From contig DXCU01000091.1 of NCBI GenBank assembly GCA_019115845.1, positions 1-64,000 on the forward strand: a stretch of 64,000 nt of DNA. The letters run 5' to 3'. The stretch comes from Candidatus Rubneribacter avistercoris (GTDB lineage: Bacteria > Actinomycetota > Coriobacteriia > Coriobacteriales > Eggerthellaceae). The notes under the pieces were generated by a model. It was not told the origin of the DNA and ran no database searches. It saw only the letters and a program-made list of their open reading frames with translations. Of the stretch, positions 1-64,000 are shown piece after piece; within the stretch, counting starts at the first letter, position 1; each line of letters begins with the position of its first letter. The position numbers and the translations under genes are program-made.

Positions 1-173
1 AGGTGGAAGCTTGCGACAGCGTGGTGGAGTTCTACGACATGGAGCCGAACACCGCCCTCGCCGACGAGCTTGCGGCGGCGGGTATTGAAGTCCACACAGT
101 TGGCGACGCGGCCGAGCCGCACAACATCCAGCGTGCCGTCCTCACCGGCAACCTGTGCGCTCGCGCTTTGTAA
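1..173 (+). CDS. C-terminal fragment of an FAD/NAD(P)-binding flavin oxidoreductase (OYE/2-enoate reductase-like), truncated by the window start
   Basis: Frame 3 reads VEACDSVVEFYDMEPNTALADELAAAGIEVHTVGDAAEPHNIQRAVLTGNLCARAL*, with the GDA..P..I..A motif typical of the C-terminal FAD-binding region of this family. Confidence 0.6.
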   Translation, partial: VEACDSVVEFYDMEPNTALADELAAAGIEVHTVGDAAEPHNIQRAVLTGNLCARAL

Positions 174-197
174 GAGCCTCCTCGGTTGCGGCGTCCT

Positions 198-237
198 CGC
201 GCTCCGTCGCCCGGATTCCGAGCGACGGAGCGCGTTT
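198..237 (+). terminator. Rho-independent-like terminator after the flavin oxidoreductase fragment
   Basis: Perfect 13-bp stem CGCGCTCCGTCGC / GCGACGGAGCGCG followed by TTT. Confidence 0.6.
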
Positions 238-324
238 CCGCGCCTCGCGCGCGCCGCATGCGGCCGTTTCGGCAGGTGCGCGGTGCTATAATCGCGAGGT
301 CGTACTCTTGTGGAAAGGTTCCGA

Positions 325-1734
325 ATGCCCGATGATCGCCCTGCTCTGAGCCTCCGCTTCCTCGCCTCCGGCACGTTTTTGCTAGCCTGCCTCTCCATTG
401 CGGCCTTCAGGCTCACGTTCCGCCCCGCGTTCGCGGGCGACACGGCCTTGGTCGACGTCTCGGGCGACGTCGCCGAGATCATCGCGCAGGTGTGCGCGAT
501 GATGCTGCTCACCATCCTCGAGCGTTTGTGCTCATGCACCCTGCGGCAGCTCTCCGTCGTGCTCGTCTGCGGCGCGCTGCTGCAGGCGGCGGGCTCTTTT
601 CTCGTCGTTTTCTCCCCGCTTGCCGGCACGCCGCTCGAAGGCGTGCCCTTCGCCGTCCGCGGCGTTGGCAGCGCGTCGTTCTTCCTGATGCTGGGGTGGG
701 TCCTCGGTTCCATGGCGCCGGCTCGCTCGGCGCTCTGCATAGCAGGGGGGCAGCTGCTCACCGAGATGATCGCGCTGGCCCAAGGCGCCCTTCCCGATAC
801 GGCGGCCATCGCGTCGCTGTGCTTTTACCCTGTCGTCGGGATGGTCTGCCTGCTGCTCGTGCTGCGCAGGCAGCCGCTGTCCGCCGACGATGGCCGCCCT
901 CCGCAGCTCGGGCTTCGCTCGGGCACCGTGGTGGAAAGCGCGTGCCTTCTGGCGATATGCGCCACGTCGAAGACGGTCCTGGCCCTGTTCGAACCTCCCT
1001 TCCTCGCCGACGGGGACCGGCTCTACTCGCTCTCCATCACCGTCATGTGCCTGATCGTGTTTCTTGCGTATGTTGTTTGGCTCTACGTTTTGAAGCGGCG
1101 GGATCCGGATCGGCTGTGGCCCTTCCTCATGCTTATCGTGTTCGGCGGCCTGTTCGCGTGCTCCTCGCTTTTCCTCATGGTGCCCGATTTCGCCTTTTCG
1201 CTGCTCAAGGCAACTCAGAGGATGATCATGCTTTTCTCCTGGGTGTTTTTGGCAAGCGTCATCTACCAACGGGGCCTGCCTGCCGTCCCTGTTTTCTGCC
1301 TAGGCCAGCTGGCCTTTTCGCAGGCGCCTTACCTGGTTGCGAACTTCATCAAGATCAACGGCTTGCAAGTTGATTCCGCCAACCAGGACGCGACCATCGT
1401 GGTTGCGACCGTGGTTTTGGCCTTGGCGGTGCTGGTCGGGGTGCTCGCGGTGGTGTCGAAGGGCAGCGCGGACCAGGCGCCCGTCGAGCGCCGGCTGTCG
1501 GCCGAGGAAGCGCTGCGGCAGTCGGTTGACGCGCTTGCCCGGACCTACGGGCTGTCCGAGCGCGAGGCCGAGGTAGCGTTGCTGGTGGCGAAGGGCTACA
1601 CGCTCAGCGCGTGCGGCGAGGTGCTGCATATCTCGCTGAACACCGTGCGGGTCCATTCCCGCAACCTTTACAAGAAGCTGGACATCCACAAGAAGAGCGA
1701 CTTGCTGCGTCTGATAGAGGGGAGGGACGCGTAG
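325..1734 (+). CDS. LuxR-family transcriptional regulator with an N-terminal multi-pass membrane domain
   Basis: Hydrophobic N-terminal region, C-terminal LuxR HTH (LSEREAEVALLVAKGYTLSACGEVLHISLNTVRVHSRNLYKKLDI). Start at 325 has GGAAAGG upstream; the ORF can extend to GTG 310. Confidence 0.85.
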   Translation: MPDDRPALSLRFLASGTFLLACLSIAAFRLTFRPAFAGDTALVDVSGDVAEIIAQVCAMMLLTILERLCSCTLRQLSVVLVCGALLQAAGSFLVVFSPLAGTPLEGVPFAVRGVGSASFFLMLGWVLGSMAPARSALCIAGGQLLTEMIALAQGALPDTAAIASLCFYPVVGMVCLLLVLRRQPLSADDGRPPQLGLRSGTVVESACLLAICATSKTVLALFEPPFLADGDRLYSLSITVMCLIVFLAYVVWLYVLKRRDPDRLWPFLMLIVFGGLFACSSLFLMVPDFAFSLLKATQRMIMLFSWVFLASVIYQRGLPAVPVFCLGQLAFSQAPYLVANFIKINGLQVDSANQDATIVVATVVLALAVLVGVLAVVSKGSADQAPVERRLSAEEALRQSVDALARTYGLSEREAEVALLVAKGYTLSACGEVLHISLNTVRVHSRNLYKKLDIHKKSDLLRLIEGRDA

Positions 1735-1854
1735 GACGGGCGCGGGCGGGCATCACGCCGTCCATCCCGGCCGCAAGCGGTGGATGCCGGGCGGGCTGCG
1801 GTCGGAGGCGGCCAGACGCAACCGCGCCGGGTTGAAATCGTCGGAGGCGGCGCC

Positions 1855-3474
1855 TTACTCGTCGTCCCCGCTGTCCTCCGCGTCGGCATCCGGGCGCTTG
1901 AAGGCCCGTCCCATCTCGTCCAGGCGACGGCGGTGCTCGCGCACGACGCGCTGCGCGATGCGAAGCCGTCGTTCCTGCGCAGACGCGAAAAGCGGGCCGT
2001 CGCCGTCGGGGTCGGCGTCGGCGGCCAGGTCGTGGCGGGACATCTCCTGGGCAGCCAGGTCAAGCGCTTCGTCGATGGCGCGCTTGCGGGCGCTGCGGCG
2101 CTGCAGCAGCGCGGCGCGGTCCTGCCATGCCTCGTCCTCGCTTTCGGCTTCTGCGCCTTTGCGCCCCCTGCGCCTTTCCGCCAGGCGCTCGAGCGCCTCC
2201 TGGCGGGCCAACATCCGCTCCAGCTCCCAGTGCTCGCGCAGGATGTCGCCGATGTCGCGCGGGTTGTGGCTGATCTCGCGCACGGCTTGGATGGGCCGCG
2301 CGTCGGCGACGCGGTAGGTGACGGAGGCGAGCAGCGGCATGAGGAACACGGTGATGGCCCCGGCGGCCACCATCACGCTGGCCGTGGCCTGCTCCATGGC
2401 CCCGGAGCTGACGGCCACCGAGGTCACCGCCACTATGAGGGGCAGCGCCGTGGTGCAGTACAGCGCCACCGTCAGGCGGTTGTGCGAGGACATGTCGCGC
2501 GTTCCCTTGCCGGTGGACAGGGCCGCGTAGATGGGCACCGCGCGCGCGATCAGCAGCATGAGGATGAACCCGACCAGCAGAAGCGGCTGGGCGAACACGG
2601 CCGACAGGTCTATCTTCGCGCCCGACACGACGAAGAACACGGGGATGAGGAATCCGTAGGCCGCTCCGTCGAGCTTCGCCTCCAGGTTGCGGTCGCCCTC
2701 GGGGATGACGTAGCGCAGCACGAAGCCGGCGGCGAAGGCGCCCAGCACGATGTCCAGATCGAACACGGCCGAGAGCGTGACCAGGCCCACGAGCAGAAGC
2801 ACGGTCGTGCGCATCATGGTTTGGGAGGTGGTGTCGGCGTTGGCGGACAGGAAGCGGTAGAGCCTGTGCCCCGCCTTCTTCGCCTTGGCGGGCACTACCG
2901 CCACCACTGCGCACAATGCGATGAACGCCAGCAGGATGAGGACGGTCTTCCATTCCGCCCGCGAGGAGAGCAGAAGGGCCATGGCGAGCACGGGGCACAG
3001 CTCGCCCCAGGTCCCGTAGGCCAAGGTGGATTCCCCCACGCGCGTCTCCATGAGGCCGCGCTCCTTCAGGATGGGCATGAGGGTGCCCAGCGCCGTGGTG
3101 GTGAGCACGAGCGCCATGATGACGGCGTCCACGTGCGTCTCGCCGATACCCGGGGCCACCCGCATGACGGCGAACGCGGCGACGAACGAGACCACCCACG
3201 TGGCCAGCCCCCGCTTGCCTTGCGAGCCGGTGAGGCTCTTCGGGTTTATCTCGTAGCCGGCCAGCAGGAACAAAAAGGCCAGCCCCAGGTCGGAGAGGAG
3301 CAGCACCGAGTCGGTCAGCTGGACGGCTTCTGCCAGGTAGGGGCCGAGCAGGGATCCGGCGATGAGCAGGAACACCGTCTCGGGGATGAGCTTGTTGGGA
3401 ACGAGTTTCGCCACGATGGGGCTGGCCGCCGCGACAAGCGCGATGACGGCGAGCGAGACGAGGTCGGCGGTCAT
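1855..3474 (-). CDS. Cation:proton antiporter (KefB/CPA2-like) with a charged C-terminal cytoplasmic tail
   Basis: 539-aa ORF with multiple TM segments ([33 protein letters not shown]) and a long charged C-terminus. Confidence 0.85.
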
Positions 3475-3656
3475 GGGGTCCTTTCGATGCGGTTTTCGCG
3501 TCCTTGCTGATGGGCGGTGATATTCTACACCTTTGCCATCAGGCGCGCCGTATGGCCCACACTTTCCGCACGCTCTTGCGCCACGCGTCCTGCGCGCCCT
3601 TCGGGCATGGTATCCTGCAACCGCCGCGCATCTTCAGGAGAAAGGAGCAACCCCCC

Positions 3657-3980
3657 ATGATCGTCACCACCACGAACTCCGTCGACGGCTACCGCGTGTC
3701 CGGCTACTACGGCATCGTGTTCGGCGAGGTGATCACCGGCATCAACTTCCTGCGCGACCTCGGCGCGGGTATCCGCAACTTCGTCGGAGGCCGCAGCGAG
3801 GGCTACGAGCAGGAGCTTTTGCAGGCGCGCACCGAGGCGCTGCAGGAGCTTGAGCAGCGTGCGGCGTCGATGGGCGCGCATGCCGTCATCGGCGTCGACC
3901 TTGATTACGAGGTGCTCGGCCAGGGCAACATGCTCATGGTCACCGCCTCCGGCACCGCCGTCACGCTCGAACAGGCGTAA
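3657..3980 (+). CDS. YbjQ/UPF0145 family (heavy-metal-binding domain) protein
   Basis: [51 protein letters not shown]...; AGGAG upstream of ATG 3657. Confidence 0.88.
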
Positions 3981-4028
3981 GGGGGCTTTCCGCAGGGTCG
4001 CGGGCGGCCCTTTCCGCTTTGGGCCGGC

Positions 4029-4997
4029 TCAGCGTTCAAGGTAGGCGCTAAGGGCCGGCCAGGCGCGGGCGGCTTCGGCGTATCCCTGCTCGTACAGGGC
4101 GAAGAGCTTCTCCGGGTCCTTCTCCATGCTGGCCACGGTCACGGGCTTGGGCGGGCGGATGACGAAGGCCCTGCCCGCATCGTGCAGGCGCGGGAGCATG
4201 CGGTAGACGCGGTTGTACTCGTAGTGGCGGTGTTGGAGGCGCTCCAGGTAGTGCGGGTAGGCGGCGTAGCGCTGGCGCATCAGCGCCATCAGCTTGTCGG
4301 GCCCTTTCTTGTAATCGGATGCCTGGGTGAGCACCACGATGTGCTTTTCGGCGCCGGTGAGCAGGGAGTAGAGGATGGGCACGCTGTCGCAGGTTCCGCC
4401 GTCCAGAAGGCTCTTGCCGTCCGCCTCCACGATCTGGCTGACAAGCGGCATGGACGACGACGCGATGAGGTAGGGCAGGTCGGCGCGCGCGTCGGAAAAC
4501 TCGTGGTAGTCGGCCTCGCCGGTCTCGAGGTTGCTGGCCACGGTGACCAGGCGCATGGGGGAGGCGTCGAACGCGGCGTAGTTGAACGGCTCCAGGCGGT
4601 TCGGTATCTCGTCGAAGGCGAACTCGCGTCCGCAGGCGTTGCCGGTGCGCACGAAGCTTTTGAGCGACAGGTAGCGCCAGTCCGCGCAGTACTTCGTGTT
4701 GAGGTAGCAGCTGCGCCCGTCCTCGCCGGCCACGTAGTTGTAGCCGCAGAGCGCCCCCGCGCTCACGCCGACGACGCGTTCGCAGAACAGTCCCCGGTCG
4801 GAAAAGAAGTCGAGCACGCCGGCCGTGAACTGCCCGCGCATGGCCCCGCCCTCCAGAACCAGGTTGGCGGCCGTGACGGCGTGCCCGCGCCAGGCGGGTT
4901 CGTGGAGAGGGGTCCCGGGCGCCGCCGGGTTTTCGCCGTCGGGCGCGGCGCCGTGCGGGCCGCCGTCCGCGCGGCGCGCGAGGGGTTCTTGGCTCAT
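4029..4997 (-). CDS. Patatin-like phospholipase family protein
   Basis: LVLEGGAMRGQFTAGVLDF, GVSAG nucleophile elbow, LLDGG Asp motif. Confidence 0.85.
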   Translation of the reverse strand: MSQEPLARRADGGPHGAAPDGENPAAPGTPLHEPAWRGHAVTAANLVLEGGAMRGQFTAGVLDFFSDRGLFCERVVGVSAGALCGYNYVAGEDGRSCYLNTKYCADWRYLSLKSFVRTGNACGREFAFDEIPNRLEPFNYAAFDASPMRLVTVASNLETGEADYHEFSDARADLPYLIASSSMPLVSQIVEADGKSLLDGGTCDSVPILYSLLTGAEKHIVVLTQASDYKKGPDKLMALMRQRYAAYPHYLERLQHRHYEYNRVYRMLPRLHDAGRAFVIRPPKPVTVASMEKDPEKLFALYEQGYAEAARAWPALSAYLER

Positions 4998-5244
4998 GCG
5001 TGATCCTTTCCGTTGTCGCGAACCATTATAGCGCCTTGATGCCGACGCGACCGGGCGCCGTTCGCGGCCGGATGTGTCGGCTTTCCCTAAAAATCATCCC
5101 CGATCGGTAACATTTGATGCAAAAAGGCGGCAGGGCGAGTACAATGCAGTGAAACCGAAAAGGGCCCCTCGGGGGGCCGCACGAGACGGCGCGCCGCGCA
5201 GGCGGCCGCGCCGGGAAGACCAGCAACCAAGGAGGCTTTCAATC

Positions 5245-5553
5245 ATGAGCGAAGTCATATCGTCCGCAGATTTCCAGTCCAAGGTGCTCGACGCGAAAGG
5301 CCCCGTCCTCGTGGACTTCTTCGCCACGTGGTGCGGGCCGTGCAAGATGCTCGCCCCGACGCTGGACGAGGTGGCGCAGGAGGTTGCGGGCAAGGCGGCC
5401 GTCTACAAGCTGGACATCGACCAAAGCCCCGACATCGCCCAGCGCTACGGCGTGATGAGCGTGCCCACCCTCATCGTGTTCGAGGACGGGCAGGCCAAGC
5501 AGCAGGCCGTTGGCGTGCAGCCCAAGCAGGGCATCCTGGCGATGCTGGGCTGA
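5245..5553 (+). CDS. trxA: Thioredoxin
   Basis: VLVDFFATWCGPCKMLAPTLDEVA active site WCGPC; AGGAGG upstream of ATG. Confidence 0.95.
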   Translation: MSEVISSADFQSKVLDAKGPVLVDFFATWCGPCKMLAPTLDEVAQEVAGKAAVYKLDIDQSPDIAQRYGVMSVPTLIVFEDGQAKQQAVGVQPKQGILAMLG

Positions 5554-5581
5554 CGTCCGGTTGCCGGAAAGCGTTGGAAGG

Positions 5582-5606
5582 GGAGGGGTCGGCGGACCCC
5601 TCCTTT
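5582..5606 (+). terminator. Terminator-like hairpin after trxA
   Basis: GGAGGGGTC-GGCG-GACCCCTCC followed by TTT. Confidence 0.6.
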
Positions 5607-5669
5607 CGCATGCCGCGTCCGAGGGGTGCGGCATGCGATGTTTAGGAGAGACGATCCAGGGAGGGTCCC

Positions 5670-6641
5670 ATGACTGAGAAACGCGCTGCGAACGAAACGT
5701 CCGCGGAACGCAGGGAGCCGCAGGCCGACGCCATCGACGTCGCCGTGATAGGGGCCGGCCCTGCCGGGCTGACCGCCGGACTGTACGCCGCCCGCGCCGG
5801 ATTGGACGCCGTGGTGTTCGAGCGGATAGCGCCGGGCGGCCAGCTGGCCCAGACCGAGCATATGGAGAACTACCCCGGGTTCCCCGAGGGGACGGGCGGC
5901 TTCGAGCTGGCGTTCTCCATGAAGCAGCAGGCCGACCGCTTCGGTGCGCGCAACGTGGGCGAAGAGGTGACATCGGTGGACTTCACTCAAAACCCCAAGC
6001 TTCTGACCACGGCGTTCGGCGAGTACCGGGCGAAAAGCGTCATCATCGCCACGGGTGCGCGACCGCGCAAGCTGGGGCTTGAGCTGGAGGAGGAGCTGCA
6101 GGGGCGCGGTGTGTCGTACTGCGCCACGTGCGACGGCAACTTCTTCCGCGACAAGGAGGTCATGGTGGTGGGCGGCGGCAACACGGCTGTGGGCGATGCC
6201 ATCTACCTTTCGCGCATCTGCAAGAAGGTGTACCTGGTGCACCGCCGCGACAAGCTGCGCGCCACGGCCATCTACCATAAGCGCCTCGAGGACCTGCCGA
6301 ACATCGAATTCGTGTGGAACGCGGTTCCCCGCAAGCTGATCGCCGACGAGGGGAAGCTCGCCGGCGTGCGCTTGGAGATGCTCAAAGACGGCGAGGTCCG
6401 CGACGTGGAGGTGTCGGGCCTGTTCGTGGCCGTGGGCACCGAACCCAACACCGAGTTTTTGGCCGGGGCGCTGCAGTTGGACGAGACCGGCTACATAGCC
6501 GCAGGCGAATCCGGGGCCACCGACGTGCCCGGCGTCTTCGCGGCGGGTGATGTGCGCACGAAGTTCTTGCGCCAGGTGGTGACCGCCGTGGCCGACGGGG
6601 CGGTGTGCGCGGAGGAGGCCGCGGAGTACCTGGCGGTCTAG
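5670..6641 (+). CDS. trxB: Thioredoxin-disulfide reductase
   Basis: GAGPAGLTAGLYAARAGL, CATCDGNFF redox motif, adjacent to trxA. Confidence 0.95.
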   Translation: MTEKRAANETSAERREPQADAIDVAVIGAGPAGLTAGLYAARAGLDAVVFERIAPGGQLAQTEHMENYPGFPEGTGGFELAFSMKQQADRFGARNVGEEVTSVDFTQNPKLLTTAFGEYRAKSVIIATGARPRKLGLELEEELQGRGVSYCATCDGNFFRDKEVMVVGGGNTAVGDAIYLSRICKKVYLVHRRDKLRATAIYHKRLEDLPNIEFVWNAVPRKLIADEGKLAGVRLEMLKDGEVRDVEVSGLFVAVGTEPNTEFLAGALQLDETGYIAAGESGATDVPGVFAAGDVRTKFLRQVVTAVADGAVCAEEAAEYLAV

Positions 6642-6650
6642 CCGCCGACG

Positions 6651-6712
6651 CGGGGCCGGGAGGAGGGCGCCGCAGCGAAAACGCCGCTTTCGACCCCGAT
6701 CCCCCGGCCCCG
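6651..6712. terminator. Inverted repeat between convergent trxB and the MFS-CBS gene (bidirectional terminator candidate)
   Basis: CGGGGCCGGG ... CCCGGCCCCG arms with a 42-nt loop. Confidence 0.35.
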
Positions 6713-6777
6713 CCTGCTTCGGAGCGTTCGCACCTTCGAGGCAGGCGGGCTTCGCGCTTCTTCGTCGTGCGGGTTTG

Positions 6778-8658
6778 TCAGCTTTCCATCAGCGACAGCG
6801 CTTTCATGACGTTTCTTCTGCTCAGCGTCCCCACAAGCTTGCCGTCCGACACCACAGGCACCTTCTTGATGCGCTTTTCCGCGAGCGTGCGGAACGCGTC
6901 CTCGGCGCGGTCGCCGGCCTCCACGGAGACGACCGACTTCGTGGCCAGGCGCATGACGCCCATGTCCGCCACCGTGTCGATGCGCTCGCGCAGGCTGGCG
7001 GACTCCAGCTGCACCACATAGACCGCTCCGTCGGCGCGCGAGGAATCATGCCGCGCGAGGCATTTCAGGATGTCGCCGTCTGAAAGGAAGCCCGCGAGCG
7101 ATCCGTCGTCGCCCACGATGGGCAGCCCGCTCGTCTCGGTCCGCTGCATGATGGCGACGGCGTCTCGGACACGGTCGCGCGTGCCGAGCGTGGCGGGCTT
7201 GGGGTTCATGAGGTCGGACACGAGCCAAGGGCGCTCGACGCCCGGGACCTGCCCGGCCGCGCGGGATTCGTCGCGCGCCGGCTTTCTGTCCCGCACGAGC
7301 GCCGCGATGAGCGCGCAGATGATGGCGGCGAGCGCCAGGATCCCCAGGAACGCCAGATGACAGCCGGCGAAGGAGTGCTGGGCGCTTCCCGCAGGCGCGG
7401 CGGTGAGCAGCCCGGCCAGCGCCGTCAGGCTGACGACGAAGGCGGTGCCAAGCGACCCGCCCACCTGCTCCATGGTGGCGACGATGGCGTTTCCATGGGG
7501 CAGCGACGAGTTGGGAAGCGAGTTGATGCCCCAGGTGTTCAGCGGCGTGATGAGCGCCTGCAGGCCCACGCACACCACGGTGTAGGCGACGCACGCGGCC
7601 GCGAGCGGGGACGATTCCCCCAGCAGCGCATAGCCGGCGGTGCCGATCACCAGCGCGAAGGCGCCGACGAGCGCGATGCCGCGCACTCCGCGGCGGTCGA
7701 ACAGCCGGCCGGCCGCCAGGCCGCACACCGCGCCCACCAGCGCGCCGGGGAGCATGGCCAGCCCCGATAAGGTGGCGCTGGCGCCCAGGGCGTTTTGCAC
7801 GTAAAGCGGGAACACCACGCTGCCGCCGATGAGCACGCCGTAGAGCAGGGTGACGATGGCGGCCAGGGTGGCGAACTCGCGGTGCTTGAGCACGCGCACC
7901 TGCAGCATGGGGTGCTCAAGGCGCGTCTGCCGTCGGACGAACAGCGCGAGCACGCCCAGCCCGGCCAGCATGAGCAGGGCGGGGATCCAGGGGGCGTCGC
8001 TTGAGGTGGAGGTGGACAGGCCGTAGAGCAGGCTCACCATTCCCACGAGCAGAAGCGCGGCGGACGGTGCGTCGAAGGAGGTGCGGTCGAACCCTTCGAA
8101 GTTTTTGAGGGACAGCGCACTTGCGATCACCACCCCCACCGCCAAGACGGTGACCAGCATGAACAACGCGCGCCAGCCGATGTTGTCCACCAGCACGCCC
8201 GAGAGCGAGGGCCCCACGGCGGGCGCGAAGCTGATGATGAGCCCGATGACCCCCATGGCCCCGCCGCGCCTCTCCCGCGGGAAGATGAGCAGGATGAGCG
8301 TGAACACGAGCGGCATGACCACGCCGGTGGCGCACGCCTGCAGGATGCGGCCCATAAGCAGGAAGGCGAAGCTGGGCGACATAGCGCACAGGGCCGATCC
8401 GAGCGCGAACAGCGCGATGCCGCCCACGTAGAGCCGCCGCGACGAGAACCGTCCCAGCAGGTAGGCGTTCAGAGGGATGACGACGGCCTCCACCAGCGAG
8501 TAGCCGCTCGTCAGCCACTGCGCGGTGGTGGCTTCAATGGAGAGGTGGTCCATGATGGTGGGCAGGGCCGGGGTGAGCAGCGTCTGGTTGAGCACCGCCA
8601 GAAGCGCCCCCACCAAAAGGACCGCCACCATCGTCAGCTGCCCTCGCGTGAGTCCCAT
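6778..8658 (-). CDS. DHA2-type MFS transporter fused to a C-terminal tandem CBS domain
   Basis: MGLTRGQLTMVAVLLVGALLAVLNQTLLTPALPTIMDHL... membrane region, then VSDLMNPKPATLGTRDRVRDAVAIMQRTETSGLPIVGDDGSLAGFLSDGDILK and SVVSVEAGDRAEDAFRTLAEKRIKKVPVVSDGKLVGTLSRRNVMKAL. Confidence 0.88.
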   Translation of the reverse strand: MGLTRGQLTMVAVLLVGALLAVLNQTLLTPALPTIMDHLSIEATTAQWLTSGYSLVEAVVIPLNAYLLGRFSSRRLYVGGIALFALGSALCAMSPSFAFLLMGRILQACATGVVMPLVFTLILLIFPRERRGGAMGVIGLIISFAPAVGPSLSGVLVDNIGWRALFMLVTVLAVGVVIASALSLKNFEGFDRTSFDAPSAALLLVGMVSLLYGLSTSTSSDAPWIPALLMLAGLGVLALFVRRQTRLEHPMLQVRVLKHREFATLAAIVTLLYGVLIGGSVVFPLYVQNALGASATLSGLAMLPGALVGAVCGLAAGRLFDRRGVRGIALVGAFALVIGTAGYALLGESSPLAAACVAYTVVCVGLQALITPLNTWGINSLPNSSLPHGNAIVATMEQVGGSLGTAFVVSLTALAGLLTAAPAGSAQHSFAGCHLAFLGILALAAIICALIAALVRDRKPARDESRAAGQVPGVERPWLVSDLMNPKPATLGTRDRVRDAVAIMQRTETSGLPIVGDDGSLAGFLSDGDILKCLARHDSSRADGAVYVVQLESASLRERIDTVADMGVMRLATKSVVSVEAGDRAEDAFRTLAEKRIKKVPVVSDGKLVGTLSRRNVMKALSLMES

Positions 8659-9085
8659 GCGGTTCCGTCCTTTCTTTCCAATAAAAAAGCCGGGCAAGGG
8701 CGGGCGTGTTCGGCCTGCGCCTTGTCCAGCTCGCCGCCTCCGTGCAGGCGGATCGTCCTTCGAGCAAACCATTGCATTTTCCACAAGCGCCCCTGCAAGG
8801 TCAAGGAGGGGAGTGGCCGACGGCCCTCGAATCCGGACAAACTGCATTCCCGGGTTCGGGCTGCTGCGAAACGAGCCGGCCGGGGCGACGCAGCCTGCAC
8901 GCGCACCGGCATTCAACCGCGCGCCGCGCGCCGGCTGCCTTGGGGTGCTGCACGGCCGTCGGCTATCTGGTATCATGGCACGGTTACGGTGGATGCCGTC
9001 CTGCTTTGCCCAGTGAAACGGCATCCGCTTCGCCGCCCGCGGGCGGCCCGCCCACACGACCACGTCACGAAGGACAGCACGAACC

Positions 9086-10159
9086 ATGCAGGACACCGAC
9101 ATGCGCGAGAAGCTGGTCAAGATCATCGAAGCCTACGAGGAGCTGCAGGCCAAGATGGGCGATCCGGCCGTCCTCGCCGACCAGAAAGAATACAACCGCC
9201 TGGCCAAGGAGTACGCCGACCAGGGGCCGCTTGCCAAGAGGGCCCGCGAGTACGTGCAGGCGGCCGACGACCTGGCCGCGGCCAAGGAGATGCTCGACGA
9301 TCCCGATATGAAGGAGTTCGCCCAAGAGGAGATCGCGGGCATAGAGGAGCGCCTGCCGCAGCTGGAGGAGGACATCAAGTTCATGCTCATTCCGGCCGAT
9401 CCGGCCGACGAGAAGGACATCATCGTGGAGATCCGTGCGGCCGCCGGCGGCGATGAGGCGGCCATTTTCGCGGGCGACCTGTACAAGATGTACGAGCGAT
9501 TCGCCTCCGCCCAGGGCTGGAGGACCGAGACGATGGACGTGTCGCCCTCCGAGGCGGGCGGCTACAAGGAGATCCAGTTCAAGGTGAAGGGCGATCATGT
9601 GTACTCGGTCATGAAGTTCGAAAGCGGCGTGCACCGCGTTCAGCGCGTGCCCAAGACCGAGAGCCAGGGCCGCATCCACACCTCCACGGCCACGGTGGCG
9701 GTGCTGCCCGAGGCCGACGAGGTGGAGGTGGAGATCAACGAAAGCGACCTGCGCATCGACGTGTATCGCGCCGGCGGCCCGGGTGGGCAGTGCGTGAACA
9801 CCACCGACTCGGCCGTGCGCATCACGCACCTGCCCACGGGGCTGGTGGTGCAGTCGCAGGACCAGAAGTCGCAGCTGCAGAACAAGATAGCGGCCATGGC
9901 CGTTCTGCGCGCGCGCCTCTACGAGAAGATGCTCGCCGAGCAGCAGGCCGCCGAGGGCGCCGAGCGCCTGGCGCAGATCGGGTCGGGCGACCGCTCGGAG
10001 AAGATCCGCACCTACAACGGGCCGCAGGACCGCGTGACCGACCATCGCATCGGATTCAACGCCACCTACAACGGCGTGCTTCTGGGCGACAACCTGGGGG
10101 ACGTGATCACCGCGCTGCAGGCCGCCGACCGAGCCGCCAAGCTGGAAGCGGCGGTGTAG
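9086..10159 (+). CDS. prfA: Peptide chain release factor 1
   Basis: RAAAGGDEAAIFAGDLYKMYERFA and GGPGGQCVNTTDSAVRITHLPTG (GGQ motif). Confidence 0.97.
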   Translation: MQDTDMREKLVKIIEAYEELQAKMGDPAVLADQKEYNRLAKEYADQGPLAKRAREYVQAADDLAAAKEMLDDPDMKEFAQEEIAGIEERLPQLEEDIKFMLIPADPADEKDIIVEIRAAAGGDEAAIFAGDLYKMYERFASAQGWRTETMDVSPSEAGGYKEIQFKVKGDHVYSVMKFESGVHRVQRVPKTESQGRIHTSTATVAVLPEADEVEVEINESDLRIDVYRAGGPGGQCVNTTDSAVRITHLPTGLVVQSQDQKSQLQNKIAAMAVLRARLYEKMLAEQQAAEGAERLAQIGSGDRSEKIRTYNGPQDRVTDHRIGFNATYNGVLLGDNLGDVITALQAADRAAKLEAAV

Positions 10160-10195
10160 CGGGCTTCGCAGGCCGTCCGGTCTGCGAAACCCGCT
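10158..10195 (+). terminator. Hairpin overlapping the prfA stop codon
   Basis: AGCGGGCTTCGCAG / CTGCGAAACCCGCT, 14-nt arms with one mismatch; no clear U-tract. Confidence 0.35.
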
Positions 10196-10410
10196 CGATT
10201 CTGCGGGCGCCGGGGACGCGCCTTCGCGTGACCCCGGGCCTCGCGCGCATCGAAGCACGCGTCGCTTTCGGGGTCCCGCTCGCTCGGCATGCCCCGGCGT
10301 CTTTTGCCTGTTTGCCGCGCCAATCCATGGCGGCGCTGCGCCAACCTGCGGCTTTGCCGATTTGCGATTTTGCCAACCTGTGACGTTATCGACCTGCGAG
10401 GTTCGAATCC

Positions 10411-11478
10411 ATGGCTGAAAACGACATCTGGACCATCAGGACCGCCTTGGAGTGGACGGTCGGCTATCTTGGGCGCAAGGGGGACGAAAGCCCCCGGCTT
10501 TCGGCCGAATGGCTGCTGTCGGAGGCGTGCGGGCTTTCGCGCATAGGGCTGTACGCGGATTTCGACCGTCCGCTGTCGATGGGCGAGCGCGACGCCCTGC
10601 GCGGCTTCGTGACGCGTCGCGGCAGAGGGGAGCCTTTGCAGTACATCACCGGCGAGGTGGGCTTTCGGCACATCGTGGTGAAGGTGCGCCCCGGCGTGCT
10701 CATTCCCCGTCCCGAAACCGAGGTGCTGGTGAGCGAGGCGCTGGCCCTGCTGCCCGCCCCGCCTCGCCGCGTGGCCGCCGATTCGATGCCCGACGATCCC
10801 TCACCGGTTGCGGACGGGGCGAGGGAGGAGGGCGCTCCGGAGGAGCCGGAAGGCGGCGCTCGGGGCGCCTTCGGCGCGAAGCCCGCTTCCGGACCGGCCG
10901 AGGGCGGCGAGGCGCCTGCGGACGAGGGGTCGCCTGCGAAAAGCGAGGCGCCCGCCCTCCTCGTGGCCGACATCTGCACGGGCTCTGGATGCATCGCCTG
11001 CTCCCTGGCCAGCGAGCATCCCCTTGCGCGCGTGGTGGCCACCGACGTGGCGCCCGAGGCCGTGGCGCTCGCGCGCGAGAACGCGGCGGCGCTCGGGTTG
11101 GACGAACGCGTTTGCGTGGTGGAGTGCGACCTGGGCGAGGGCGTGGACCCGGCGCTGATGGGCCGGCTCGACCTCGTGGTGTCGAATCCGCCCTACGTGC
11201 CCTCCTCCGTGCTGGCCGACATCCCGCGCGAGGTGACGGACTTCGAGCCCGCGCTCGCCCTCGACGGCGGTGCGGACGGCCTGGACGTGCTTCGCCGCCT
11301 GCTGCCGTGGTGCGCTTGCGCGCTCAAACCGGGCGGCGGCGCGGCCTTCGAGTTGCACGAGACGTGCTTGGACGAGGCTGCGCGCCTGGCCGAGGAAGCC
11401 GGCTTCGAGGGGGCGCGTGTCGTTTGCGACCTGGCTGGCCGTCCCCGTGTGCTCGTGATTCGCAAGCCGGTCGGGTGA
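10411..11478 (+). CDS. prmC: Peptide chain release factor N5-glutamine methyltransferase, with a low-complexity insertion
   Basis: EPLQYITGEVGF, ADICTGSGCIA, DLVVSNPPYVPSS; located directly after prfA. Confidence 0.93.
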   Translation: MAENDIWTIRTALEWTVGYLGRKGDESPRLSAEWLLSEACGLSRIGLYADFDRPLSMGERDALRGFVTRRGRGEPLQYITGEVGFRHIVVKVRPGVLIPRPETEVLVSEALALLPAPPRRVAADSMPDDPSPVADGAREEGAPEEPEGGARGAFGAKPASGPAEGGEAPADEGSPAKSEAPALLVADICTGSGCIACSLASEHPLARVVATDVAPEAVALARENAAALGLDERVCVVECDLGEGVDPALMGRLDLVVSNPPYVPSSVLADIPREVTDFEPALALDGGADGLDVLRRLLPWCACALKPGGGAAFELHETCLDEAARLAEEAGFEGARVVCDLAGRPRVLVIRKPVG

Positions 11479-11565
11479 TCCTGCCCGCGTGGAGCGCCTT
11501 CGGCGAAGGCTCGCTCGGCCCGCATGCCGGCCCCCGCCTCCCTTCGCTGCGCTATACTGGTTGCC

Positions 11566-13896
11566 ATGAAGCTCGCATCGGTCATCCTCGACATACCCAC
11601 CCAGGCGCTCGACGCGCCGTACACCTATGCCGTGCCGCCGGATGGCGGCGAGGGCGACCTGCCCATAGAGGTGGGCTGCGCGGCGCTCGTGCCGTTCGGG
11701 GCGCGACGGGCGGTGGGATTCGTGATCGGCATCGAAGAGCGCGCCGAGGGCGACTGGCCAGACGGCCTTGATCCCGCCAAGCTCAAGGGCATCGTGCGCG
11801 CGGTGAGCCGCCCGTACTTCGACGAGGAGGGCGCGGCGTGCGCGCGGTGGCTCTCGGAGCGCTACGTGGCGCCGCTTTCCTCGTGCGTGCGCCTGTTCAC
11901 GCCGCCGGGCGGCGTGCCGCGCATGGTGCGCTCGCGCGAGGGCTACTGGCGTCTGGAGGAGCCGGCCGTGGGGGAGGTGGACGACCGCTGGGTGGTGCCC
12001 GGCCCGGCGTTTACGGAGTTCGAGCCGCGCAGGAACGCGGTCAAGCAGGCGTCCATCGTGGAAGCTTTGCGCGCGGGCGAGCTGCGCGTGGCGGAGCTGG
12101 CAGCCGAGTTCGGCGCGGTGTCGGGCGCGGTGAGCGCGCTTGAGAAGAAGGGCGTCGTGCGCGTGGAGCATCGCCGCCGCCTGCGCGGCGTGCCCGGAGG
12201 CGGGCACGCGCGTCCCGAGGGCGGCGGGTTCTCGCCCAGCTCCAAGCCTCCGCTCACGGCGGGCCAGGCCGCCGCCCTTGCAGCCATCGACGCGGCGCGG
12301 GAGCGTGGTGCGGGCGAGGTCGTGGTGGTGGACGGCGTCACGGGATCGGGCAAGACCGAGGTGTACCTCCAGGCCATCGAGGCGGCGCTGGCCGCCGGGC
12401 GCACGGCATGCGTGCTCGTGCCCGAGATCTCGCTCACGCCGCAGACCGTGGGACGCTTCCGCGGGCGCTTCGGGAACACGGTGGCCGTCATGCACTCGCG
12501 CATGAGCCAGGGCGAGCGCTACGACCAGTGGGACTTCATCCGCAGCGGCCAGGCGCGCGTTGTCGTCGGCGCCCGCAGCGCGCTGTTCACCCCGCTTGCC
12601 AACGTGGGGCTCATCGTCATCGACGAGGAGCACGAAGGCTCCTACAAGCAGGACAGCGCCCCGCGCTACCGCGCCCGCGACGTGGCCGTGTGGATGGCGC
12701 GGCGCGCGGGCGCGGCGGTGGTGCTGGGCAGCGCGACGCCCTCCATCGAGACGCTGCACGCCTGCGCGAAGGACGCCGCATGGCATCGGGTGGAGCTTCC
12801 CGAGCGCGCCAACGGCCGGCCGCTTCCCGAGGTGCGCGTCGTCGACATGGCCAAGGAGTTCTCCGGCGGGTCGCGCTCCATGTTCTCCGGCGCGCTCTCC
12901 CGGGCGCTTGCCGAGGAGCTTGCGGCCGGGCGCAAGGCGGTGCTTCTGCTCAACCAGCGCGGGTTCGCGAAGTTCCTTTTGTGCCGGGAGTGCGGGTTCG
13001 TGCCCGAGTGCCCGTCGTGCTCCACCTCGCTCACGTTCCACGAGCGCGGCAACTTCCTCATCTGCCACCACTGCGGGCACCGCGTGGGCGCGCCGCCCGT
13101 GTGCCCGGAGTGCGGCAGCCCCTACCTGAAACGGTTCGGCGCGGGCACCCAGCGCGTGGAAGCCGATCTTCGCGTGCTTTTGGATGAGGCGCCCGGCGTG
13201 GGGCCGGGGGTGCCCATCGTGCGCATGGACGCCGACACCACGTCCGGAAAGGGCGCCCACCAGCGGCTTTTGGAGGAGTTCGCAGCGTGCGGGGCGGCGG
13301 TGCTGCTCGGCACGCAGATGATAGCGAAGGGCCTGGACTTCGAGGACGTCACGCTTGTGGGCGTCATCAACGCCGACACCATGCTGAAGCTGCCCGACTA
13401 TCGCGCCGCCGAGCGCACGTTCGCGCTTGTGGAGCAGGTGGCGGGCCGTGCGGGCCGCGCCGAGCTTCCGGGGCGCGTGCTCGTGCAGACCTACGAGGCC
13501 GCCTCCGCGCCCATCCGCGCCGCCGCGGCCCACGACCGGGCGCTCTTCCTGCGCGACGAGCTGCCCAAACGCCGCCTTCTGGGCTATCCGCCCTATGTGC
13601 GCATGGCCAACGTCCTTCTGTGGGGCAAGGACGAGCCTGCGGTGCGCCGCGCGGCCGGCGAGATGCAGCAGGAGCTTGCGCGCGTCGTGCGCGACTTCGG
13701 CGGCGAGGGATGGACGGTGCTGCCCGCCGTGCCGTGCGTGCTCGCGAAGCTGCGCGGCACGTACCGTTGGCACGTGGTGGTGAAGTGCCCGGCCGACGCC
13801 GACCTCTCCCGCGCGCTTGTGCCGCTGTTCCGCCACCGCAAACCGGACAAGCTGGTCAACGTTGCCGTGGACGTGGACCCCGACGATTTGCTGTAG
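11566..13896 (+). CDS. priA: Primosomal protein N' (replication restart helicase)
   Basis: GVTGSGKTEVYLQAIE, VIDEEHEGSYKQD, zinc-binding CRECGFVPECPSCSTSLTFH...CHHCGH. Confidence 0.95.
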   Translation: MKLASVILDIPTQALDAPYTYAVPPDGGEGDLPIEVGCAALVPFGARRAVGFVIGIEERAEGDWPDGLDPAKLKGIVRAVSRPYFDEEGAACARWLSERYVAPLSSCVRLFTPPGGVPRMVRSREGYWRLEEPAVGEVDDRWVVPGPAFTEFEPRRNAVKQASIVEALRAGELRVAELAAEFGAVSGAVSALEKKGVVRVEHRRRLRGVPGGGHARPEGGGFSPSSKPPLTAGQAAALAAIDAARERGAGEVVVVDGVTGSGKTEVYLQAIEAALAAGRTACVLVPEISLTPQTVGRFRGRFGNTVAVMHSRMSQGERYDQWDFIRSGQARVVVGARSALFTPLANVGLIVIDEEHEGSYKQDSAPRYRARDVAVWMARRAGAAVVLGSATPSIETLHACAKDAAWHRVELPERANGRPLPEVRVVDMAKEFSGGSRSMFSGALSRALAEELAAGRKAVLLLNQRGFAKFLLCRECGFVPECPSCSTSLTFHERGNFLICHHCGHRVGAPPVCPECGSPYLKRFGAGTQRVEADLRVLLDEAPGVGPGVPIVRMDADTTSGKGAHQRLLEEFAACGAAVLLGTQMIAKGLDFEDVTLVGVINADTMLKLPDYRAAERTFALVEQVAGRAGRAELPGRVLVQTYEAASAPIRAAAAHDRALFLRDELPKRRLLGYPPYVRMANVLLWGKDEPAVRRAAGEMQQELARVVRDFGGEGWTVLPAVPCVLAKLRGTYRWHVVVKCPADADLSRALVPLFRHRKPDKLVNVAVDVDPDDLL

Positions 13897-14010
13897 GACG
13901 CCGGGCGCGCGATGCGGGCGCATTTCGTGAAGGATCGGCGCGCCGGGCGCAGTGCTGGGCGTTGCCGCATGCGCCGCCGTGCCCGGCTTGGCTGCGCCGG
14001 GCCGCCGCGA

Positions 14011-14964
14011 TCACCCGATGCCGCAGACCAGCGACACAATAGGCATGGTGGCCACCGAGACGAGCGTGGTGAGGGCCACCGCTCGCGTGATGAGCAGGTA
14101 ACGGTCTTTGTTGTACAGCAAAGCCAGCATGGCGGCCATGCTCACCGTAGGCGCCGAGAGGTTCACCATGCAGGTGATGAGCAGGTATTCGTTTCCTATG
14201 ACCTGCTTGAGCGCCAGCATGGCGACGATGGGGATGATGAGCATTTTGAGCAAGATGAACAGGTTGAGCCGCACATCGCAGAACAGCTCGCGGGGCTTGA
14301 TGTCGGCGAACGAGGCGCCGATGAGGATCATGGCGAGCGGTGCGGACAGGTCGCCCACCATCGAGACGGGTTCGGCCAGAACGTAGGGCAGTTCGACTCC
14401 TCCCAGGTACAGTGCGAGCGCGATCACGCACGCTGCCATGCCCGGGTTCGCCAGTTGGCGCGCGAACGCGGCGGCCTTTCGCGCAAAGCCCTGCTGCGGC
14501 GCAGGCGCGCCGTCTGCTCTTTTCGAGATGACGGCGATGGCGTAGGAGTACAGGAAAAAGCCCGCAGGTATGAGGAAGAGCACCATGTAGAAGGCCGCGT
14601 CGGGGCCGTAGGCGTTCGAAATGAGGGGCAGGCCGATGAACGATACGTTGGTCTCCACGAACATGAGGTTCACCGCACCGTGCTCGGCTTTCGGGTAGTG
14701 CAGCAGGAGGGGTAGAAGCGATCCGATGAGCGCCATGAACGCGAGCATGGCTACGAACACGCCGAAGCAGAAGGCGAGGTCGAGCGGAGGGATGCGCTCG
14801 GTCGCGCTCGCGGCGCCGGATATGACAAGCGCCGGGCACGCCACGTTCATGACCAGCGACGAGAGCTCGCGTTGGTTGTCCTCGGTGACGATGCGCGCCC
14901 TGCGCAGGACGACCCCGAGGACCATCATGACGAAGAACACGATCATCTGCTGCAAGACCACCAT
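14011..14964 (-). CDS. AEC-family (auxin efflux carrier-like) transporter
   Basis: 317-aa multi-TM ORF: MVVLQQMIVFFVMMVLGVVLRRARIVTEDNQRELSSLVMNVACPALVISG. Confidence 0.85.
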   Translation of the reverse strand: MVVLQQMIVFFVMMVLGVVLRRARIVTEDNQRELSSLVMNVACPALVISGAASATERIPPLDLAFCFGVFVAMLAFMALIGSLLPLLLHYPKAEHGAVNLMFVETNVSFIGLPLISNAYGPDAAFYMVLFLIPAGFFLYSYAIAVISKRADGAPAPQQGFARKAAAFARQLANPGMAACVIALALYLGGVELPYVLAEPVSMVGDLSAPLAMILIGASFADIKPRELFCDVRLNLFILLKMLIIPIVAMLALKQVIGNEYLLITCMVNLSAPTVSMAAMLALLYNKDRYLLITRAVALTTLVSVATMPIVSLVCGIG

Positions 14965-15130
14965 CGCAAGCTCCCTCCCTGCGCTTTGCGCGATCCGGAC
15001 CGCGCAAAGACCATTCTAGCGCAGGTTCGGAGGGGGAGGGCCGATTGCGGGTCCGCTTTGGGCGAGGGACCCCGATGCTGCCAGCAGGCGCGGAGTCCGG
15101 CGCTGCCAGCGGGTGACACCGATGGCGGGC

Positions 15131-15155
15131 CGGAGGCTGCGGCCCGCAGCCTCCG
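15131..15155. promoter_or_regulatory. 25-bp palindrome in the AEC/sigA divergent intergenic region
   Basis: CGGAGGCTGCGG-C-CCGCAGCCTCCG, perfect 12-bp arms. Confidence 0.5.
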
Positions 15156-15182
15156 TGGGCGGGGGCAGGAGACATGCGGAAG

Positions 15183-15208
15183 GCTTGCAGGCGTGATCGG
15201 CTGCAAGC
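15183..15208. promoter_or_regulatory. Inverted repeat upstream of the sigA promoter
   Basis: GCTTGCAG-N10-CTGCAAGC just upstream of -10-like TATGGTATAGT. Confidence 0.45.
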
Positions 15209-15316
15209 TTGGCTTCTCGCGCCCCGATTTTATGGTATAGTGTTCTGCTGTATCTTTGCGCCCGTTGCGTGCCTCGCGCATGCTCGTGCGCCCGTCCTGT
15301 CGGAAAGGAAGACCAC

Positions 15317-16543
15317 GTGGTCCGAGCCCCGAAGAAACAAGCGAACGATCAAGCGAACGCCCCGATTGAATCCGAGGAGATGCTGGAAGACGACGCGATG
15401 GACGCCGAGCCCGACGTGGGCGCGTCCGACACGCTGGACGACGACAAGCTGGACGGCGCCCTGTCAGACGATGGCTCCGAAGGGGAGGACCTTCTCGAAG
15501 GCATTCCCGAGGAGGAGCTCAAGGCTGCCAGCGACGTGCAGCTTCCCAAGGTGGGAGGCAAAAGCGCCCGCGTTCGGTCGTCGCTTCGCAAGCGCAGCGC
15601 CGACGCTGGCGTGACCATGCTCACGGGCGACCCGGTGCGCATGTACCTCAAAGAGATCGGCAAAGTGCCCCTGCTCACGGCCGCCGAGGAGATAGACCTG
15701 GCCATGAAGATAGAGGCCGGCGTGGCCGCCATGGAGGAATTGGACAAGGCCGAGGACGAGGGCATAGAGCTTGAGCGCCGCGAGAAGCGCCGCCTCTCGC
15801 GCATCGAGCAGGTGGGCTTGGACGCCAAGCAGCAGCTCATCGAGGCGAACCTGCGCCTGGTGGTGTCCATAGCCAAGCGCTACGTGGGCCGCGGCATGCT
15901 CTTCCTCGACCTCATCCAGGAGGGCAACCTGGGACTTATCCGCGCGGTGGAGAAGTTCGACTACACGAAGGGCTTCAAGTTCTCCACGTACGCCACCTGG
16001 TGGATCCGCCAGGCCATCACGCGCGCCATCGCCGATCAGGCCCGCACCATCCGCATCCCCGTGCACATGGTGGAGACCATCAACAAGCTCGTGCGCATCC
16101 AGCGACAGCTTCTGCAGGAGCTGGGCCGCGAGCCAACGCCGGAGGAGATCGGCAAGGAGATGGGCTTGCCGCCGGAGCGCGTGCGCGAGATCCAGAAGAT
16201 CAGCCAGGAGCCGGTGTCGCTTGAGACGCCCATCGGCGAGGAGGAGGACTCCCAGCTGGGCGACTTCATCGAGGACGACGCCGCCGTGGTGCCGCCCGAC
16301 GCCGCCTCGTTCAGCATGCTGCAGGAGCAGCTGAGCAAGGTGCTCGACGGCTTGGCCGAGCGCGAGCGCAAGGTGATCAGCCTGCGCTTCGGCCTGGAAG
16401 ACGGCCATCCGCGCACGCTCGAGGAGGTGGGGCGCGAGTTCGGCGTCACGCGCGAGAGGATCCGCCAGATCGAGAGCAAGACGCTCGCGAAGCTGCGGCA
16501 TCCGTCCCGGTCCTCGAAGTTGAAGGACTATCTGGAAGACTGA
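15317..16543 (+). CDS. rpoD: Primary RNA polymerase sigma factor
   Basis: [77 protein letters not shown] start with GGAAAGGAAG upstream. Confidence 0.95.
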
Positions 16544-16546
16544 CGG

Positions 16547-16572
16547 GTTCGCCGGCCGTAGGGCCGGCGAAC
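16547..16572 (+). terminator. Hairpin after rpoD
   Basis: GTTCGCCGGCC-GTAG-GGCCGGCGAAC, perfect 11-bp stem. Confidence 0.5.
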
Positions 16573-16591
16573 TTGCGTGAAGGGCCCTTTT

Positions 16592-18898
16592 ATGGAAAAC
16601 GAGAACCATGAACTGTTCGCAAGCTGCCTGGCCGGCCTTGAGCGGCCGCTGGCCGACGAGCTGAGGCGGCTTGGCTGCGCGCGAATCCGCCCGCTGGCCG
16701 GAGGCGTGTCCTTTTCCTGCGACGTCCGCAGGGCCCTCTCGGCGTGCCTGTGGTCGCGGCTGGCGTCGCGCATCACGTTGGTGGTGGGGCGCGTGAACGC
16801 CGCCGACGCCCCCCTTTTGTACGAGGGCGTGCGCCGCCTTTCTTGGGAGGAGGTGGTGGCTCGAGGGGCGAGCATCGCCGTGCAGGCCCATGGCACGAAC
16901 GCGGAGCTGCGCAACACCCGCTTTACGGCCCTCAAGGTGAAAGACGCCGTGTGCGACCGGCTGCGCGAGGCGCGCGGAAGCCGTCCGGACGTGAACGCCG
17001 CTGCGGCAGACGCCGCCATCGACGTGCGCGTGCGCGACGGGCGCGCCACGGTGTCGCTCGACTTGTCGGGCGCGTCGCTGTACCGGCGCAGCTACCTGGA
17101 CGAGGAGGACGGGCCGGACGCGGCGCTGGAATGCGGCCGGGCGGCGGGCCTGCTCGCCTTGGCGGGATGGGAGCGCATGGCGCGCGAGGGCGCGGCGTTC
17201 GTTGATCCGGCTTGCGGCGACGGGGCTTTGGCGATGGAGGCCGCCTTGGTGGCGTGCGACTTAGCTCCCGGCTTGGCGCGCGATGCGTGGGGCTTTGCGG
17301 GTTGGGCATGCGCGGACAAAGCGGCGTGGGAGGAGCTTCTGGCCGACGCGGATGCGCGGTTCGAGCGCGGCCTTGCGGACGCGACGGCGCCCGGAACGCT
17401 CGACGGCCCCTCGTCGGCGCCTCCCGATCCGGCTTACACGCGCTTCGGCGGGGCCTGCACCTCTTCCCCGGCCGTCGCCCGTGCCCGCGCCCGTGCCCGC
17501 CGCGCGGGGCTGCGGCAGGCCTTAAGCTTCGAGTTCGTTGACGCTCGGGAAATGGAGAGTCTGGTGGGGCGCTTGCGCGCGGCGAAAGGCGCGCCCACGC
17601 CCGAGGGAGGCGCGCGGGCGTGCCTGGTGGCGAGCGTCGAGGACCCCGACGCGCCTGCCGCCTCCGACGCTCGCGCGTTGGAACGGGCCGCCTCGTTTTC
17701 AGCCGCTGCGCGCGCCGCGTCGGGCGGTTCGCGGTTCGCGCTCGTCGGTTTCAAGGGCATGGAGGCGCGCTTCGGATGCGAGCCCGTCGTTCGCGCGCAG
17801 CTGGGCCGGGACCGGGTGGCGGCGGACGTTCTCGTGTTCGACCGGCCGCCCCGCCAAGCTGCGACGGTTATGGTGCCGGATACGGCGGGGGGCGCGCAGC
17901 GACGCGTGGAGGTGTTGGAGCCCAATTCGGAGCAGTTCGCCGCGCGGCTGCGCAAAAACGCCAAGGAACGGCGCAAATGGGCGAGCCGCGAAGGCGTTGG
18001 GTGCTACCGGGTCTACGACGCCGACCTGCCCGACTACGCCGTGGCCATAGACGTGTACACGGGGGCGGGGCAGGCTGCCGGCAACGTTTACCTGCACATC
18101 GCCGAGTACGCCCCGCCTGCGAGCATCGATGCCGGCAAGGCGCGTCGCCGCTTCGACGACGTGCTCGTGCTCGCGCCCGCGGTCATGGGGGTGCGTCCCG
18201 ACCACGTGTTCTCGAAGGTGCGCGAGCGCGACCGGGGCGGAAGCCAGTATCGCGATGCGGGAAGGAGGCCCTACGTCACGCACGTCGAGGAAGACGGGCT
18301 GCTGTTCGAGGTGGACCTTTCGGGACGCCTTGACACCGGGCTGTTCCTGGACCATCGCGTCACGCGCGAGCTTGTGGGATCCCTGGCCGCCGGCAAGAGC
18401 TTTTTGAACCTGTTCGGCTACACGGGGACCGCGACGGTGCATGCGGCTGCCGGCGGGGCGGCGCAGACCGTGACGGTGGACCTTTCCCAGACCTATCTGG
18501 ACTGGGCGGCCCGCAACATGGGGCAAAACGGGTTCGACGGGGCCGAGCACTCCTACGCCCGCGGCGACGTCATGCGCTGGATCACGGAGGCGCGCCGAGC
18601 CGGTCGCCGCTTCGACCTGGTGTTCGTTGATCCGCCCACGTTCTCCAACTCCAAAGCCATGGGGCGGCGCACCTGGGACGTGCAGCGCGACCACGTGGAG
18701 CTGCTCATAGGCGTGACGCGCCTTCTTGCCGACGGAGGGCAGGCGGTGTTCTCGTGCAACCTGCGTTCGTTCAAGCCCGATAAGGAGGCGCTCGCCAAGT
18801 ACGGCGTGACGTTGGAGGACATCACCGCGCAGACCATCCCGCACGATTTCGCGCGCACGCCGCGCATCCACAAATGCTACCTGGTGAGAAGGGCTTGA
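16592..18898 (+). CDS. rlmL: Bifunctional 23S rRNA (guanine) methyltransferase RlmK/RlmL
   Basis: N-terminal THUMP-like region, FVDPACGDGALAMEAAL, and second MTase FLDHRVTRELVGSLAAGKSFLNLFGYTGTATVHAAAGGA. Confidence 0.9.
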   Translation: MENENHELFASCLAGLERPLADELRRLGCARIRPLAGGVSFSCDVRRALSACLWSRLASRITLVVGRVNAADAPLLYEGVRRLSWEEVVARGASIAVQAHGTNAELRNTRFTALKVKDAVCDRLREARGSRPDVNAAAADAAIDVRVRDGRATVSLDLSGASLYRRSYLDEEDGPDAALECGRAAGLLALAGWERMAREGAAFVDPACGDGALAMEAALVACDLAPGLARDAWGFAGWACADKAAWEELLADADARFERGLADATAPGTLDGPSSAPPDPAYTRFGGACTSSPAVARARARARRAGLRQALSFEFVDAREMESLVGRLRAAKGAPTPEGGARACLVASVEDPDAPAASDARALERAASFSAAARAASGGSRFALVGFKGMEARFGCEPVVRAQLGRDRVAADVLVFDRPPRQAATVMVPDTAGGAQRRVEVLEPNSEQFAARLRKNAKERRKWASREGVGCYRVYDADLPDYAVAIDVYTGAGQAAGNVYLHIAEYAPPASIDAGKARRRFDDVLVLAPAVMGVRPDHVFSKVRERDRGGSQYRDAGRRPYVTHVEEDGLLFEVDLSGRLDTGLFLDHRVTRELVGSLAAGKSFLNLFGYTGTATVHAAAGGAAQTVTVDLSQTYLDWAARNMGQNGFDGAEHSYARGDVMRWITEARRAGRRFDLVFVDPPTFSNSKAMGRRTWDVQRDHVELLIGVTRLLADGGQAVFSCNLRSFKPDKEALAKYGVTLEDITAQTIPHDFARTPRIHKCYLVRRA

Positions 18899-18998
18899 CG
18901 GGGCGTGCGCGTGGTTTCTAGCGGAATTTGGAGAGTTCGCTTATGATGGACGCGGACATGGGCGCGTTTTCAAGGCGCGAGAGGAAGGAAGGGGAAGG

Positions 18999-19346
18999 AT
19001 GGCTTCCATCATTGCGGATGCCGCTAACACGGTGATCGTTTCCGTTGTTCTCGTTGTGGCGGGGGCGTTTCTGTTCCGGGGCGACGAAAGGTGCTTCCGC
19101 TTCGTTCCCGGTGGCAGGAGGTTCCTCGACGGCGGTCCCGACGAGGGCGCGCGCCGGAAGGCCGTGCGTTGGGCGGCGCTTGCTCTGTGGTCCGCGGCCG
19201 CCCTGATGGTATCCGCCTTCGCGATGTCGATGGCGCCGGACGGGCCCGTGCGCAGGGCGCTCCTCGCGCTTGCCGTCGTGTTCCTTATAGGGTTTATAGC
19301 CTTCGCCGCGCTGCAGGCGAAGGAGTGCAAGTCCATGCTCGGCTGA
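18999..19346 (+). CDS. Small membrane protein of unknown function (115 aa)
   Basis: Three or so hydrophobic segments (VSVVLVVAGAFLF, LALWSAAALMVSAFAMSM, LALAVVFLIGFIAFAALQA); GGAAGGGGAAGG RBS. Confidence 0.6.
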   Translation: MASIIADAANTVIVSVVLVVAGAFLFRGDERCFRFVPGGRRFLDGGPDEGARRKAVRWAALALWSAAALMVSAFAMSMAPDGPVRRALLALAVVFLIGFIAFAALQAKECKSMLG

Positions 19347-19521
19347 AGGCCGGGCCAGCGGAGGAAGCGGGGCCGGGTTGCCCGGCAGGCGATGGCGCGC
19401 CGGGTTGGCGGGCGCTCCTGTGGAGCCTCCTGTGGAGCCGACGTGAAGCTGTGGCAAATTGCCTCTTGCGCGAAGCGTCGGGTACCGCTAGAATGTTCAA
19501 ACGTTGCAAGCGCAACGAACC

Positions 19522-19596
19522 GGTCGCTTGGCTCAGCGGGAGAGCATCGCCTTCACACGGCGGGGGTCACAGGTTCAAATCCTGTAGCGACCACCA
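19522..19596 (+). tRNA. tRNA-Val (anticodon CAC)
   Basis: GGTCGCT acceptor pairing AGCGACC, anticodon loop TTCACAC, T-arm GGTTCAAATCC, encoded CCA. Confidence 0.95.
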
Positions 19597-19604
19597 CGAA
19601 CTCG

Positions 19605-19633
19605 AAAGCCCCCGGAGATCGGGGGCTTTTTTC
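19605..19633 (+). terminator. Rho-independent terminator between two tRNA genes
   Basis: AAAGCCCCCG-GAGA-TCGGGGGCTTTTTT. Confidence 0.85.
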
Positions 19634-19635
19634 AA

Positions 19636-19710
19636 GGGCCTATAGCTCAATGGCGGAGCAGGGGACTCATAATCCCTTGGTTGCAGGTTCGAGTCCTGCT
19701 GGGCCCACCA
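19636..19710 (+). tRNA. tRNA with CAT anticodon, probably tRNA-Ile2 (lysidine-modified)
   Basis: GGGCCTATAGCTCAATGG...GGGGACTCATAATCCCTTGGT...TGGGCCCACCA; anticodon-arm pattern ACTCATAATC(C/G)CTTGGT resembles E. coli tRNA-Ile2 as recalled. Confidence 0.88.
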
Positions 19711-19720
19711 AAAACCTCAA

Positions 19721-19751
19721 CGGCCGCATCCCCTCGGGGTGCGGCCGTTTC
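19721..19751. terminator. Terminator-like hairpin between tRNA-Ile2 and the convergent DUF6125-like gene
   Basis: ACGGCCGCATCCCC / GGGGTGCGGCCGTTT with one bulge. Confidence 0.7.
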
Positions 19752-19763
19752 GCGTCTTCGCGG

Positions 19764-20279
19764 TCACGCTTGCAGGGTGAAGCGCCAGGAGCAGTTGCAG
19801 GTGGCGTCCGTCACCTCGGGAAAGCAGCTCAAGCACTCGCATCGTATGCGCTCGTCGATGCCGCGCGCGAACTCGCGATGCTCCACGATGCCGACGCGTT
19901 TGCACGGGTGGAATCCCATGCCCTTGCGCTCGCGCGCGTTCTGCACGCGGCAGTCTGTGATGCGGTAGACAAGCGCACCGTCCTCGTCGAAGAAAAGCTC
20001 GTCGGCGTTGGCTGCCGACTGGCAGCGCAAGGGCAGCGCGCGGGCAAGGCCCTCGAGTCCCGGACGCTCTTCCAGACCGAGGAAGCTTTTGATGCGCCGC
20101 GCCTCGCTTTTGCTGAAGCGCCGCCACGCCTCCACGTCGTGGTGCATGGCGGCGTCCATGCCGTCGTCTTGCTCAAGCGATTGAAACCAGGTGCCGTCGA
20201 GGGCGATGAGGTTTTTGGCGTAGATGACGAGCAGCTCCTGCAGATCGTCGCGGGAAAGCGCGCGCAAGGCGTCGTTCAT
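19764..20279 (-). CDS. DUF6125-like cysteine-containing protein
   Basis: MNDALRALSRDDLQELLVIYAKNLIALDGTWFQSLEQ...ITDCRVQNARERKGMGFHPCKRVG...CECLSCFPEVTDATCNCSW; family call from recognition only. Confidence 0.6.
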   Translation of the reverse strand: MNDALRALSRDDLQELLVIYAKNLIALDGTWFQSLEQDDGMDAAMHHDVEAWRRFSKSEARRIKSFLGLEERPGLEGLARALPLRCQSAANADELFFDEDGALVYRITDCRVQNARERKGMGFHPCKRVGIVEHREFARGIDERIRCECLSCFPEVTDATCNCSWRFTLQA

Positions 20280-20473
20280 GTCCGTCCTTTCGTCTAAGGC
20301 GCGCTGTCCGCCGGGCCCTCCGGCGGTTGGCGGGCGGCCCGGCAGGCAACGTGAATGGTCCGTGAATGGTCCTTGCCAGTATAGCCCTTGCGGACGCCCC
20401 CGCGCACCGTCCAAAACCGCTATACTGTTGCGTTGCCGACCGATCGCGCACGACCAAGGATGGAGAGTTTTCC

Positions 20474-21520
20474 ATGAGCACCGACAGCTTTGAAGCCAGC
20501 AAGAAGCGCAGCGACGAGATTCGCGCCGACCTTTCCGTCCACCCCGAGAACTACACCATGCTCACGGGCGACCGCCCGACGGGCCGTTTGCACCTGGGCC
20601 ACTACTTCGGCACCATCCGCGAGCGCGTCGCGCTGCAGGATGCGGGCGTTGCCTCGCGCATCATCATCGCGGATTACCAGGTGATCACCGACCGCGACAC
20701 CACCGAGCACATCCAGGACAACGTGTACAACATGGTGGTGGACTACCTGGCCTGCGGCATCGATCCCGAGAGGACCGTCATCTTCACGCATTCGGCCGTG
20801 CCGGCCTTGAACCAGCTCATGCTGCCGTTTTTGTCGCTCGTCACCGAGTCCGAGCTTCTGCGCAACCCCACGGTGAAGTCGGAGATGGACGCGTCGGGTC
20901 ACGCGCTCACGGGGCTTCTGCTCACCTATCCCGTGCACCAGGCCTGCGACATCCTGTTCTGCAAGGGCAACATCGTGCCGGTGGGCAAAGACCAGCTGCC
21001 GCACATCGAGCAGACGCGCAACATCGCCCGCCGCTTCAACGAGCGCTACGGGCGCGTGTTCCCAGAGCCTGAGGGCCTGCTCAACGACGCCGTGGAGATA
21101 CCCGGCCTCGACGGGCGCAAGATGTCGAAGAGCTACGGCAACGCCATCAGCCTGTCTTTGACCGAGGCGGAGACGGCCAAGCTCATCAAGAAGTCCAAGA
21201 CCGACTCCGAGCGCCTCATCACCTTCGACAAGGAGAACCGCCCCGGCGTGTCGGCGCTTCTGACCACGGCGGCGCTGTGCACGGGCCGCGCGGAGGCCGA
21301 CATCGCCGCCGAGATAGGCGATGCGGGCGCGGGCGCGCTCAAGAAGCACGTGACGGAAAGCGTCAACGGCTTTCTTGCGCCCATCCGCGAGCGCCGCGAG
21401 CGCCTTGCGCAGGACCGCGACTACATCTGGGACGTGCTGCATGAGGGGAACCGCCGCGCCAACGAGATGGCCGAGGCCACGCTTGGCGAGGTGCGCGAGG
21501 CCATGCGCATGGTGTACTAG
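20474..21520 (+). CDS. trpS: Tryptophan--tRNA ligase
   Basis: TGDRPTGRLHLGHYFGTI (HIGH-like), GRKMSKSYGNAI (KMSKS). Confidence 0.95.
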   Translation: MSTDSFEASKKRSDEIRADLSVHPENYTMLTGDRPTGRLHLGHYFGTIRERVALQDAGVASRIIIADYQVITDRDTTEHIQDNVYNMVVDYLACGIDPERTVIFTHSAVPALNQLMLPFLSLVTESELLRNPTVKSEMDASGHALTGLLLTYPVHQACDILFCKGNIVPVGKDQLPHIEQTRNIARRFNERYGRVFPEPEGLLNDAVEIPGLDGRKMSKSYGNAISLSLTEAETAKLIKKSKTDSERLITFDKENRPGVSALLTTAALCTGRAEADIAAEIGDAGAGALKKHVTESVNGFLAPIRERRERLAQDRDYIWDVLHEGNRRANEMAEATLGEVREAMRMVY

Positions 21521-21596
21521 AAAAAGCTGAAATTCGGCCTTGCGCATCGCCTCTGTTCCGGTATAATGCATTCCTGCGCGTGAAAGCGCAGCGTAT

Positions 21597-21671
21597 TCCT
21601 CGGTAGCTCAACGGCAGAGCATCCGGCTGTTAACCGGAGGGTTGTAGGTTCGAATCCTACCCGAGGAGCCA
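21597..21671 (+). tRNA. tRNA-Asn (anticodon GTT)
   Basis: TCCTCGG acceptor pairing CCGAGGA, anticodon loop CTGTTAA, T-arm GGTTCGAATCC, encoded CCA. Confidence 0.95.
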
Positions 21672-21823
21672 TAGAACATCAGATCAGTCTCCGTTTCCGG
21701 GGGCTGATTTTCATTTTGGGCTCCTCTTCGCGGTTTGGCTCGGCGTTTGGGGGTCTTGCCTTGCCGGCCTTGGCGCGCCGGGCAACGCAGCGGGGTTGAG
21801 GGTGGAAACGAAAGGGGGTCGCC

Positions 21824-22849
21824 ATGCGCGATGTGACGTTGGGGAGCACGGGCATCACCGTGCCGCAGAACGGGTTCGGGGCGTTGCCGCTGCAGCGCGT
21901 CGGCGAGGACGAGGCCGTGGCGCTTCTGCGCGAGGCGTTCGCAGGGGGCATGCGCTACTTCGACACGGCGCGAGCCTACTCCAACAGCGAGCACCGCGTG
22001 GGGCTGGCTTTCGAGGGCATGCGCGAGGAGGTGGTCATCGCCACCAAAACCATGGGCCGCACCCCCGAGGCGTTCTGGGCCGACCTCGAGGAGTCGCTGG
22101 CCGAGCTTCGCACAGACTGCATCGACGTCCATCAGTTCCACTGCGTCGACCAGGTTTACGCGCCCGGCGACGGCACGGGCATGTACGAGTGCATGCTGGA
22201 GGCGAAGGAGCAGGGCAAGATCCGCCACATCGGCGTGACGGCCCACAAGATAGAGGTGGCTTTCGACTGCGTGCGCAGCGGGCTGTACGAGGTGCTCCAG
22301 TTCCCGCTGAGCTATCTGTCGGGCGCCCGCGAAGAGGAGCTTGTCGAGGAGTGTCGCCGGGCGAACGTGGGATTCGTGGCCATGAAGGGGCTTGCGGGCG
22401 GCCTCATCACCGACAGCCGCGCGGCCATGGCGTTCATGGCCCAGTTCGACAACGTGCTGCCCATCTGGGGCATTCAGCGGAAAGACGAGCTTGCGGAATG
22501 GCTTTCGTACATGGGCGGCGCGCCTTCTATGGACGAGGGGCTGCGCGCGTTCGTCGAGCGCGAGCGCGCAGAGCTGGCGGGCGATTTCTGCCGCGGGTGC
22601 GGCTACTGCATGCCATGCCCGCAGGGCATCGTCATCAACCAGTGCGCGCGCATGGCGCTCATGCTGCGGCGCGCGCCTTCGGATGCCTGGCTTACCGAGC
22701 GGTGGCGGCGGGCCATGGAGGACACGGAGCGCTGCACTGAATGCCGCGCCTGCACGCAGAGGTGCCCCTACGGGCTGGACGTCCCCGCGCTGCTGAGGAA
22801 GAACCGCGAGGACTACCGGCGCGTCCTCGCCGCCGGGGGCGCGGCCTGA
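21824..22849 (+). CDS. Aldo/keto reductase with C-terminal 4Fe-4S cluster motifs
   Basis: MRDVTLGSTGITVPQNGFGALPLQR; C-terminal CRGCGYCMPCPQGI and CTECRACTQRCPYGLDVP. Confidence 0.92.
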   Translation: MRDVTLGSTGITVPQNGFGALPLQRVGEDEAVALLREAFAGGMRYFDTARAYSNSEHRVGLAFEGMREEVVIATKTMGRTPEAFWADLEESLAELRTDCIDVHQFHCVDQVYAPGDGTGMYECMLEAKEQGKIRHIGVTAHKIEVAFDCVRSGLYEVLQFPLSYLSGAREEELVEECRRANVGFVAMKGLAGGLITDSRAAMAFMAQFDNVLPIWGIQRKDELAEWLSYMGGAPSMDEGLRAFVERERAELAGDFCRGCGYCMPCPQGIVINQCARMALMLRRAPSDAWLTERWRRAMEDTERCTECRACTQRCPYGLDVPALLRKNREDYRRVLAAGGAA

Positions 22850-22945
22850 CCGCGGACCGGCCCTGCGGCTGGGCGCGGGGCGCCGGGACGGGGAGGGGGT
22901 GGGCCTTGTCGGCCCTGCGGTTGGAAGGCCGGCGCCGGATCGGGC

Positions 22946-23329
22946 CTAGTCCTCACCTTGCAGCTTCCGCTCGGCCGAGCGGATGGCGTCCTCGTAGTTC
23001 TCTATCTTGTAGTTGAGGCGGTCGAGGCCCGCCTGCATCTCCTCGATGCGCGCCCGCGCCAAATCGCGCTGCTCCTCCAGGATGGCTTTGCGGGCCTCCA
23101 GCGTGGCGTCGCCTTCCTCGAGCAGCGACATGTACTCGATGAGGGCCTCGATGGACACGTGCGCCCCGCGCATGCACTTCACGAACTCCACGCGCGCGCA
23201 GTCCTGCTCGCTGTAGTCGCGCACGCCGCTTTCGTTGCGCGCGACGCCGGGCAGAAGGCCGATGCGCTCGTAGTAGCGCAGGGTGTCGGCCGAAAGCCCG
23301 TAGAGCTTGCTCACTTCCGCTATCTTCAT
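22946..23329 (-). CDS. MerR-family transcriptional regulator (AdhR/NmlR-like)
   Basis: [63 protein letters not shown]; Cys at residue 52. Confidence 0.9.
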
Positions 23330-23355
23330 GTGCGCCTCCTCGTTATCATGTGCGC

Positions 23356-23386
23356 ATTGAACCACATGGAGTGCGCTCCAAGTCAA
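23356..23386 (-). promoter_or_regulatory. MerR-type promoter/operator of the MerR gene
   Basis: On the minus strand TTGACT-N19-TTCAAT, with dyad TGGAG-N4-CTCCA in the 19-nt spacer. Confidence 0.7.
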
Positions 23387-23640
23387 GCGGTTTTAGCGGG
23401 GGAGGGCGCACGGTTCAGGGTTCGGGCGCGGCGGGGCGTGCGCGGCCGGGGATCTTGGGGCTTAGCGTCGCGGCAAGGCTCGCGGCCTTCGGACGCGCAC
23501 GCCGTGGGCGGTGTAGGTGCTCTGATGACGGCGCGCCGACTCTTCCGCAGGCGGGTTCTTCTGCTATCATAAGCAAATTGCGCGCGATACGGCGCGCACC
23601 ACGCAGACACGCACGGACAAGCAGAAAGCGCGCACGCACC

Positions 23641-25701
23641 ATGATCATGCAGCTCGAACATATCGCGAAGTCGTTCGGAGGGCGCCAGCTCTTTCACGAC
23701 GTGACGTTTCGCCTGGAGGAGTACGATCGCCTGGCGCTCGTGGGCCCTAACGGCGCCGGCAAGACCACCATGCTCAACATCGTCTCCGGCAAGGAGGACG
23801 CCGACGAGGGCAGGGTGCTGTTCGCGAAGGGCGCGCGCGTGGGCTACCTGGAGCAGGAGGCCATCGAGATGGGGGAGCGGCCCATCTTCGAGGAGGTCAT
23901 GTCCTCGCAGACAGAGGTGCTCGAAGCCGAGCGGCGCCTTTACGAGCTGGAGCAGGGGCTGGGCGAGAACCCCACCGAGCGGCAGCTGGCCGCGGCGGGG
24001 CGCGCCCGCGACGCCTACGAGGCGCTGGGCGGCTACACCATCGAAGCCAAGGTGCGCGGCGTCATGTTCGGCCTGGGTTTCAAGGAGGAGGATCTGCGCC
24101 GCCTGACCACCGAGTTCTCCGGCGGCTGGCAGATGCGCATCGCGCTGGCGAAGCTGCTCATCCGCAACCCCGAGGTGCTCCTGCTCGACGAGCCCACGAA
24201 CCATCTGGACCTGGAGAGCGTGAAGTGGCTCGAGGGCTTTTTGCGCGGCTACGCGGGCACCGTGGTGGTGGTCAGCCACGACCGCGCGTTCATGGACAAC
24301 ATGGTGGACCGCGTGGCCGAGGTGGACAACGGGCAGGTGAACCTGTACAAGGGCAACTACTCCGCCTACCTCAAGGCCCGCGAGGAGCGCCTTGAGCGCC
24401 TGCGCGCCGAAAAGGCCAAGCAGGACGAGGAGATAGCCCACATGGAGGCGTTCGTGGAGAGGTTCCGTTACAAGCCCACGAAGGCCAAGCAGGTGCAGGA
24501 CCGCGTGAGAAAGCTCGAGAAGATCAAGCGCATCGAGCTGCCCGAGGAGAAGAAGACGGTCAAGTTCAACTTCAAGCAGCCGCCGCGCACGGGTGACGAG
24601 GTGGTGCGCGCCCGCGGCTTGGTGAAGCGCTTCGGCGACAAGGCCGTCTACGACGGCCTCGACTTCACCATGTACCGCGGCGACAAGATAGCGCTCGTGG
24701 GGCCGAACGGCGCGGGCAAGTCGACGCTTCTGAAGATGGTGGCCGGCGCGCTCGCCCCCGATGCGGGCGCGATCGACTACGGCGTGCACGTGACCAAGAC
24801 CTACTACGCGCAGCACCAGCTGGAGGAGCTGCATCCCGGCAACACTGTGTTCGAGGAGCTGGACCGCGTGGCGCCCGGCTGGACCATCAGCCAGGTGCGC
24901 ACGCTTCTGGGCGCGTTTCTGTTCACGGGCGATGCGGTGGACAAGCGCGTGAGCGTGCTCTCCGGCGGCGAGAAAAGCCGGCTTGCGCTCGCGAAGATGC
25001 TGGTGGCGCCGCGGCCGCTTCTGTGCCTTGACGAGCCGACGAACCACCTTGACATAGCGAGCGCCGACATCTTGGAGCAGGCGCTCAAGGCGTTCGAGGG
25101 CACGATTCTGTTCATCACGCACGACCGCCACCTCATCCGCGGCGTTGCCAACCGCATCGTGGAGGTGACGCCCGGGCGCGTGAGCGTCTACGACGGCGAC
25201 TACGACTACTACCTGTTCAAAAGCGGCCAGCTGGACGGCCCGGCACCTGAGGAGCGCTCGCTTGTGGACGAGGTCATGAGCGAGGGAGCAGGCGGCGGCG
25301 AACGGGAGCGGGGGAGCGCGAAGGCGCCTGCGAAGGCGGCGTCGGCAACCGCCAAGCCGGGGTCGAAGGCCGGGCTCACCGCGCCGCGGGCGAGCGCTCC
25401 CAAAACCAAGGAGCAGAAGCGTCGCGAGGCCGAGGCGCGCAACCGCGCCTACGCCGCGCTCAAGCACCATCGCAAGCGCATCGCCGAGCTGGACGCGCAG
25501 ATGGAGCGCGACAACGCGCGCATGGCGGAGCTTTTGGAGCTTATGGCTGATCCGGGTTTCTACATAAACGAGGACGCCTCCTCCGACGCCATCTCCGAGC
25601 ATGCGCAGCTCAAGCAGCGCTTGGCGGCCGCCGAGGAGGAGTGGCTCGCGCTCAACGAGGAGCTGGAGGCCGAGATGGCCCGCCAGGCGCAGGAGCGCTA
25701 G
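23641..25701 (+). CDS. ABC-F family ATP-binding protein
   Basis: Two ABC domains: [18 protein letters not shown] / [43 protein letters not shown] twice; no TM region. Confidence 0.93.
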
Positions 25702-25702
25702 C

Positions 25703-26173
25703 ATGGGGGCGCCGCTCAACGTCGTTCTCGTGGAGCCGGAGATTCCGCAGAACACGGGCAACATCGCGCGCACGTGCGCATGCGTGGGCGCGCGGCTGCA
25801 CCTCGTGGAGCCGATGGGGTTTCGGCTGACGGAAAAGCAGCTTGCCCGTGCGGGCTGCGACTACTGGGACGAGGTGGATGTTGTGCGCTGGCCTTGCCTC
25901 GAAGCGTTTTTGGAGGCGCACGGCGCCGAGGAGCTGCACCTGTTCACCGGCCAGGCGCAGCGCTCGCTTGCCGACGCCTCGTATGGCGAGGGCGCGTTTC
26001 TGCTGTTCGGCCGCGAGAGCCGCGGGCTTCCCCTGGGCCTCATCGAGGCGTTGGCCCCGCGCTGCGTGCGCATTCCCATGCGCACGGGCCTGCGCAGCCT
26101 CAACCTCTCCAACGCCGTGGCCGTGGCCGCCTACGAGGCGTTGCGCCAGCAGGGTTGGCCGGGGCTTTCGTAA
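25703..26173 (+). CDS. trmL: tRNA (cytidine(34)-2'-O)-methyltransferase, SPOUT family
   Basis: LNVVLVEPEIPQNTGNIARTCA, LFGRESRGLP, IPMRTGLRSLNLSNAVAVAAYEALRQ. Confidence 0.92.
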   Translation: MGAPLNVVLVEPEIPQNTGNIARTCACVGARLHLVEPMGFRLTEKQLARAGCDYWDEVDVVRWPCLEAFLEAHGAEELHLFTGQAQRSLADASYGEGAFLLFGRESRGLPLGLIEALAPRCVRIPMRTGLRSLNLSNAVAVAAYEALRQQGWPGLS

Positions 26174-26180
26174 GCGGCGG

Positions 26181-26292
26181 CGTCCGGCGCCCGCCGAAGC
26201 CGCCAGAGCGTCCGGCGCCCGCCGGAGCCGCCCGGGCATCCGGTGTTTGCCGGAGTTGCCGGAGTGTCTGAGGGTTGCCGGAGCCGCCCGGG
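26181..26292. repeat. Four degenerate 28-nt tandem repeats
   Basis: Units at 26181, 26209, 26237 and 26265: cgtccggcgcccgccgaagccgccagag / cgtccggcgcccgccggagccgcccggg / catccggtgtttgccggagttgccggag / tgtctgagggttgccggagccgcccggg. Confidence 0.75.
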
Positions 26293-26425
26293 CGCGCGGG
26301 CGGCTTGAAGGTCGTCTCGGCCGCTCCCGCGCCCGTTTCGCCGTTTGAGCGGACGAGGAGGGCGAGCGGGGCTGATCGTGTGTATACTGGGACGCATCGT
26401 CCGCGCACGTACCAAGGAGGTCCCC

Positions 26426-27508
26426 ATGTCCCGCGTCTACAACTTCTCCGCCGGTCCCGCCGTGCTGCCCGAGGAGGTGCTGCGCCAGGCCGCGTCCGAG
26501 ATGCTCGACTACCAGGGGTGCGGCATGTCGGTCATGGAGATGAGCCACCGTTCCGCGGCGTTCAAGGGCATCATCGAGACGGCCGAGGCCGACATCCGCG
26601 AGCTGATGGGCATTCCGGAGAACTACCGCGTGCTGTTTTTGCAGGGTGGCGCCACCCAGCAGTTCGCCGCCATTCCCATGAACCTCATGCGCAATAAAAA
26701 GGCCGACTACATTGTGAGCGGCTCCTGGTCGAAGAAGGCGTTCAAGGAGGCCAAGCTCTACGGCGAGGCGCGTTGCGTTGCCTCCTCGGAGGACGGCAAC
26801 TTCTCCTACGTGCCCGACGTGGATGCCCTCGAATTCGCGCCCGACGCCGACTACGTCTACATCTGCCAGAACGAGACCATCTACGGCACCCGCTACCCGA
26901 AGCTGCCCGACACCGGCGACGTGCCGCTCGTCTCCGACGTGTCGTCGATGTTCCTCTCCGAGCCCATGGACGTGTCCCGCTATGGCCTCGTTTACGGCGG
27001 CGTGCAGAAAAACGTGGGCCCGGCCGGCGTGACCATCGTCATCGTGCGCGACGACCTGGTGCGCGAGGACGTGCTGCCCTTCACGCCCACCATCATGCGC
27101 TACAAGACGCAGGCCGACGCGGGCAGCCTTTCCAACACGCCGCCGTGCTACGGCATCTACATGTGCGGGCTTGTGTTCAAGTGGCTCAAAGAGCAGGGCG
27201 GCCTTGCGGCCATGCGCGAGCGCAACGTGGAGAAGGCGCAGCTGCTCTACGACTACCTGGATCAGTCGAAGCTGTTCAAGGGCACGGCGCGTGCGGAGGA
27301 CCGCTCGCTTATGAACGTGCCGTTCGTCACGGGAGACGTCGATCTGGACGCCAAGTTCGTGGCCGAGGCCAAGGGCGCGGGCATCGAGAGCATCAAGGGC
27401 CATCGCAGCGTGGGCGGCATGCGCGCGAGCATCTACAACGCCATGCCGCGAGAGGGCGTGGAGGCGCTCGTGCGCTTCATGGAGAAATTCGAGGCCGAGA
27501 ACGCGTAG
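26426..27508 (+). CDS. serC: Phosphoserine aminotransferase
   Basis: MSRVYNFSAGPAVLPEEVLRQAASEMLDYQGCGMSVMEMSHRS; AAGGAGG RBS. Confidence 0.95.
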   Translation: MSRVYNFSAGPAVLPEEVLRQAASEMLDYQGCGMSVMEMSHRSAAFKGIIETAEADIRELMGIPENYRVLFLQGGATQQFAAIPMNLMRNKKADYIVSGSWSKKAFKEAKLYGEARCVASSEDGNFSYVPDVDALEFAPDADYVYICQNETIYGTRYPKLPDTGDVPLVSDVSSMFLSEPMDVSRYGLVYGGVQKNVGPAGVTIVIVRDDLVREDVLPFTPTIMRYKTQADAGSLSNTPPCYGIYMCGLVFKWLKEQGGLAAMRERNVEKAQLLYDYLDQSKLFKGTARAEDRSLMNVPFVTGDVDLDAKFVAEAKGAGIESIKGHRSVGGMRASIYNAMPREGVEALVRFMEKFEAENA

Positions 27509-27570
27509 GGACTCGGTTGCCGACCCGCGATCCCCGTTGCCTGCCACAGGCGTCGCATCGTTCCGCGGAA

Positions 27571-27603
27571 AAAGCGGCCAGCTCCGAGGGGGCCGGCCGC
27601 TTT
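27571..27603 (+). terminator. Terminator after serC
   Basis: AAAGCGGCC ... GGCCGCTTT inverted repeat. Confidence 0.6.
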
Positions 27604-27625
27604 AACGTTATTGCGGGTCGAATGC

Positions 27626-27766
27626 CTAGTACGCGCTCCAGCCGCCGTCGATGGCGAGCGCATTGCCGTTGATGAAGTCGGCCGTGTCGGAGGCCGGGAA
27701 CAGCATCTCTACCGGGATATCCTCCAAAGCGCTCGAGTAGTCGGCCGTGGTCTTCGCCGCGCTCAC
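27626..27766 (-). pseudogene. C-terminal remnant of a short-chain dehydrogenase/reductase
   Basis: Minus-strand frame reads MSAAKTTADYSSALEDIPVEMLFPASDTADFINGNALAIDGGWSAY*, the SDR C-terminal signature; no Rossmann N-terminus because the AraC gene lies immediately upstream. Confidence 0.6.
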
Positions 27767-28989
27767 GCGCGCTTGCGCTCCCGGTACCGCGCGGGCGTCC
27801 ATCCGGTCTTCTGCTTGAAAACGCGGTTGAAGTACGCGGCGCTTGAGAATCCGCAGCGCGCCCCGATATCGGCGATGGTCGCATCCGACGTCTCGATCAG
27901 CTGCATCGCGCGGGCGAGGCGGACCTTCGCCACGTAGGAGGGGATGCTCTCGCCAATCTCGCCGTTGAAGACGCGGCTCAGGTAGTTGGGGGAAACGCCG
28001 ATCTCGCGTGCGATCTCGTCGACGGTGAACGTCTCCGCGTAGCGTTCGCGGATGAAGCGCACCGCCTCGAGCGATAGGCGCCCCACTTCGAGTCCGGTTC
28101 GCGAGGAGGCTCGCGCGCAGTGCACGAGCACGGCGCGAGCCTCCTCGTAGACCGTCTTCAGGTTGTCATGCCCTTCGAGGGAGAGGCCTTCGAGGCGGGC
28201 AGAGTCGAGACGCGCGAGGAAGACCTCGTTGTAGCGCCTCGCCAGGCTGCGGATCTCGGACAGCGCATCGGAGCAGGCCCGCAGGCTGAACGAGGAGCGC
28301 AGCTGCTCGAAGAACAAGACGCGCACTGCCTCCTCCAGCTCTTCGACGCTCGATCTGACGATGAGCGATTCGATGCGCTTGAGGCTGGAGGCAAGCCCGT
28401 CGGCGCTCAGAGGAACGTGCCGACTGCGATACTCATCGTCGGTCATGAGGAGCGAGCGGTCGAGGAAAAACGAGAGCTTTGCCAGATTGCGGGTTCGGAC
28501 GAAACCCTCTGCGAGGGACTCGAACCCGCGAAGCTCTTCGGAGAGCGCGGTCACGCACACGTACGCGTCATCGCCGAGTCCCCAGCACGAGCGATACAAG
28601 GCCAGGATGCGGCGATGGAGCAGCTCGGCGGCCTCGAGCGACCGATCGGCGGAGGGTGAGGGGGACAGAAGGTAGAGGATGCGCTTCGTCCCGTCGTATT
28701 TGACGATGGCGGCGTCGAACGCGATGCCGAACTCTGACAGCGAGCGCGCCATTTCGTCCTCCAGCGAGCCGTACAGGCGGAAGAAGTCGTCGAGGTCCTT
28801 GCCGAACCGTGGGGCGTACACCTGCTTGGGAATGCCGGTCAGGCAGAGGCGGAAGCGTTTCAAGTCGATGTTCATCGAGACGCCCAGGTCGACCATGAGC
28901 CTTTCGCAGGCCGTTTGGCTCTGCCCGAACAGCATCTCGTTGATGACGGCCCCTTTGAGCGTCCGGCCTTTGTCGTACGTGTACACCAT
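27763..28989 (-). CDS. AraC-family transcriptional regulator
   Basis: C-terminal FTVDEIAREIGVSPNYLSRVFNGEIGESIPSYVAKVRLARAMQLIETSDATIADIGARCGFSSAAYFNRVFKQKTGWTPARYRERKRA. Confidence 0.9.
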   Translation of the reverse strand: MVYTYDKGRTLKGAVINEMLFGQSQTACERLMVDLGVSMNIDLKRFRLCLTGIPKQVYAPRFGKDLDDFFRLYGSLEDEMARSLSEFGIAFDAAIVKYDGTKRILYLLSPSPSADRSLEAAELLHRRILALYRSCWGLGDDAYVCVTALSEELRGFESLAEGFVRTRNLAKLSFFLDRSLLMTDDEYRSRHVPLSADGLASSLKRIESLIVRSSVEELEEAVRVLFFEQLRSSFSLRACSDALSEIRSLARRYNEVFLARLDSARLEGLSLEGHDNLKTVYEEARAVLVHCARASSRTGLEVGRLSLEAVRFIRERYAETFTVDEIAREIGVSPNYLSRVFNGEIGESIPSYVAKVRLARAMQLIETSDATIADIGARCGFSSAAYFNRVFKQKTGWTPARYRERKRA

Positions 28990-29178
28990 CGTCTCCTTCT
29001 CGGTTCCTTGCGCCTCCCATTGTAGTTAGCGAAGACGGTGCACGTCATTGCAAACTTGTGCGGTGCGTTGCTCTTTCCTGTCCGTTTTCGCCCAGAAGCG
29101 GCGGACCTTCCTAAGATGGGGACGAAAGGGTCCGGACGAAGGACCCATCGGGAAGAGAAGGAAGGAAAGGGGAGAAAA

Positions 29179-30111
29179 ATGGCCGATGTTTCGCGTCGTG
29201 CTTTTCTGAAGACGTCGGGGGCGGTCCTCGGGCTTTCGGCGACGGGGGCGGGCGTTCTCGGGCTGGCGGGATGCGCCGCCGCTTCGAAGGACGCTCCTTC
29301 GGAGGGAGTCGGCTCGGATGCCGGGAAAGCCGGGGAGGAGAGCCTGAAGGTGAAGCTCTGCGCCTGTTCGCCGACGGGCAACACGCTCGCGGCGGGGCTT
29401 GTGCTGGCGAACTACCTGTCCGACGACGTCGAAGTGATCGACCAGACGTCGTACCAGTCGCGCATGAAGAAGATCGATTTCGAGCCGACCGACCTTGTCA
29501 TCATGATAGGCTCCACTATCGCCGGCCGCACGGTGGAGGTGGACAACCTGTTCACCAACCTCAAGGGCAGCGACACGCCCTGCATCGCAGCCGCCTGCTT
29601 CGGCAACCGCAAAGCCGAGATGACGGCCTCGCTCATAGCGGACACGGCGAAGGCGAACGGCTTCAACGTGATCGGAGGCATCGAGATCGTGACCGACCAT
29701 ACGCTCGGGCGGTTCCTCGGGCACGGACGCCCCGACAGCGATGACCGCGCTGCCATCCAGGAATTCGCAGATTCGATCAAAGAGAAGATCGCCTCCGGCT
29801 CTCTCGAGCCCGTGACCATCGTCGGCGACGAGAGCTGCTATGAGAACTACAATCCGAAGGGCACGATCTACCGATCAACCACGACGAAGGAGTACTACCC
29901 GGACAACTGCATCAAGTGCGGCACGTGCGCGCAGGAGTGCACGGCGGGCGCAATCGACGCGACCACGCTCGAGATTGACGAGGACGTGTGCGTCCACTGC
30001 CAGCGTTGCACCTATGTGTGTCGCCATCAGGGCCGCTACTTCTTCCCGGCGAGCGAGTTCGAGCAGGGCGAGCATTACTGGTCGCGCAAGGACGTCGTCG
30101 TCCATCTGTGA
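29179..30111 (+). CDS. Tat-signal lipoprotein with a flavodoxin-like domain and two 4Fe-4S ferredoxin motifs (EFR1-like)
   Basis: MADVSRRAFLKTSGAVLGLSATGAGVLGLAGCAAA (twin-Arg plus lipobox), CSPTGNTLAAGLVLANYL, CIKCGTCAQEC and CVHCQRCTYVC. Confidence 0.82.
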   Translation: MADVSRRAFLKTSGAVLGLSATGAGVLGLAGCAAASKDAPSEGVGSDAGKAGEESLKVKLCACSPTGNTLAAGLVLANYLSDDVEVIDQTSYQSRMKKIDFEPTDLVIMIGSTIAGRTVEVDNLFTNLKGSDTPCIAAACFGNRKAEMTASLIADTAKANGFNVIGGIEIVTDHTLGRFLGHGRPDSDDRAAIQEFADSIKEKIASGSLEPVTIVGDESCYENYNPKGTIYRSTTTKEYYPDNCIKCGTCAQECTAGAIDATTLEIDEDVCVHCQRCTYVCRHQGRYFFPASEFEQGEHYWSRKDVVVHL

Positions 30112-30255
30112 CGACCCTCCCTTGCGACGGCCCTCCTTTCTGTCCGGGGTCCGCGCGCCGTTCCCTCCTGCGCGCGGGCCCCGGCTGCGTTTCCTTGTGA
30201 AGTTTCGCCTGTCAGATGCGTCGGGCGGCACGGTTGCGCTAGACTGGGCGTCATT

Positions 30256-30933
30256 ATGATTTCCATTCCGTACCTCGTCTGCTCCATCCTGAGCTTCATT
30301 CCCGCCATCGTGCTGCACGAGGCGGCGCACGGCTTTGCGGCGTGGCGGCTGGGCGATCCCACCGCCAAGCACGCGGGCCGCCTGTCGATGAACCCGCTCA
30401 AGCACGTCGACCCCTTCGGCACGGTCATCATGCCGCTGTGCCTGATGGCCATGAACATGCCGGTGTTCGGCTACGCCAAGCCGGTGCCCTACAATCCGGC
30501 GTACTTCAAGGATCCGCGCAAAGGGGACCTCATCGTGGGCTTGGCGGGGCCGACCGCCAACCTCGTCATGGCGGCGTTGGGGGCTGCGGCGTCGTTCGCT
30601 GTGCGGACGGCCCTTCCCACGGGTTCGCTCATGGCGGCAAGCGATTTGTTCTATTACTTCTACGCGTTGTTCCTGCCGATGTTCTCGCTCATCAACCTGT
30701 ACCTGGCCTTTTTCAACCTGCTGCCCATCCCGCCGCTTGACGGCTCCTCCATCTTCGCGTTCGTCCTGCCGCGGAAGTACCTGCCGCAGTACTACAAGGT
30801 GCAGCAGTACGCGCTTCCCATCTTCATGGTCGTGGTCATCCTGGTGCCCTATGTGCTGCACGTGAACCCCGTGGGCATCTATTTGGACGCCACGGCGGGG
30901 ACCGTGTTCGATCTTTTGTATTCGTTCGGTTAG
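30256..30933 (+). CDS. Site-2 protease family (M50) membrane peptidase
   Basis: VLHEAAHGFAAWRLGD (HExxH) and NLLPIPPLDGSSIF. Confidence 0.92.
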   Translation: MISIPYLVCSILSFIPAIVLHEAAHGFAAWRLGDPTAKHAGRLSMNPLKHVDPFGTVIMPLCLMAMNMPVFGYAKPVPYNPAYFKDPRKGDLIVGLAGPTANLVMAALGAAASFAVRTALPTGSLMAASDLFYYFYALFLPMFSLINLYLAFFNLLPIPPLDGSSIFAFVLPRKYLPQYYKVQQYALPIFMVVVILVPYVLHVNPVGIYLDATAGTVFDLLYSFG

Positions 30934-30948
30934 CAGGCGGGCGTCGAC

Positions 30949-31740
30949 GTGTCGTACAAGGTTCGCATAGACAGCTTCGAGGGGCCCTTCGACCTCCTTC
31001 TGCATCTGGTCAGCCGGCAGAAGGTGGACATAGGGGCCATCTCCATCACGCAGATCGCCGACCAGTATCTGGCCGAGGTGGCGCGCATGGACGCGCTCGA
31101 CCTCGACGTGGCGAGCGACTTTTTGCTGGTGGCCTCCACGTTGCTCGAGATCAAGGCCGAAAGCCTGCTGCCGCGCGAGCGCGACGCGGCGGTGGACGAG
31201 CTGGAGGAGCTTGCCCCCAGCGAGGCGCGCGACATTCTGGTGGAGCGGCTTTTGTCCTACAAGCAGTACAAGAACGCCGCCGGTGCGCTGCACATGCGCT
31301 TTGTGAGCGAGGGGCGCATGCATCCGCGTCCGTTCGGTCCCGACGCGTGCTTTCTCAACCTCATGCCGGACTATCTGAAAGACGTCACGCTTGACGGCCT
31401 GGCGCTTCTGGCGGCGCGCGCCCTTGCGCGACGCGACGTGTTCCTGCTGGAGTCCGAGCACATCGCGGCGAAGCCCATCCCGGTTGAGGTGCACGTGCGC
31501 GCCATCCACCAGCGCATCCGCAACAAGAAGTGCTTGCGCTTCTCCGAGCTTGCGGACGCGCGCACGCCCGTGCCCGTCGTGGTGGTGACGTTTCTGGCCG
31601 TCTTGGAGCTGTACAAGCGCGCGATGGTGAGGATCGAGCAGTCCGAGCAGTTCGGCGACATCGACATCCGCTACATCGAGGGGTCGGGCGAGCTTCTGCT
31701 CGACGGCGACGACGCCCTCACATCGGTTGGGGAAGGGTAG
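30949..31740 (+). CDS. scpA: Segregation and condensation protein A
   Basis: YKVRIDSFEGPFDLLLHLVSRQKVDIGAISITQIADQYLAEV. Confidence 0.93.
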   Translation: MSYKVRIDSFEGPFDLLLHLVSRQKVDIGAISITQIADQYLAEVARMDALDLDVASDFLLVASTLLEIKAESLLPRERDAAVDELEELAPSEARDILVERLLSYKQYKNAAGALHMRFVSEGRMHPRPFGPDACFLNLMPDYLKDVTLDGLALLAARALARRDVFLLESEHIAAKPIPVEVHVRAIHQRIRNKKCLRFSELADARTPVPVVVVTFLAVLELYKRAMVRIEQSEQFGDIDIRYIEGSGELLLDGDDALTSVGEG

Positions 31741-31744
31741 GCCC

Positions 31745-32554
31745 ATGTTTCAGGGATTGCGGGAAAGCCAGCTCAAAGGCGCGGTGGAGGCCCTGCTGTT
31801 CGTCACCGACGAGCCGGTGGGCGTCATCGCGCTCGCGGACATGCTGGAGGTGGAGCCGGCTGCGGTGGAACGGGCGCTCGAGGAGCTGCGCGAGCAGCTT
31901 GCCAACGAGGACCGCGGCATCCAACTGCGCGAGGTGGCCGGGGGCTGGCGGCTGTACACGCATCCGATCTACCACGAGCTTATCGAGCGCTACGTGCTGT
32001 CGTGGGACACGCGCAAGCTCTCGCAGGCGGCCATGGAGACGCTCGCCATCGTGGCGTATTTGCAGCCGGTCACGCGCTCGGGCGTGGCCAGCGTGCGCGG
32101 CGTGAACTCGGACAGCTCCATCAACTCGCTTGTGGAGAAGGGCCTCGTGCGCGAGGCGGGCACAGTCGACGCGCCGGGCAATCCCACGCTCTACGCCACC
32201 ACGCGCGCGTTTTTGGAGAAGTTCGGCCTGCGCTCGACGGCCGATCTGCCCGACCTCGACCAGTTCGCTCCCGACGACGACACGCGCGCGTTTGTTCGCG
32301 AGCGCTTGAGCGCCTCGCGCGAGGACGTGCGCATCGCCGAGGAGGCGCGCCTGGACACCGAGGCGGCCGATCCGCTCGACGGCGTGGAGTTCGACCTCGA
32401 CGACGAGGCGACGGTGTTCGCCGCGCAAAGCCCGCGGGAGGAGGCGGCGGCCGACGCGGCCCGGCAGATGCTCGCCGACGCCATGGCGAGCGGATTCGGG
32501 CTGGTGGAGAAGATCGACTTCGACGCGCTGACGTTCGAGACCGACGACGAGTGA
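31745..32554 (+). CDS. scpB: Segregation and condensation protein B
   Basis: LKGAVEALLFVTDEPVGVIALADML, LAIVAYLQPVTRSGVASVRGVNSDSSINSLVEKGLV. Confidence 0.92.
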   Translation: MFQGLRESQLKGAVEALLFVTDEPVGVIALADMLEVEPAAVERALEELREQLANEDRGIQLREVAGGWRLYTHPIYHELIERYVLSWDTRKLSQAAMETLAIVAYLQPVTRSGVASVRGVNSDSSINSLVEKGLVREAGTVDAPGNPTLYATTRAFLEKFGLRSTADLPDLDQFAPDDDTRAFVRERLSASREDVRIAEEARLDTEAADPLDGVEFDLDDEATVFAAQSPREEAAADAARQMLADAMASGFGLVEKIDFDALTFETDDE

Positions 32555-32836
32555 ACGTGTCGCTCAGGAGGATGGTGGCGCCCCGGAGGGCGGCGGGGAC
32601 GCCTACTCGCTCGGACAGTCCTCGCCTTGCTGCTGAACTCGCTTGGTGGACGCCCCCCGCCTTTCAGGGCGGTGGGTTTGCCGTGGGGTTCGCTCGATGG
32701 GCGCCCTTGCCGCCCTTCGAAGCGGCGGGCGTGGCATGGACTTTAAGCGTGCGCCGGATACGAGGGGAAAGGGTGGGGAGGATCTGATGGTTTTGGAGGG
32801 CTTGTGATGTGCGGCAACGAGGATCGTGTTGTTCCT

Positions 32837-33655
32837 ATGCGGCTGCAGAAGTTTTTGGCGCGGGCGGGAGCGGCGAGCCGACGGGGGTCGGAAAACCTCA
32901 TGACGGCGGGGCGCGTCACCGTGAACGGCCGGGTGGTCACCGAGCTTGGCAGCAAGGTTGACCCGCTTGTGGACGAGGTGGCCGTGGACGGTGCGGTGGT
33001 GCGCTTGGCCGACGGGCCGGTCACGCTCATGCTGCACAAGCCGGCCGGCTACGTGACCACCATGTCCGATCCGCAGGGGCGCCCGACCGTGGCGGAACTC
33101 GTGCCCGTGGCCGCTCACCCGGGGCTTTTCCCGGTGGGGCGGCTCGACGCCGACACCACGGGGTTGCTTCTGTTCTCCACCGACGGCGAGCTGGGAAACG
33201 GCCTTCTGCACCCGAAGCGCCACGTTGCCAAGCGCTACCTGGCGTGCGTGGAGGGCTGTCCCACCGAAGGCGAGCTTGACCGGCTGCGCCGCGGCATCAT
33301 GCTTGACGACGGGCCCGCCCAGCCGGCCGACGTTCGCGTGCTCGACGGCGGCGAGGCGCGGACCGCCGGGCGCGTGCTCGCCGTTCCGCCCGCCGTGCCC
33401 CCGCGCTCCTCGCGCGAGTACGCCGACGTGCTCCGCGGGCGGGCAAGCGCGCGCTCCTACGTGCGCATCTGTTTGCGGGAGGGGCGCAAGCGCCAGGTCA
33501 AGCGCATGCTCGGGGCCATCGGGCATCCGGTGGTGGCGCTGCATCGCGACTCGTTCGGCCCGCTTGCGCTGGGGGAGCTGCCGCGCGGGGAGTGGCGCGA
33601 GCTTTCCGCAGAGGAGGTGGCCGCGCTCCATGCGGCCGCCGCCGGGCGCGATTAA
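32837..33655 (+). CDS. rluB: rRNA large-subunit pseudouridine synthase (RluB-type)
   Basis: MRLQKFLARAGAASRRGSENLMTAGRVTVNG S4 domain, FPVGRLDADTTGLLLFSTDG; the ORF can extend to ATG 32804. Confidence 0.88.
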   Translation: MRLQKFLARAGAASRRGSENLMTAGRVTVNGRVVTELGSKVDPLVDEVAVDGAVVRLADGPVTLMLHKPAGYVTTMSDPQGRPTVAELVPVAAHPGLFPVGRLDADTTGLLLFSTDGELGNGLLHPKRHVAKRYLACVEGCPTEGELDRLRRGIMLDDGPAQPADVRVLDGGEARTAGRVLAVPPAVPPRSSREYADVLRGRASARSYVRICLREGRKRQVKRMLGAIGHPVVALHRDSFGPLALGELPRGEWRELSAEEVAALHAAAAGRD

Positions 33656-33730
33656 TGCTAGAATGATGCCGGAGGCGGCCCTGCGCCGCTTTCCCATAAC
33701 GAGAAGAGGTTTGCGAGACGAAAGGGAGAG

Positions 33731-34918
33731 GTGTCTCACCATATGGCGCGGACGCATGCGGCGCACGGGGCGGAATCGGGGTTCAAGCGCATTGCCGTGG
33801 TAGGGTTTGGCCTGATAGGGGCCTCGTTTGCCGCAGCTGTCAGCGAGGCGCATCCAGAGGTTGAGCTGCTTGCCGTCGACGTTGACGACCGCACGTTGGC
33901 CGAGGCCCTCGAGCGCGGCTGGGCGGGCGCGGCCGCGCGCCCGGACGAGCCGGCGTTCCGCGCGTTTCTGGAGGATGGCTGCGATCTGGTGGTGCTGGCC
34001 GCGCCGGTGGATGCGGTGGGGGAGCACCTGAAGCGCCTGGCCGCGTGGGACTTCCGCGGCATCGTCACCGACACCGCGTCCACGAAGGCGCGCATCTGCG
34101 ACATGGCGGCCCGCACGCTGCCTCATCCGGAGAACTTCGTGCCGGGACACCCCATGGCGGGCTCGGAGAGAAACGGCATCGACGGCGCGCGCGCCGACCT
34201 GTTCAAAGGCGCGCATTGGATCCTCTGCCCTGACGCGGACACGCCGGCCGAGCACTTCCCGCGCCTCCATGAGCTTGTCACCTCGCTTGGCGCGCGCGTC
34301 GTGGCCCTGCCGCGCGAGGAGCACGACGCGGCGGTGGCCGTGGTGAGCCACGTGCCGCACCTCGTGGCGTCCTCGCTCGTGCAGCTGGCCAGCCGCCACG
34401 CCGACGACCAGCAGGCGCTCATGCGCCTGGCCGCCGGCGGCTTCAAGGACACCACGCGCATCGCGGCCGGCTCTCCGCAGCTGTGGTGCGGCATCGCCTT
34501 CGACAACAAAGACGCGCTTTCGGCGGGGCTTGCCGAGATGCAGGGCATCATCGCCTCGTTCGCCGACGCGCTCGAAGCCGGCGATCGCGCGCGCCTCACC
34601 GCGCTTCTGGCCCAGGCGGCCGAGGCGCGCCGCGCGCTGCCGGCCGCCTGGGTGCCCTCCACCGAGCGGCTTTTGGAGGTGCGCATCCCCATGGAGGACC
34701 GCCCCGGCGTGGTGGCCGAGGTCACCACCGTCACCAGCTCGGTGGGCTGCAACATCCAGTCCATAGAGATCGACCACGTCACGGCCGATAGCGCGGTGCT
34801 GAGCCTGGTGCTCACCGACGAAGGCGACATCGGCCAGCTGTCCGCGCAGCTCATCAACGCGGGGTTTTCGGTATCGTTCAGCCCCCTGACGGCAAAGGAG
34901 CACACCCATGTCGACTGA
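33731..34918 (+). CDS. tyrA: Prephenate dehydrogenase with C-terminal ACT-like domain
   Basis: IAVVGFGLIGASFAAAV, VPGHPMAGSERNGIDGARADLF, C-terminal RIPMEDRPGVVAEVTTVTSSVGCNIQSIEI. Confidence 0.9.
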   Translation: MSHHMARTHAAHGAESGFKRIAVVGFGLIGASFAAAVSEAHPEVELLAVDVDDRTLAEALERGWAGAAARPDEPAFRAFLEDGCDLVVLAAPVDAVGEHLKRLAAWDFRGIVTDTASTKARICDMAARTLPHPENFVPGHPMAGSERNGIDGARADLFKGAHWILCPDADTPAEHFPRLHELVTSLGARVVALPREEHDAAVAVVSHVPHLVASSLVQLASRHADDQQALMRLAAGGFKDTTRIAAGSPQLWCGIAFDNKDALSAGLAEMQGIIASFADALEAGDRARLTALLAQAAEARRALPAAWVPSTERLLEVRIPMEDRPGVVAEVTTVTSSVGCNIQSIEIDHVTADSAVLSLVLTDEGDIGQLSAQLINAGFSVSFSPLTAKEHTHVD

Positions 34919-36242
34919 CCAGATGCAGGGCGCAACCGTCGTCGCGCCCCTGCCCGCGCCTTTGCGCGGCTCCACCTCCGTGCCCGGCGACAAGTCCATA
35001 TCGCACCGCGCCGTGCTGTTCGCGGCCATGGCCGAGGGCACCTCGCGCCTTTCGGGCGTGCTCGATTCCGAGGACGTGCGCTCCTCCATCGGCGCCGTGC
35101 GCGCGCTCGGCGCCGAGGTGTCGCTTGAGAAGGCCGCCGACGGCAGCCTTTGCGGCGGCGTCACCGGCTGGGGCGCGCGCGGGCCCCGCCAGCCTGACGG
35201 GCCCATCGACTGCGGCAACTCCGGCACCACCGCGCGCCTGCTCATGGGCGTGCTCGCGCCGTGGGACGTGCGGGTGGAGCTGACCGGCGACGAGTCGCTC
35301 GTCAAGCGCCCCATGCGCCGCATCACCGCGCCGCTCATGAAGATGGGCGCGCGCTTTTTGCCCGAGGGGCGCGAGACGCTGCCCATCACCGTGTGCGGAT
35401 CGCGGAGGCTGCGCGCCATCTCCTACGACGCGCCCATGGCCTCCGCGCAGCTCAAGACCGCCGTGCTTCTGGCCGGCGTGTTCGCCGAGGGAACCACCGT
35501 CTTAAACGAGCCCGCCCCCTCGCGCAACCACACCGAGCTCATGCTGCCCGAGTTCGGCGTGGACACCACCGCCGCCGACCGCACCGCAAGCGTCACGGGT
35601 CCCGCGCGCCTTGAGGCGTGCGAGGTGCAGGTGCCGGGCGATCCCTCGTCGGCGGCCTTCATCGCCTGCGCGGCGGCGATACGGCCCGGCAGCTCGGTGC
35701 AGGTGGAGAACGTGAGCCTCAACACCGCGCGCATCGGGTTCGTGCGCACGCTCGAGCGCATGGGCGCCGACGTGAGCGTGCGCCACACGGGTTCGGCGGG
35801 CAAAGAGCCCTACGGCGTCATCTCGGTGAGCCACACGCCGAACCTGCGCGGCTGCGAGGTGCCCGCTGAGAAGATAGCCACCATCGTGGACGAGGTGCCC
35901 GTGCTCGCGCTCGTGGCGGCGCATGCGCGCGGCGTGACGGTGTTTCGCGAGGTGAGCGAGTTGCGCGTGAAGGAGACCGATCGCCTGGCCGCCGTCATCG
36001 AGGGGCTGGGGGAGCTTGGCGTGGACGCATGGGCCGACGGCAACGACCTGTTCGTGGAGGGCCAGCCCGGCCTGCGCACGCCCGCCGGCGTCTCCTTCGA
36101 CTCGAAAGGCGACCATCGCCTGGCCATGACCTGGGCGCTCGCCGGCCTGTGCGGCACGGCACCCGTCGAGGTGAAGAACTTCGACTCGGTCAAGATCAGC
36201 TACCCTCAGTTCCTCTCCGACATAGAAAGGCTCGCACGATGA
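34908..36242 (+). CDS. aroA: 3-phosphoshikimate 1-carboxyvinyltransferase
   Basis: LRGSTSVPGDKSISHRAVLFAAMAEGTS, DCGNSGTTARLLMGVLA, LRVKETDRLAAV. Confidence 0.96.
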   Translation: MSTDQMQGATVVAPLPAPLRGSTSVPGDKSISHRAVLFAAMAEGTSRLSGVLDSEDVRSSIGAVRALGAEVSLEKAADGSLCGGVTGWGARGPRQPDGPIDCGNSGTTARLLMGVLAPWDVRVELTGDESLVKRPMRRITAPLMKMGARFLPEGRETLPITVCGSRRLRAISYDAPMASAQLKTAVLLAGVFAEGTTVLNEPAPSRNHTELMLPEFGVDTTAADRTASVTGPARLEACEVQVPGDPSSAAFIACAAAIRPGSSVQVENVSLNTARIGFVRTLERMGADVSVRHTGSAGKEPYGVISVSHTPNLRGCEVPAEKIATIVDEVPVLALVAAHARGVTVFREVSELRVKETDRLAAVIEGLGELGVDAWADGNDLFVEGQPGLRTPAGVSFDSKGDHRLAMTWALAGLCGTAPVEVKNFDSVKISYPQFLSDIERLAR

Positions 36243-36916
36243 TCATCGCCATCGACGGTCCGAGCGGGGCCGGAAAATCGACCGTCGCGAAGGCGGTCGC
36301 CCGCACACTGGGCTTCTCTTGCCTGGACACCGGCGCGATGTACCGGGCGGTGGCCTGGCAGGCGCTTGAGGACGGCGCGTCTTTGGAGGACGCCGAGGCC
36401 CTCGGTCGCATCGCGCGCGAGCGGGAGATAGCCTTCTTCCACGATCCCGGCGACCCCATGCCCAAGGGTGTGTCCATCGGCGGCCAGGATGTGAGCGCCG
36501 CCATCCGCACCGCCGAGATCGACCGCGCCGTGAGTCCCGTGTCGGCCGTGCCCGCCGTGCGCGAGGCGCTTGTCGCGCAGCAGCGGCGCATCGGGCGCTC
36601 GGGCGACTACGTGGTGGAGGGCCGCGACATCGGCACGACGGTGTTCCCCGAGGCTCCGGTGAAGGTGTTCCTCACCGCCTCGGCCGAGGAGCGGGCGCAC
36701 CGCCGCGTGCGCCAGAACGTGGACCGCTCCGTGGGCTCCATCGACTACGAGGAGGTGCTCGCCGACATCCGTCGCCGCGACGAGGTGGATTCCTCCCGCG
36801 CCGCCTCGCCCCTGCGCCCGGCCGACGACGCCGTGCATCTTGACTCCACAGGCCGCTACATCGAAGACGTGATCGACGAGATCTGCGCCCTCGCCCGCGA
36901 GAAGGGCGCGCGATGA
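36239..36916 (+). CDS. cmk: (d)CMP kinase
   Basis: MIIAIDGPSGAGKSTVAKAVARTLGFSCLDTGAMYRAVAW; ATGA overlap with aroA. Confidence 0.96.
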   Translation: MIIAIDGPSGAGKSTVAKAVARTLGFSCLDTGAMYRAVAWQALEDGASLEDAEALGRIAREREIAFFHDPGDPMPKGVSIGGQDVSAAIRTAEIDRAVSPVSAVPAVREALVAQQRRIGRSGDYVVEGRDIGTTVFPEAPVKVFLTASAEERAHRRVRQNVDRSVGSIDYEEVLADIRRRDEVDSSRAASPLRPADDAVHLDSTGRYIEDVIDEICALAREKGAR

Positions 36917-37743
36917 GCGTGTTTCTGCCCTACGAGAAGATGTGGGACATGCCCCTTGGCGGCACGTCGGACGAGAAGCAGGTGCCCCACTGGGCGGGCA
37001 ACTTTTTGTGGGTGTTCCTCTCGCTCGTGTTCAAGGTGTGCTTTCGCTACCGTGTGGACAACCGCGAGAGCATCCGCGCCTTCGACGGCAAAAGCGGAGT
37101 TGTGGTGGTGGCCAACCACACGTCGTTTCTGGACGTGGCGTTCATATACCTGGCCACGCGGCCCGCGCAGTGGGTGCGCTTCATGGGGCGCGAGAGCCTG
37201 TTCGACAACGCGCACGGCCTGGTGGGCCAGATCCTCTCGCGCGTGGGGGCGTTTCCCATCAAGCGCGACGCGGCCGACCGCACGGCCATCAAGCGCGCCA
37301 CGCGCATGCTGAAGAACAACGAGGTGGTGGGTATCCTGCCCGAGGGCACGCGTCGTGGCAAAGGCTCCAAGACGCCCGAGATCCACTCGGGCGCGGCGTT
37401 CATCGCCAAGATGGGCAAGGCCCCCATCCTGCCCATGACCGTGCGCAACGCCGAGAACGTCAAGCGCAAGGGCGAGCGCTTCCGCTTCCCCAAGATCACC
37501 ATCGAGTACGGCGACCCCGTCCTTGTGGAGGACTTCGACTTCCTGCCGAAGGAGGACCGTCTGGAGGGCTGCACGTGGTACGCCATGCGCGAGTGCTTCG
37601 CGCTGTCGCAGCGCGTGCCGCGCGAGCAGGTGGACATGCGGGCGCTGTTCCCGGAGGGACGCGACTTCACGGAGGTGTTCGCGGAGCATCCCGTGCCCGA
37701 GCGCAGCTCGCAGGAGGTCGTGGCGAGCAGGGGGCGCGCATGA
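36913..37743 (+). CDS. plsC: 1-acyl-sn-glycerol-3-phosphate acyltransferase
   Basis: VVVVANHTSFLDVAFIYLATR (NHxxxxD), GILPEGTRRGKG. Confidence 0.92.
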   Translation: MSVFLPYEKMWDMPLGGTSDEKQVPHWAGNFLWVFLSLVFKVCFRYRVDNRESIRAFDGKSGVVVVANHTSFLDVAFIYLATRPAQWVRFMGRESLFDNAHGLVGQILSRVGAFPIKRDAADRTAIKRATRMLKNNEVVGILPEGTRRGKGSKTPEIHSGAAFIAKMGKAPILPMTVRNAENVKRKGERFRFPKITIEYGDPVLVEDFDFLPKEDRLEGCTWYAMRECFALSQRVPREQVDMRALFPEGRDFTEVFAEHPVPERSSQEVVASRGRA

Positions 37744-38576
37744 AGGTGATTCTCGCCCGGCACGCGGGCGCCTGCTACGGCGTGCAGCGCGCTCTCGACA
37801 TGGCCCTTGCGGCCGCCTCCGCGGGAGACGGCGCGTCAACGCTTGGGCCCCTCATCCACAATCCCCAGGTGGTGGCCGACCTTGAGCGGCGCGGCGTGCG
37901 CGCCGTCGGCGGCGTGGAGGATGCGGGGGACAATCCGGTGATCATCCGCAGCCACGGCGTGACGCCGGCGGTGCGCCGTGCGGTGGAGGAGCGCGGGCTG
38001 CCGCTCATCGACGCCACCTGTCCGCATGTGGCGCGCGCGCAGAAGGCCGCTGCGGAGCTGGCGCGGCGCTGCGGGCGCGTGGTGGTGGTGGGCGAGGCGG
38101 GGCACCCCGAGGTGGAGGGCCTCGTCGCGCATGCGCGCGAGGCGGGCGGCGAGGTGTGCGTGGCGGCCTTGCCAAACGACCTTCCCGCGCATCTGGATTC
38201 CCCAACGGGCGTTGTCGTGCAAACCACCCAGACGCGCGAGGCGCTCGACGCCGTGACGGCGGCGCTTTCCGCGCGCGGCGTGGCATGCGAGGTGAAGGAC
38301 ACCGTGTGCTTCGCCACCCGCCAGCGCCAGGAGGCCGCCGCCGAGCTTGCGGGAAAGGTGGATGCCATCGTGGTCATCGGCGGGCGCAACTCCTCCAACA
38401 CCACGCGCCTGGCCGACATCTGCGCCGCCGCCTGTCCGCGCACCCACCATGTGGAGGCGCCCGACGAGGTGGATCCCGCCTGGTTTGCGGGCTGCTCGAC
38501 GGTGGGCGTGACCGCCGGCGCCTCAACTCCGGAGTCGCAGATAGCCGCCGTGGTGGAGCGCCTGGAGGCGCTGTGA
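37740..38576 (+). CDS. ispH: 4-hydroxy-3-methylbut-2-enyl diphosphate reductase
   Basis: ARHAGACYGVQRALDMAL, IIRSHGV, IDATCPHV, VVIGGRNSSNTTRLADIC, VGVTAGASTPES. Confidence 0.95.
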   Translation: MKVILARHAGACYGVQRALDMALAAASAGDGASTLGPLIHNPQVVADLERRGVRAVGGVEDAGDNPVIIRSHGVTPAVRRAVEERGLPLIDATCPHVARAQKAAAELARRCGRVVVVGEAGHPEVEGLVAHAREAGGEVCVAALPNDLPAHLDSPTGVVVQTTQTREALDAVTAALSARGVACEVKDTVCFATRQRQEAAAELAGKVDAIVVIGGRNSSNTTRLADICAAACPRTHHVEAPDEVDPAWFAGCSTVGVTAGASTPESQIAAVVERLEAL

Positions 38577-39970
38577 GCGCCCTCGGAGCGCCGAAGCTCG
38601 CGAAGGCTTCCCGCTTGGGGCTCGCCTGCCTGGCGGGTTACTACTCCTACGCCTACATCTTCTTCAACCGCCTGTTCTTCGTCCCCGGTGAAGGCTTTCA
38701 CTTCCATCCCGTGTTCGTGCAGGCGGCCATGATGCTGTGCGCGGCCGCCGCGCTTGCACGCATGCTCGCCACAGGGCGCTTCGGGTTGCGTCCCGACGGG
38801 CGCGCCTGCCTGGCCATCTGGCTGCTTTTCGCCGCCGGTGTGGCTCTTGACCAGGCGGGCTTGCTGCTGGGAGGCCCGCCGCGCCTGGCCGCCCAGTTCC
38901 TTGCATGTCTGCTGTTCGGGGGAGGGTTCGTTTCGTACACGCTGCTGTGGGCGCGGGTATACGAGGCGCTGTCGTTCCCGCAGCTGTCCGCAGCCGTCTC
39001 TTGCGCCCTGGTCGTCAGCGTGCTCGTGCGCGCGGCGACGTACGTGGACATGCGGGCGCAGGCGGCGTGGTGCGCGGCGTTCTGCGTCGTGATGGCGCTC
39101 TCGCTCGTCATGCTGAACCGCTCGTTTCGCCTTGTGGGAGACGGCGCGTCCGGCGCGCAGGGCCCTTCCGGGCGCCAGCGGCTTTCCAAAAGCCTGCTCC
39201 TCACGTTGAAAGGGCCCCTTGCCGCCACGGCCGCCGTCGCGTTCGGCACGGGGCTTTCCTGGGGCGAGGCCGCGGTCGACGCGTACCGCCCGCTCATCTC
39301 GGTGGCGGCGGCCCTGCTGGTCTGCGCCCTGAGCGTGTTTTTTGGGTTTCGCGCCCGCAGCGGTTCCAAGGGCCGGTTCGCCTTCTTCGGGGCGGTGTTT
39401 CCCCTCTCGACCATCCTCTTGCTCGCCTCGCTCGTGCTGGGGCAGCTCGGCGGGGCCGCAAGCCTGTCCGTTCTTCTTGACGCCGCGTACTACGTGGGGT
39501 TGTCGTTGCTCGAGGTCTATGTGCTCGTGGCCATCGTCGTGGCCTCGCGGGGAAGCGGCGTGTCGCCTTTGGCGCCTCTTGCCGCGAAGATGGTCGTGTA
39601 CGGCGCGGGGTTTTTGACGGGCAAGGCGCTGGCCTCGGTGCTTGATTCGCAGGCCCTGCCCACCGTTTTGACGATAGCGCTTTTGGCGTACCTCGCCTTC
39701 AACGTGGTGGTGCTGGCCGTGAACCAGGTGTCCGACGCGACGGGGTCCTCCGCGCCCGTGCAGGAGGCCATCAGCGCCCGGATGGGCGAGCGTTACGGGC
39801 TTACCCCGCGCGAGCGGGAGGTGCTCTCCTGCCTTTTGGAGGGCAGGTCCTACGAGGGGGTGGGCAGGACGCTGTTCATCTCGTCGAGCACTGTGAAAAC
39901 CCACGTCAAGCACATCTACGAGAAAGTGGGCGTCAAAAGCCGCGACGAGCTGATCGACCGGGCGTTCTGA
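38573..39970 (+). CDS. LuxR-family regulator with an N-terminal multi-pass membrane domain
   Basis: GTG start overlapping the ispH stop (GTGA) with GGAGG upstream; C-terminal LTPREREVLSCLLEGRSYEGVGRTLFISSSTVKTHVKHIYEKVGVKSRDEL. Confidence 0.87.
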   Translation: MSALGAPKLAKASRLGLACLAGYYSYAYIFFNRLFFVPGEGFHFHPVFVQAAMMLCAAAALARMLATGRFGLRPDGRACLAIWLLFAAGVALDQAGLLLGGPPRLAAQFLACLLFGGGFVSYTLLWARVYEALSFPQLSAAVSCALVVSVLVRAATYVDMRAQAAWCAAFCVVMALSLVMLNRSFRLVGDGASGAQGPSGRQRLSKSLLLTLKGPLAATAAVAFGTGLSWGEAAVDAYRPLISVAAALLVCALSVFFGFRARSGSKGRFAFFGAVFPLSTILLLASLVLGQLGGAASLSVLLDAAYYVGLSLLEVYVLVAIVVASRGSGVSPLAPLAAKMVVYGAGFLTGKALASVLDSQALPTVLTIALLAYLAFNVVVLAVNQVSDATGSSAPVQEAISARMGERYGLTPREREVLSCLLEGRSYEGVGRTLFISSSTVKTHVKHIYEKVGVKSRDELIDRAF

Positions 39971-40017
39971 CGCCCCCATGAAGGCCGCCGTCCCGACCGC
40001 GCGTTTGCCCCTGAAGC

Positions 40018-40051
40018 GCATCGAGGGTCCTCCGAAAAGGGCCCTCGATGC
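40018..40051. terminator. Strong hairpin between the convergent LuxR and flavin reductase genes
   Basis: GCATCGAGGGTCC-TCCGAAAA-GGGCCCTCGATGC. Confidence 0.65.
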
Positions 40052-40115
40052 GGGGTGGGGCGGATCTGCCGCGCTAAGCGATCGGCGCGGCTCGTGGCCG
40101 GCTGGGCGCTGGATG

Positions 40116-42370
40116 CTAGATGGCGCGCGCCGCCTGGTTGCCGGAGCTTACGGCTTCGGCGATGGTGGAGAACACGGCGCGTCGCCGATGAGGTGCTTCT
40201 CGATCCCGGAGGGGATGGCGTCGAACAGCTCGGTGTTGGGCTCCATGGCCTGGCAGTTCACCACGGCGTCGCACGGCACGGTGACGGTGGTGCCGAAGTT
40301 GGTGTCGATGCGCACGCCGTCCTCCTCGATAGCGAGAGGAGATGCCTCGTAGAACACGCGCAGGCCCTTGCTCTCCATCCACGCCTTCATGCTGTAGCGC
40401 ACCCACGAGGGATGCTCGACGTCGAAGAACTCTTGTGCGCGGTCGGACAGGATGGTCACGGCCTTGCCCTGCTTGATGAGCGATATGGCCAGGTCGATAG
40501 CGTGGTGGTTGTCGCCGACCACCACCACGCGCTCGCCGAGGTCGCCGCCTGCGGCCGCCTCTTCGATGGTCTTCACCAAAGGCGATCCCTCGGCGCCGGG
40601 GATGTCGAGGGCGGGGCGCACGCCGCCGGTGGCCACCAGCACGACGTCCGGCGCCTCCTTAGCCACCAGGTCGGCGTCCACCTTGGTGCCGGTCACCACC
40701 GAGACGCCCTTCACCTCCTGCTGGCGTTCGAGGTACGCGCAGAAATCCGCGATCTTCTCATGCGGTCCCTTCACCGTGGAGGCGAAGGTCATAAGCCCGC
40801 TCAAGGAGCCGTCCTCCTCGTAGAGCGTCACCTCGTGCCCGCGCTCGGCGGCGATGCGCGCGGCCTCCATGCCGGCAGGACCGCCGCCCACCACCATGAC
40901 GTTGCGGGGCGACGCGGCCGGCTTAGGCTTCGCGCTCGTCTCGATGCCGCCGTCCTTCACGCGGCCGAACGTCGCGTTGCAGCGGCATCCCACCGTCACC
41001 GGGTGGGGGAGCACCGCCTGCAAGCAGGTGAGGCAGTGGTTGCAGGGCGCCACCTCGTCGCGGCGTCCCTCCTGCAGCTTGTTGGGCAGCTCGGGGTCGC
41101 ACATGAGCGGACGGGTCATGGCCACGTAGTCGATCTTTCCGTCGGCGAGCGCGTTGTCTATCAGGTCGGGGGCCAGGCGCGGGTCCATGACGCCGACGGT
41201 GCCCACGGGAATGCCCACCGCCTGCTTGATCTCGGCGGCCACCTCCAGCAGCGCGCACGCTCCGTCGTACTGACCGTTGACCTTGCCCTCGAAATGCCGG
41301 TCGAAGTCAACGCGCGTTCCGTAGCCGGTGTTGCCGCTCTCCACGGCGTGCAGCACGTCGGTGAAGAACGAGGCGGCGTGGTAGCCGTAGGCGCCGTAGC
41401 GCACCTGGAGCATGTCGGCGCCGGCCGCCTCGAACAACCGCGCGAACTCCTTGGCCTCCTCGACGGTCATGCAGCCGTCGTTCTTGCCCAGGTACTCCAC
41501 GTTGTCCTCCACGCCGTTGTAGAGCACCTCGATGATGAAGTCGGGGCCGCAGGTCTGCCTGATCTGCCCGATCAGCTCGGTGAGGATGCGCGCGCGGTTC
41601 TCGTAGCTTTGCGGGCCGTACTCGTCGTCGCGCTGCGTGTTCCAAAAGCGCGAGAGGAACGTGGAGAAGGTGTGGTCGCATCCGGCGTTGATGGTGACGC
41701 CGTCGAAGCCCGCCTTCTGCATCATCTGGCAGCGATGCACGAGGTCGGCCTGGAAGGCGTGGATCTCGTCGACGGAGAGCATCTTGCGGGTGGCGACGTA
41801 GTTCTCGAAGGGCGCTGTGATGGCTCCGTCGCAGGAGCATTGCGACCACAATCCCCACACCTGCATGCCGATGAGCGCGCCCTGCTCATGGACGTAGTCG
41901 GTGAACTGCTTGCACAGCGCCGCGTCCTCGTCGGTGGCGATGGGCGTGTTGCCGTTGGCGGCCTTGCCGGTGAAGTCGACGAACTGGTCCATCCAGATCA
42001 GGCCCACGCCGCCTTCGGCCATGGCGCCGTAAAAGTTCTTGACGTCCTCGGAGAATCCGGCGCCTTGGGACACCGTGCGCGAGGTGGCGCCCGACTTCAC
42101 GATGCGGTTCTTCAGGGTGTGCGACCCCACCTGCAAAGGGCTGAACAGGTGGGAGTAGTCGGTGGTGAACGTGGTGTAGGACTCGTCTTGCGGGTTAAGC
42201 TCGTAGCCGGCCTGCTCCTTCACAGGAGCGTTCCTGTCGGCGCCGTCTTCGCGGGCGTCGGTGTTGGCGGTTGGCGCGCAGCCTCCGAGGCCGGCTGCGG
42301 CCAGCGACCCGACCGCCGCCGTCGCGCCCAGTCCGAAAAACGACCTTCTCGTCAACGATGCCTTCTTCAT
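40116..42370 (-). CDS. Tat-signal OYE-type NADH:flavin oxidoreductase with C-terminal FAD/NAD-binding domain; reading frame apparently broken near 40172-40184
   Basis: MKKASLTRRSFFGLGATAAVGSLAAAGLGGCAP; LFSPLQVGSHTLKNRIVKS; CNHCLTCLQAVLPHPVTVGCRCN; VVGGGPAGMEAARIAAERGHEVTLYE. Continuous ORF ends at 40148; restoring +1 nt continues to VFSTIAEAVSSGNQAARAI* at 40116. Confidence 0.85.
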
Positions 42371-42451
42371 GCTTCCTCCTCCTTCAGTAGGCTTTTCCGG
42401 CCGCGTGGGCCGTTTGCGCCTGCCATGGTAGGGAGGGCGGGTGCGGGAGGG

Positions 42452-42469
42452 ATCGCCCATATGGACGAT
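42452..42469. promoter_or_regulatory. 18-bp near-perfect palindrome (lux-box-like) upstream of the Tat flavin reductase
   Basis: ATCGCCCATATGGACGAT; reverse complement ATCGTCCATATGGGCGAT (8 of 9 pairs match). Confidence 0.6.
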
Positions 42470-42893
42470 TTCGCATCGACGATACGGGTGATGCACGGAT
42501 GATCAGGTGGTTTGTGGCTTTGGTAAGCTTGTCTGCGGACCGAGGAGCGACGTTGAGGGCCTGCCGAAGGGCTTCAAGGAGCCCCGAAGGGTCGGGTTGA
42601 AGGACTTGAAGGGTTTTGCCTGGAAACGAAAGGTTGTTGGTCGTCTGGAGGGCGCGAACGGGGGACTGCTACGCGTGGATACCGCGCTGTAGGGGGAGGG
42701 GCGCTCGTTGTCTGCCGCCGCCCGCAGCTCGCCGTCGCCTGCGGCCTCGCCGGGACGCGGCGTTGCGACGCGGCGGCGCGTGTGCGAGAATGGGCCGCAT
42801 GCGAATCAAACCGAACATCCAGGCCGGACGGCGGCCCGAAGCCCGGCTCGCCCGCCGTATCCGTCCGCAGGCCGTAGGAGCCCTGATCCGTCC

Positions 42894-44324
42894 ATGAGCG
42901 CTTATCCTTCCGGAGACATCGACCGCGAGGCGCGCGGACGGCGGTGCGCGGGCGCCTCTCCCCGCGCGCTCGTGCGCGCGGTTGCGCCGGAAAGCCCCGC
43001 CGACGATGCGGGGTTCGAACCGGGCTGCTATGTGACCAGCGTGGACGGCCGCCCCGTGCGCGACCTCATCGACTGGCGCTGGCTTGCTTCCGACGACGTG
43101 GTGGAGCTTGGCTACATCGACCTCGACGGCGAGGAGGGCGTAGTCGAGCTTGTGCGCGAGGAGGGCGAGGACTGGGGCTTCGAGTTCGAAGGCGTGGTGT
43201 TCGACGGTGTGCGCCAGTGCCGCAACGCCTGCACGTTCTGCTTCATGCGCCAGCTGCCCGACGGCATGCGCCCCGCGTTGACGCTGCGTGACGACGATTT
43301 CCGGCTGAGCTTCCTCTCGGGGACGTTCGTCACGCTCACCAACCTCTCGGCCGCCGAGGAAAAGCGCATCCTCGAGCAGCGCATATCCCCGCTGCGCGTG
43401 TCGCTGCACGCCTCGGACGCCAAGGTGCGACAACGCATCATCGGCCGGCACGCCCAGCATGGCCTGGATGCGCTCGACCGCCTGCTGGCGGCCGGCATCC
43501 AGTTCCACGCGCAGATCGTGCTCATGCCCGGCGAGAACGACGGCGAGGTCTTGTCCCGAACCTTGTCGTGGGCTTGGGAGCGGCCGGGCATCTTGGATGT
43601 GTGCATCGTCCCTTTGGGCTTCACGAAGCATCAAACCGCCTTCGAGCGCAGCTTCAACGACCCGCGCGCCGCCCGAGCGGTTCTGGAGCGCATCGAGCCG
43701 TTCCAGCGGCGCGCGCTCGCATGCCGCGGGAGCGCGTGGGCGTTCGCGGCCGACGAGTTCTACCGCAACGCCTACGGCGCGGACCTCTTGGACAACCTGC
43801 CTTCGGCCGAGCACTACGGCGACTTCGCCATGTTCGAGGACGGCGTGGGCATCATCCGCGCGTTCGTGGACGACTGGGAGCGGGCCGAGCGTGCGGGGCT
43901 GATGCGCCGCGCCGCGCACGCGCTTGGGCGCGCGAACCTGCGCGTGCGTTACGTCGCGGGGTTCGCCACGCGCGAGTTCCTGGCTCCGCTCGTTGCGCGA
44001 AGCGGCATGGCGGACCGTTTCGCCCCTCTGTTCGTGCGAAACGACTTCTTCGGCGGCAACGTGGATGTGACCGGGCTTCTGTGCGGCTGCGACGTGGCGG
44101 ATGCCGTGCGCGCCTGCGCGGGCGAGGCGGACCTGTTCGCCATCCCGCGCGTGATGCTCAACGATGACGGCATCACGTTGGACGATATGCGTTTGAAGGA
44201 TATGGAAAAGAGGACGGGCGCGCGCCTCGTCGTGGTATCCTGTAACGCGTCTGATTATCTCGCGGAGATCATCGACCTGGCCGAGCGCTGCGCGCCGGCC
44301 TCTGACCAGCACGCCAACCTGTGA
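42894..44324 (+). CDS. DUF512 / radical SAM-like protein
   Basis: VRQCRNACTFCFMRQLPDGMRPALTLRDDDFRLSFLSGTFVTLTNL; precedes der. Confidence 0.88.
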   Translation: MSAYPSGDIDREARGRRCAGASPRALVRAVAPESPADDAGFEPGCYVTSVDGRPVRDLIDWRWLASDDVVELGYIDLDGEEGVVELVREEGEDWGFEFEGVVFDGVRQCRNACTFCFMRQLPDGMRPALTLRDDDFRLSFLSGTFVTLTNLSAAEEKRILEQRISPLRVSLHASDAKVRQRIIGRHAQHGLDALDRLLAAGIQFHAQIVLMPGENDGEVLSRTLSWAWERPGILDVCIVPLGFTKHQTAFERSFNDPRAARAVLERIEPFQRRALACRGSAWAFAADEFYRNAYGADLLDNLPSAEHYGDFAMFEDGVGIIRAFVDDWERAERAGLMRRAAHALGRANLRVRYVAGFATREFLAPLVARSGMADRFAPLFVRNDFFGGNVDVTGLLCGCDVADAVRACAGEADLFAIPRVMLNDDGITLDDMRLKDMEKRTGARLVVVSCNASDYLAEIIDLAERCAPASDQHANL

Positions 44325-44333
44325 GGAAGCACC

Positions 44334-45647
44334 ATGCCAATGCCCATAGTGGCGGTGGTGGGACGGCCCAACGTGGGCAAGTCCACCTTCGTCAACCGCA
44401 TAGCCCAGGCCGACGAGGCCATCGTCCATGAGATGCGCGGCGTCACGCGCGACCGCTCCTATCACGAGGCCGACTGGAACGGCGTCGAGTTCAAGCTGAT
44501 CGACACCGGCGGCATCGAGATGGGCGACGACGACGCGTTCCAAGGCTCCATCCGCGCCCAGGCGTTCGCGGGCGCGAACGAGGCGGACGTCATCGTCTTT
44601 CTCGTGGACGGCAAGACCGGCATCAACGCCGACGACGAGGAGGTGGCCCGCATCCTGCGCAAGGCCTCCAAGCCGGTGTTCTTGGCGGTGAACAAGATGG
44701 ACAGCCCGGGCCGCACCGACGAGCTGTGGGAGTTCTATCAGCTGGGAATCGGGGATCCCTGGCCGGTGTCGGCCCTGCACGGGCATGGCACGGGGGATCT
44801 GCTGGACGCCGTGGTGGAGGAGCTGCGCGCGGTGGAGGTGCCCGGGGGCGAGGAGGATCCGGGCATCAACGTGGCCATCATCGGCCGCCCGAACGCGGGG
44901 AAAAGCTCGCTTACGAACCGCATGACCGACAACGAGCGCTCCATCGTCTCGGACGTGGCCGGCACCACGCGCGATGCCATCGACACGCTGGTCGAGCACG
45001 ACGGCAGGCGCTACACCATCGTGGACACGGCCGGTCTTCGCCGCAAGAGCCAGATCGACGAGGACGTGGAGTACTACGGCTTCGTGCGCGCCATGCGCGC
45101 CATCGACCGCGCCGACGTGGCGCTTCTGGTCATAGATTCCACGCTGGGGCTCACCGACCAGGACCAGCGCGTGGCCGGCTTCGCCGCCGAGCGCGGGTGC
45201 GCCATGGTCATCGTCTTGAACAAGTGGGACCTCGTGGAGGGACCCGAGGCCAAGGCCGAGATACGCGAGCGCATAGCGGACCGGATGACCTTCGTGGGCT
45301 ACGCGCCCGTCATCGCCATCTCCGCGCTCACGGGCAAGAGGGTCGACCGCATCTGGGCCGCCGTCGATGCCGCCTACGCGAACTACTGCCAAACTATCCC
45401 CACGAGCAAGCTCAACGCGTGGCTTTCGAGCATCCGCGAGACGGGTCACACCGTTTCGAGCGGCAAGGCCGTCCTGCGCATGAAGTACGTGACGCAGACC
45501 TCCTCCTGCCCGCCGCGCTTCACCTTCTTCGTGAACCGGCCCGATCTTGTGACCGACAACTACGAGCGGTTCCTCGAGAACCGCCTGCGCGAAAGCTTCG
45601 ACCTTTCGGGCACGCCCATCCAGATGAAGTTCAAGAAGAAGGACTAA
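44334..45647 (+). CDS. der: Ribosome biogenesis GTPase Der
   Basis: Two G domains: VVGRPNVGKSTFVNRI and IIGRPNAGKSSLTNRM. Confidence 0.97.
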   Translation: MPMPIVAVVGRPNVGKSTFVNRIAQADEAIVHEMRGVTRDRSYHEADWNGVEFKLIDTGGIEMGDDDAFQGSIRAQAFAGANEADVIVFLVDGKTGINADDEEVARILRKASKPVFLAVNKMDSPGRTDELWEFYQLGIGDPWPVSALHGHGTGDLLDAVVEELRAVEVPGGEEDPGINVAIIGRPNAGKSSLTNRMTDNERSIVSDVAGTTRDAIDTLVEHDGRRYTIVDTAGLRRKSQIDEDVEYYGFVRAMRAIDRADVALLVIDSTLGLTDQDQRVAGFAAERGCAMVIVLNKWDLVEGPEAKAEIRERIADRMTFVGYAPVIAISALTGKRVDRIWAAVDAAYANYCQTIPTSKLNAWLSSIRETGHTVSSGKAVLRMKYVTQTSSCPPRFTFFVNRPDLVTDNYERFLENRLRESFDLSGTPIQMKFKKKD

Positions 45648-45651
45648 CGCC

Positions 45652-46398
45652 ATGACCTCTCTCTCTTCCAAAACCCCGCGCACCACTGCGGCCGCAGCGG
45701 TTCTGTGGCTGCTCGTCGTCCTCGCGTTGTTCGGCGTCGCCGGAAGCTTTCCGATCTGCGCTGTGCCCGCCGTGTTCCTTGGCAGCGCGCTTTTGGGGTC
45801 GATTCCCTGGGGCGTGATCATCTCGAAGGCGTTCTACCACACCGACCTGCGCGACCACGGCAGCGGCAACATCGGCACCACCAACGCCCTGCGCACCATG
45901 GGCAAGGCGGGCGGCGCGGCGGTGTTCGCGCTCGATTTCGGCAAGGGGCTGGCCTCCGGCGGGCTGGCGCTTGCGGGGTTGGCGCTGTTCGATCCGGGCG
46001 CCTCCTCCCCGGCGTCCCACGACCTTTTGGTGGCGCTTGCGTTCCTCGGCTGCATCTGGGGGCACATCTTCAGCCCGTGGCTCGGCTTCAAGGGCGGCAA
46101 GGGCATCGCGGTGGCGGTGGGCTGCCTGTTCGTGACGTTCGGCGCGGGCGGGGCGCTTTTCGAGCTGGCGCTGTTCGCGGTCGTTGTCGCGGCCACGCGC
46201 TACGTGTCGCTGGGATCGTTGGCCGCGGCGGTGGCCTGCCCGTTCTACGCGTTGTACCGTTTTCCCGACAGCCCGCCCGCCGTGTTTTTGTGCGTGCTTG
46301 CCGCTGCTACGGTGATCTGGGCGCATCGGGAGAACATCGCCCGGCTGCGCGCGGGCACCGAAAACCGCATAGGCGGGAGGAAAGGGGAGGGCCGATGA
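45652..46398 (+). CDS. plsY: Glycerol-3-phosphate acyltransferase PlsY
   Basis: GSIPWGVIISKAFYHTDLRDHGSGNIGTTNALRTMGK, GFKGGKGIAVAVG. Confidence 0.95.
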   Translation: MTSLSSKTPRTTAAAAVLWLLVVLALFGVAGSFPICAVPAVFLGSALLGSIPWGVIISKAFYHTDLRDHGSGNIGTTNALRTMGKAGGAAVFALDFGKGLASGGLALAGLALFDPGASSPASHDLLVALAFLGCIWGHIFSPWLGFKGGKGIAVAVGCLFVTFGAGGALFELALFAVVVAATRYVSLGSLAAAVACPFYALYRFPDSPPAVFLCVLAAATVIWAHRENIARLRAGTENRIGGRKGEGR

Positions 46399-47396
46399 AG
46401 GTCGCCGTCATAGGCGCGGGGTCGTGGGGGACGGCCCTTTCGCAGGTTTTGGCGGGAAACGGGCACAACGTGGGGCTGTGGGCGCGCAAGCCCGAGGTCG
46501 TGCGCGGCATCAACGCCGAGCATCGCAACCCGCGCTACCTGACCGATTCGGTCCTTTCGGACAGCGTCGTGGCCACGGTGTCCTACAAAGACGCGCTTCT
46601 GCGCGCCCGGGCGGCCGTGGTGGTCACGCCGTCGAATCTCATGCGCGGCGTGGCGCGCGCCCTGTCCGACGTGGTGGACGGCGACTTCCCCGTCATCATC
46701 TGCTCGAAGGGAGTGGAGGAGGGCAGCGGGCTGCTTCCGGTGGAGGTGTTCGAGGCCGAAATGGGCAATGCGGCGCGCCTGGCGGTGCTGTCGGGTCCGA
46801 ACCATGCGGAGGAGGTTGTCGAGGGCGTCCCCACAGGAACCGTCATCGCCAGCTCCGACGAGGGCACGGCGTCGTTTTTCCAGGAGCTTTTCGCCTCGGA
46901 GGGCTTTCGCACCTACGTGAGCGACGACGTGGTGGGCGTGGAGCTGTGCGCCGCGTTCAAGAACGTCATCGCCATAGCCGTGGGCGTCTCCTACGGGCTG
47001 GGCTACGGCGACAACACGGCGGCCATGCTCATGACGCGCGGCCTGGCCGAGATGAGCCGGCTGGTCGTGCGCTGCGGCGGGCGCGCCATCACGTGCATGG
47101 GCTTGGCGGGCACGGGCGACCTCATCGCCACCTGCACCTCCGAGCATTCCCGCAACCGGCGCTTCGGCAAGATGCTTGCGGAAGGCGGCACGCTTAAGGA
47201 GTTCTCGGAGCGGACCCACATGGTGGCCGAGGGCGCGCTGGCGTGCCGCACCATCGCCACCTTGGCGGACGCCTACCGCGTCGAGCTGCCCATCACCGAC
47301 GTGGTGCGCAGCGTGGTGTGGGAAGGCGCCGATCCCCGGGCCGTGGCGCAAACCCTGACGAGCAGGCCCCTCACCACCGAGTTCTACGGCTTGTGA
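46395..47396 (+). CDS. gpsA: Glycerol-3-phosphate dehydrogenase (NAD(P)+)
   Basis: MKVAVIGAGSWGTALSQVLAGNGHNVGLWAR, LSGPNHAEEV, ELCAAFKNVIAIAVG. Confidence 0.96.
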   Translation: MKVAVIGAGSWGTALSQVLAGNGHNVGLWARKPEVVRGINAEHRNPRYLTDSVLSDSVVATVSYKDALLRARAAVVVTPSNLMRGVARALSDVVDGDFPVIICSKGVEEGSGLLPVEVFEAEMGNAARLAVLSGPNHAEEVVEGVPTGTVIASSDEGTASFFQELFASEGFRTYVSDDVVGVELCAAFKNVIAIAVGVSYGLGYGDNTAAMLMTRGLAEMSRLVVRCGGRAITCMGLAGTGDLIATCTSEHSRNRRFGKMLAEGGTLKEFSERTHMVAEGALACRTIATLADAYRVELPITDVVRSVVWEGADPRAVAQTLTSRPLTTEFYGL

Positions 47397-47496
47397 GCGA
47401 GCCCGCGCAGCGAACGGGCGGGCAACGAAGCGGTGACCGCAAGGCCACCGTGCCCGGTTCCCGCGCTCGGGCGGCGGCGCTTGGCTTAAAGTGAAC

Positions 47497-47531
47497 GGCG
47501 TCGGCGGACGGGTTTTGCGGCCGCCGACGTC
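47497..47531 (+). other. Hairpin in the gpsA/lipoprotein intergenic region
   Basis: GGCGTCGGCGG ... CCGCCGACGTC, 11-bp stem with one G.T pair. Confidence 0.5.
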
Positions 47532-47698
47532 AACTGGCCGCCGCGCCGAAAGGAGCCGCCCGAACCGCGAAGCGAACCGTTTGCAGCCCATTCGAGGCCC
47601 GTCGTCTCGTCTCTCGTGCACAACCCCTCTCTCTCAACCCCCCTCGACGGGCCGTCATGCATGCGCACTCTCCCCTTCTCCTCGGTGCGCACTGCCTT

Positions 47699-47737
47699 CA
47701 AGCCCCTCTCCGACTCCCCCAATCGGAGAGGGGCTTG
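47699..47737 (+). terminator. Terminator-like perfect hairpin
   Basis: AAGCCCCTCTCCGA-CTCCCCCAA(approx. loop)-TCGGAGAGGGGCTT, 14-bp stem; no U-tract. Confidence 0.55.
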
Positions 47738-47822
47738 CCTTGCCCGCGCCAAGGTCCGCGCGCCCTTGCCGAAACCCTTCGGTATAATGAGCGCACTGCC
47801 AGCGACGACGAAGGAGGACTTC

Positions 47823-48287
47823 GTGACCGTTCGAACCATCCGGCTCCTCGGAAGAGGGGCGCTTGCGCTCGCGCTTGCGGCGCTTGCGGTCGCCTGCGTG
47901 GCGACCCTTGGCTGCTCCCGTGCCGACAAGCAGGTTGAGCAGGGGCTTCCCGCCTGGACGGACGAGGAGGGCATCCTCGCTTGGGCCCACGTTGCGGCCG
48001 ACGAGTTCAACGAGCGCGACTATCAGGCCGTGGCGGACCGGTTCTCCGATAAGGGCGTCACGGCCGACCAGATCAAGGAGGGGCTGGAGGAGACGCAGGA
48101 CGCCTACGGGGCGTTCACGGGGTACGGGGAGGCGTCCTTCCTGCAGGGGGAGAGCAAGGGCCGCTCGTACGCCACCGTCGTGCAGAAGGCCCATTACGAG
48201 AACGGAACGGGGGAGTTCCGCATCAGCTTCTTCGAAGACGGGACGCTGGCCGGCTTCTACTTCCTGGCCGACCGGCAGGAATCCTGA
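47823..48287 (+). CDS. Putative lipoprotein (DUF3887-like)
   Basis: GAAGGAGG before GTG 47823; MTVRTIRLLGRGALALALAALAVACVATLGCSRADKQ signal/lipobox, then WAHVAADEFNERDYQAVADRFSDKGVTADQIKEGLEET. Confidence 0.65.
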   Translation: MTVRTIRLLGRGALALALAALAVACVATLGCSRADKQVEQGLPAWTDEEGILAWAHVAADEFNERDYQAVADRFSDKGVTADQIKEGLEETQDAYGAFTGYGEASFLQGESKGRSYATVVQKAHYENGTGEFRISFFEDGTLAGFYFLADRQES

Positions 48288-48362
48288 CGCCGAAGGCCTC
48301 GGGGCGCTTCGGGACCCTCGGCGTCTTGAGGCGTCCCGGGCTGGCGGACGCCGCCGCTTCCC

Positions 48363-50339
48363 TCAGCGTCCGCCGATCCCCTTGCCGTTCAGGTAAGGCT
48401 CGATGTCTGCGAGCCTTGCAAGCATGACGGCGCCGGTCCATCGGCTGGCGCGGGGCTGGACGAGCCCTGGCTTGTAGGCCAGCATGGTCAGGGTCATGTC
48501 GGCGGCGAAACAGGGCGACGCTACCCGCCCCGTCTGCGCGGACAGGCCGCTTGGGGTATCGACGGCCAAGGCGAAGGGCGCGTCTTTCGCCTTGGCGGGA
48601 GCGCCCTTCGCCGCCCGGGCATGGCGCGCCTTCTCGCGCTCGCGCTTGCGATGCCTGCCGCGTCCCTTGCCGCGCGATCCCTCGAAGCGCCGGCGGTTGG
48701 CCGCGCGTATCCAGCCGGCGTAGGGCTCGCGCACCTCGTTTCCGGAGAACCCCGTGCCCAGCAGCGCGTCCACCACGGCGCTCGCCTCGTCAAGGACGTC
48801 GGCCAGCACATCGGCGTCGGGCGCCACGAGCACGCGCAGGGGCAGGCGGCGCGCTGCGGCGTCGGCGAAGACGTCCAGCGCCGTTGCGCGCGCGGGCTCG
48901 GCTCGCAGGCGCTCGGCTATATCGGGCGTCACAAGCGTCACCGGGTAGCCGCGCTCGGCCAGGGCGCGCGCGGCCACCCATCCGTCGCCGCCGTTGTTGC
49001 CCGCGCCCGCCAGCACCGTCACGGGGGCAGGATCGGGCACCCAGTCGACCACCTTCTGCGCGACGGCGCGCCCGGCGCGCTCCATCAGATCCGCAAGGGG
49101 CGTTCCGTCCTCGGCTATCATCCGCTCAAGGCGCACGACGTCCTCCACGTCCAGGGCGCGCCGGCGTTCCCGCTCCATCCGGGCGCCCTCCTCCGTCATG
49201 ACGCGCGTATTGCTCATCAGCCCGTTCAGCATGACGAAGGGCGTGCGCGTCCGAGAGGAGCGCACGGCGCGCACGACGAGGCTTGTCGTCCATGCCGCCA
49301 TGAGGACCGCCCAGGCGCCTGTGAAAAACGCGCGGTTGGCTCCCACGAAGCGCGCGAGGGCCCCGGCTTCGCCCCCGTGCGACCCCGCCGAGAGCACGAG
49401 CGCGAGCGCCGCGGCCGGCAGCGTTGCGAACAGGAGCAGAAGCCCGTAGCGGGCCAGGTACTGGTACCAGCGGGCCGGGGAGGCGTCGGGGCGCACGGTG
49501 CGCAGGCGCAAAAGCCCCTGCGCCGGCGTCCGCCCGCGCGAGACGGCGGGGACCGCGACGAAGCACAGCAGGCATGCGGCCGTCCCCGCAGCCAGCGGAT
49601 CGAGGCTTCGGCCCAAAGCCCGGGCGGCAAGCACGGCCAGCGCCGCCGCACCGAGCGAAAGCGCGAGGTCAAGTCCGAACGAGAGCGCGCGCCGCACCGC
49701 CCCGGCGTGCAGCCCCGCCATTCGGGCCTCTTCCTCCACAAGCCTCACGTCGGGCAGCGCCCGCATGAGCGGGCCCGCAAGCCAAAATCCCGTCATGGCG
49801 CCCAGCGCGTTGGTCAGAAGGTCGTCCACGTCGAACAGCCGGTAGGGGTGCTCGTAGAGGCCCCACAGCCCGGTGAGTTGGGACAGCTCGAAGGACAGCG
49901 TGACCGCGCATCCGATGAGCAGCGTCTGCCACCAAGTGCGTCGAAAGTAGTAGCGCAGGTACATGCCCAAGGGAACCAGCAGCAGCACGTTGAAGAGAGC
50001 CTCGTAAACGTACGGATCGCGGACGGCGTCGAGCCAGGTCGAAGGATCGGAGAGCGAGGCGTCGGTCTCGGCCAGGAAGGCGCGCAGGAAGTGGAGGGGC
50101 TCAAGCTGGGGCACGGCGGCGTAGGGGACGAAGGCCGTGCGGTCGGCCGGCAGGGGCAGCAGCACCAGGAAGTACGCGCACATGAGGTAGAACACAAACG
50201 AGTAGACCGCCAGCGTCCGAAGCCAGGGAACCGAGCCGGCTTTGCGGTACTGGTACACCAGGTAGGGCAGCGTGATGAGCAGCGCGACGAGGGGGAAGAG
50301 CATGGCGGCGAGGGTGATGTTCGATGCGTAGACGCTCAC
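48363..50339 (-). CDS. VanZ-like / RDD-like membrane protein fused to an NAD(P)H-hydrate epimerase (YjeF_N/NnrE) domain
   Basis: Single uninterrupted frame: LVALLITLPYLVYQYRKAGS...YFLVLLPLP...FELSQLTGLWGLYEHPYRLFDVDDLLTNALG (VanZ); RRALSFGLDLALS...GRTPAQGLLRLRTV (RDD); TVLAGAGNNGGDGWVAARALAERGYPVTLV...FALAVDTPSGLSAQTG (YjeF_N). Confidence 0.82.
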   Translation of the reverse strand: MSVYASNITLAAMLFPLVALLITLPYLVYQYRKAGSVPWLRTLAVYSFVFYLMCAYFLVLLPLPADRTAFVPYAAVPQLEPLHFLRAFLAETDASLSDPSTWLDAVRDPYVYEALFNVLLLVPLGMYLRYYFRRTWWQTLLIGCAVTLSFELSQLTGLWGLYEHPYRLFDVDDLLTNALGAMTGFWLAGPLMRALPDVRLVEEEARMAGLHAGAVRRALSFGLDLALSLGAAALAVLAARALGRSLDPLAAGTAACLLCFVAVPAVSRGRTPAQGLLRLRTVRPDASPARWYQYLARYGLLLLFATLPAAALALVLSAGSHGGEAGALARFVGANRAFFTGAWAVLMAAWTTSLVVRAVRSSRTRTPFVMLNGLMSNTRVMTEEGARMERERRRALDVEDVVRLERMIAEDGTPLADLMERAGRAVAQKVVDWVPDPAPVTVLAGAGNNGGDGWVAARALAERGYPVTLVTPDIAERLRAEPARATALDVFADAAARRLPLRVLVAPDADVLADVLDEASAVVDALLGTGFSGNEVREPYAGWIRAANRRRFEGSRGKGRGRHRKREREKARHARAAKGAPAKAKDAPFALAVDTPSGLSAQTGRVASPCFAADMTLTMLAYKPGLVQPRASRWTGAVMLARLADIEPYLNGKGIGGR

Positions 50340-50812
50340 GCGAGGCGACTCCGTTCCATGTCGAGGAGCGCGCTTTTGAGGCGCGCGGCGGCTCCCGACC
50401 CGGAAGGACGCCCGTCCGATCCGACCACGCGGTGGTCGGGCACCAAAACGGCGAGCGGGTTCTTCCTGACCGCCGCCCCCACCGCGCGGTAGGAGCCCGG
50501 GCACCCCATGAGCGAGGCCACCTCGGCGCTCGTGCGGGCGCTTCCGTAGGGAATGCGCGAAAGCTCGTCCCACACGGCGAGCTGGAACGCGCTTCCCTCG
50601 GCGTCGAGCGGCACGTCGAAGGCCGCCCGCTTGCCGGCGAAGTACTCCAGAAGCTCGGTGGCCGCGCGGTTGGCCAACGCGCTTGGACGGCGAAGGCCCG
50701 CAAGCTCCACGTCGCCGAGCACGACGTGGGTGATCCCCCGCGCGCTCGCGCGGATGGTGAGGGGGCCGTGCGGCGTGCGGTAGGGGAAGTACGTCCCGGT
50801 GCTCGAAGCCAT
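50336..50812 (-). CDS. Methylated-DNA-protein-cysteine methyltransferase homolog with Asp at the catalytic Cys position (alkyltransferase-like)
   Basis: FQLAVWDELSRIPYGSARTSAEVASLMGCPGSYRAVGAAVRKNPLAVLVPDHRVVGSDGRPSG; canonical PCHRV is PDHRV. Confidence 0.85.
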   Translation of the reverse strand: MASSTGTYFPYRTPHGPLTIRASARGITHVVLGDVELAGLRRPSALANRAATELLEYFAGKRAAFDVPLDAEGSAFQLAVWDELSRIPYGSARTSAEVASLMGCPGSYRAVGAAVRKNPLAVLVPDHRVVGSDGRPSGSGAAARLKSALLDMERSRLA

Positions 50813-50983
50813 GGCGCCTTCTTCCAGTCGGTTTCCCACCATTATAGCGCGTCGCGCCCGCAGGCGGCGGGGAGGGTCCGGACACGGCGCCGTGTTGTTT
50901 TCCTCCGCCTCCGCCCGGCAGCCCCGCGCCGCGGACGCGTTGCGCTAGAATGGCGGCAACGCGAGACGAGGAAGGATACGCAC

Positions 50984-51694
50984 GTGTTTGAACCGGTGAA
51001 GATAGCACCATCCATTCTGTCGGCGGACTTCATGAACCTGGGACGCGACGTGGCGCTGCTCGAGGAGGCGGGGGCGGGCTTTGTCCACGTGGACGTGATG
51101 GACGGCCACTTCGTCCCCAACCTCACCATGGGCGTGCCCGTGCTCAAGCAGCTCAGGCGCGCGACGAGCCTGCCTCTCGACGTCCACCTCATGGTGGAGA
51201 ACCCGCTTGAGCAGCTGCCGTGGTTTCTGGACGCGGGGGCCGACATCGTGACCGTGCACGCCGAGGCGCTCGACGCCGAAGGGCTTGCCCGGGCCGTTTC
51301 CTCCATCCACGAGGCGGGGGCGAAGGCGGCCGTCAGCCTGAAGCCGGCCACGCCGCCCTCGGCGCTCGCGCCAGTGCTCGCCGATTTGGACATGGTGCTC
51401 GTCATGAGCGTGGAGCCGGGCTTCTCGGGGCAAAGCTACATCGAAGGCAGCGAGGGCAAGGTGGCGCGCGTGGTGCAGATGGCGCGCGAGCTGGGCGCCG
51501 CGCCGCTTGTCGAGGTGGACGGCGGCATAGGGACGCGCACGGCGCCGCTCGTCGCGGCGGCCGGCGCCGACGTGCTCGTGTGCGGCAACGCCGTGTGCGC
51601 CGCGCCCGACCCCGCGCGCGCCATCGCGGACATCTTAGCGGCTGCGGAGGCGGCGCGGCGCGGGGCGCTCGAAGAGCTGGTCGGGAAGGCGTGA
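50984..51694 (+). CDS. rpe: Ribulose-phosphate 3-epimerase
   Basis: IAPSILSADFMNLGRDVALLEEAGAGFVHVDVMDGHFVPNLTMG, VEVDGGIGTRTAP; GTG start with GAAGGA upstream. Confidence 0.95.
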   Translation: MFEPVKIAPSILSADFMNLGRDVALLEEAGAGFVHVDVMDGHFVPNLTMGVPVLKQLRRATSLPLDVHLMVENPLEQLPWFLDAGADIVTVHAEALDAEGLARAVSSIHEAGAKAAVSLKPATPPSALAPVLADLDMVLVMSVEPGFSGQSYIEGSEGKVARVVQMARELGAAPLVEVDGGIGTRTAPLVAAAGADVLVCGNAVCAAPDPARAIADILAAAEAARRGALEELVGKA

Positions 51695-51700
51695 GGCGCC

Positions 51701-52912
51701 ATGGCGTTCGATCCTGAAACCTACGTGTACCTGGACTACGCCGCCACCGCGCCGCTTTGCGAGGAGGCGGCCCGCGCCATGGCTCCCTACCAGGAGCCGG
51801 GGCGCGCGAACCTGGCCATGGGCGCCAACGCGAACTCGCTGCACGGCCCCGGGCGCGCGGCGTTTTCGGCCCTCGAGGACGCGCGGCGCTCGCTCGCGCG
51901 CGACTTGGGCGCGCGCCGCCCCGACGAGATCGTGTTCACGTCGGGAGCCACCGAGGCGGACGGCGCGGCCCTGATCGGCATCGCCCGCGCAGCCGCCCAG
52001 GCCCGCCGCCTGCGCCCCGGCGCGTCGGGCGCAGGCGCGCCGCGCGTGGTGACCACGGCCATGGAGCACGACGCCGTGCTGGCCCCCGCCAGGTGCCTGG
52101 AGGCGCAGGGGTTCTCGGTGGTGCGCCTGGCGCCGGACCGCCAGGGCTTCATCGATCCCGACCGGCTGGCCGCCGCCCTCGATGAGAGCACGGTGCTCGT
52201 GTCGGTGCAGGCGGCCAACAGCGAGGTGGGCTCTGTGCAGCCCGTGGCCGAGCTGGCGCGCGTCGCGCACGAGGCGGGCGCCCTTTTCCACACCGACGCG
52301 GTCCAGGCCCTGGGCAAGGTGGCCGTGGACGTGGGGGAGTGGGACGTTGACGCCGCTTCGTTCTCCGCCCACAAGGTGGGCGGGCCGAAGGGCGCAGGCG
52401 CGCTTTACCTCAGGGCGCGCACGCCCTTCGAGCCGCAGCTTTTAGGCGGCGGGCAGGAGGGCGGCCGGCGCAGCGGCACGCAGAACGTGGCCGGCGCCGC
52501 GGGCTTCGCGGCCGCCGTGCGCGCGGCTGCGCAAGCGCTGCCCGCCGAGGCCGCGCGCCTGCGCGAGCTGCGCGATGGGCTCTACGCCGCCATCGCAGCC
52601 GTGGACGGCGTGACCGCCACGGTGGAGGTGGCGCCGGGAAGCGAGGAGTTCCTGCCGAACGTCGTGCACATGCTGGCGGAGGGTTTGGAGAGCGAGACGC
52701 TCATCCTGCGCCTTGACATGCAGGGCTTCGGGGTGTCGGGAGGGTCGGCCTGCTCGTCGCATTCGCTCGAGCCCAGCCACGTGCTGCGCTCGGTGGGCCT
52801 CGACGCCGACCGGGCGCAGGGGGCGCTGCGCGTCTCGATGGGCCGTCTCACTGAAAGCGCCGACATCGAGGCGTTCGTCGGGGCGCTGCGCAAAAGCTTG
52901 GACTGGAACTGA
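51701..52912 (+). CDS. Cysteine desulfurase (NifS/IscS family)
   Basis: VYLDYAATAPLCEEAARAM, SFSAHKVGGPKGAGALYLR, GGQEGGRRSGTQNVAG, SGGSACSS. Confidence 0.94.
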   Translation: MAFDPETYVYLDYAATAPLCEEAARAMAPYQEPGRANLAMGANANSLHGPGRAAFSALEDARRSLARDLGARRPDEIVFTSGATEADGAALIGIARAAAQARRLRPGASGAGAPRVVTTAMEHDAVLAPARCLEAQGFSVVRLAPDRQGFIDPDRLAAALDESTVLVSVQAANSEVGSVQPVAELARVAHEAGALFHTDAVQALGKVAVDVGEWDVDAASFSAHKVGGPKGAGALYLRARTPFEPQLLGGGQEGGRRSGTQNVAGAAGFAAAVRAAAQALPAEAARLRELRDGLYAAIAAVDGVTATVEVAPGSEEFLPNVVHMLAEGLESETLILRLDMQGFGVSGGSACSSHSLEPSHVLRSVGLDADRAQGALRVSMGRLTESADIEAFVGALRKSLDWN

Positions 52913-52968
52913 CCATGCGGGCGCGGCCCTTTTGCCGCGTCCGCCGTACGCAAGGAGCGTGACGAACC

Positions 52969-53778
52969 GTGGAGCTTGTGACCACCCACACCCACACGTG
53001 CTTCACCGACCACGGCGAGGGAACCGTGGAGGAGCTTGTGTCGGCGGCCGTGGCGGCCGGCGTGTCCACCATCGCCGTGACCGAGCACTATCCGATGACC
53101 GACGCGTTCGACCCCAACCACTACCTGGCCATGCCCAAGGAGCGCGTGGGCGAGTACCTGGCTGCCGTGGCGGCCGCCCGCCGGGCGCATCCGGAGATCG
53201 AGGTCATCACGGGCTGCGAGCTTGATTGGCTGGGAGACGACGAGGACCGCTCCTTCGCGCCTGACGAGTTCGAGCCGTTCGGGCTGGTGCTGGGGTCGGT
53301 GCACTTCGTCGACCGGTGGCCCTTCGACGATCCGGCGCAGCGCGGGCGCTGGGACGAGGTGGGGGCCGACGCCATCTGGTCCCGGTACTTCGAGGTGTGG
53401 TGCGAGGCCGTCTCCTCAAACGCGCCCTTCCAGGTGATGTCCCATCCCGACCTGGCGAAGAAGTTCGGCTTCTACCCTTCCTTCGACCTGCTTCCGCTCT
53501 ACGAGCGCGCCGCCGAGGCGTGCGCCGCGGCGGGCCGCATGGTGGAGGTGAACACCTCGGGCTCTTACTACGCCTGCAAGGAGATGTTCCCGGCGCCTGC
53601 GTTCCTCAAGGCCCTGCGTCGGGCCGGGGTGCCGTGCACGGTGGGCACCGACGCCCACGAGCCTCGGCACGCAGCCCGCGATATCGAGCGGGCCTACCGC
53701 CTCATGCACGAGGCCGGTTACCGGGTGGTTACGGTGCCGACAGCCGACGGGGACCGTCGCGAGGTGCCCATCGAGTAA
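52969..53778 (+). CDS. PHP-domain phosphatase (histidinol-phosphatase-like)
   Basis: MELVTTHTHTCFTDHGEGTVEELVSAAVAAGVSTIAVTEHYP, FQVMSHPDLAKKFG, GTDAHEP. Confidence 0.88.
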   Translation: MELVTTHTHTCFTDHGEGTVEELVSAAVAAGVSTIAVTEHYPMTDAFDPNHYLAMPKERVGEYLAAVAAARRAHPEIEVITGCELDWLGDDEDRSFAPDEFEPFGLVLGSVHFVDRWPFDDPAQRGRWDEVGADAIWSRYFEVWCEAVSSNAPFQVMSHPDLAKKFGFYPSFDLLPLYERAAEACAAAGRMVEVNTSGSYYACKEMFPAPAFLKALRRAGVPCTVGTDAHEPRHAARDIERAYRLMHEAGYRVVTVPTADGDRREVPIE

Positions 53779-53824
53779 CCTGGTGGGAGCAGTTTTTTCA
53801 GAAGCGACAGACAGGAGCGGTGCC

Positions 53825-54727
53825 ATGGCAGCAGCGAAGGGCAAAAAGGAAGGCGCGCAGCGCGAAGGGTTGGCGCGCCGGGCGTCGGGAACCCTCTCGA
53901 GGCCGACGTCGCCTTTGACCGTCGGCGCGTTGGAGTGTGCGCTGTCAGCGGAGTTCCCGGCCTCGGACGCCGAGTCCTGGGATCGGACGGGGATGACGGT
54001 GGGCGATCCTGCGCGCCTGGTGGCGGGCGTGGCCGTGGCGCTCGACCCCACGGTGGCGGCCGTGGACGCGGCGGCGGACGCCGGCGCGAACGTGCTTGTG
54101 ACGCACCATCCGGCGTTCTTGGCCCCTCCCGACTCGTTTCGGCCCGCGCCCTCGCCGGCCGCAAGCTCCGGGGCGGCGGTGTGGCGCGCCGTCGAGCGCG
54201 GCGTGGCCGTCATGTCGTTTCACACCGCGCTCGACGTGAGCTTGCAGGCCCAGCGCGTCCTTCCCAGCATGCTGGGCTTGGCGTTCGAGCGCGTGCTCGT
54301 CCCCGTGTCGCAGGACGGCGGGAAGGGATACGGCCAGCTGTGCCGCCCCGCCGCAGACGACGCGATGACGCTCGGCCGGCTCGCCGCGCGCTGCACGTCG
54401 GTGTTCGCCCGCCCGCCGCGCGTCTGGGGGGACTTCTCGCGCGAGGTGGCGAGCGTGGTCACGTGCACGGGCTCTGCCGGGGACGTGGCGCGCGCGGCCC
54501 TGGCGGCCCAGGCCGACTGCCTGGTGTGCGGCGAGATCAAGTACCATGAGGCGCTCGACGTCTCCTGGGCGGGGCTGGCCGTGATCGATCTGGGCCACGA
54601 CACGAGCGAGCTTCCGCTCGCAGGCGTTTTGGCCGAGGCGGTGCGCGGCGCGGGCGTGCCCGACGAGCTTGTGACGATCCTCGATCAGCGGGACAACTGG
54701 TCCTACCCGGAGACGGTGCGGGTATAA
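53825..54727 (+). CDS. Nif3-like dinuclear metal center protein
   Basis: WDRTGMTVGDPARLVAGVAVALDPTVAAVDAAADAGANVLVTHHPAF, VCGEIKYHEALD, DLGHDTSE; the ORF can extend to 53783. Confidence 0.88.
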   Translation: MAAAKGKKEGAQREGLARRASGTLSRPTSPLTVGALECALSAEFPASDAESWDRTGMTVGDPARLVAGVAVALDPTVAAVDAAADAGANVLVTHHPAFLAPPDSFRPAPSPAASSGAAVWRAVERGVAVMSFHTALDVSLQAQRVLPSMLGLAFERVLVPVSQDGGKGYGQLCRPAADDAMTLGRLAARCTSVFARPPRVWGDFSREVASVVTCTGSAGDVARAALAAQADCLVCGEIKYHEALDVSWAGLAVIDLGHDTSELPLAGVLAEAVRGAGVPDELVTILDQRDNWSYPETVRV

Positions 54728-54778
54728 TAGGGGGAAAGCGCCGCGTCCGCGGCGGCCGAACGCGAACAAAGGACAGGC

Positions 54779-55498
54779 ATGCACGTAGACACCGACGCCC
54801 TTGCCCTGCTGCTCCAGATGCAGCATATCGACTTGGAGGCCCTGCGCGCCAAAAAGCAGCTCGAGGGCCTGCCGCAGCGCAAGGCCATCCTCGAGGCCCG
54901 CTCCAAGCGCAAGGCGGTTGAGGAGAAGCGCGAGAAGCTGGAGGAGCTTCGCGCCGAGGCCGAGGGGCGCCTTTCGCGCATCGGCGAGGAGGACGCGCGC
55001 CTTGCCGAGAAGCAGCGTGCGGTCCAAGCGGAGATAGACGCCGTCCGCGGCGACTACCGCAGCGTCGAGGCGCGCACCAAGGAGCTCAACGGGCTGGCCA
55101 AGCGCCGCAACGTGCTGGAGGGCGAGCTGAACTCCGTCGGGGAGGAGCTTGCAAGGACGCAGGCCGTCCGATCGCAGGTCGATCAGGCGCTGAAGGCGCT
55201 CGACGCCCAGGAGGCGGCCGCCACGGAGTCGTTTGTCAAAGAAGGGGGCGCGCTCAAGGAGTCGCTGGCGCGTCTGGAGGCCGCCCGCGCGCGGCTTGCC
55301 GCCGACCTGCCCGAAGAGCTTCTTGGCGCCTATGAGAAGATCGCCGCGCGCACTGGAGGGGTGGCCGTCGCCCGCCTACAGGGCGCAAGCTGCGGCGCCT
55401 GCCGCATGGGCGTCGAGGCGGGCCGCCTGGCCGACATGAAAGGCCAAGGCAACGTGGCCCCCTGCCCCCACTGCGGACGCCTCCTCATCTTGGAGTAG
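54779..55498 (+). CDS. Coiled-coil zinc-ribbon protein (C4-type)
   Basis: Long heptad/charged region plus GASCGACRMGVEAGRLADMKGQGNVAPCPHCGRLLILE. Confidence 0.85.
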   Translation: MHVDTDALALLLQMQHIDLEALRAKKQLEGLPQRKAILEARSKRKAVEEKREKLEELRAEAEGRLSRIGEEDARLAEKQRAVQAEIDAVRGDYRSVEARTKELNGLAKRRNVLEGELNSVGEELARTQAVRSQVDQALKALDAQEAAATESFVKEGGALKESLARLEAARARLAADLPEELLGAYEKIAARTGGVAVARLQGASCGACRMGVEAGRLADMKGQGNVAPCPHCGRLLILE

Positions 55499-55559
55499 GG
55501 AAGGGCGCGCAGGCGGAGACGCTCGCTTCGCCCCGTCCGGGCAATCGTTTCAAACAGCG

Positions 55560-55657
55560 AAAAGCCCCTGGCGCCGAACCCGTCTCCTCCCGCCGACCTT
55601 ACGTGCGAAGCACGCTTGTCTGCGGAGGGGAGGTGGTTCTGGGCGCCAGGGGCTTTT
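55560..55657. other. About 98-nt elongated stem-loop between convergent genes
   Basis: Perfect 16-bp outer stem AAAAGCCCCTGGCGCC / GGCGCCAGGGGCTTTT, then GAACC/GGTTC, CCTCC-type pairing and terminal CGTGC-GAA-GCACG. Confidence 0.75.
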
Positions 55658-55700
55658 CCGCCTCGGGCCGTTCCGTCGAACGACGGAGCGGCAAACGACG

Positions 55701-55892
55701 TTACGCGCGCTCCACCTTGCCGGCCTTCATGCACTTCGTGCACACGTTCGCCTTGCGGACGCGGCCGTTTTTGTCCTTGATGGTGATCCTTTGGATGTTG
55801 GGACGGAACCAGCGGTTCGTCACGCGGTGCGAATGGCTGATGCTGCGACCCGCCACCGGATGCTTGCCGCAAACTTCACAAATCTTCGACAT
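55701..55892 (-). CDS. rpmB: 50S ribosomal protein L28
   Basis: [36 protein letters not shown]. Confidence 0.96.
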
Positions 55893-56103
55893 CGTTCCTC
55901 ACTCCATGTACGTTCGTTGCTCCACGGCGCTTGCCGCTGATGACAAAAAAGCTTTCATACTATAGCACATAAACTCGAGCGGTCACAAGAATTTTTCGTG
56001 TAATATGCTTTCGCTTGCGATCAGGCGCATCGCGCGGGTTCTTCGGCTTGCGCTATACTTCTTTGGCAGGTTTCGCCGCGCGTCGCGCCGAGAAAGGAAC
56101 GCC

Positions 56104-56451
56104 ATGAACGATACGATTCCAGGCAACCTCCACGTTGCCAACGATGTCCTGGCCGACATGGTCGGCAACGCAGCGCTCGAATGCTACGGCGTGGTCGGCA
56201 TGGCGGCCCCCTCCGCCGCCGACGGCATCGCCAAGATGCTCCCGGCCTCGCGCCTGCGCCGCGGCGTGGTGGTCACCGCCACCGACGGGGGAGTGCACGT
56301 GGAGCTGTACGTGGTCATCGAGTACGGCACGAACATCAACACCGTGTCCCAGAATCTTATCGACCAGGTCACGTTCGCCCTGGCCGAGTACGCTCGCGTG
56401 CCGGTCGACGGGGTGGAGGTGCACGTGCAGGGCGTCAAAGTGCGCAAGTAG
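56104..56451 (+). CDS. Asp23/Gls24 family envelope stress response protein
   Basis: NDVLADMVGNAALECYGVVGMAAP, VELYVVIEYGTNINTVSQNLIDQV; upstream of the DAK2-domain gene. Confidence 0.92.
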   Translation: MNDTIPGNLHVANDVLADMVGNAALECYGVVGMAAPSAADGIAKMLPASRLRRGVVVTATDGGVHVELYVVIEYGTNINTVSQNLIDQVTFALAEYARVPVDGVEVHVQGVKVRK

Positions 56452-56532
56452 CGCCGCCCCTTTCGACGAGCCGCCGCGCAGCCCGTCCCATCGCCCGGCG
56501 GAGACGAGCCTTTGAAGGAGAAGCGAAGCACC

Positions 56533-58167
56533 ATGCCAAAATCCTATACCGCGAACGATCTGCTCAACGCCATAGCGGCGGCGAGCAAGACGCTGAGCGA
56601 GCGCAAAGACGAGATCAACCGTCTGAACGTGTTCCCCGTGCCCGACGGCGACACGGGCACCAACATGTCGCTTACCTTGGAGACGGTGGTCGGGAACCTG
56701 GCCGGCCTGCCCATAGGGGCCCAGGGGGCCGACATCCGCAAGGCCATCACGACCGGCGCGCTCATGGGCGCGCGGGGCAATTCGGGGGTCATCACGTCGC
56801 AGATCCTGCGGGGTTTGTGCGAGGGCACCGAGGGCTGTGACGAGATGAGCGCCGAGAGCGTTGACGCCGCGTTCGCCCGGGCCCAGGACGTGGCCTTCCA
56901 GGCCGTGCGCAAGCCGGTGGAGGGGACCATCCTCACCGTGCTGCGCGACAGCGCCGCCGCCGCGAAGCGCGCGCGCAAGAAGAAGCTGTCTTTCGAGGAG
57001 GCGCTTGCGTCGGTGGTGGAGGAGGCCTACGCTTCGGTCCAGCGCACCCCCGACCTCCTGCCCGTGCTCAAGGAGAACGGCGTGGTGGACGCGGGCGGTT
57101 TCGGCCTGGCCGTCTTCCTCGACGCGTTCGTCTCGGCGCTCACGGGCAAGGAGGGGCCGTTGCGCGACGAGCTGGCCTTCGCGCGCAGCGCCGCGCCCAA
57201 GGTGGAGATCGAGCAGATCAACGACTGGGAGGGTTCGGAGTTCCGCTACTGCACCGAGTTCCTCGTGCATTCCGACGACGTGGACGTGGACGCCGCCAAG
57301 GAGTTTTTGCCCACGATGGGCGACTGCGACCTCATGGTGGGCATGCATCCCAACTTCAAGGTGCACGTGCATTCGAACCGCCCCGACGAGGTGCTGGCGT
57401 GGTTCTTGAGCCGCGGCGCGCAGGTGTCCGAGGTCCACATCCACAACATGCAGCTGCAAAGCGCCGCGCGCGCCGACGCGCTGGCCGCCGAGGGGGCCGC
57501 CGAGCGCAAGCCGATGGGGATCGTGGCCGTGGCCGCGGGCGAGGGCAACGCGAAGATCCTCAAGAGCCTGGGGGTTGACGTGGTGGTGTCCGGCGGGCAG
57601 ACCATGAACCCCTCCACGAAGGACCTGCTGGACGCGGCGATGGCGGTGAACGCCGACGCCGTGGTCATCCTGCCGAACAACAAGAACATCATCATGGCCG
57701 CCCAGAGCGCCTGCGAGCTGGCCGAGAAGCCGTGCGCCGTCGTGCCCACGCGAAGCGTTCCCGAGGCGTTCTCGGCGCTGTTCGGCTTCGACGGAGCTGC
57801 GGGCCTCGAGGAGAACGTCGAGTCGATGACCGAGGCCTACGCCGAGGTGAGGACCGGAGAGGTGACGCGGGCCATCAAGGACTCCAAGGACGCGCAGGGC
57901 AATCCCATCAGGGAAGGCGACGTCATCGGCATCGCCGACGGCGCCATAGAGGCCGTGGGGTCGTCGGTGGAGGACGTGGCCTTGGCGCTGCTGGAGGCGA
58001 TGGAGGCCGGCGAGGCCGACACCCTCACCCTCTTGGCGGGCGAGGATTTCTCCGACGAGGCGCTCGAGGGCCTGGTCGCGCGCATCGAGGAGGCCTACGA
58101 CGAGCTGGAGGTGGACGCCCACCGCGGCGATCAGCCGCTCTATCCCGTCGTCATGTCGGTGGAGTGA
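56533..58167 (+). CDS. DAK2 domain-containing protein (YloV/FakA-like)
   Basis: NRLNVFPVPDGDTGTNMSLTLETVV, GARGNSGVITSQILRG. Confidence 0.92.
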   Translation: MPKSYTANDLLNAIAAASKTLSERKDEINRLNVFPVPDGDTGTNMSLTLETVVGNLAGLPIGAQGADIRKAITTGALMGARGNSGVITSQILRGLCEGTEGCDEMSAESVDAAFARAQDVAFQAVRKPVEGTILTVLRDSAAAAKRARKKKLSFEEALASVVEEAYASVQRTPDLLPVLKENGVVDAGGFGLAVFLDAFVSALTGKEGPLRDELAFARSAAPKVEIEQINDWEGSEFRYCTEFLVHSDDVDVDAAKEFLPTMGDCDLMVGMHPNFKVHVHSNRPDEVLAWFLSRGAQVSEVHIHNMQLQSAARADALAAEGAAERKPMGIVAVAAGEGNAKILKSLGVDVVVSGGQTMNPSTKDLLDAAMAVNADAVVILPNNKNIIMAAQSACELAEKPCAVVPTRSVPEAFSALFGFDGAAGLEENVESMTEAYAEVRTGEVTRAIKDSKDAQGNPIREGDVIGIADGAIEAVGSSVEDVALALLEAMEAGEADTLTLLAGEDFSDEALEGLVARIEEAYDELEVDAHRGDQPLYPVVMSVE

Positions 58168-58232
58168 CGGGTTGCGCCGTCCTCGAAACGGCGGGCGGGG
58201 TGCGCGGCGGGCGGGGCCAAGATGAGCGATAG

Positions 58233-60461
58233 GTGAGTTGTCTTTTGTCGAAAGTTGCGGAAACGAACGCTCCCGACCGGTTGGCGGCGACGCTCGCGCT
58301 CGACGAGCCGGTGGACCGGGTGCGCCTGGTGAGCCCGGCGCGCGCGAAGGCGCTCGCGGGGCTGGGCATCCGCACGGTGCGCGACTTGGTCACGCACTTC
58401 CCGCGGCGCTACGTGGACCTTTCGGCCAAGGAGACGGTGGCCTCGGCGAACATCGGGTCCTCCTGCACGGTGGAGGGCACGGTGCACGAGGTCAAGCTCA
58501 AGCGCCCCAAGCCGCGCCTGTCCCTTGTGGAGATAGCCCTTGTCGACGGCACGGGGGTGCTCATGGTGACGTGCTTTCGCCAACCGTGGCTGGCCGAGCA
58601 GCTGAAGGCGGGGGATCGGGTGGCGGTTGCGGGCAAGCTTGAGTTCAACTACGGGTTCAAGCGCATGACGAACCCCTATCTGGAAAAGCTTGGGGGCGAG
58701 GGGGCCGCAGGGGGCATGGTCATCCCCGTGCATCCTGCATGCGAGAAGGTGTCGGCAGCTTGGATGCGCCGGCTCGTGGGCAACGCGCTGACGGCGTGCG
58801 AGGGGCTCTACGATCCGCTCCCCCTTGAGCTTCGTGCGAAGTATCGCCTGATGAGCCGTGGGTCGGCGCTCTCGGCTATCCATTGCCCGGCGTCTATGGG
58901 CGAGGTTGCCGAGGCGCGGCGGCGGCTGGTGTACGAAGAGCTGCTCATGCTCGAGCTCATGCTCATGCTCGACGCCCGCGCGCGCAGCGACGGGCGCGAG
59001 CCGACGCGCCATGCGCTCGACGGTCCCCGCATGCGCGCGCTCGAGGCTGCCGTGCCCTTCGAGCTGACCGACGAGCAGAAGGCTGCCCGCGCCGAGATCC
59101 TCTCCGAGCTGGCGGCTCCCAAGGTGGCCAACCACATGCTTTTGGGAGACGTCGGCACCGGCAAGACGGCGGTGGCGGCTTTCGCTTTGGCGGCGGCGGC
59201 CGACACGGGGACCCAGGCGGTCCTCATGGCGCCCACCGAGGTTCTCGCCCGCCAGCACGCTGCGAGCCTCGGGCCCCTGCTCGACGCGGCGGGCATCTCC
59301 TGGAGGCTGCTCACAGGCTCGACGGGCGCGGAAGCGCGCGCCGAGGCGCTTGCCCTTGCGGCCGATGGATCGGTTGACGTGCTTGTGGGCACGCACGCCC
59401 TTTTGGAGGACGACGTGAGGTTCGCACGCCTCAGCCTGGCGGTTGTGGACGAGCAGCAGCGCTTCGGCGTGGAGCAGCGCGCCAAGCTGCTCTCCAAGGG
59501 CACGGCGCCCGACGCGCTCTTCCTGACGGCCACGCCCATTCCGCGCACGCTCGCGCTGGCCTTGTTCGGGGATCTGACGCTGTCCTACATCAAGCATCGT
59601 CCCCACAAAGGCGCCTGCCGCCAAACGCGCGTGCACCGCAAGGCCGACCGCGGGCGCGCCTACGACGCCGCGCGCGAGGCCCTCGCGCGCGGGGAGCAGG
59701 TCTACGTGGTGTGCCCCCTGATCGGCAAAAGCGGCGAGGAGCGCGATGCGAAAGGGGAGCGCGGAGGTGTTGGCGGGCGTCGGCGCGAGGCCGACGAGGA
59801 GGCTTACGAGTACGCCGCCGTCAGCATAGAGGGCGACGGCGATTTGTGCGACGACGACGTGGCGGCCGCCTCGAAGGAGGCGGCGTTTCTGCAGGAGAGC
59901 GTGTTCGCCGACTGGCGGGTGGAGCTTTTGCACGGGCGCCTGCCCGCCTCGGAGAAGCAGGAGGTCATGCGGCGCTTCAGCGAGGGGCTGACCCAGGTGC
60001 TTGTGGCCACCACGGTCATCGAAGTGGGCGTGGACGTGCCCAACGCCACGGTCATGATCGTGGAGGACGCCGACCGCTTCGGCCTCGCGCAGCTCCACCA
60101 GCTGCGCGGGCGCGTGGGGCGCGGCGAGAAGCCGTCCCAGGTGCACCTGGTGTCGGCGTCGAAATCGGACGCGGCGCTTTCCCGCCTTGCGGCCATGGAG
60201 CGCACCGACGATGGCTTCGAGCTGGCCAGCTACGACCTGTCGCTGCGCCGGGAGGGCGACATCCTGGGTAATCGCCAGCACGGCGCTTCGGGCCTGAAGC
60301 TGGTGAACGTGGTCCGCGACGGCAAGGTCATCGAGGCCGCCCACGCCGACGCCGCGGCCTTGCTCGCGGAGGATCCCGGGCTTTCGGACGCCGGGCATCG
60401 GGCGCTTGCCCGGGAGATGCGCCGCATGTTCGCGCAGGAGCGCGTGGGAGTGGGAGGATAG
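58233..60461 (+). CDS. recG: ATP-dependent DNA helicase RecG
   Basis: FPRRYVDLSAKETVASANIGSSCTVEGTV, LLGDVGTGKTAVAAFAL, DEQQRFGVEQR, QLHQLRGRVGRG. Confidence 0.95.
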   Translation: MSCLLSKVAETNAPDRLAATLALDEPVDRVRLVSPARAKALAGLGIRTVRDLVTHFPRRYVDLSAKETVASANIGSSCTVEGTVHEVKLKRPKPRLSLVEIALVDGTGVLMVTCFRQPWLAEQLKAGDRVAVAGKLEFNYGFKRMTNPYLEKLGGEGAAGGMVIPVHPACEKVSAAWMRRLVGNALTACEGLYDPLPLELRAKYRLMSRGSALSAIHCPASMGEVAEARRRLVYEELLMLELMLMLDARARSDGREPTRHALDGPRMRALEAAVPFELTDEQKAARAEILSELAAPKVANHMLLGDVGTGKTAVAAFALAAAADTGTQAVLMAPTEVLARQHAASLGPLLDAAGISWRLLTGSTGAEARAEALALAADGSVDVLVGTHALLEDDVRFARLSLAVVDEQQRFGVEQRAKLLSKGTAPDALFLTATPIPRTLALALFGDLTLSYIKHRPHKGACRQTRVHRKADRGRAYDAAREALARGEQVYVVCPLIGKSGEERDAKGERGGVGGRRREADEEAYEYAAVSIEGDGDLCDDDVAAASKEAAFLQESVFADWRVELLHGRLPASEKQEVMRRFSEGLTQVLVATTVIEVGVDVPNATVMIVEDADRFGLAQLHQLRGRVGRGEKPSQVHLVSASKSDAALSRLAAMERTDDGFELASYDLSLRREGDILGNRQHGASGLKLVNVVRDGKVIEAAHADAAALLAEDPGLSDAGHRALAREMRRMFAQERVGVGG

Positions 60462-60463
60462 CC

Positions 60464-61054
60464 ATGAGGATCATCGCAGGCGAGTTCGGGGGGCGTCCGC
60501 TCAAGGCGCCGAAAGGCGACGGCACCCGCCCCACCGCAGACCGCGTGCGCGAGTCCATGATGAGCGCGGTGGCGAGCGCGCGCGGGGGGTTCGCGGACGC
60601 CGTCGTGCTCGACGCCTTCGCGGGGTCGGGGGCGCTGGGGCTGGAGGCGCTTTCGCGCGGGGCGTCCCGCGCGTGCTTCTTCGAGCGCGCGGGGCAGGCC
60701 GCCTCCGTGCTGGCGGCGAACGCCAAGGCGCTCGGCTTGGGCGCGGCGCGGGCCCGCATCTGCCGCGCAGACGTCCTCAAGTGCCCGCCCGCGCGCGTCC
60801 GCCCGCCCTTCGACTTGGTGTTTTTGGACCCTCCCTACGCCCTGCCCGCGCAAGAGGCCCTGGGTTTGGCGGCGCGGTTGCGCGCCGAAGGGTCCGTCTC
60901 CCCGGACGCGATCGTGGTCTACGAGCACGCCGCCTCCGCCAACGCGGAGGCCGACGAGGGGGCGAAGAGGCATGATTTGTCCCTTGCGCGGCGCAAGAAG
61001 TACGGGGATACTGTCGTGGACGTCCTGCAGTTCGCGGGGCGCGACGAGGGCTGA
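60464..61054 (+). CDS. rsmD: 16S rRNA (guanine(966)-N(2))-methyltransferase
   Basis: MRIIAGEFGGRPLKAPKGDGTRPTADRVRESMMSAV, DAFAGSGALGLEALSRGA, FLDPPYALP. Confidence 0.94.
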   Translation: MRIIAGEFGGRPLKAPKGDGTRPTADRVRESMMSAVASARGGFADAVVLDAFAGSGALGLEALSRGASRACFFERAGQAASVLAANAKALGLGAARARICRADVLKCPPARVRPPFDLVFLDPPYALPAQEALGLAARLRAEGSVSPDAIVVYEHAASANAEADEGAKRHDLSLARRKKYGDTVVDVLQFAGRDEG

Positions 61055-61080
61055 CCAAGCGAAAGGAAGCGACACCTGCC

Positions 61081-61563
61081 ATGAAGCGAGCACTGACTCC
61101 CGGAACCTTCGACCCCATCACAAGCGGGCATTTGGACGTCATCACGAGGGCGGCCCAGATGGTGGATGAGGTGATAGTGGCGGTGGCCGCGTCGCCGAAG
61201 AAGCGCCCTTTGTTCGCCCTCGAGGAGCGCGCCCGCCTCGTGCGCGAGGCCACGGCGCATCTGCCCAACGTGCGGGTGGAGCCCTTCGACGATTTGCTCG
61301 TGGACTTCGCGGCGAAGATGGACGCCACGGTGATCATCAAGGGCCTGCGCGCCATCACCGACTTCGAGTACGAGTTCCAAATGACCGCCATCAACTACCA
61401 GTTGAACCAGGCGCTCGAGACGCTCTTCATCATGTCGCCGCCCCAGTACATGTACCTCTCGTCGTCCATCGTGCGCGAGCTGGCCAGCCTGGGCGGGGAC
61501 GTGTCCCAGTTCGTGCCCCCATGCGTGGCGCGCGCGCTCGCAGAGAGGTTCGCCACGGCGTAG
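61081..61563 (+). CDS. coaD: Pantetheine-phosphate adenylyltransferase
   Basis: KRALTPGTFDPITSGHLDVITRAAQM, IIKGLRAITDFEYEFQM, YLSSSIVRELASLGGDVSQFVP. Confidence 0.96.
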   Translation: MKRALTPGTFDPITSGHLDVITRAAQMVDEVIVAVAASPKKRPLFALEERARLVREATAHLPNVRVEPFDDLLVDFAAKMDATVIIKGLRAITDFEYEFQMTAINYQLNQALETLFIMSPPQYMYLSSSIVRELASLGGDVSQFVPPCVARALAERFATA

Positions 61564-61726
61564 CGGAACGGTAACCTGCGCTCCGACCGGGCGAGATGTG
61601 CACGCTTTGTGCATTGGAGGTTGGTTTTTCCGCCATGCATGCTAGAATAATGCGACGCATGCGCGCGGTGATACCCGAGCGCGCTCACGAACATGAAACG
61701 CAGCACGCCAGGGTGGAAGGACAATC

Positions 61727-62200
61727 ATGGACGAAACAGGAGTCTTGGGGCTGTTGGAAGAGCTCTCGATTCTGCTCGAGGACTCGAAGCCGGTGTTCGG
61801 CAAGAACAACATGCGCCAGGTCGACATCGCCGCGGCGTTCGAGATCATGGACGAGATCCGCGACACCTTCCCGAGCGAGTTCGCCCAGGCCCGTCAGATC
61901 GTCCGCGAGCGGCAAAGCCTGCTCGACGACGCGGAGGCCGAGGCCAACCGCATGATAGAGGACGCCCGCAGCCAGGCTATGACCATCGCCAGCGAGCAGG
62001 AGATCGTCCGCATCTCCCAGCAGCAGGCCGACCAGGTGCTCGCCGACGCCCGCGAGCTGGAGCGCCAGACCCGCGCCGGAGCCGAGGACTACGCCGACGA
62101 GGTGTTCGGCCACGTGGAGCAGAGCCTGGACACGCTGCTCGGCAACGTGCGGCGCTGCCGCGACCGCCTCAACGCCAACTCCCTGGCGGCAGGCCGTTGA
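61727..62200 (+). CDS. Coiled-coil protein, DivIVA / ATP synthase b-subunit-like
   Basis: Long amphipathic helix: VRERQSLLDDAEAEANRMIEDARSQAMTIASEQEIVRISQQQADQVLADARELERQTRAGAEDYADEVFGHVEQ. Confidence 0.65.
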   Translation: MDETGVLGLLEELSILLEDSKPVFGKNNMRQVDIAAAFEIMDEIRDTFPSEFAQARQIVRERQSLLDDAEAEANRMIEDARSQAMTIASEQEIVRISQQQADQVLADARELERQTRAGAEDYADEVFGHVEQSLDTLLGNVRRCRDRLNANSLAAGR

Positions 62201-62748
62201 TGGAGCCGGCCCGCATACTCGTGCCCCCCGAGCTCTTCGCCCCTGCGGAGAGCTCGCATTTCGAAGGCGAGCTTGATCTGGGCGTGCTGAAGGCGGGTCC
62301 GGATCTGTACGATTTCCCGTCGCCGCTTGCCTGGCAGGCCGACGTCACGAACACAGGCGGGGCGCTGCTGCTCACCGGCACGGTGGAGGGCGAGGCCAAG
62401 ACGGCCTGCGCCCGCTGCCTGGACGAGGCGTCCTTCCACGTGATCGGGGAGATGGAGGGGTACTTCCTTTTGGGCGAGGGGAAGGAGGCGCCCGAAGATC
62501 TGGACGACGACGAGTTCGAGGCGCTTCCCGCCGACGGGGCCATCGACGTGGAGCCGCTGGCCGCGGCGGCGCTTCTGTTGGAGCTTCCCCTGGTGCCTTT
62601 GTGCGCGGAGGACTGCAAGGGGCTGTGCCCTGCGTGCGGCGCGAACCTCAACGAGGGTTCCTGCGGCTGCGCGCCCGCTGCCGAGGACGACGATGCGGCG
62701 CGAAACCCGTTCTCGGTGCTCAAGGATTTCCCCTTCGAGGGGAAGTAG
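62200..62748 (+). CDS. YceD family (DUF177) protein
   Basis: TACARCLDEASFHVIGEMEGYFL, LVPLCAEDCKGLCPACGANLNEGSC; upstream of rpmF; TGATG coupling. Confidence 0.92.
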   Translation: MEPARILVPPELFAPAESSHFEGELDLGVLKAGPDLYDFPSPLAWQADVTNTGGALLLTGTVEGEAKTACARCLDEASFHVIGEMEGYFLLGEGKEAPEDLDDDEFEALPADGAIDVEPLAAAALLLELPLVPLCAEDCKGLCPACGANLNEGSCGCAPAAEDDDAARNPFSVLKDFPFEGK

Positions 62749-62937
62749 GCCGGCTTCGGGCCGGCGGGGTTTGCTCGGGAGCTTCTGCGCCGCATCCTGT
62801 GAAGCCTCCGTGGCAATGGCGAAAATGCGCTGAAAGCCCACTTGCGAAGCCTGCAAACCTTTGATAGCATTGTTCCTCGCGTGTTTACGAAGCGAAAGCG
62901 AGCATGTGCGCTCGGATGAAGCAAGGAGATAGAGACC

Positions 62938-63117
62938 ATGGCAGTACCCAAGCAACGCAAGGGCCGTTCGCGCGTCCATTCCCGTCGCAGCGCCAACGAC
63001 AAGATTTCGGCCCCCGCTCGGTCCGTGTGCCCGCAGTGCGGCGAGGTGAAGCTCCCGCATCGTGTGTGCCCGAACTGCGGCTTCTACAAGAACCGCGAGG
63101 TCATCGAGACGGATTAA
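62938..63117 (+). CDS. rpmF: 50S ribosomal protein L32
   Basis: MAVPKQRKGRSRVHSRRSANDKISAPARSVCPQCGEVKLPHRVCPNCGFYKNREVIETD. Confidence 0.97.
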   Translation: MAVPKQRKGRSRVHSRRSANDKISAPARSVCPQCGEVKLPHRVCPNCGFYKNREVIETD

Positions 63118-63158
63118 CCGTTCGCTCGCATGCGGGCGCCTTCCTTGCGCCTTGACGA

Positions 63159-63204
63159 GCCTCCCTGCCCATCGCGCCTTCGGCGCGAATCGCCGGGAGG
63201 CTTT
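63159..63204 (+). terminator. Terminator after rpmF with nested stem-loop
   Basis: GCCTCCC ... GGGAGGCTTT enclosing TCGCGCC-TTC-GGCGCGA. Confidence 0.6.
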
Positions 63205-63321
63205 CGCATATTCGACTATACTACGTAGGAACCGCATCGCGCGCTGCGCGCATGCCCTTGCCCGCCGAAGGACGGTCGGGAGCATGCGCCCACGCGAACC
63301 GAAGAGGAACGCGAGGATCTC

Positions 63322-64000
63322 ATGCCCGACAAAGTAACCATTTCGGTGGACGCCATGGGCGGCGACCGCGCCCCCGACGTCGTGCTCGATGGCGTGGCGG
63401 ACGCGCTTGCGGCCGATGCCGACCTGTCCGTCATCCTATGCGGCCCGGCGGACGTGGTCGAGCCGTTCGCGGCGCGGTACGAGCGGTGCACGGCCCATCC
63501 GGCCGCCGAGGTCATCGGCATGGCGGAGCATCCCGCCAACGCCGTGCGCAAGAAGAAGGACTCCTCCATCGTTGTCGGATGCCGCTTGGTGAGGGAGGGC
63601 GCCGCCCAGGGCTTTTTCTCGGCGGGTTCCACGGGAGCGTGCCTGGCGGCCGGGACGTTGGTCATGGGCCGCGTCAAAGGGGTGGCCCGCCCGGCGCTGG
63701 CCACCGTCATCCCCTCGCCGGTGCGCCCTGTGGTCATGAGCGACATCGGCGCGAACGCGGACTGCAAGCCGGAGTACCTGGTGCAGTTCGGCCAGATGGC
63801 GTCCATCTACGCCGAGAGGATCGTAGGCATCGACGCTCCGCGTGCGGCGCTGCTCAACATCGGCGAGGAGGACGAGAAAGGCTCGCAGTTCGCCCAGGAG
63901 GCCCATCGCCTGCTGCGCGAGGGGCTTCCCAACTTCGCGGGCAACGCCGAAGGCGGCGACGTCCTGGCGGCGACCTACGACGTGATCGTGACCGACGGCT
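63322..64000 (+). CDS. plsX: Phosphate acyltransferase PlsX (truncated by window end)
   Basis: VTISVDAMGGDRAPDVVLDGV, GFFSAGSTGACLAAGTLVMGRVKGVARPALATVIP, LLNIGEEDEKG. Confidence 0.95.
   Translation, partial: MPDKVTISVDAMGGDRAPDVVLDGVADALAADADLSVILCGPADVVEPFAARYERCTAHPAAEVIGMAEHPANAVRKKKDSSIVVGCRLVREGAAQGFFSAGSTGACLAAGTLVMGRVKGVARPALATVIPSPVRPVVMSDIGANADCKPEYLVQFGQMASIYAERIVGIDAPRAALLNIGEEDEKGSQFAQEAHRLLREGLPNFAGNAEGGDVLAATYDVIVTDG

Follow-up and report, generated by a model that had tools for sequence, protein, structure and literature searches.

A candidate two-dyad operator before a Tat-signal flavin reductase gene and its putative membrane-spanning LuxR-type regulator

Does the 18-bp palindrome in front of an exported flavin reductase gene act as a binding site, and if so, for which protein? 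The palindrome, ATCGCCCATATGGACGAT at 42452–42469 of the 64,000-nucleotide stretch of DNA analysed here (the window), is present as described in an initial annotation, with eight of nine pairs matching; as a minus-strand feature it is referred to below as the proximal dyad, ATCGTCCATATGGGCGAT. Its symmetry as such is uninformative. The window contains 24 palindromes of 18 bp with 8/9 pairs, where a Markov model predicts 22.6 on average (range 15–40), and since a count at chance level proves nothing, palindromicity alone was dropped as evidence for an operator. What makes the site credible is its conservation in relatives. We propose, with a probability of roughly 0.7, that the palindrome belongs to an operator of two dyads, of which it is the promoter-proximal one, and that this operator serves the membrane-spanning LuxR-type protein encoded next to the reductase; the protein would act as an activator and respond to a substrate-type ligand. 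Conservation, promoter geometry, co-inheritance and a conserved recognition helix are the observations behind this proposal.

The reductase gene and its promoter

The reductase (740 aa; 40148–42370, minus strand) is a FadH/OYE-like flavin enzyme carrying a Tat signal and the Pfam domains Oxidored_FMN and Pyr_redox_2. The minus-strand ATG at 42370, previously taken as its start, is supported by the Shine-Dalgarno sequence GGAGGAGG (42375–42382, minus strand) and by the Tat motif SLTRRSFFG at the N terminus. Judging from this signal, the enzyme may have a respiratory role. At the opposite end of the gene, positions 40178–40181 hold one base fewer than the orthologue of Gordonibacter sp. An230; the resulting frame shift replaces the last ~20 residues, so that the conserved An230 C terminus VFSTIAEAVSSGNQAARAI gives way to PCSPPSPKP in the window. 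This could be a sequencing or draft-assembly error or recent decay.

Upstream of the start codon, the minus-strand hexamer TACCAT lies at 42425–42430, exactly where a possible −10 element had been placed. It is a weak match to TATAAT and reads TATCGT in both An230 and Raoultibacter timonensis. As also stated earlier, there is no good −35: neither an acceptable −35 element nor a consensus sigma-70 promoter was found. The end of the proximal dyad is separated from the hexamer by exactly 21 nt in all three species. Provided that the hexamer is the −10, this spacing puts the dyad centre at about −42, overlapping the absent −35, and so agrees with the position near −42 that the initial annotation had derived, if the predicted −10 is right. 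With respect to a class II activator promoter, the locus thus offers a 21-nt spacing kept in three species and no consensus −35, together with a −10 predicted from sequence.

Architecture and conservation of the element

The earlier description of a single palindrome holds for the presence of the site, but it overlooked a second dyad, ATCACCCGTATCGTCGAT at 42475–42492 (minus strand), and the unit therefore comprises two dyads or four half-sites. The distal dyad is less symmetric than the proximal one, and its centre lies 23 bp further upstream, at about −65 to −67 provided that the hexamer is the −10. Both dyads fall inside a 46-bp conserved promoter block (42449–42494, minus strand). Read on the reductase strand, the half-sites of the window are ATCACCC (forward), ATCGACG (reverse), ATCGTCC (forward) and ATCGCCC (reverse), which all fit ATC[AG]NC[CG] and alternate in orientation. 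Neighbouring half-sites are ~11–14 bp apart, roughly one helical turn, which would allow all of them to lie on one face of the helix. Each 18-bp arm is moreover an inverted copy of the other, at 14/18 positions in Gordonibacter (shuffle p 0.01) and 16/18 in R. timonensis (p 0.003), and together the arms form an inverted repeat of 41–43 bp. Symmetry within each arm is weak in R. timonensis, with 4/9 pairs per dyad. As arm-to-arm symmetry exceeds within-arm symmetry in this species, the reported palindrome represents one half of the conserved unit.

Conservation upstream of orthologous reductases had been set beforehand as the test that could refute the site. The site passed: An230, whose reductase is 88% identical, retains all 18 bases, and R. 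timonensis (67%) retains the architecture, in a comparison of three genomes only, two of them congeners. Window and An230 share the block GCATCACCCGTATCGTCGATGC-N3-ATCGTCCATATGGGCGATCCC, in which 43 of 46 bases are identical, including every base of the palindrome and all 18 of the distal dyad. Identity between the two is 47% in the 100 bp preceding the block, 65% from the block to the start codon and 68% at four-fold codon sites; relative to the 68% rate the block has a binomial P of 3e-5, and relative to the 47% rate one of 2e-11. At the corresponding place R. timonensis has ATCACCCGAATCGACGAT-N7-ATCGACGATTCGGCTGAT, where ATCACCCGAATCGACGAT is the counterpart of the distal dyad, and thus retains the two-part element. 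All six dyad copies from the three species match ATCNNC(N6)GNNGAT, and the proximal dyad is the best dyad in the conserved columns of the reductase promoter (shuffle p = 0.008). As far as can be judged from sequence, the conserved block is very probably the docking site of the neighbouring LuxR.

Looking for the 18-mer in the same genome and in relatives had been suggested as a check. All 18 bases stand before the An230 reductase. In the window's own genome, none of the matches checked is intergenic: there is no second exact copy, and the six near-matches checked (2–3 mismatches) are all in coding sequence. Family-wide matches with at most two mismatches were discarded, those checked in the own genome being coding and the group in genome G089 belonging to a dispersed repeat.

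The neighbouring regulator and alternative explanations

As previously noted, a LuxR gene lies just beyond the reductase; it occupies 38573–39970 on the opposite (plus) strand and is convergent with it. The encoded regulator is a membrane-spanning protein of 465 aa with a C-terminal GerE domain (PF00196, E = 8e-16). Pfam returned only GerE and a weak Sigma70_r4 match below the cut-off, and no autoinducer-binding domain. A crude hydropathy count gave about 9 segments, where the family criterion is 10–12 N-terminal transmembrane helices. Compared with the window protein, the two orthologues have DNA-binding domains of 95% and 70% identity, and the recognition helix LFISSSTVKTHVKHIY is the same in all three species; over its full length, the R. 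timonensis LuxR is only ~39% identical to that of the window. Its start codon and the stop codon of an ispH-like gene overlap (GTGA, 38573–38576); the latter gene closes an aroA-cmk-plsC-ispH-like run, and the sensor may thus be expressed together with housekeeping genes. A strong hairpin at 40018–40051, between the convergent LuxR and reductase genes, is likely to be their shared transcription stop.

Among 140 Eggerthellaceae genomes, a reductase orthologue (at least 67% identity) is confined to those of the window, An230 and R. timonensis (G000, G002 and G090), other relatives being at most 48% identical. The same three hold the LuxR orthologue (E ≤ 1e-40), and only they contain the tandem pattern outside coding sequence, with one copy of the paired element per genome. 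Element, reductase orthologue and LuxR orthologue are all missing from the congeners G001, a Gordonibacter, and G089, which belongs to the genus of G090; the reductase relatives at 43–48% identity lack the paired element. Tandem-pattern matches at two further loci (L120 and L124) were rejected for overlapping coding frames, and a related set in G012, G059 and G060, which translates as ITVRGD...GD, was judged to be coding by inspection only. In the window, An230 and R. timonensis alike, the LuxR gene adjoins the reductase gene and converges on it. The genes flanking the pair differ in R. timonensis; given this constant order in changed surroundings, reductase, operator and LuxR resemble a cassette.

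In the mechanism that we envisage, dimers of the C-terminal GerE domain would sit on the operator with centres near −42 and −65 and bring RNA polymerase to a promoter with a −10-like element and without a −35. The membrane domain would sense a small molecule, probably the substrate of the reductase, and the Tat-exported enzyme would be switched on. By analogy with related regulators, binding by LuxR, activation as the direction of control and this type of ligand are the most likely assignments. More tentatively, and in our view somewhat short of even odds, two membrane-tethered LuxR dimers may recognise the four half-sites simultaneously, with reductase, operator and regulator travelling as a cassette. 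If true, the large membrane-LuxR family of Coriobacteriia would gain its first defined DNA target, judging by the literature searched, and the candidate operator would be a template for decoding the targets of other membrane LuxRs.

The block might also be a genuine operator owned by a different DNA-binding protein, be it another of the ~80 LuxR-type proteins or a global regulator, and merely lie near this LuxR by coincidence. The genome does provide 84 GerE matches, and most of its other LuxR–enzyme pairs are divergent, which makes the convergent LuxR here unusual. However, the LuxR gene is inherited along with reductase and operator in all three genomes, always in convergent order, and an element found once per genome is not the site of a global regulator; we consider another owner unlikely. 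Less likely still is a function in RNA, with the block forming a hairpin in the 5′ untranslated region of the transcript, either as an attenuator or as a leader switch. The blocks fold stably (−17 to −22 kcal/mol, z −2.6 to −4.5), in RNA the only mismatched pair of the palindrome turns into G-U, and the two arms make up the 41–43 bp inverted repeat. Yet folding as RNA is a property of any DNA dyad, R. timonensis has not kept the proximal hairpin, and the Rfam search gave no family at its cut-off. In addition, the conserved −10-like hexamer follows the block at fixed spacing, so that the transcription start would fall after it.

Two other explanations carry little weight. That the palindrome is a chance match or a remnant of a dispersed REP or MITE-like repeat draws on the frequency of 8/9 palindromes and on a near-identical perfect palindrome, ATCGTCCATATGGACGAT, in copies of an intergenic repeat in G089; it is very improbable in view of the 46-bp block, which keeps a fixed distance from the −10-like hexamer before orthologues, and of the lack of intergenic copies among the matches checked in the own genome. 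Finally, no stop interrupts the reading frame ahead of ATG 42370, and the block could be conserved as protein if translation began at GTG 42496. This is hardly credible, because a strong Shine-Dalgarno sequence precedes ATG 42370 and the Tat signal begins there; furthermore, the spacing between block and ATG is unequal in window and An230, by 5 nt, which puts the frame out of register and means that the block is not coding.

The repeat of G089, a Raoultibacter relative, resembles REP or MITE-like elements. It spans ~160 bp with two hairpin palindromes, CCAGAAATCGTCCATATGGACGATTTCTGG, 123–124 bp apart, and was found at three loci (L145 ~4001–4141, L146 ~3877–4018 and L147 ~4001–4142).

Returning to the neighbouring LuxR as the reader of the two-dyad operator, a paralogous pair offers suggestive sequence support for this link. 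The closest paralogous reductase in the window's genome is 45% identical, and the closest paralogous DNA-binding domain (67%) belongs to the LuxR beside it. The promoter of that reductase contains ATCAACCCTTTGGGCGAT, which fits the core, an event of ~1% by chance according to the core-match rate; its spacing to a −10 differs from that of the window element. Across 40 divergent LuxR–enzyme promoters of the own genome, ATCNNCC-N4-GGNNGAT at 8/10 occurred in 20%, against 2% of controls, but the figure was still 13% after these regions had been shuffled, and the motif was rejected as a shared one. These promoters showed no dyad excess, their k-mer signals were mostly Shine-Dalgarno sequences, and the other LuxR–enzyme promoters had no significant motif in common. 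Footprinting of promoters between the window's genome and An230 detected a significant conserved dyad in 3/22 divergent LuxR–enzyme promoters and in 1/8 controls, and generalization to other LuxR promoters is thus not established.

Individual promoters nevertheless hold features of their own. In the own genome, three divergent LuxR–enzyme regions (L086, L104 and L070) contain dyads conserved with An230, namely AACACCCATCATGGGTGTT, ACGCATGATGCGT and TCGCCCGATTCGGGCGA, which are candidate operators of other membrane LuxRs. Two reductase promoters (L014 and L016) have ATCACC half-sites in direct repeat 21 bp apart, upstream of TATCGT and next to a LuxR gene, and upstream of two orthologous reductases (L011 and L018) TTCACCAATCCGGTGTGA is present in two copies ~70 bp apart.

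LuxR-type DNA-binding domains number 84 and 124 in the two Gordonibacter genomes examined, and many of them adjoin exported redox enzymes without an assigned substrate. Regulators of this kind in the related E. lenta turn on enzymes for dietary and host compounds, and the description of them by Dong et al. (2022) defines no DNA targets. With a regulator assigned to it, the compact, conserved candidate operator is a direct entry point, and a reporter built on it could be used to screen for the substrate of the reductase.

Relation to known enzymes and regulators

The reductase has the Oxidored_FMN plus Pyr_redox_2 layout of BaiCD, the long form of bilirubin reductase and 2,4-dienoyl-CoA reductase. 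Unlike the FadH/OYE flavoenzymes compared, it bears a Tat signal. It scores under each of the named NCBIfam cut-offs listed, and falls far below the equivalog cut-offs of BaiCD (240 versus 825 bits), bilirubin reductase (270 versus 750) and mycofactocin OYE (286 versus 793).

The lux box of LuxR–AHL systems is a dyad of ~18–20 bp centred near −42 and overlapping the −35 region. The proximal dyad has a similar length and the same position over the −35 region, and had accordingly been called lux-box-like. Its 18 bp are, however, unlike the 20-bp consensus (compared by eye), the element has two dyads instead of one and the regulator is devoid of an autoinducer-binding domain; for the mismatch in sequence and the missing domain, the name lux box should be abandoned. 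Operators of the NarL/MalT type consist of several ~7-bp half-sites in mixed orientation that are bound by a GerE-type HTH. The window element shares the GerE-type HTH regulator and the short half-sites in mixed orientation, whereas ATC[AG]NC[CG] is neither the NarL heptamer nor the MalT box, and Pfam found no response-regulator or ATPase domain in the LuxR.

The closest parallels are DadR, HcdR and CadR, membrane-spanning LuxRs of E. lenta that activate their cognate enzymes in response to the enzyme substrate, as shown by Dong et al. (2022, PMC9734109), who counted 83 transmembrane LuxRs in one genome, 50 of them near flavin enzymes. The main text of that paper contains no match for palindrome, inverted repeat or binding motif, and a further search of freely accessible main texts retrieved no operator for the membrane-LuxR family. 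While the regulator family is already known (Dong et al. 2022), the candidate operator sequence is put forward here and would be, within the literature searched, an early proposal for the membrane LuxRs of Coriobacteriia. In contrast to DadR, HcdR and CadR, the LuxR of the window is convergent with its enzyme gene, overlaps an ispH-like gene and is known here from sequence alone. Like them, it combines a GerE domain with a multi-span membrane domain, and its gene stands beside that of a redox enzyme in the same bacterial class, the Coriobacteriia.
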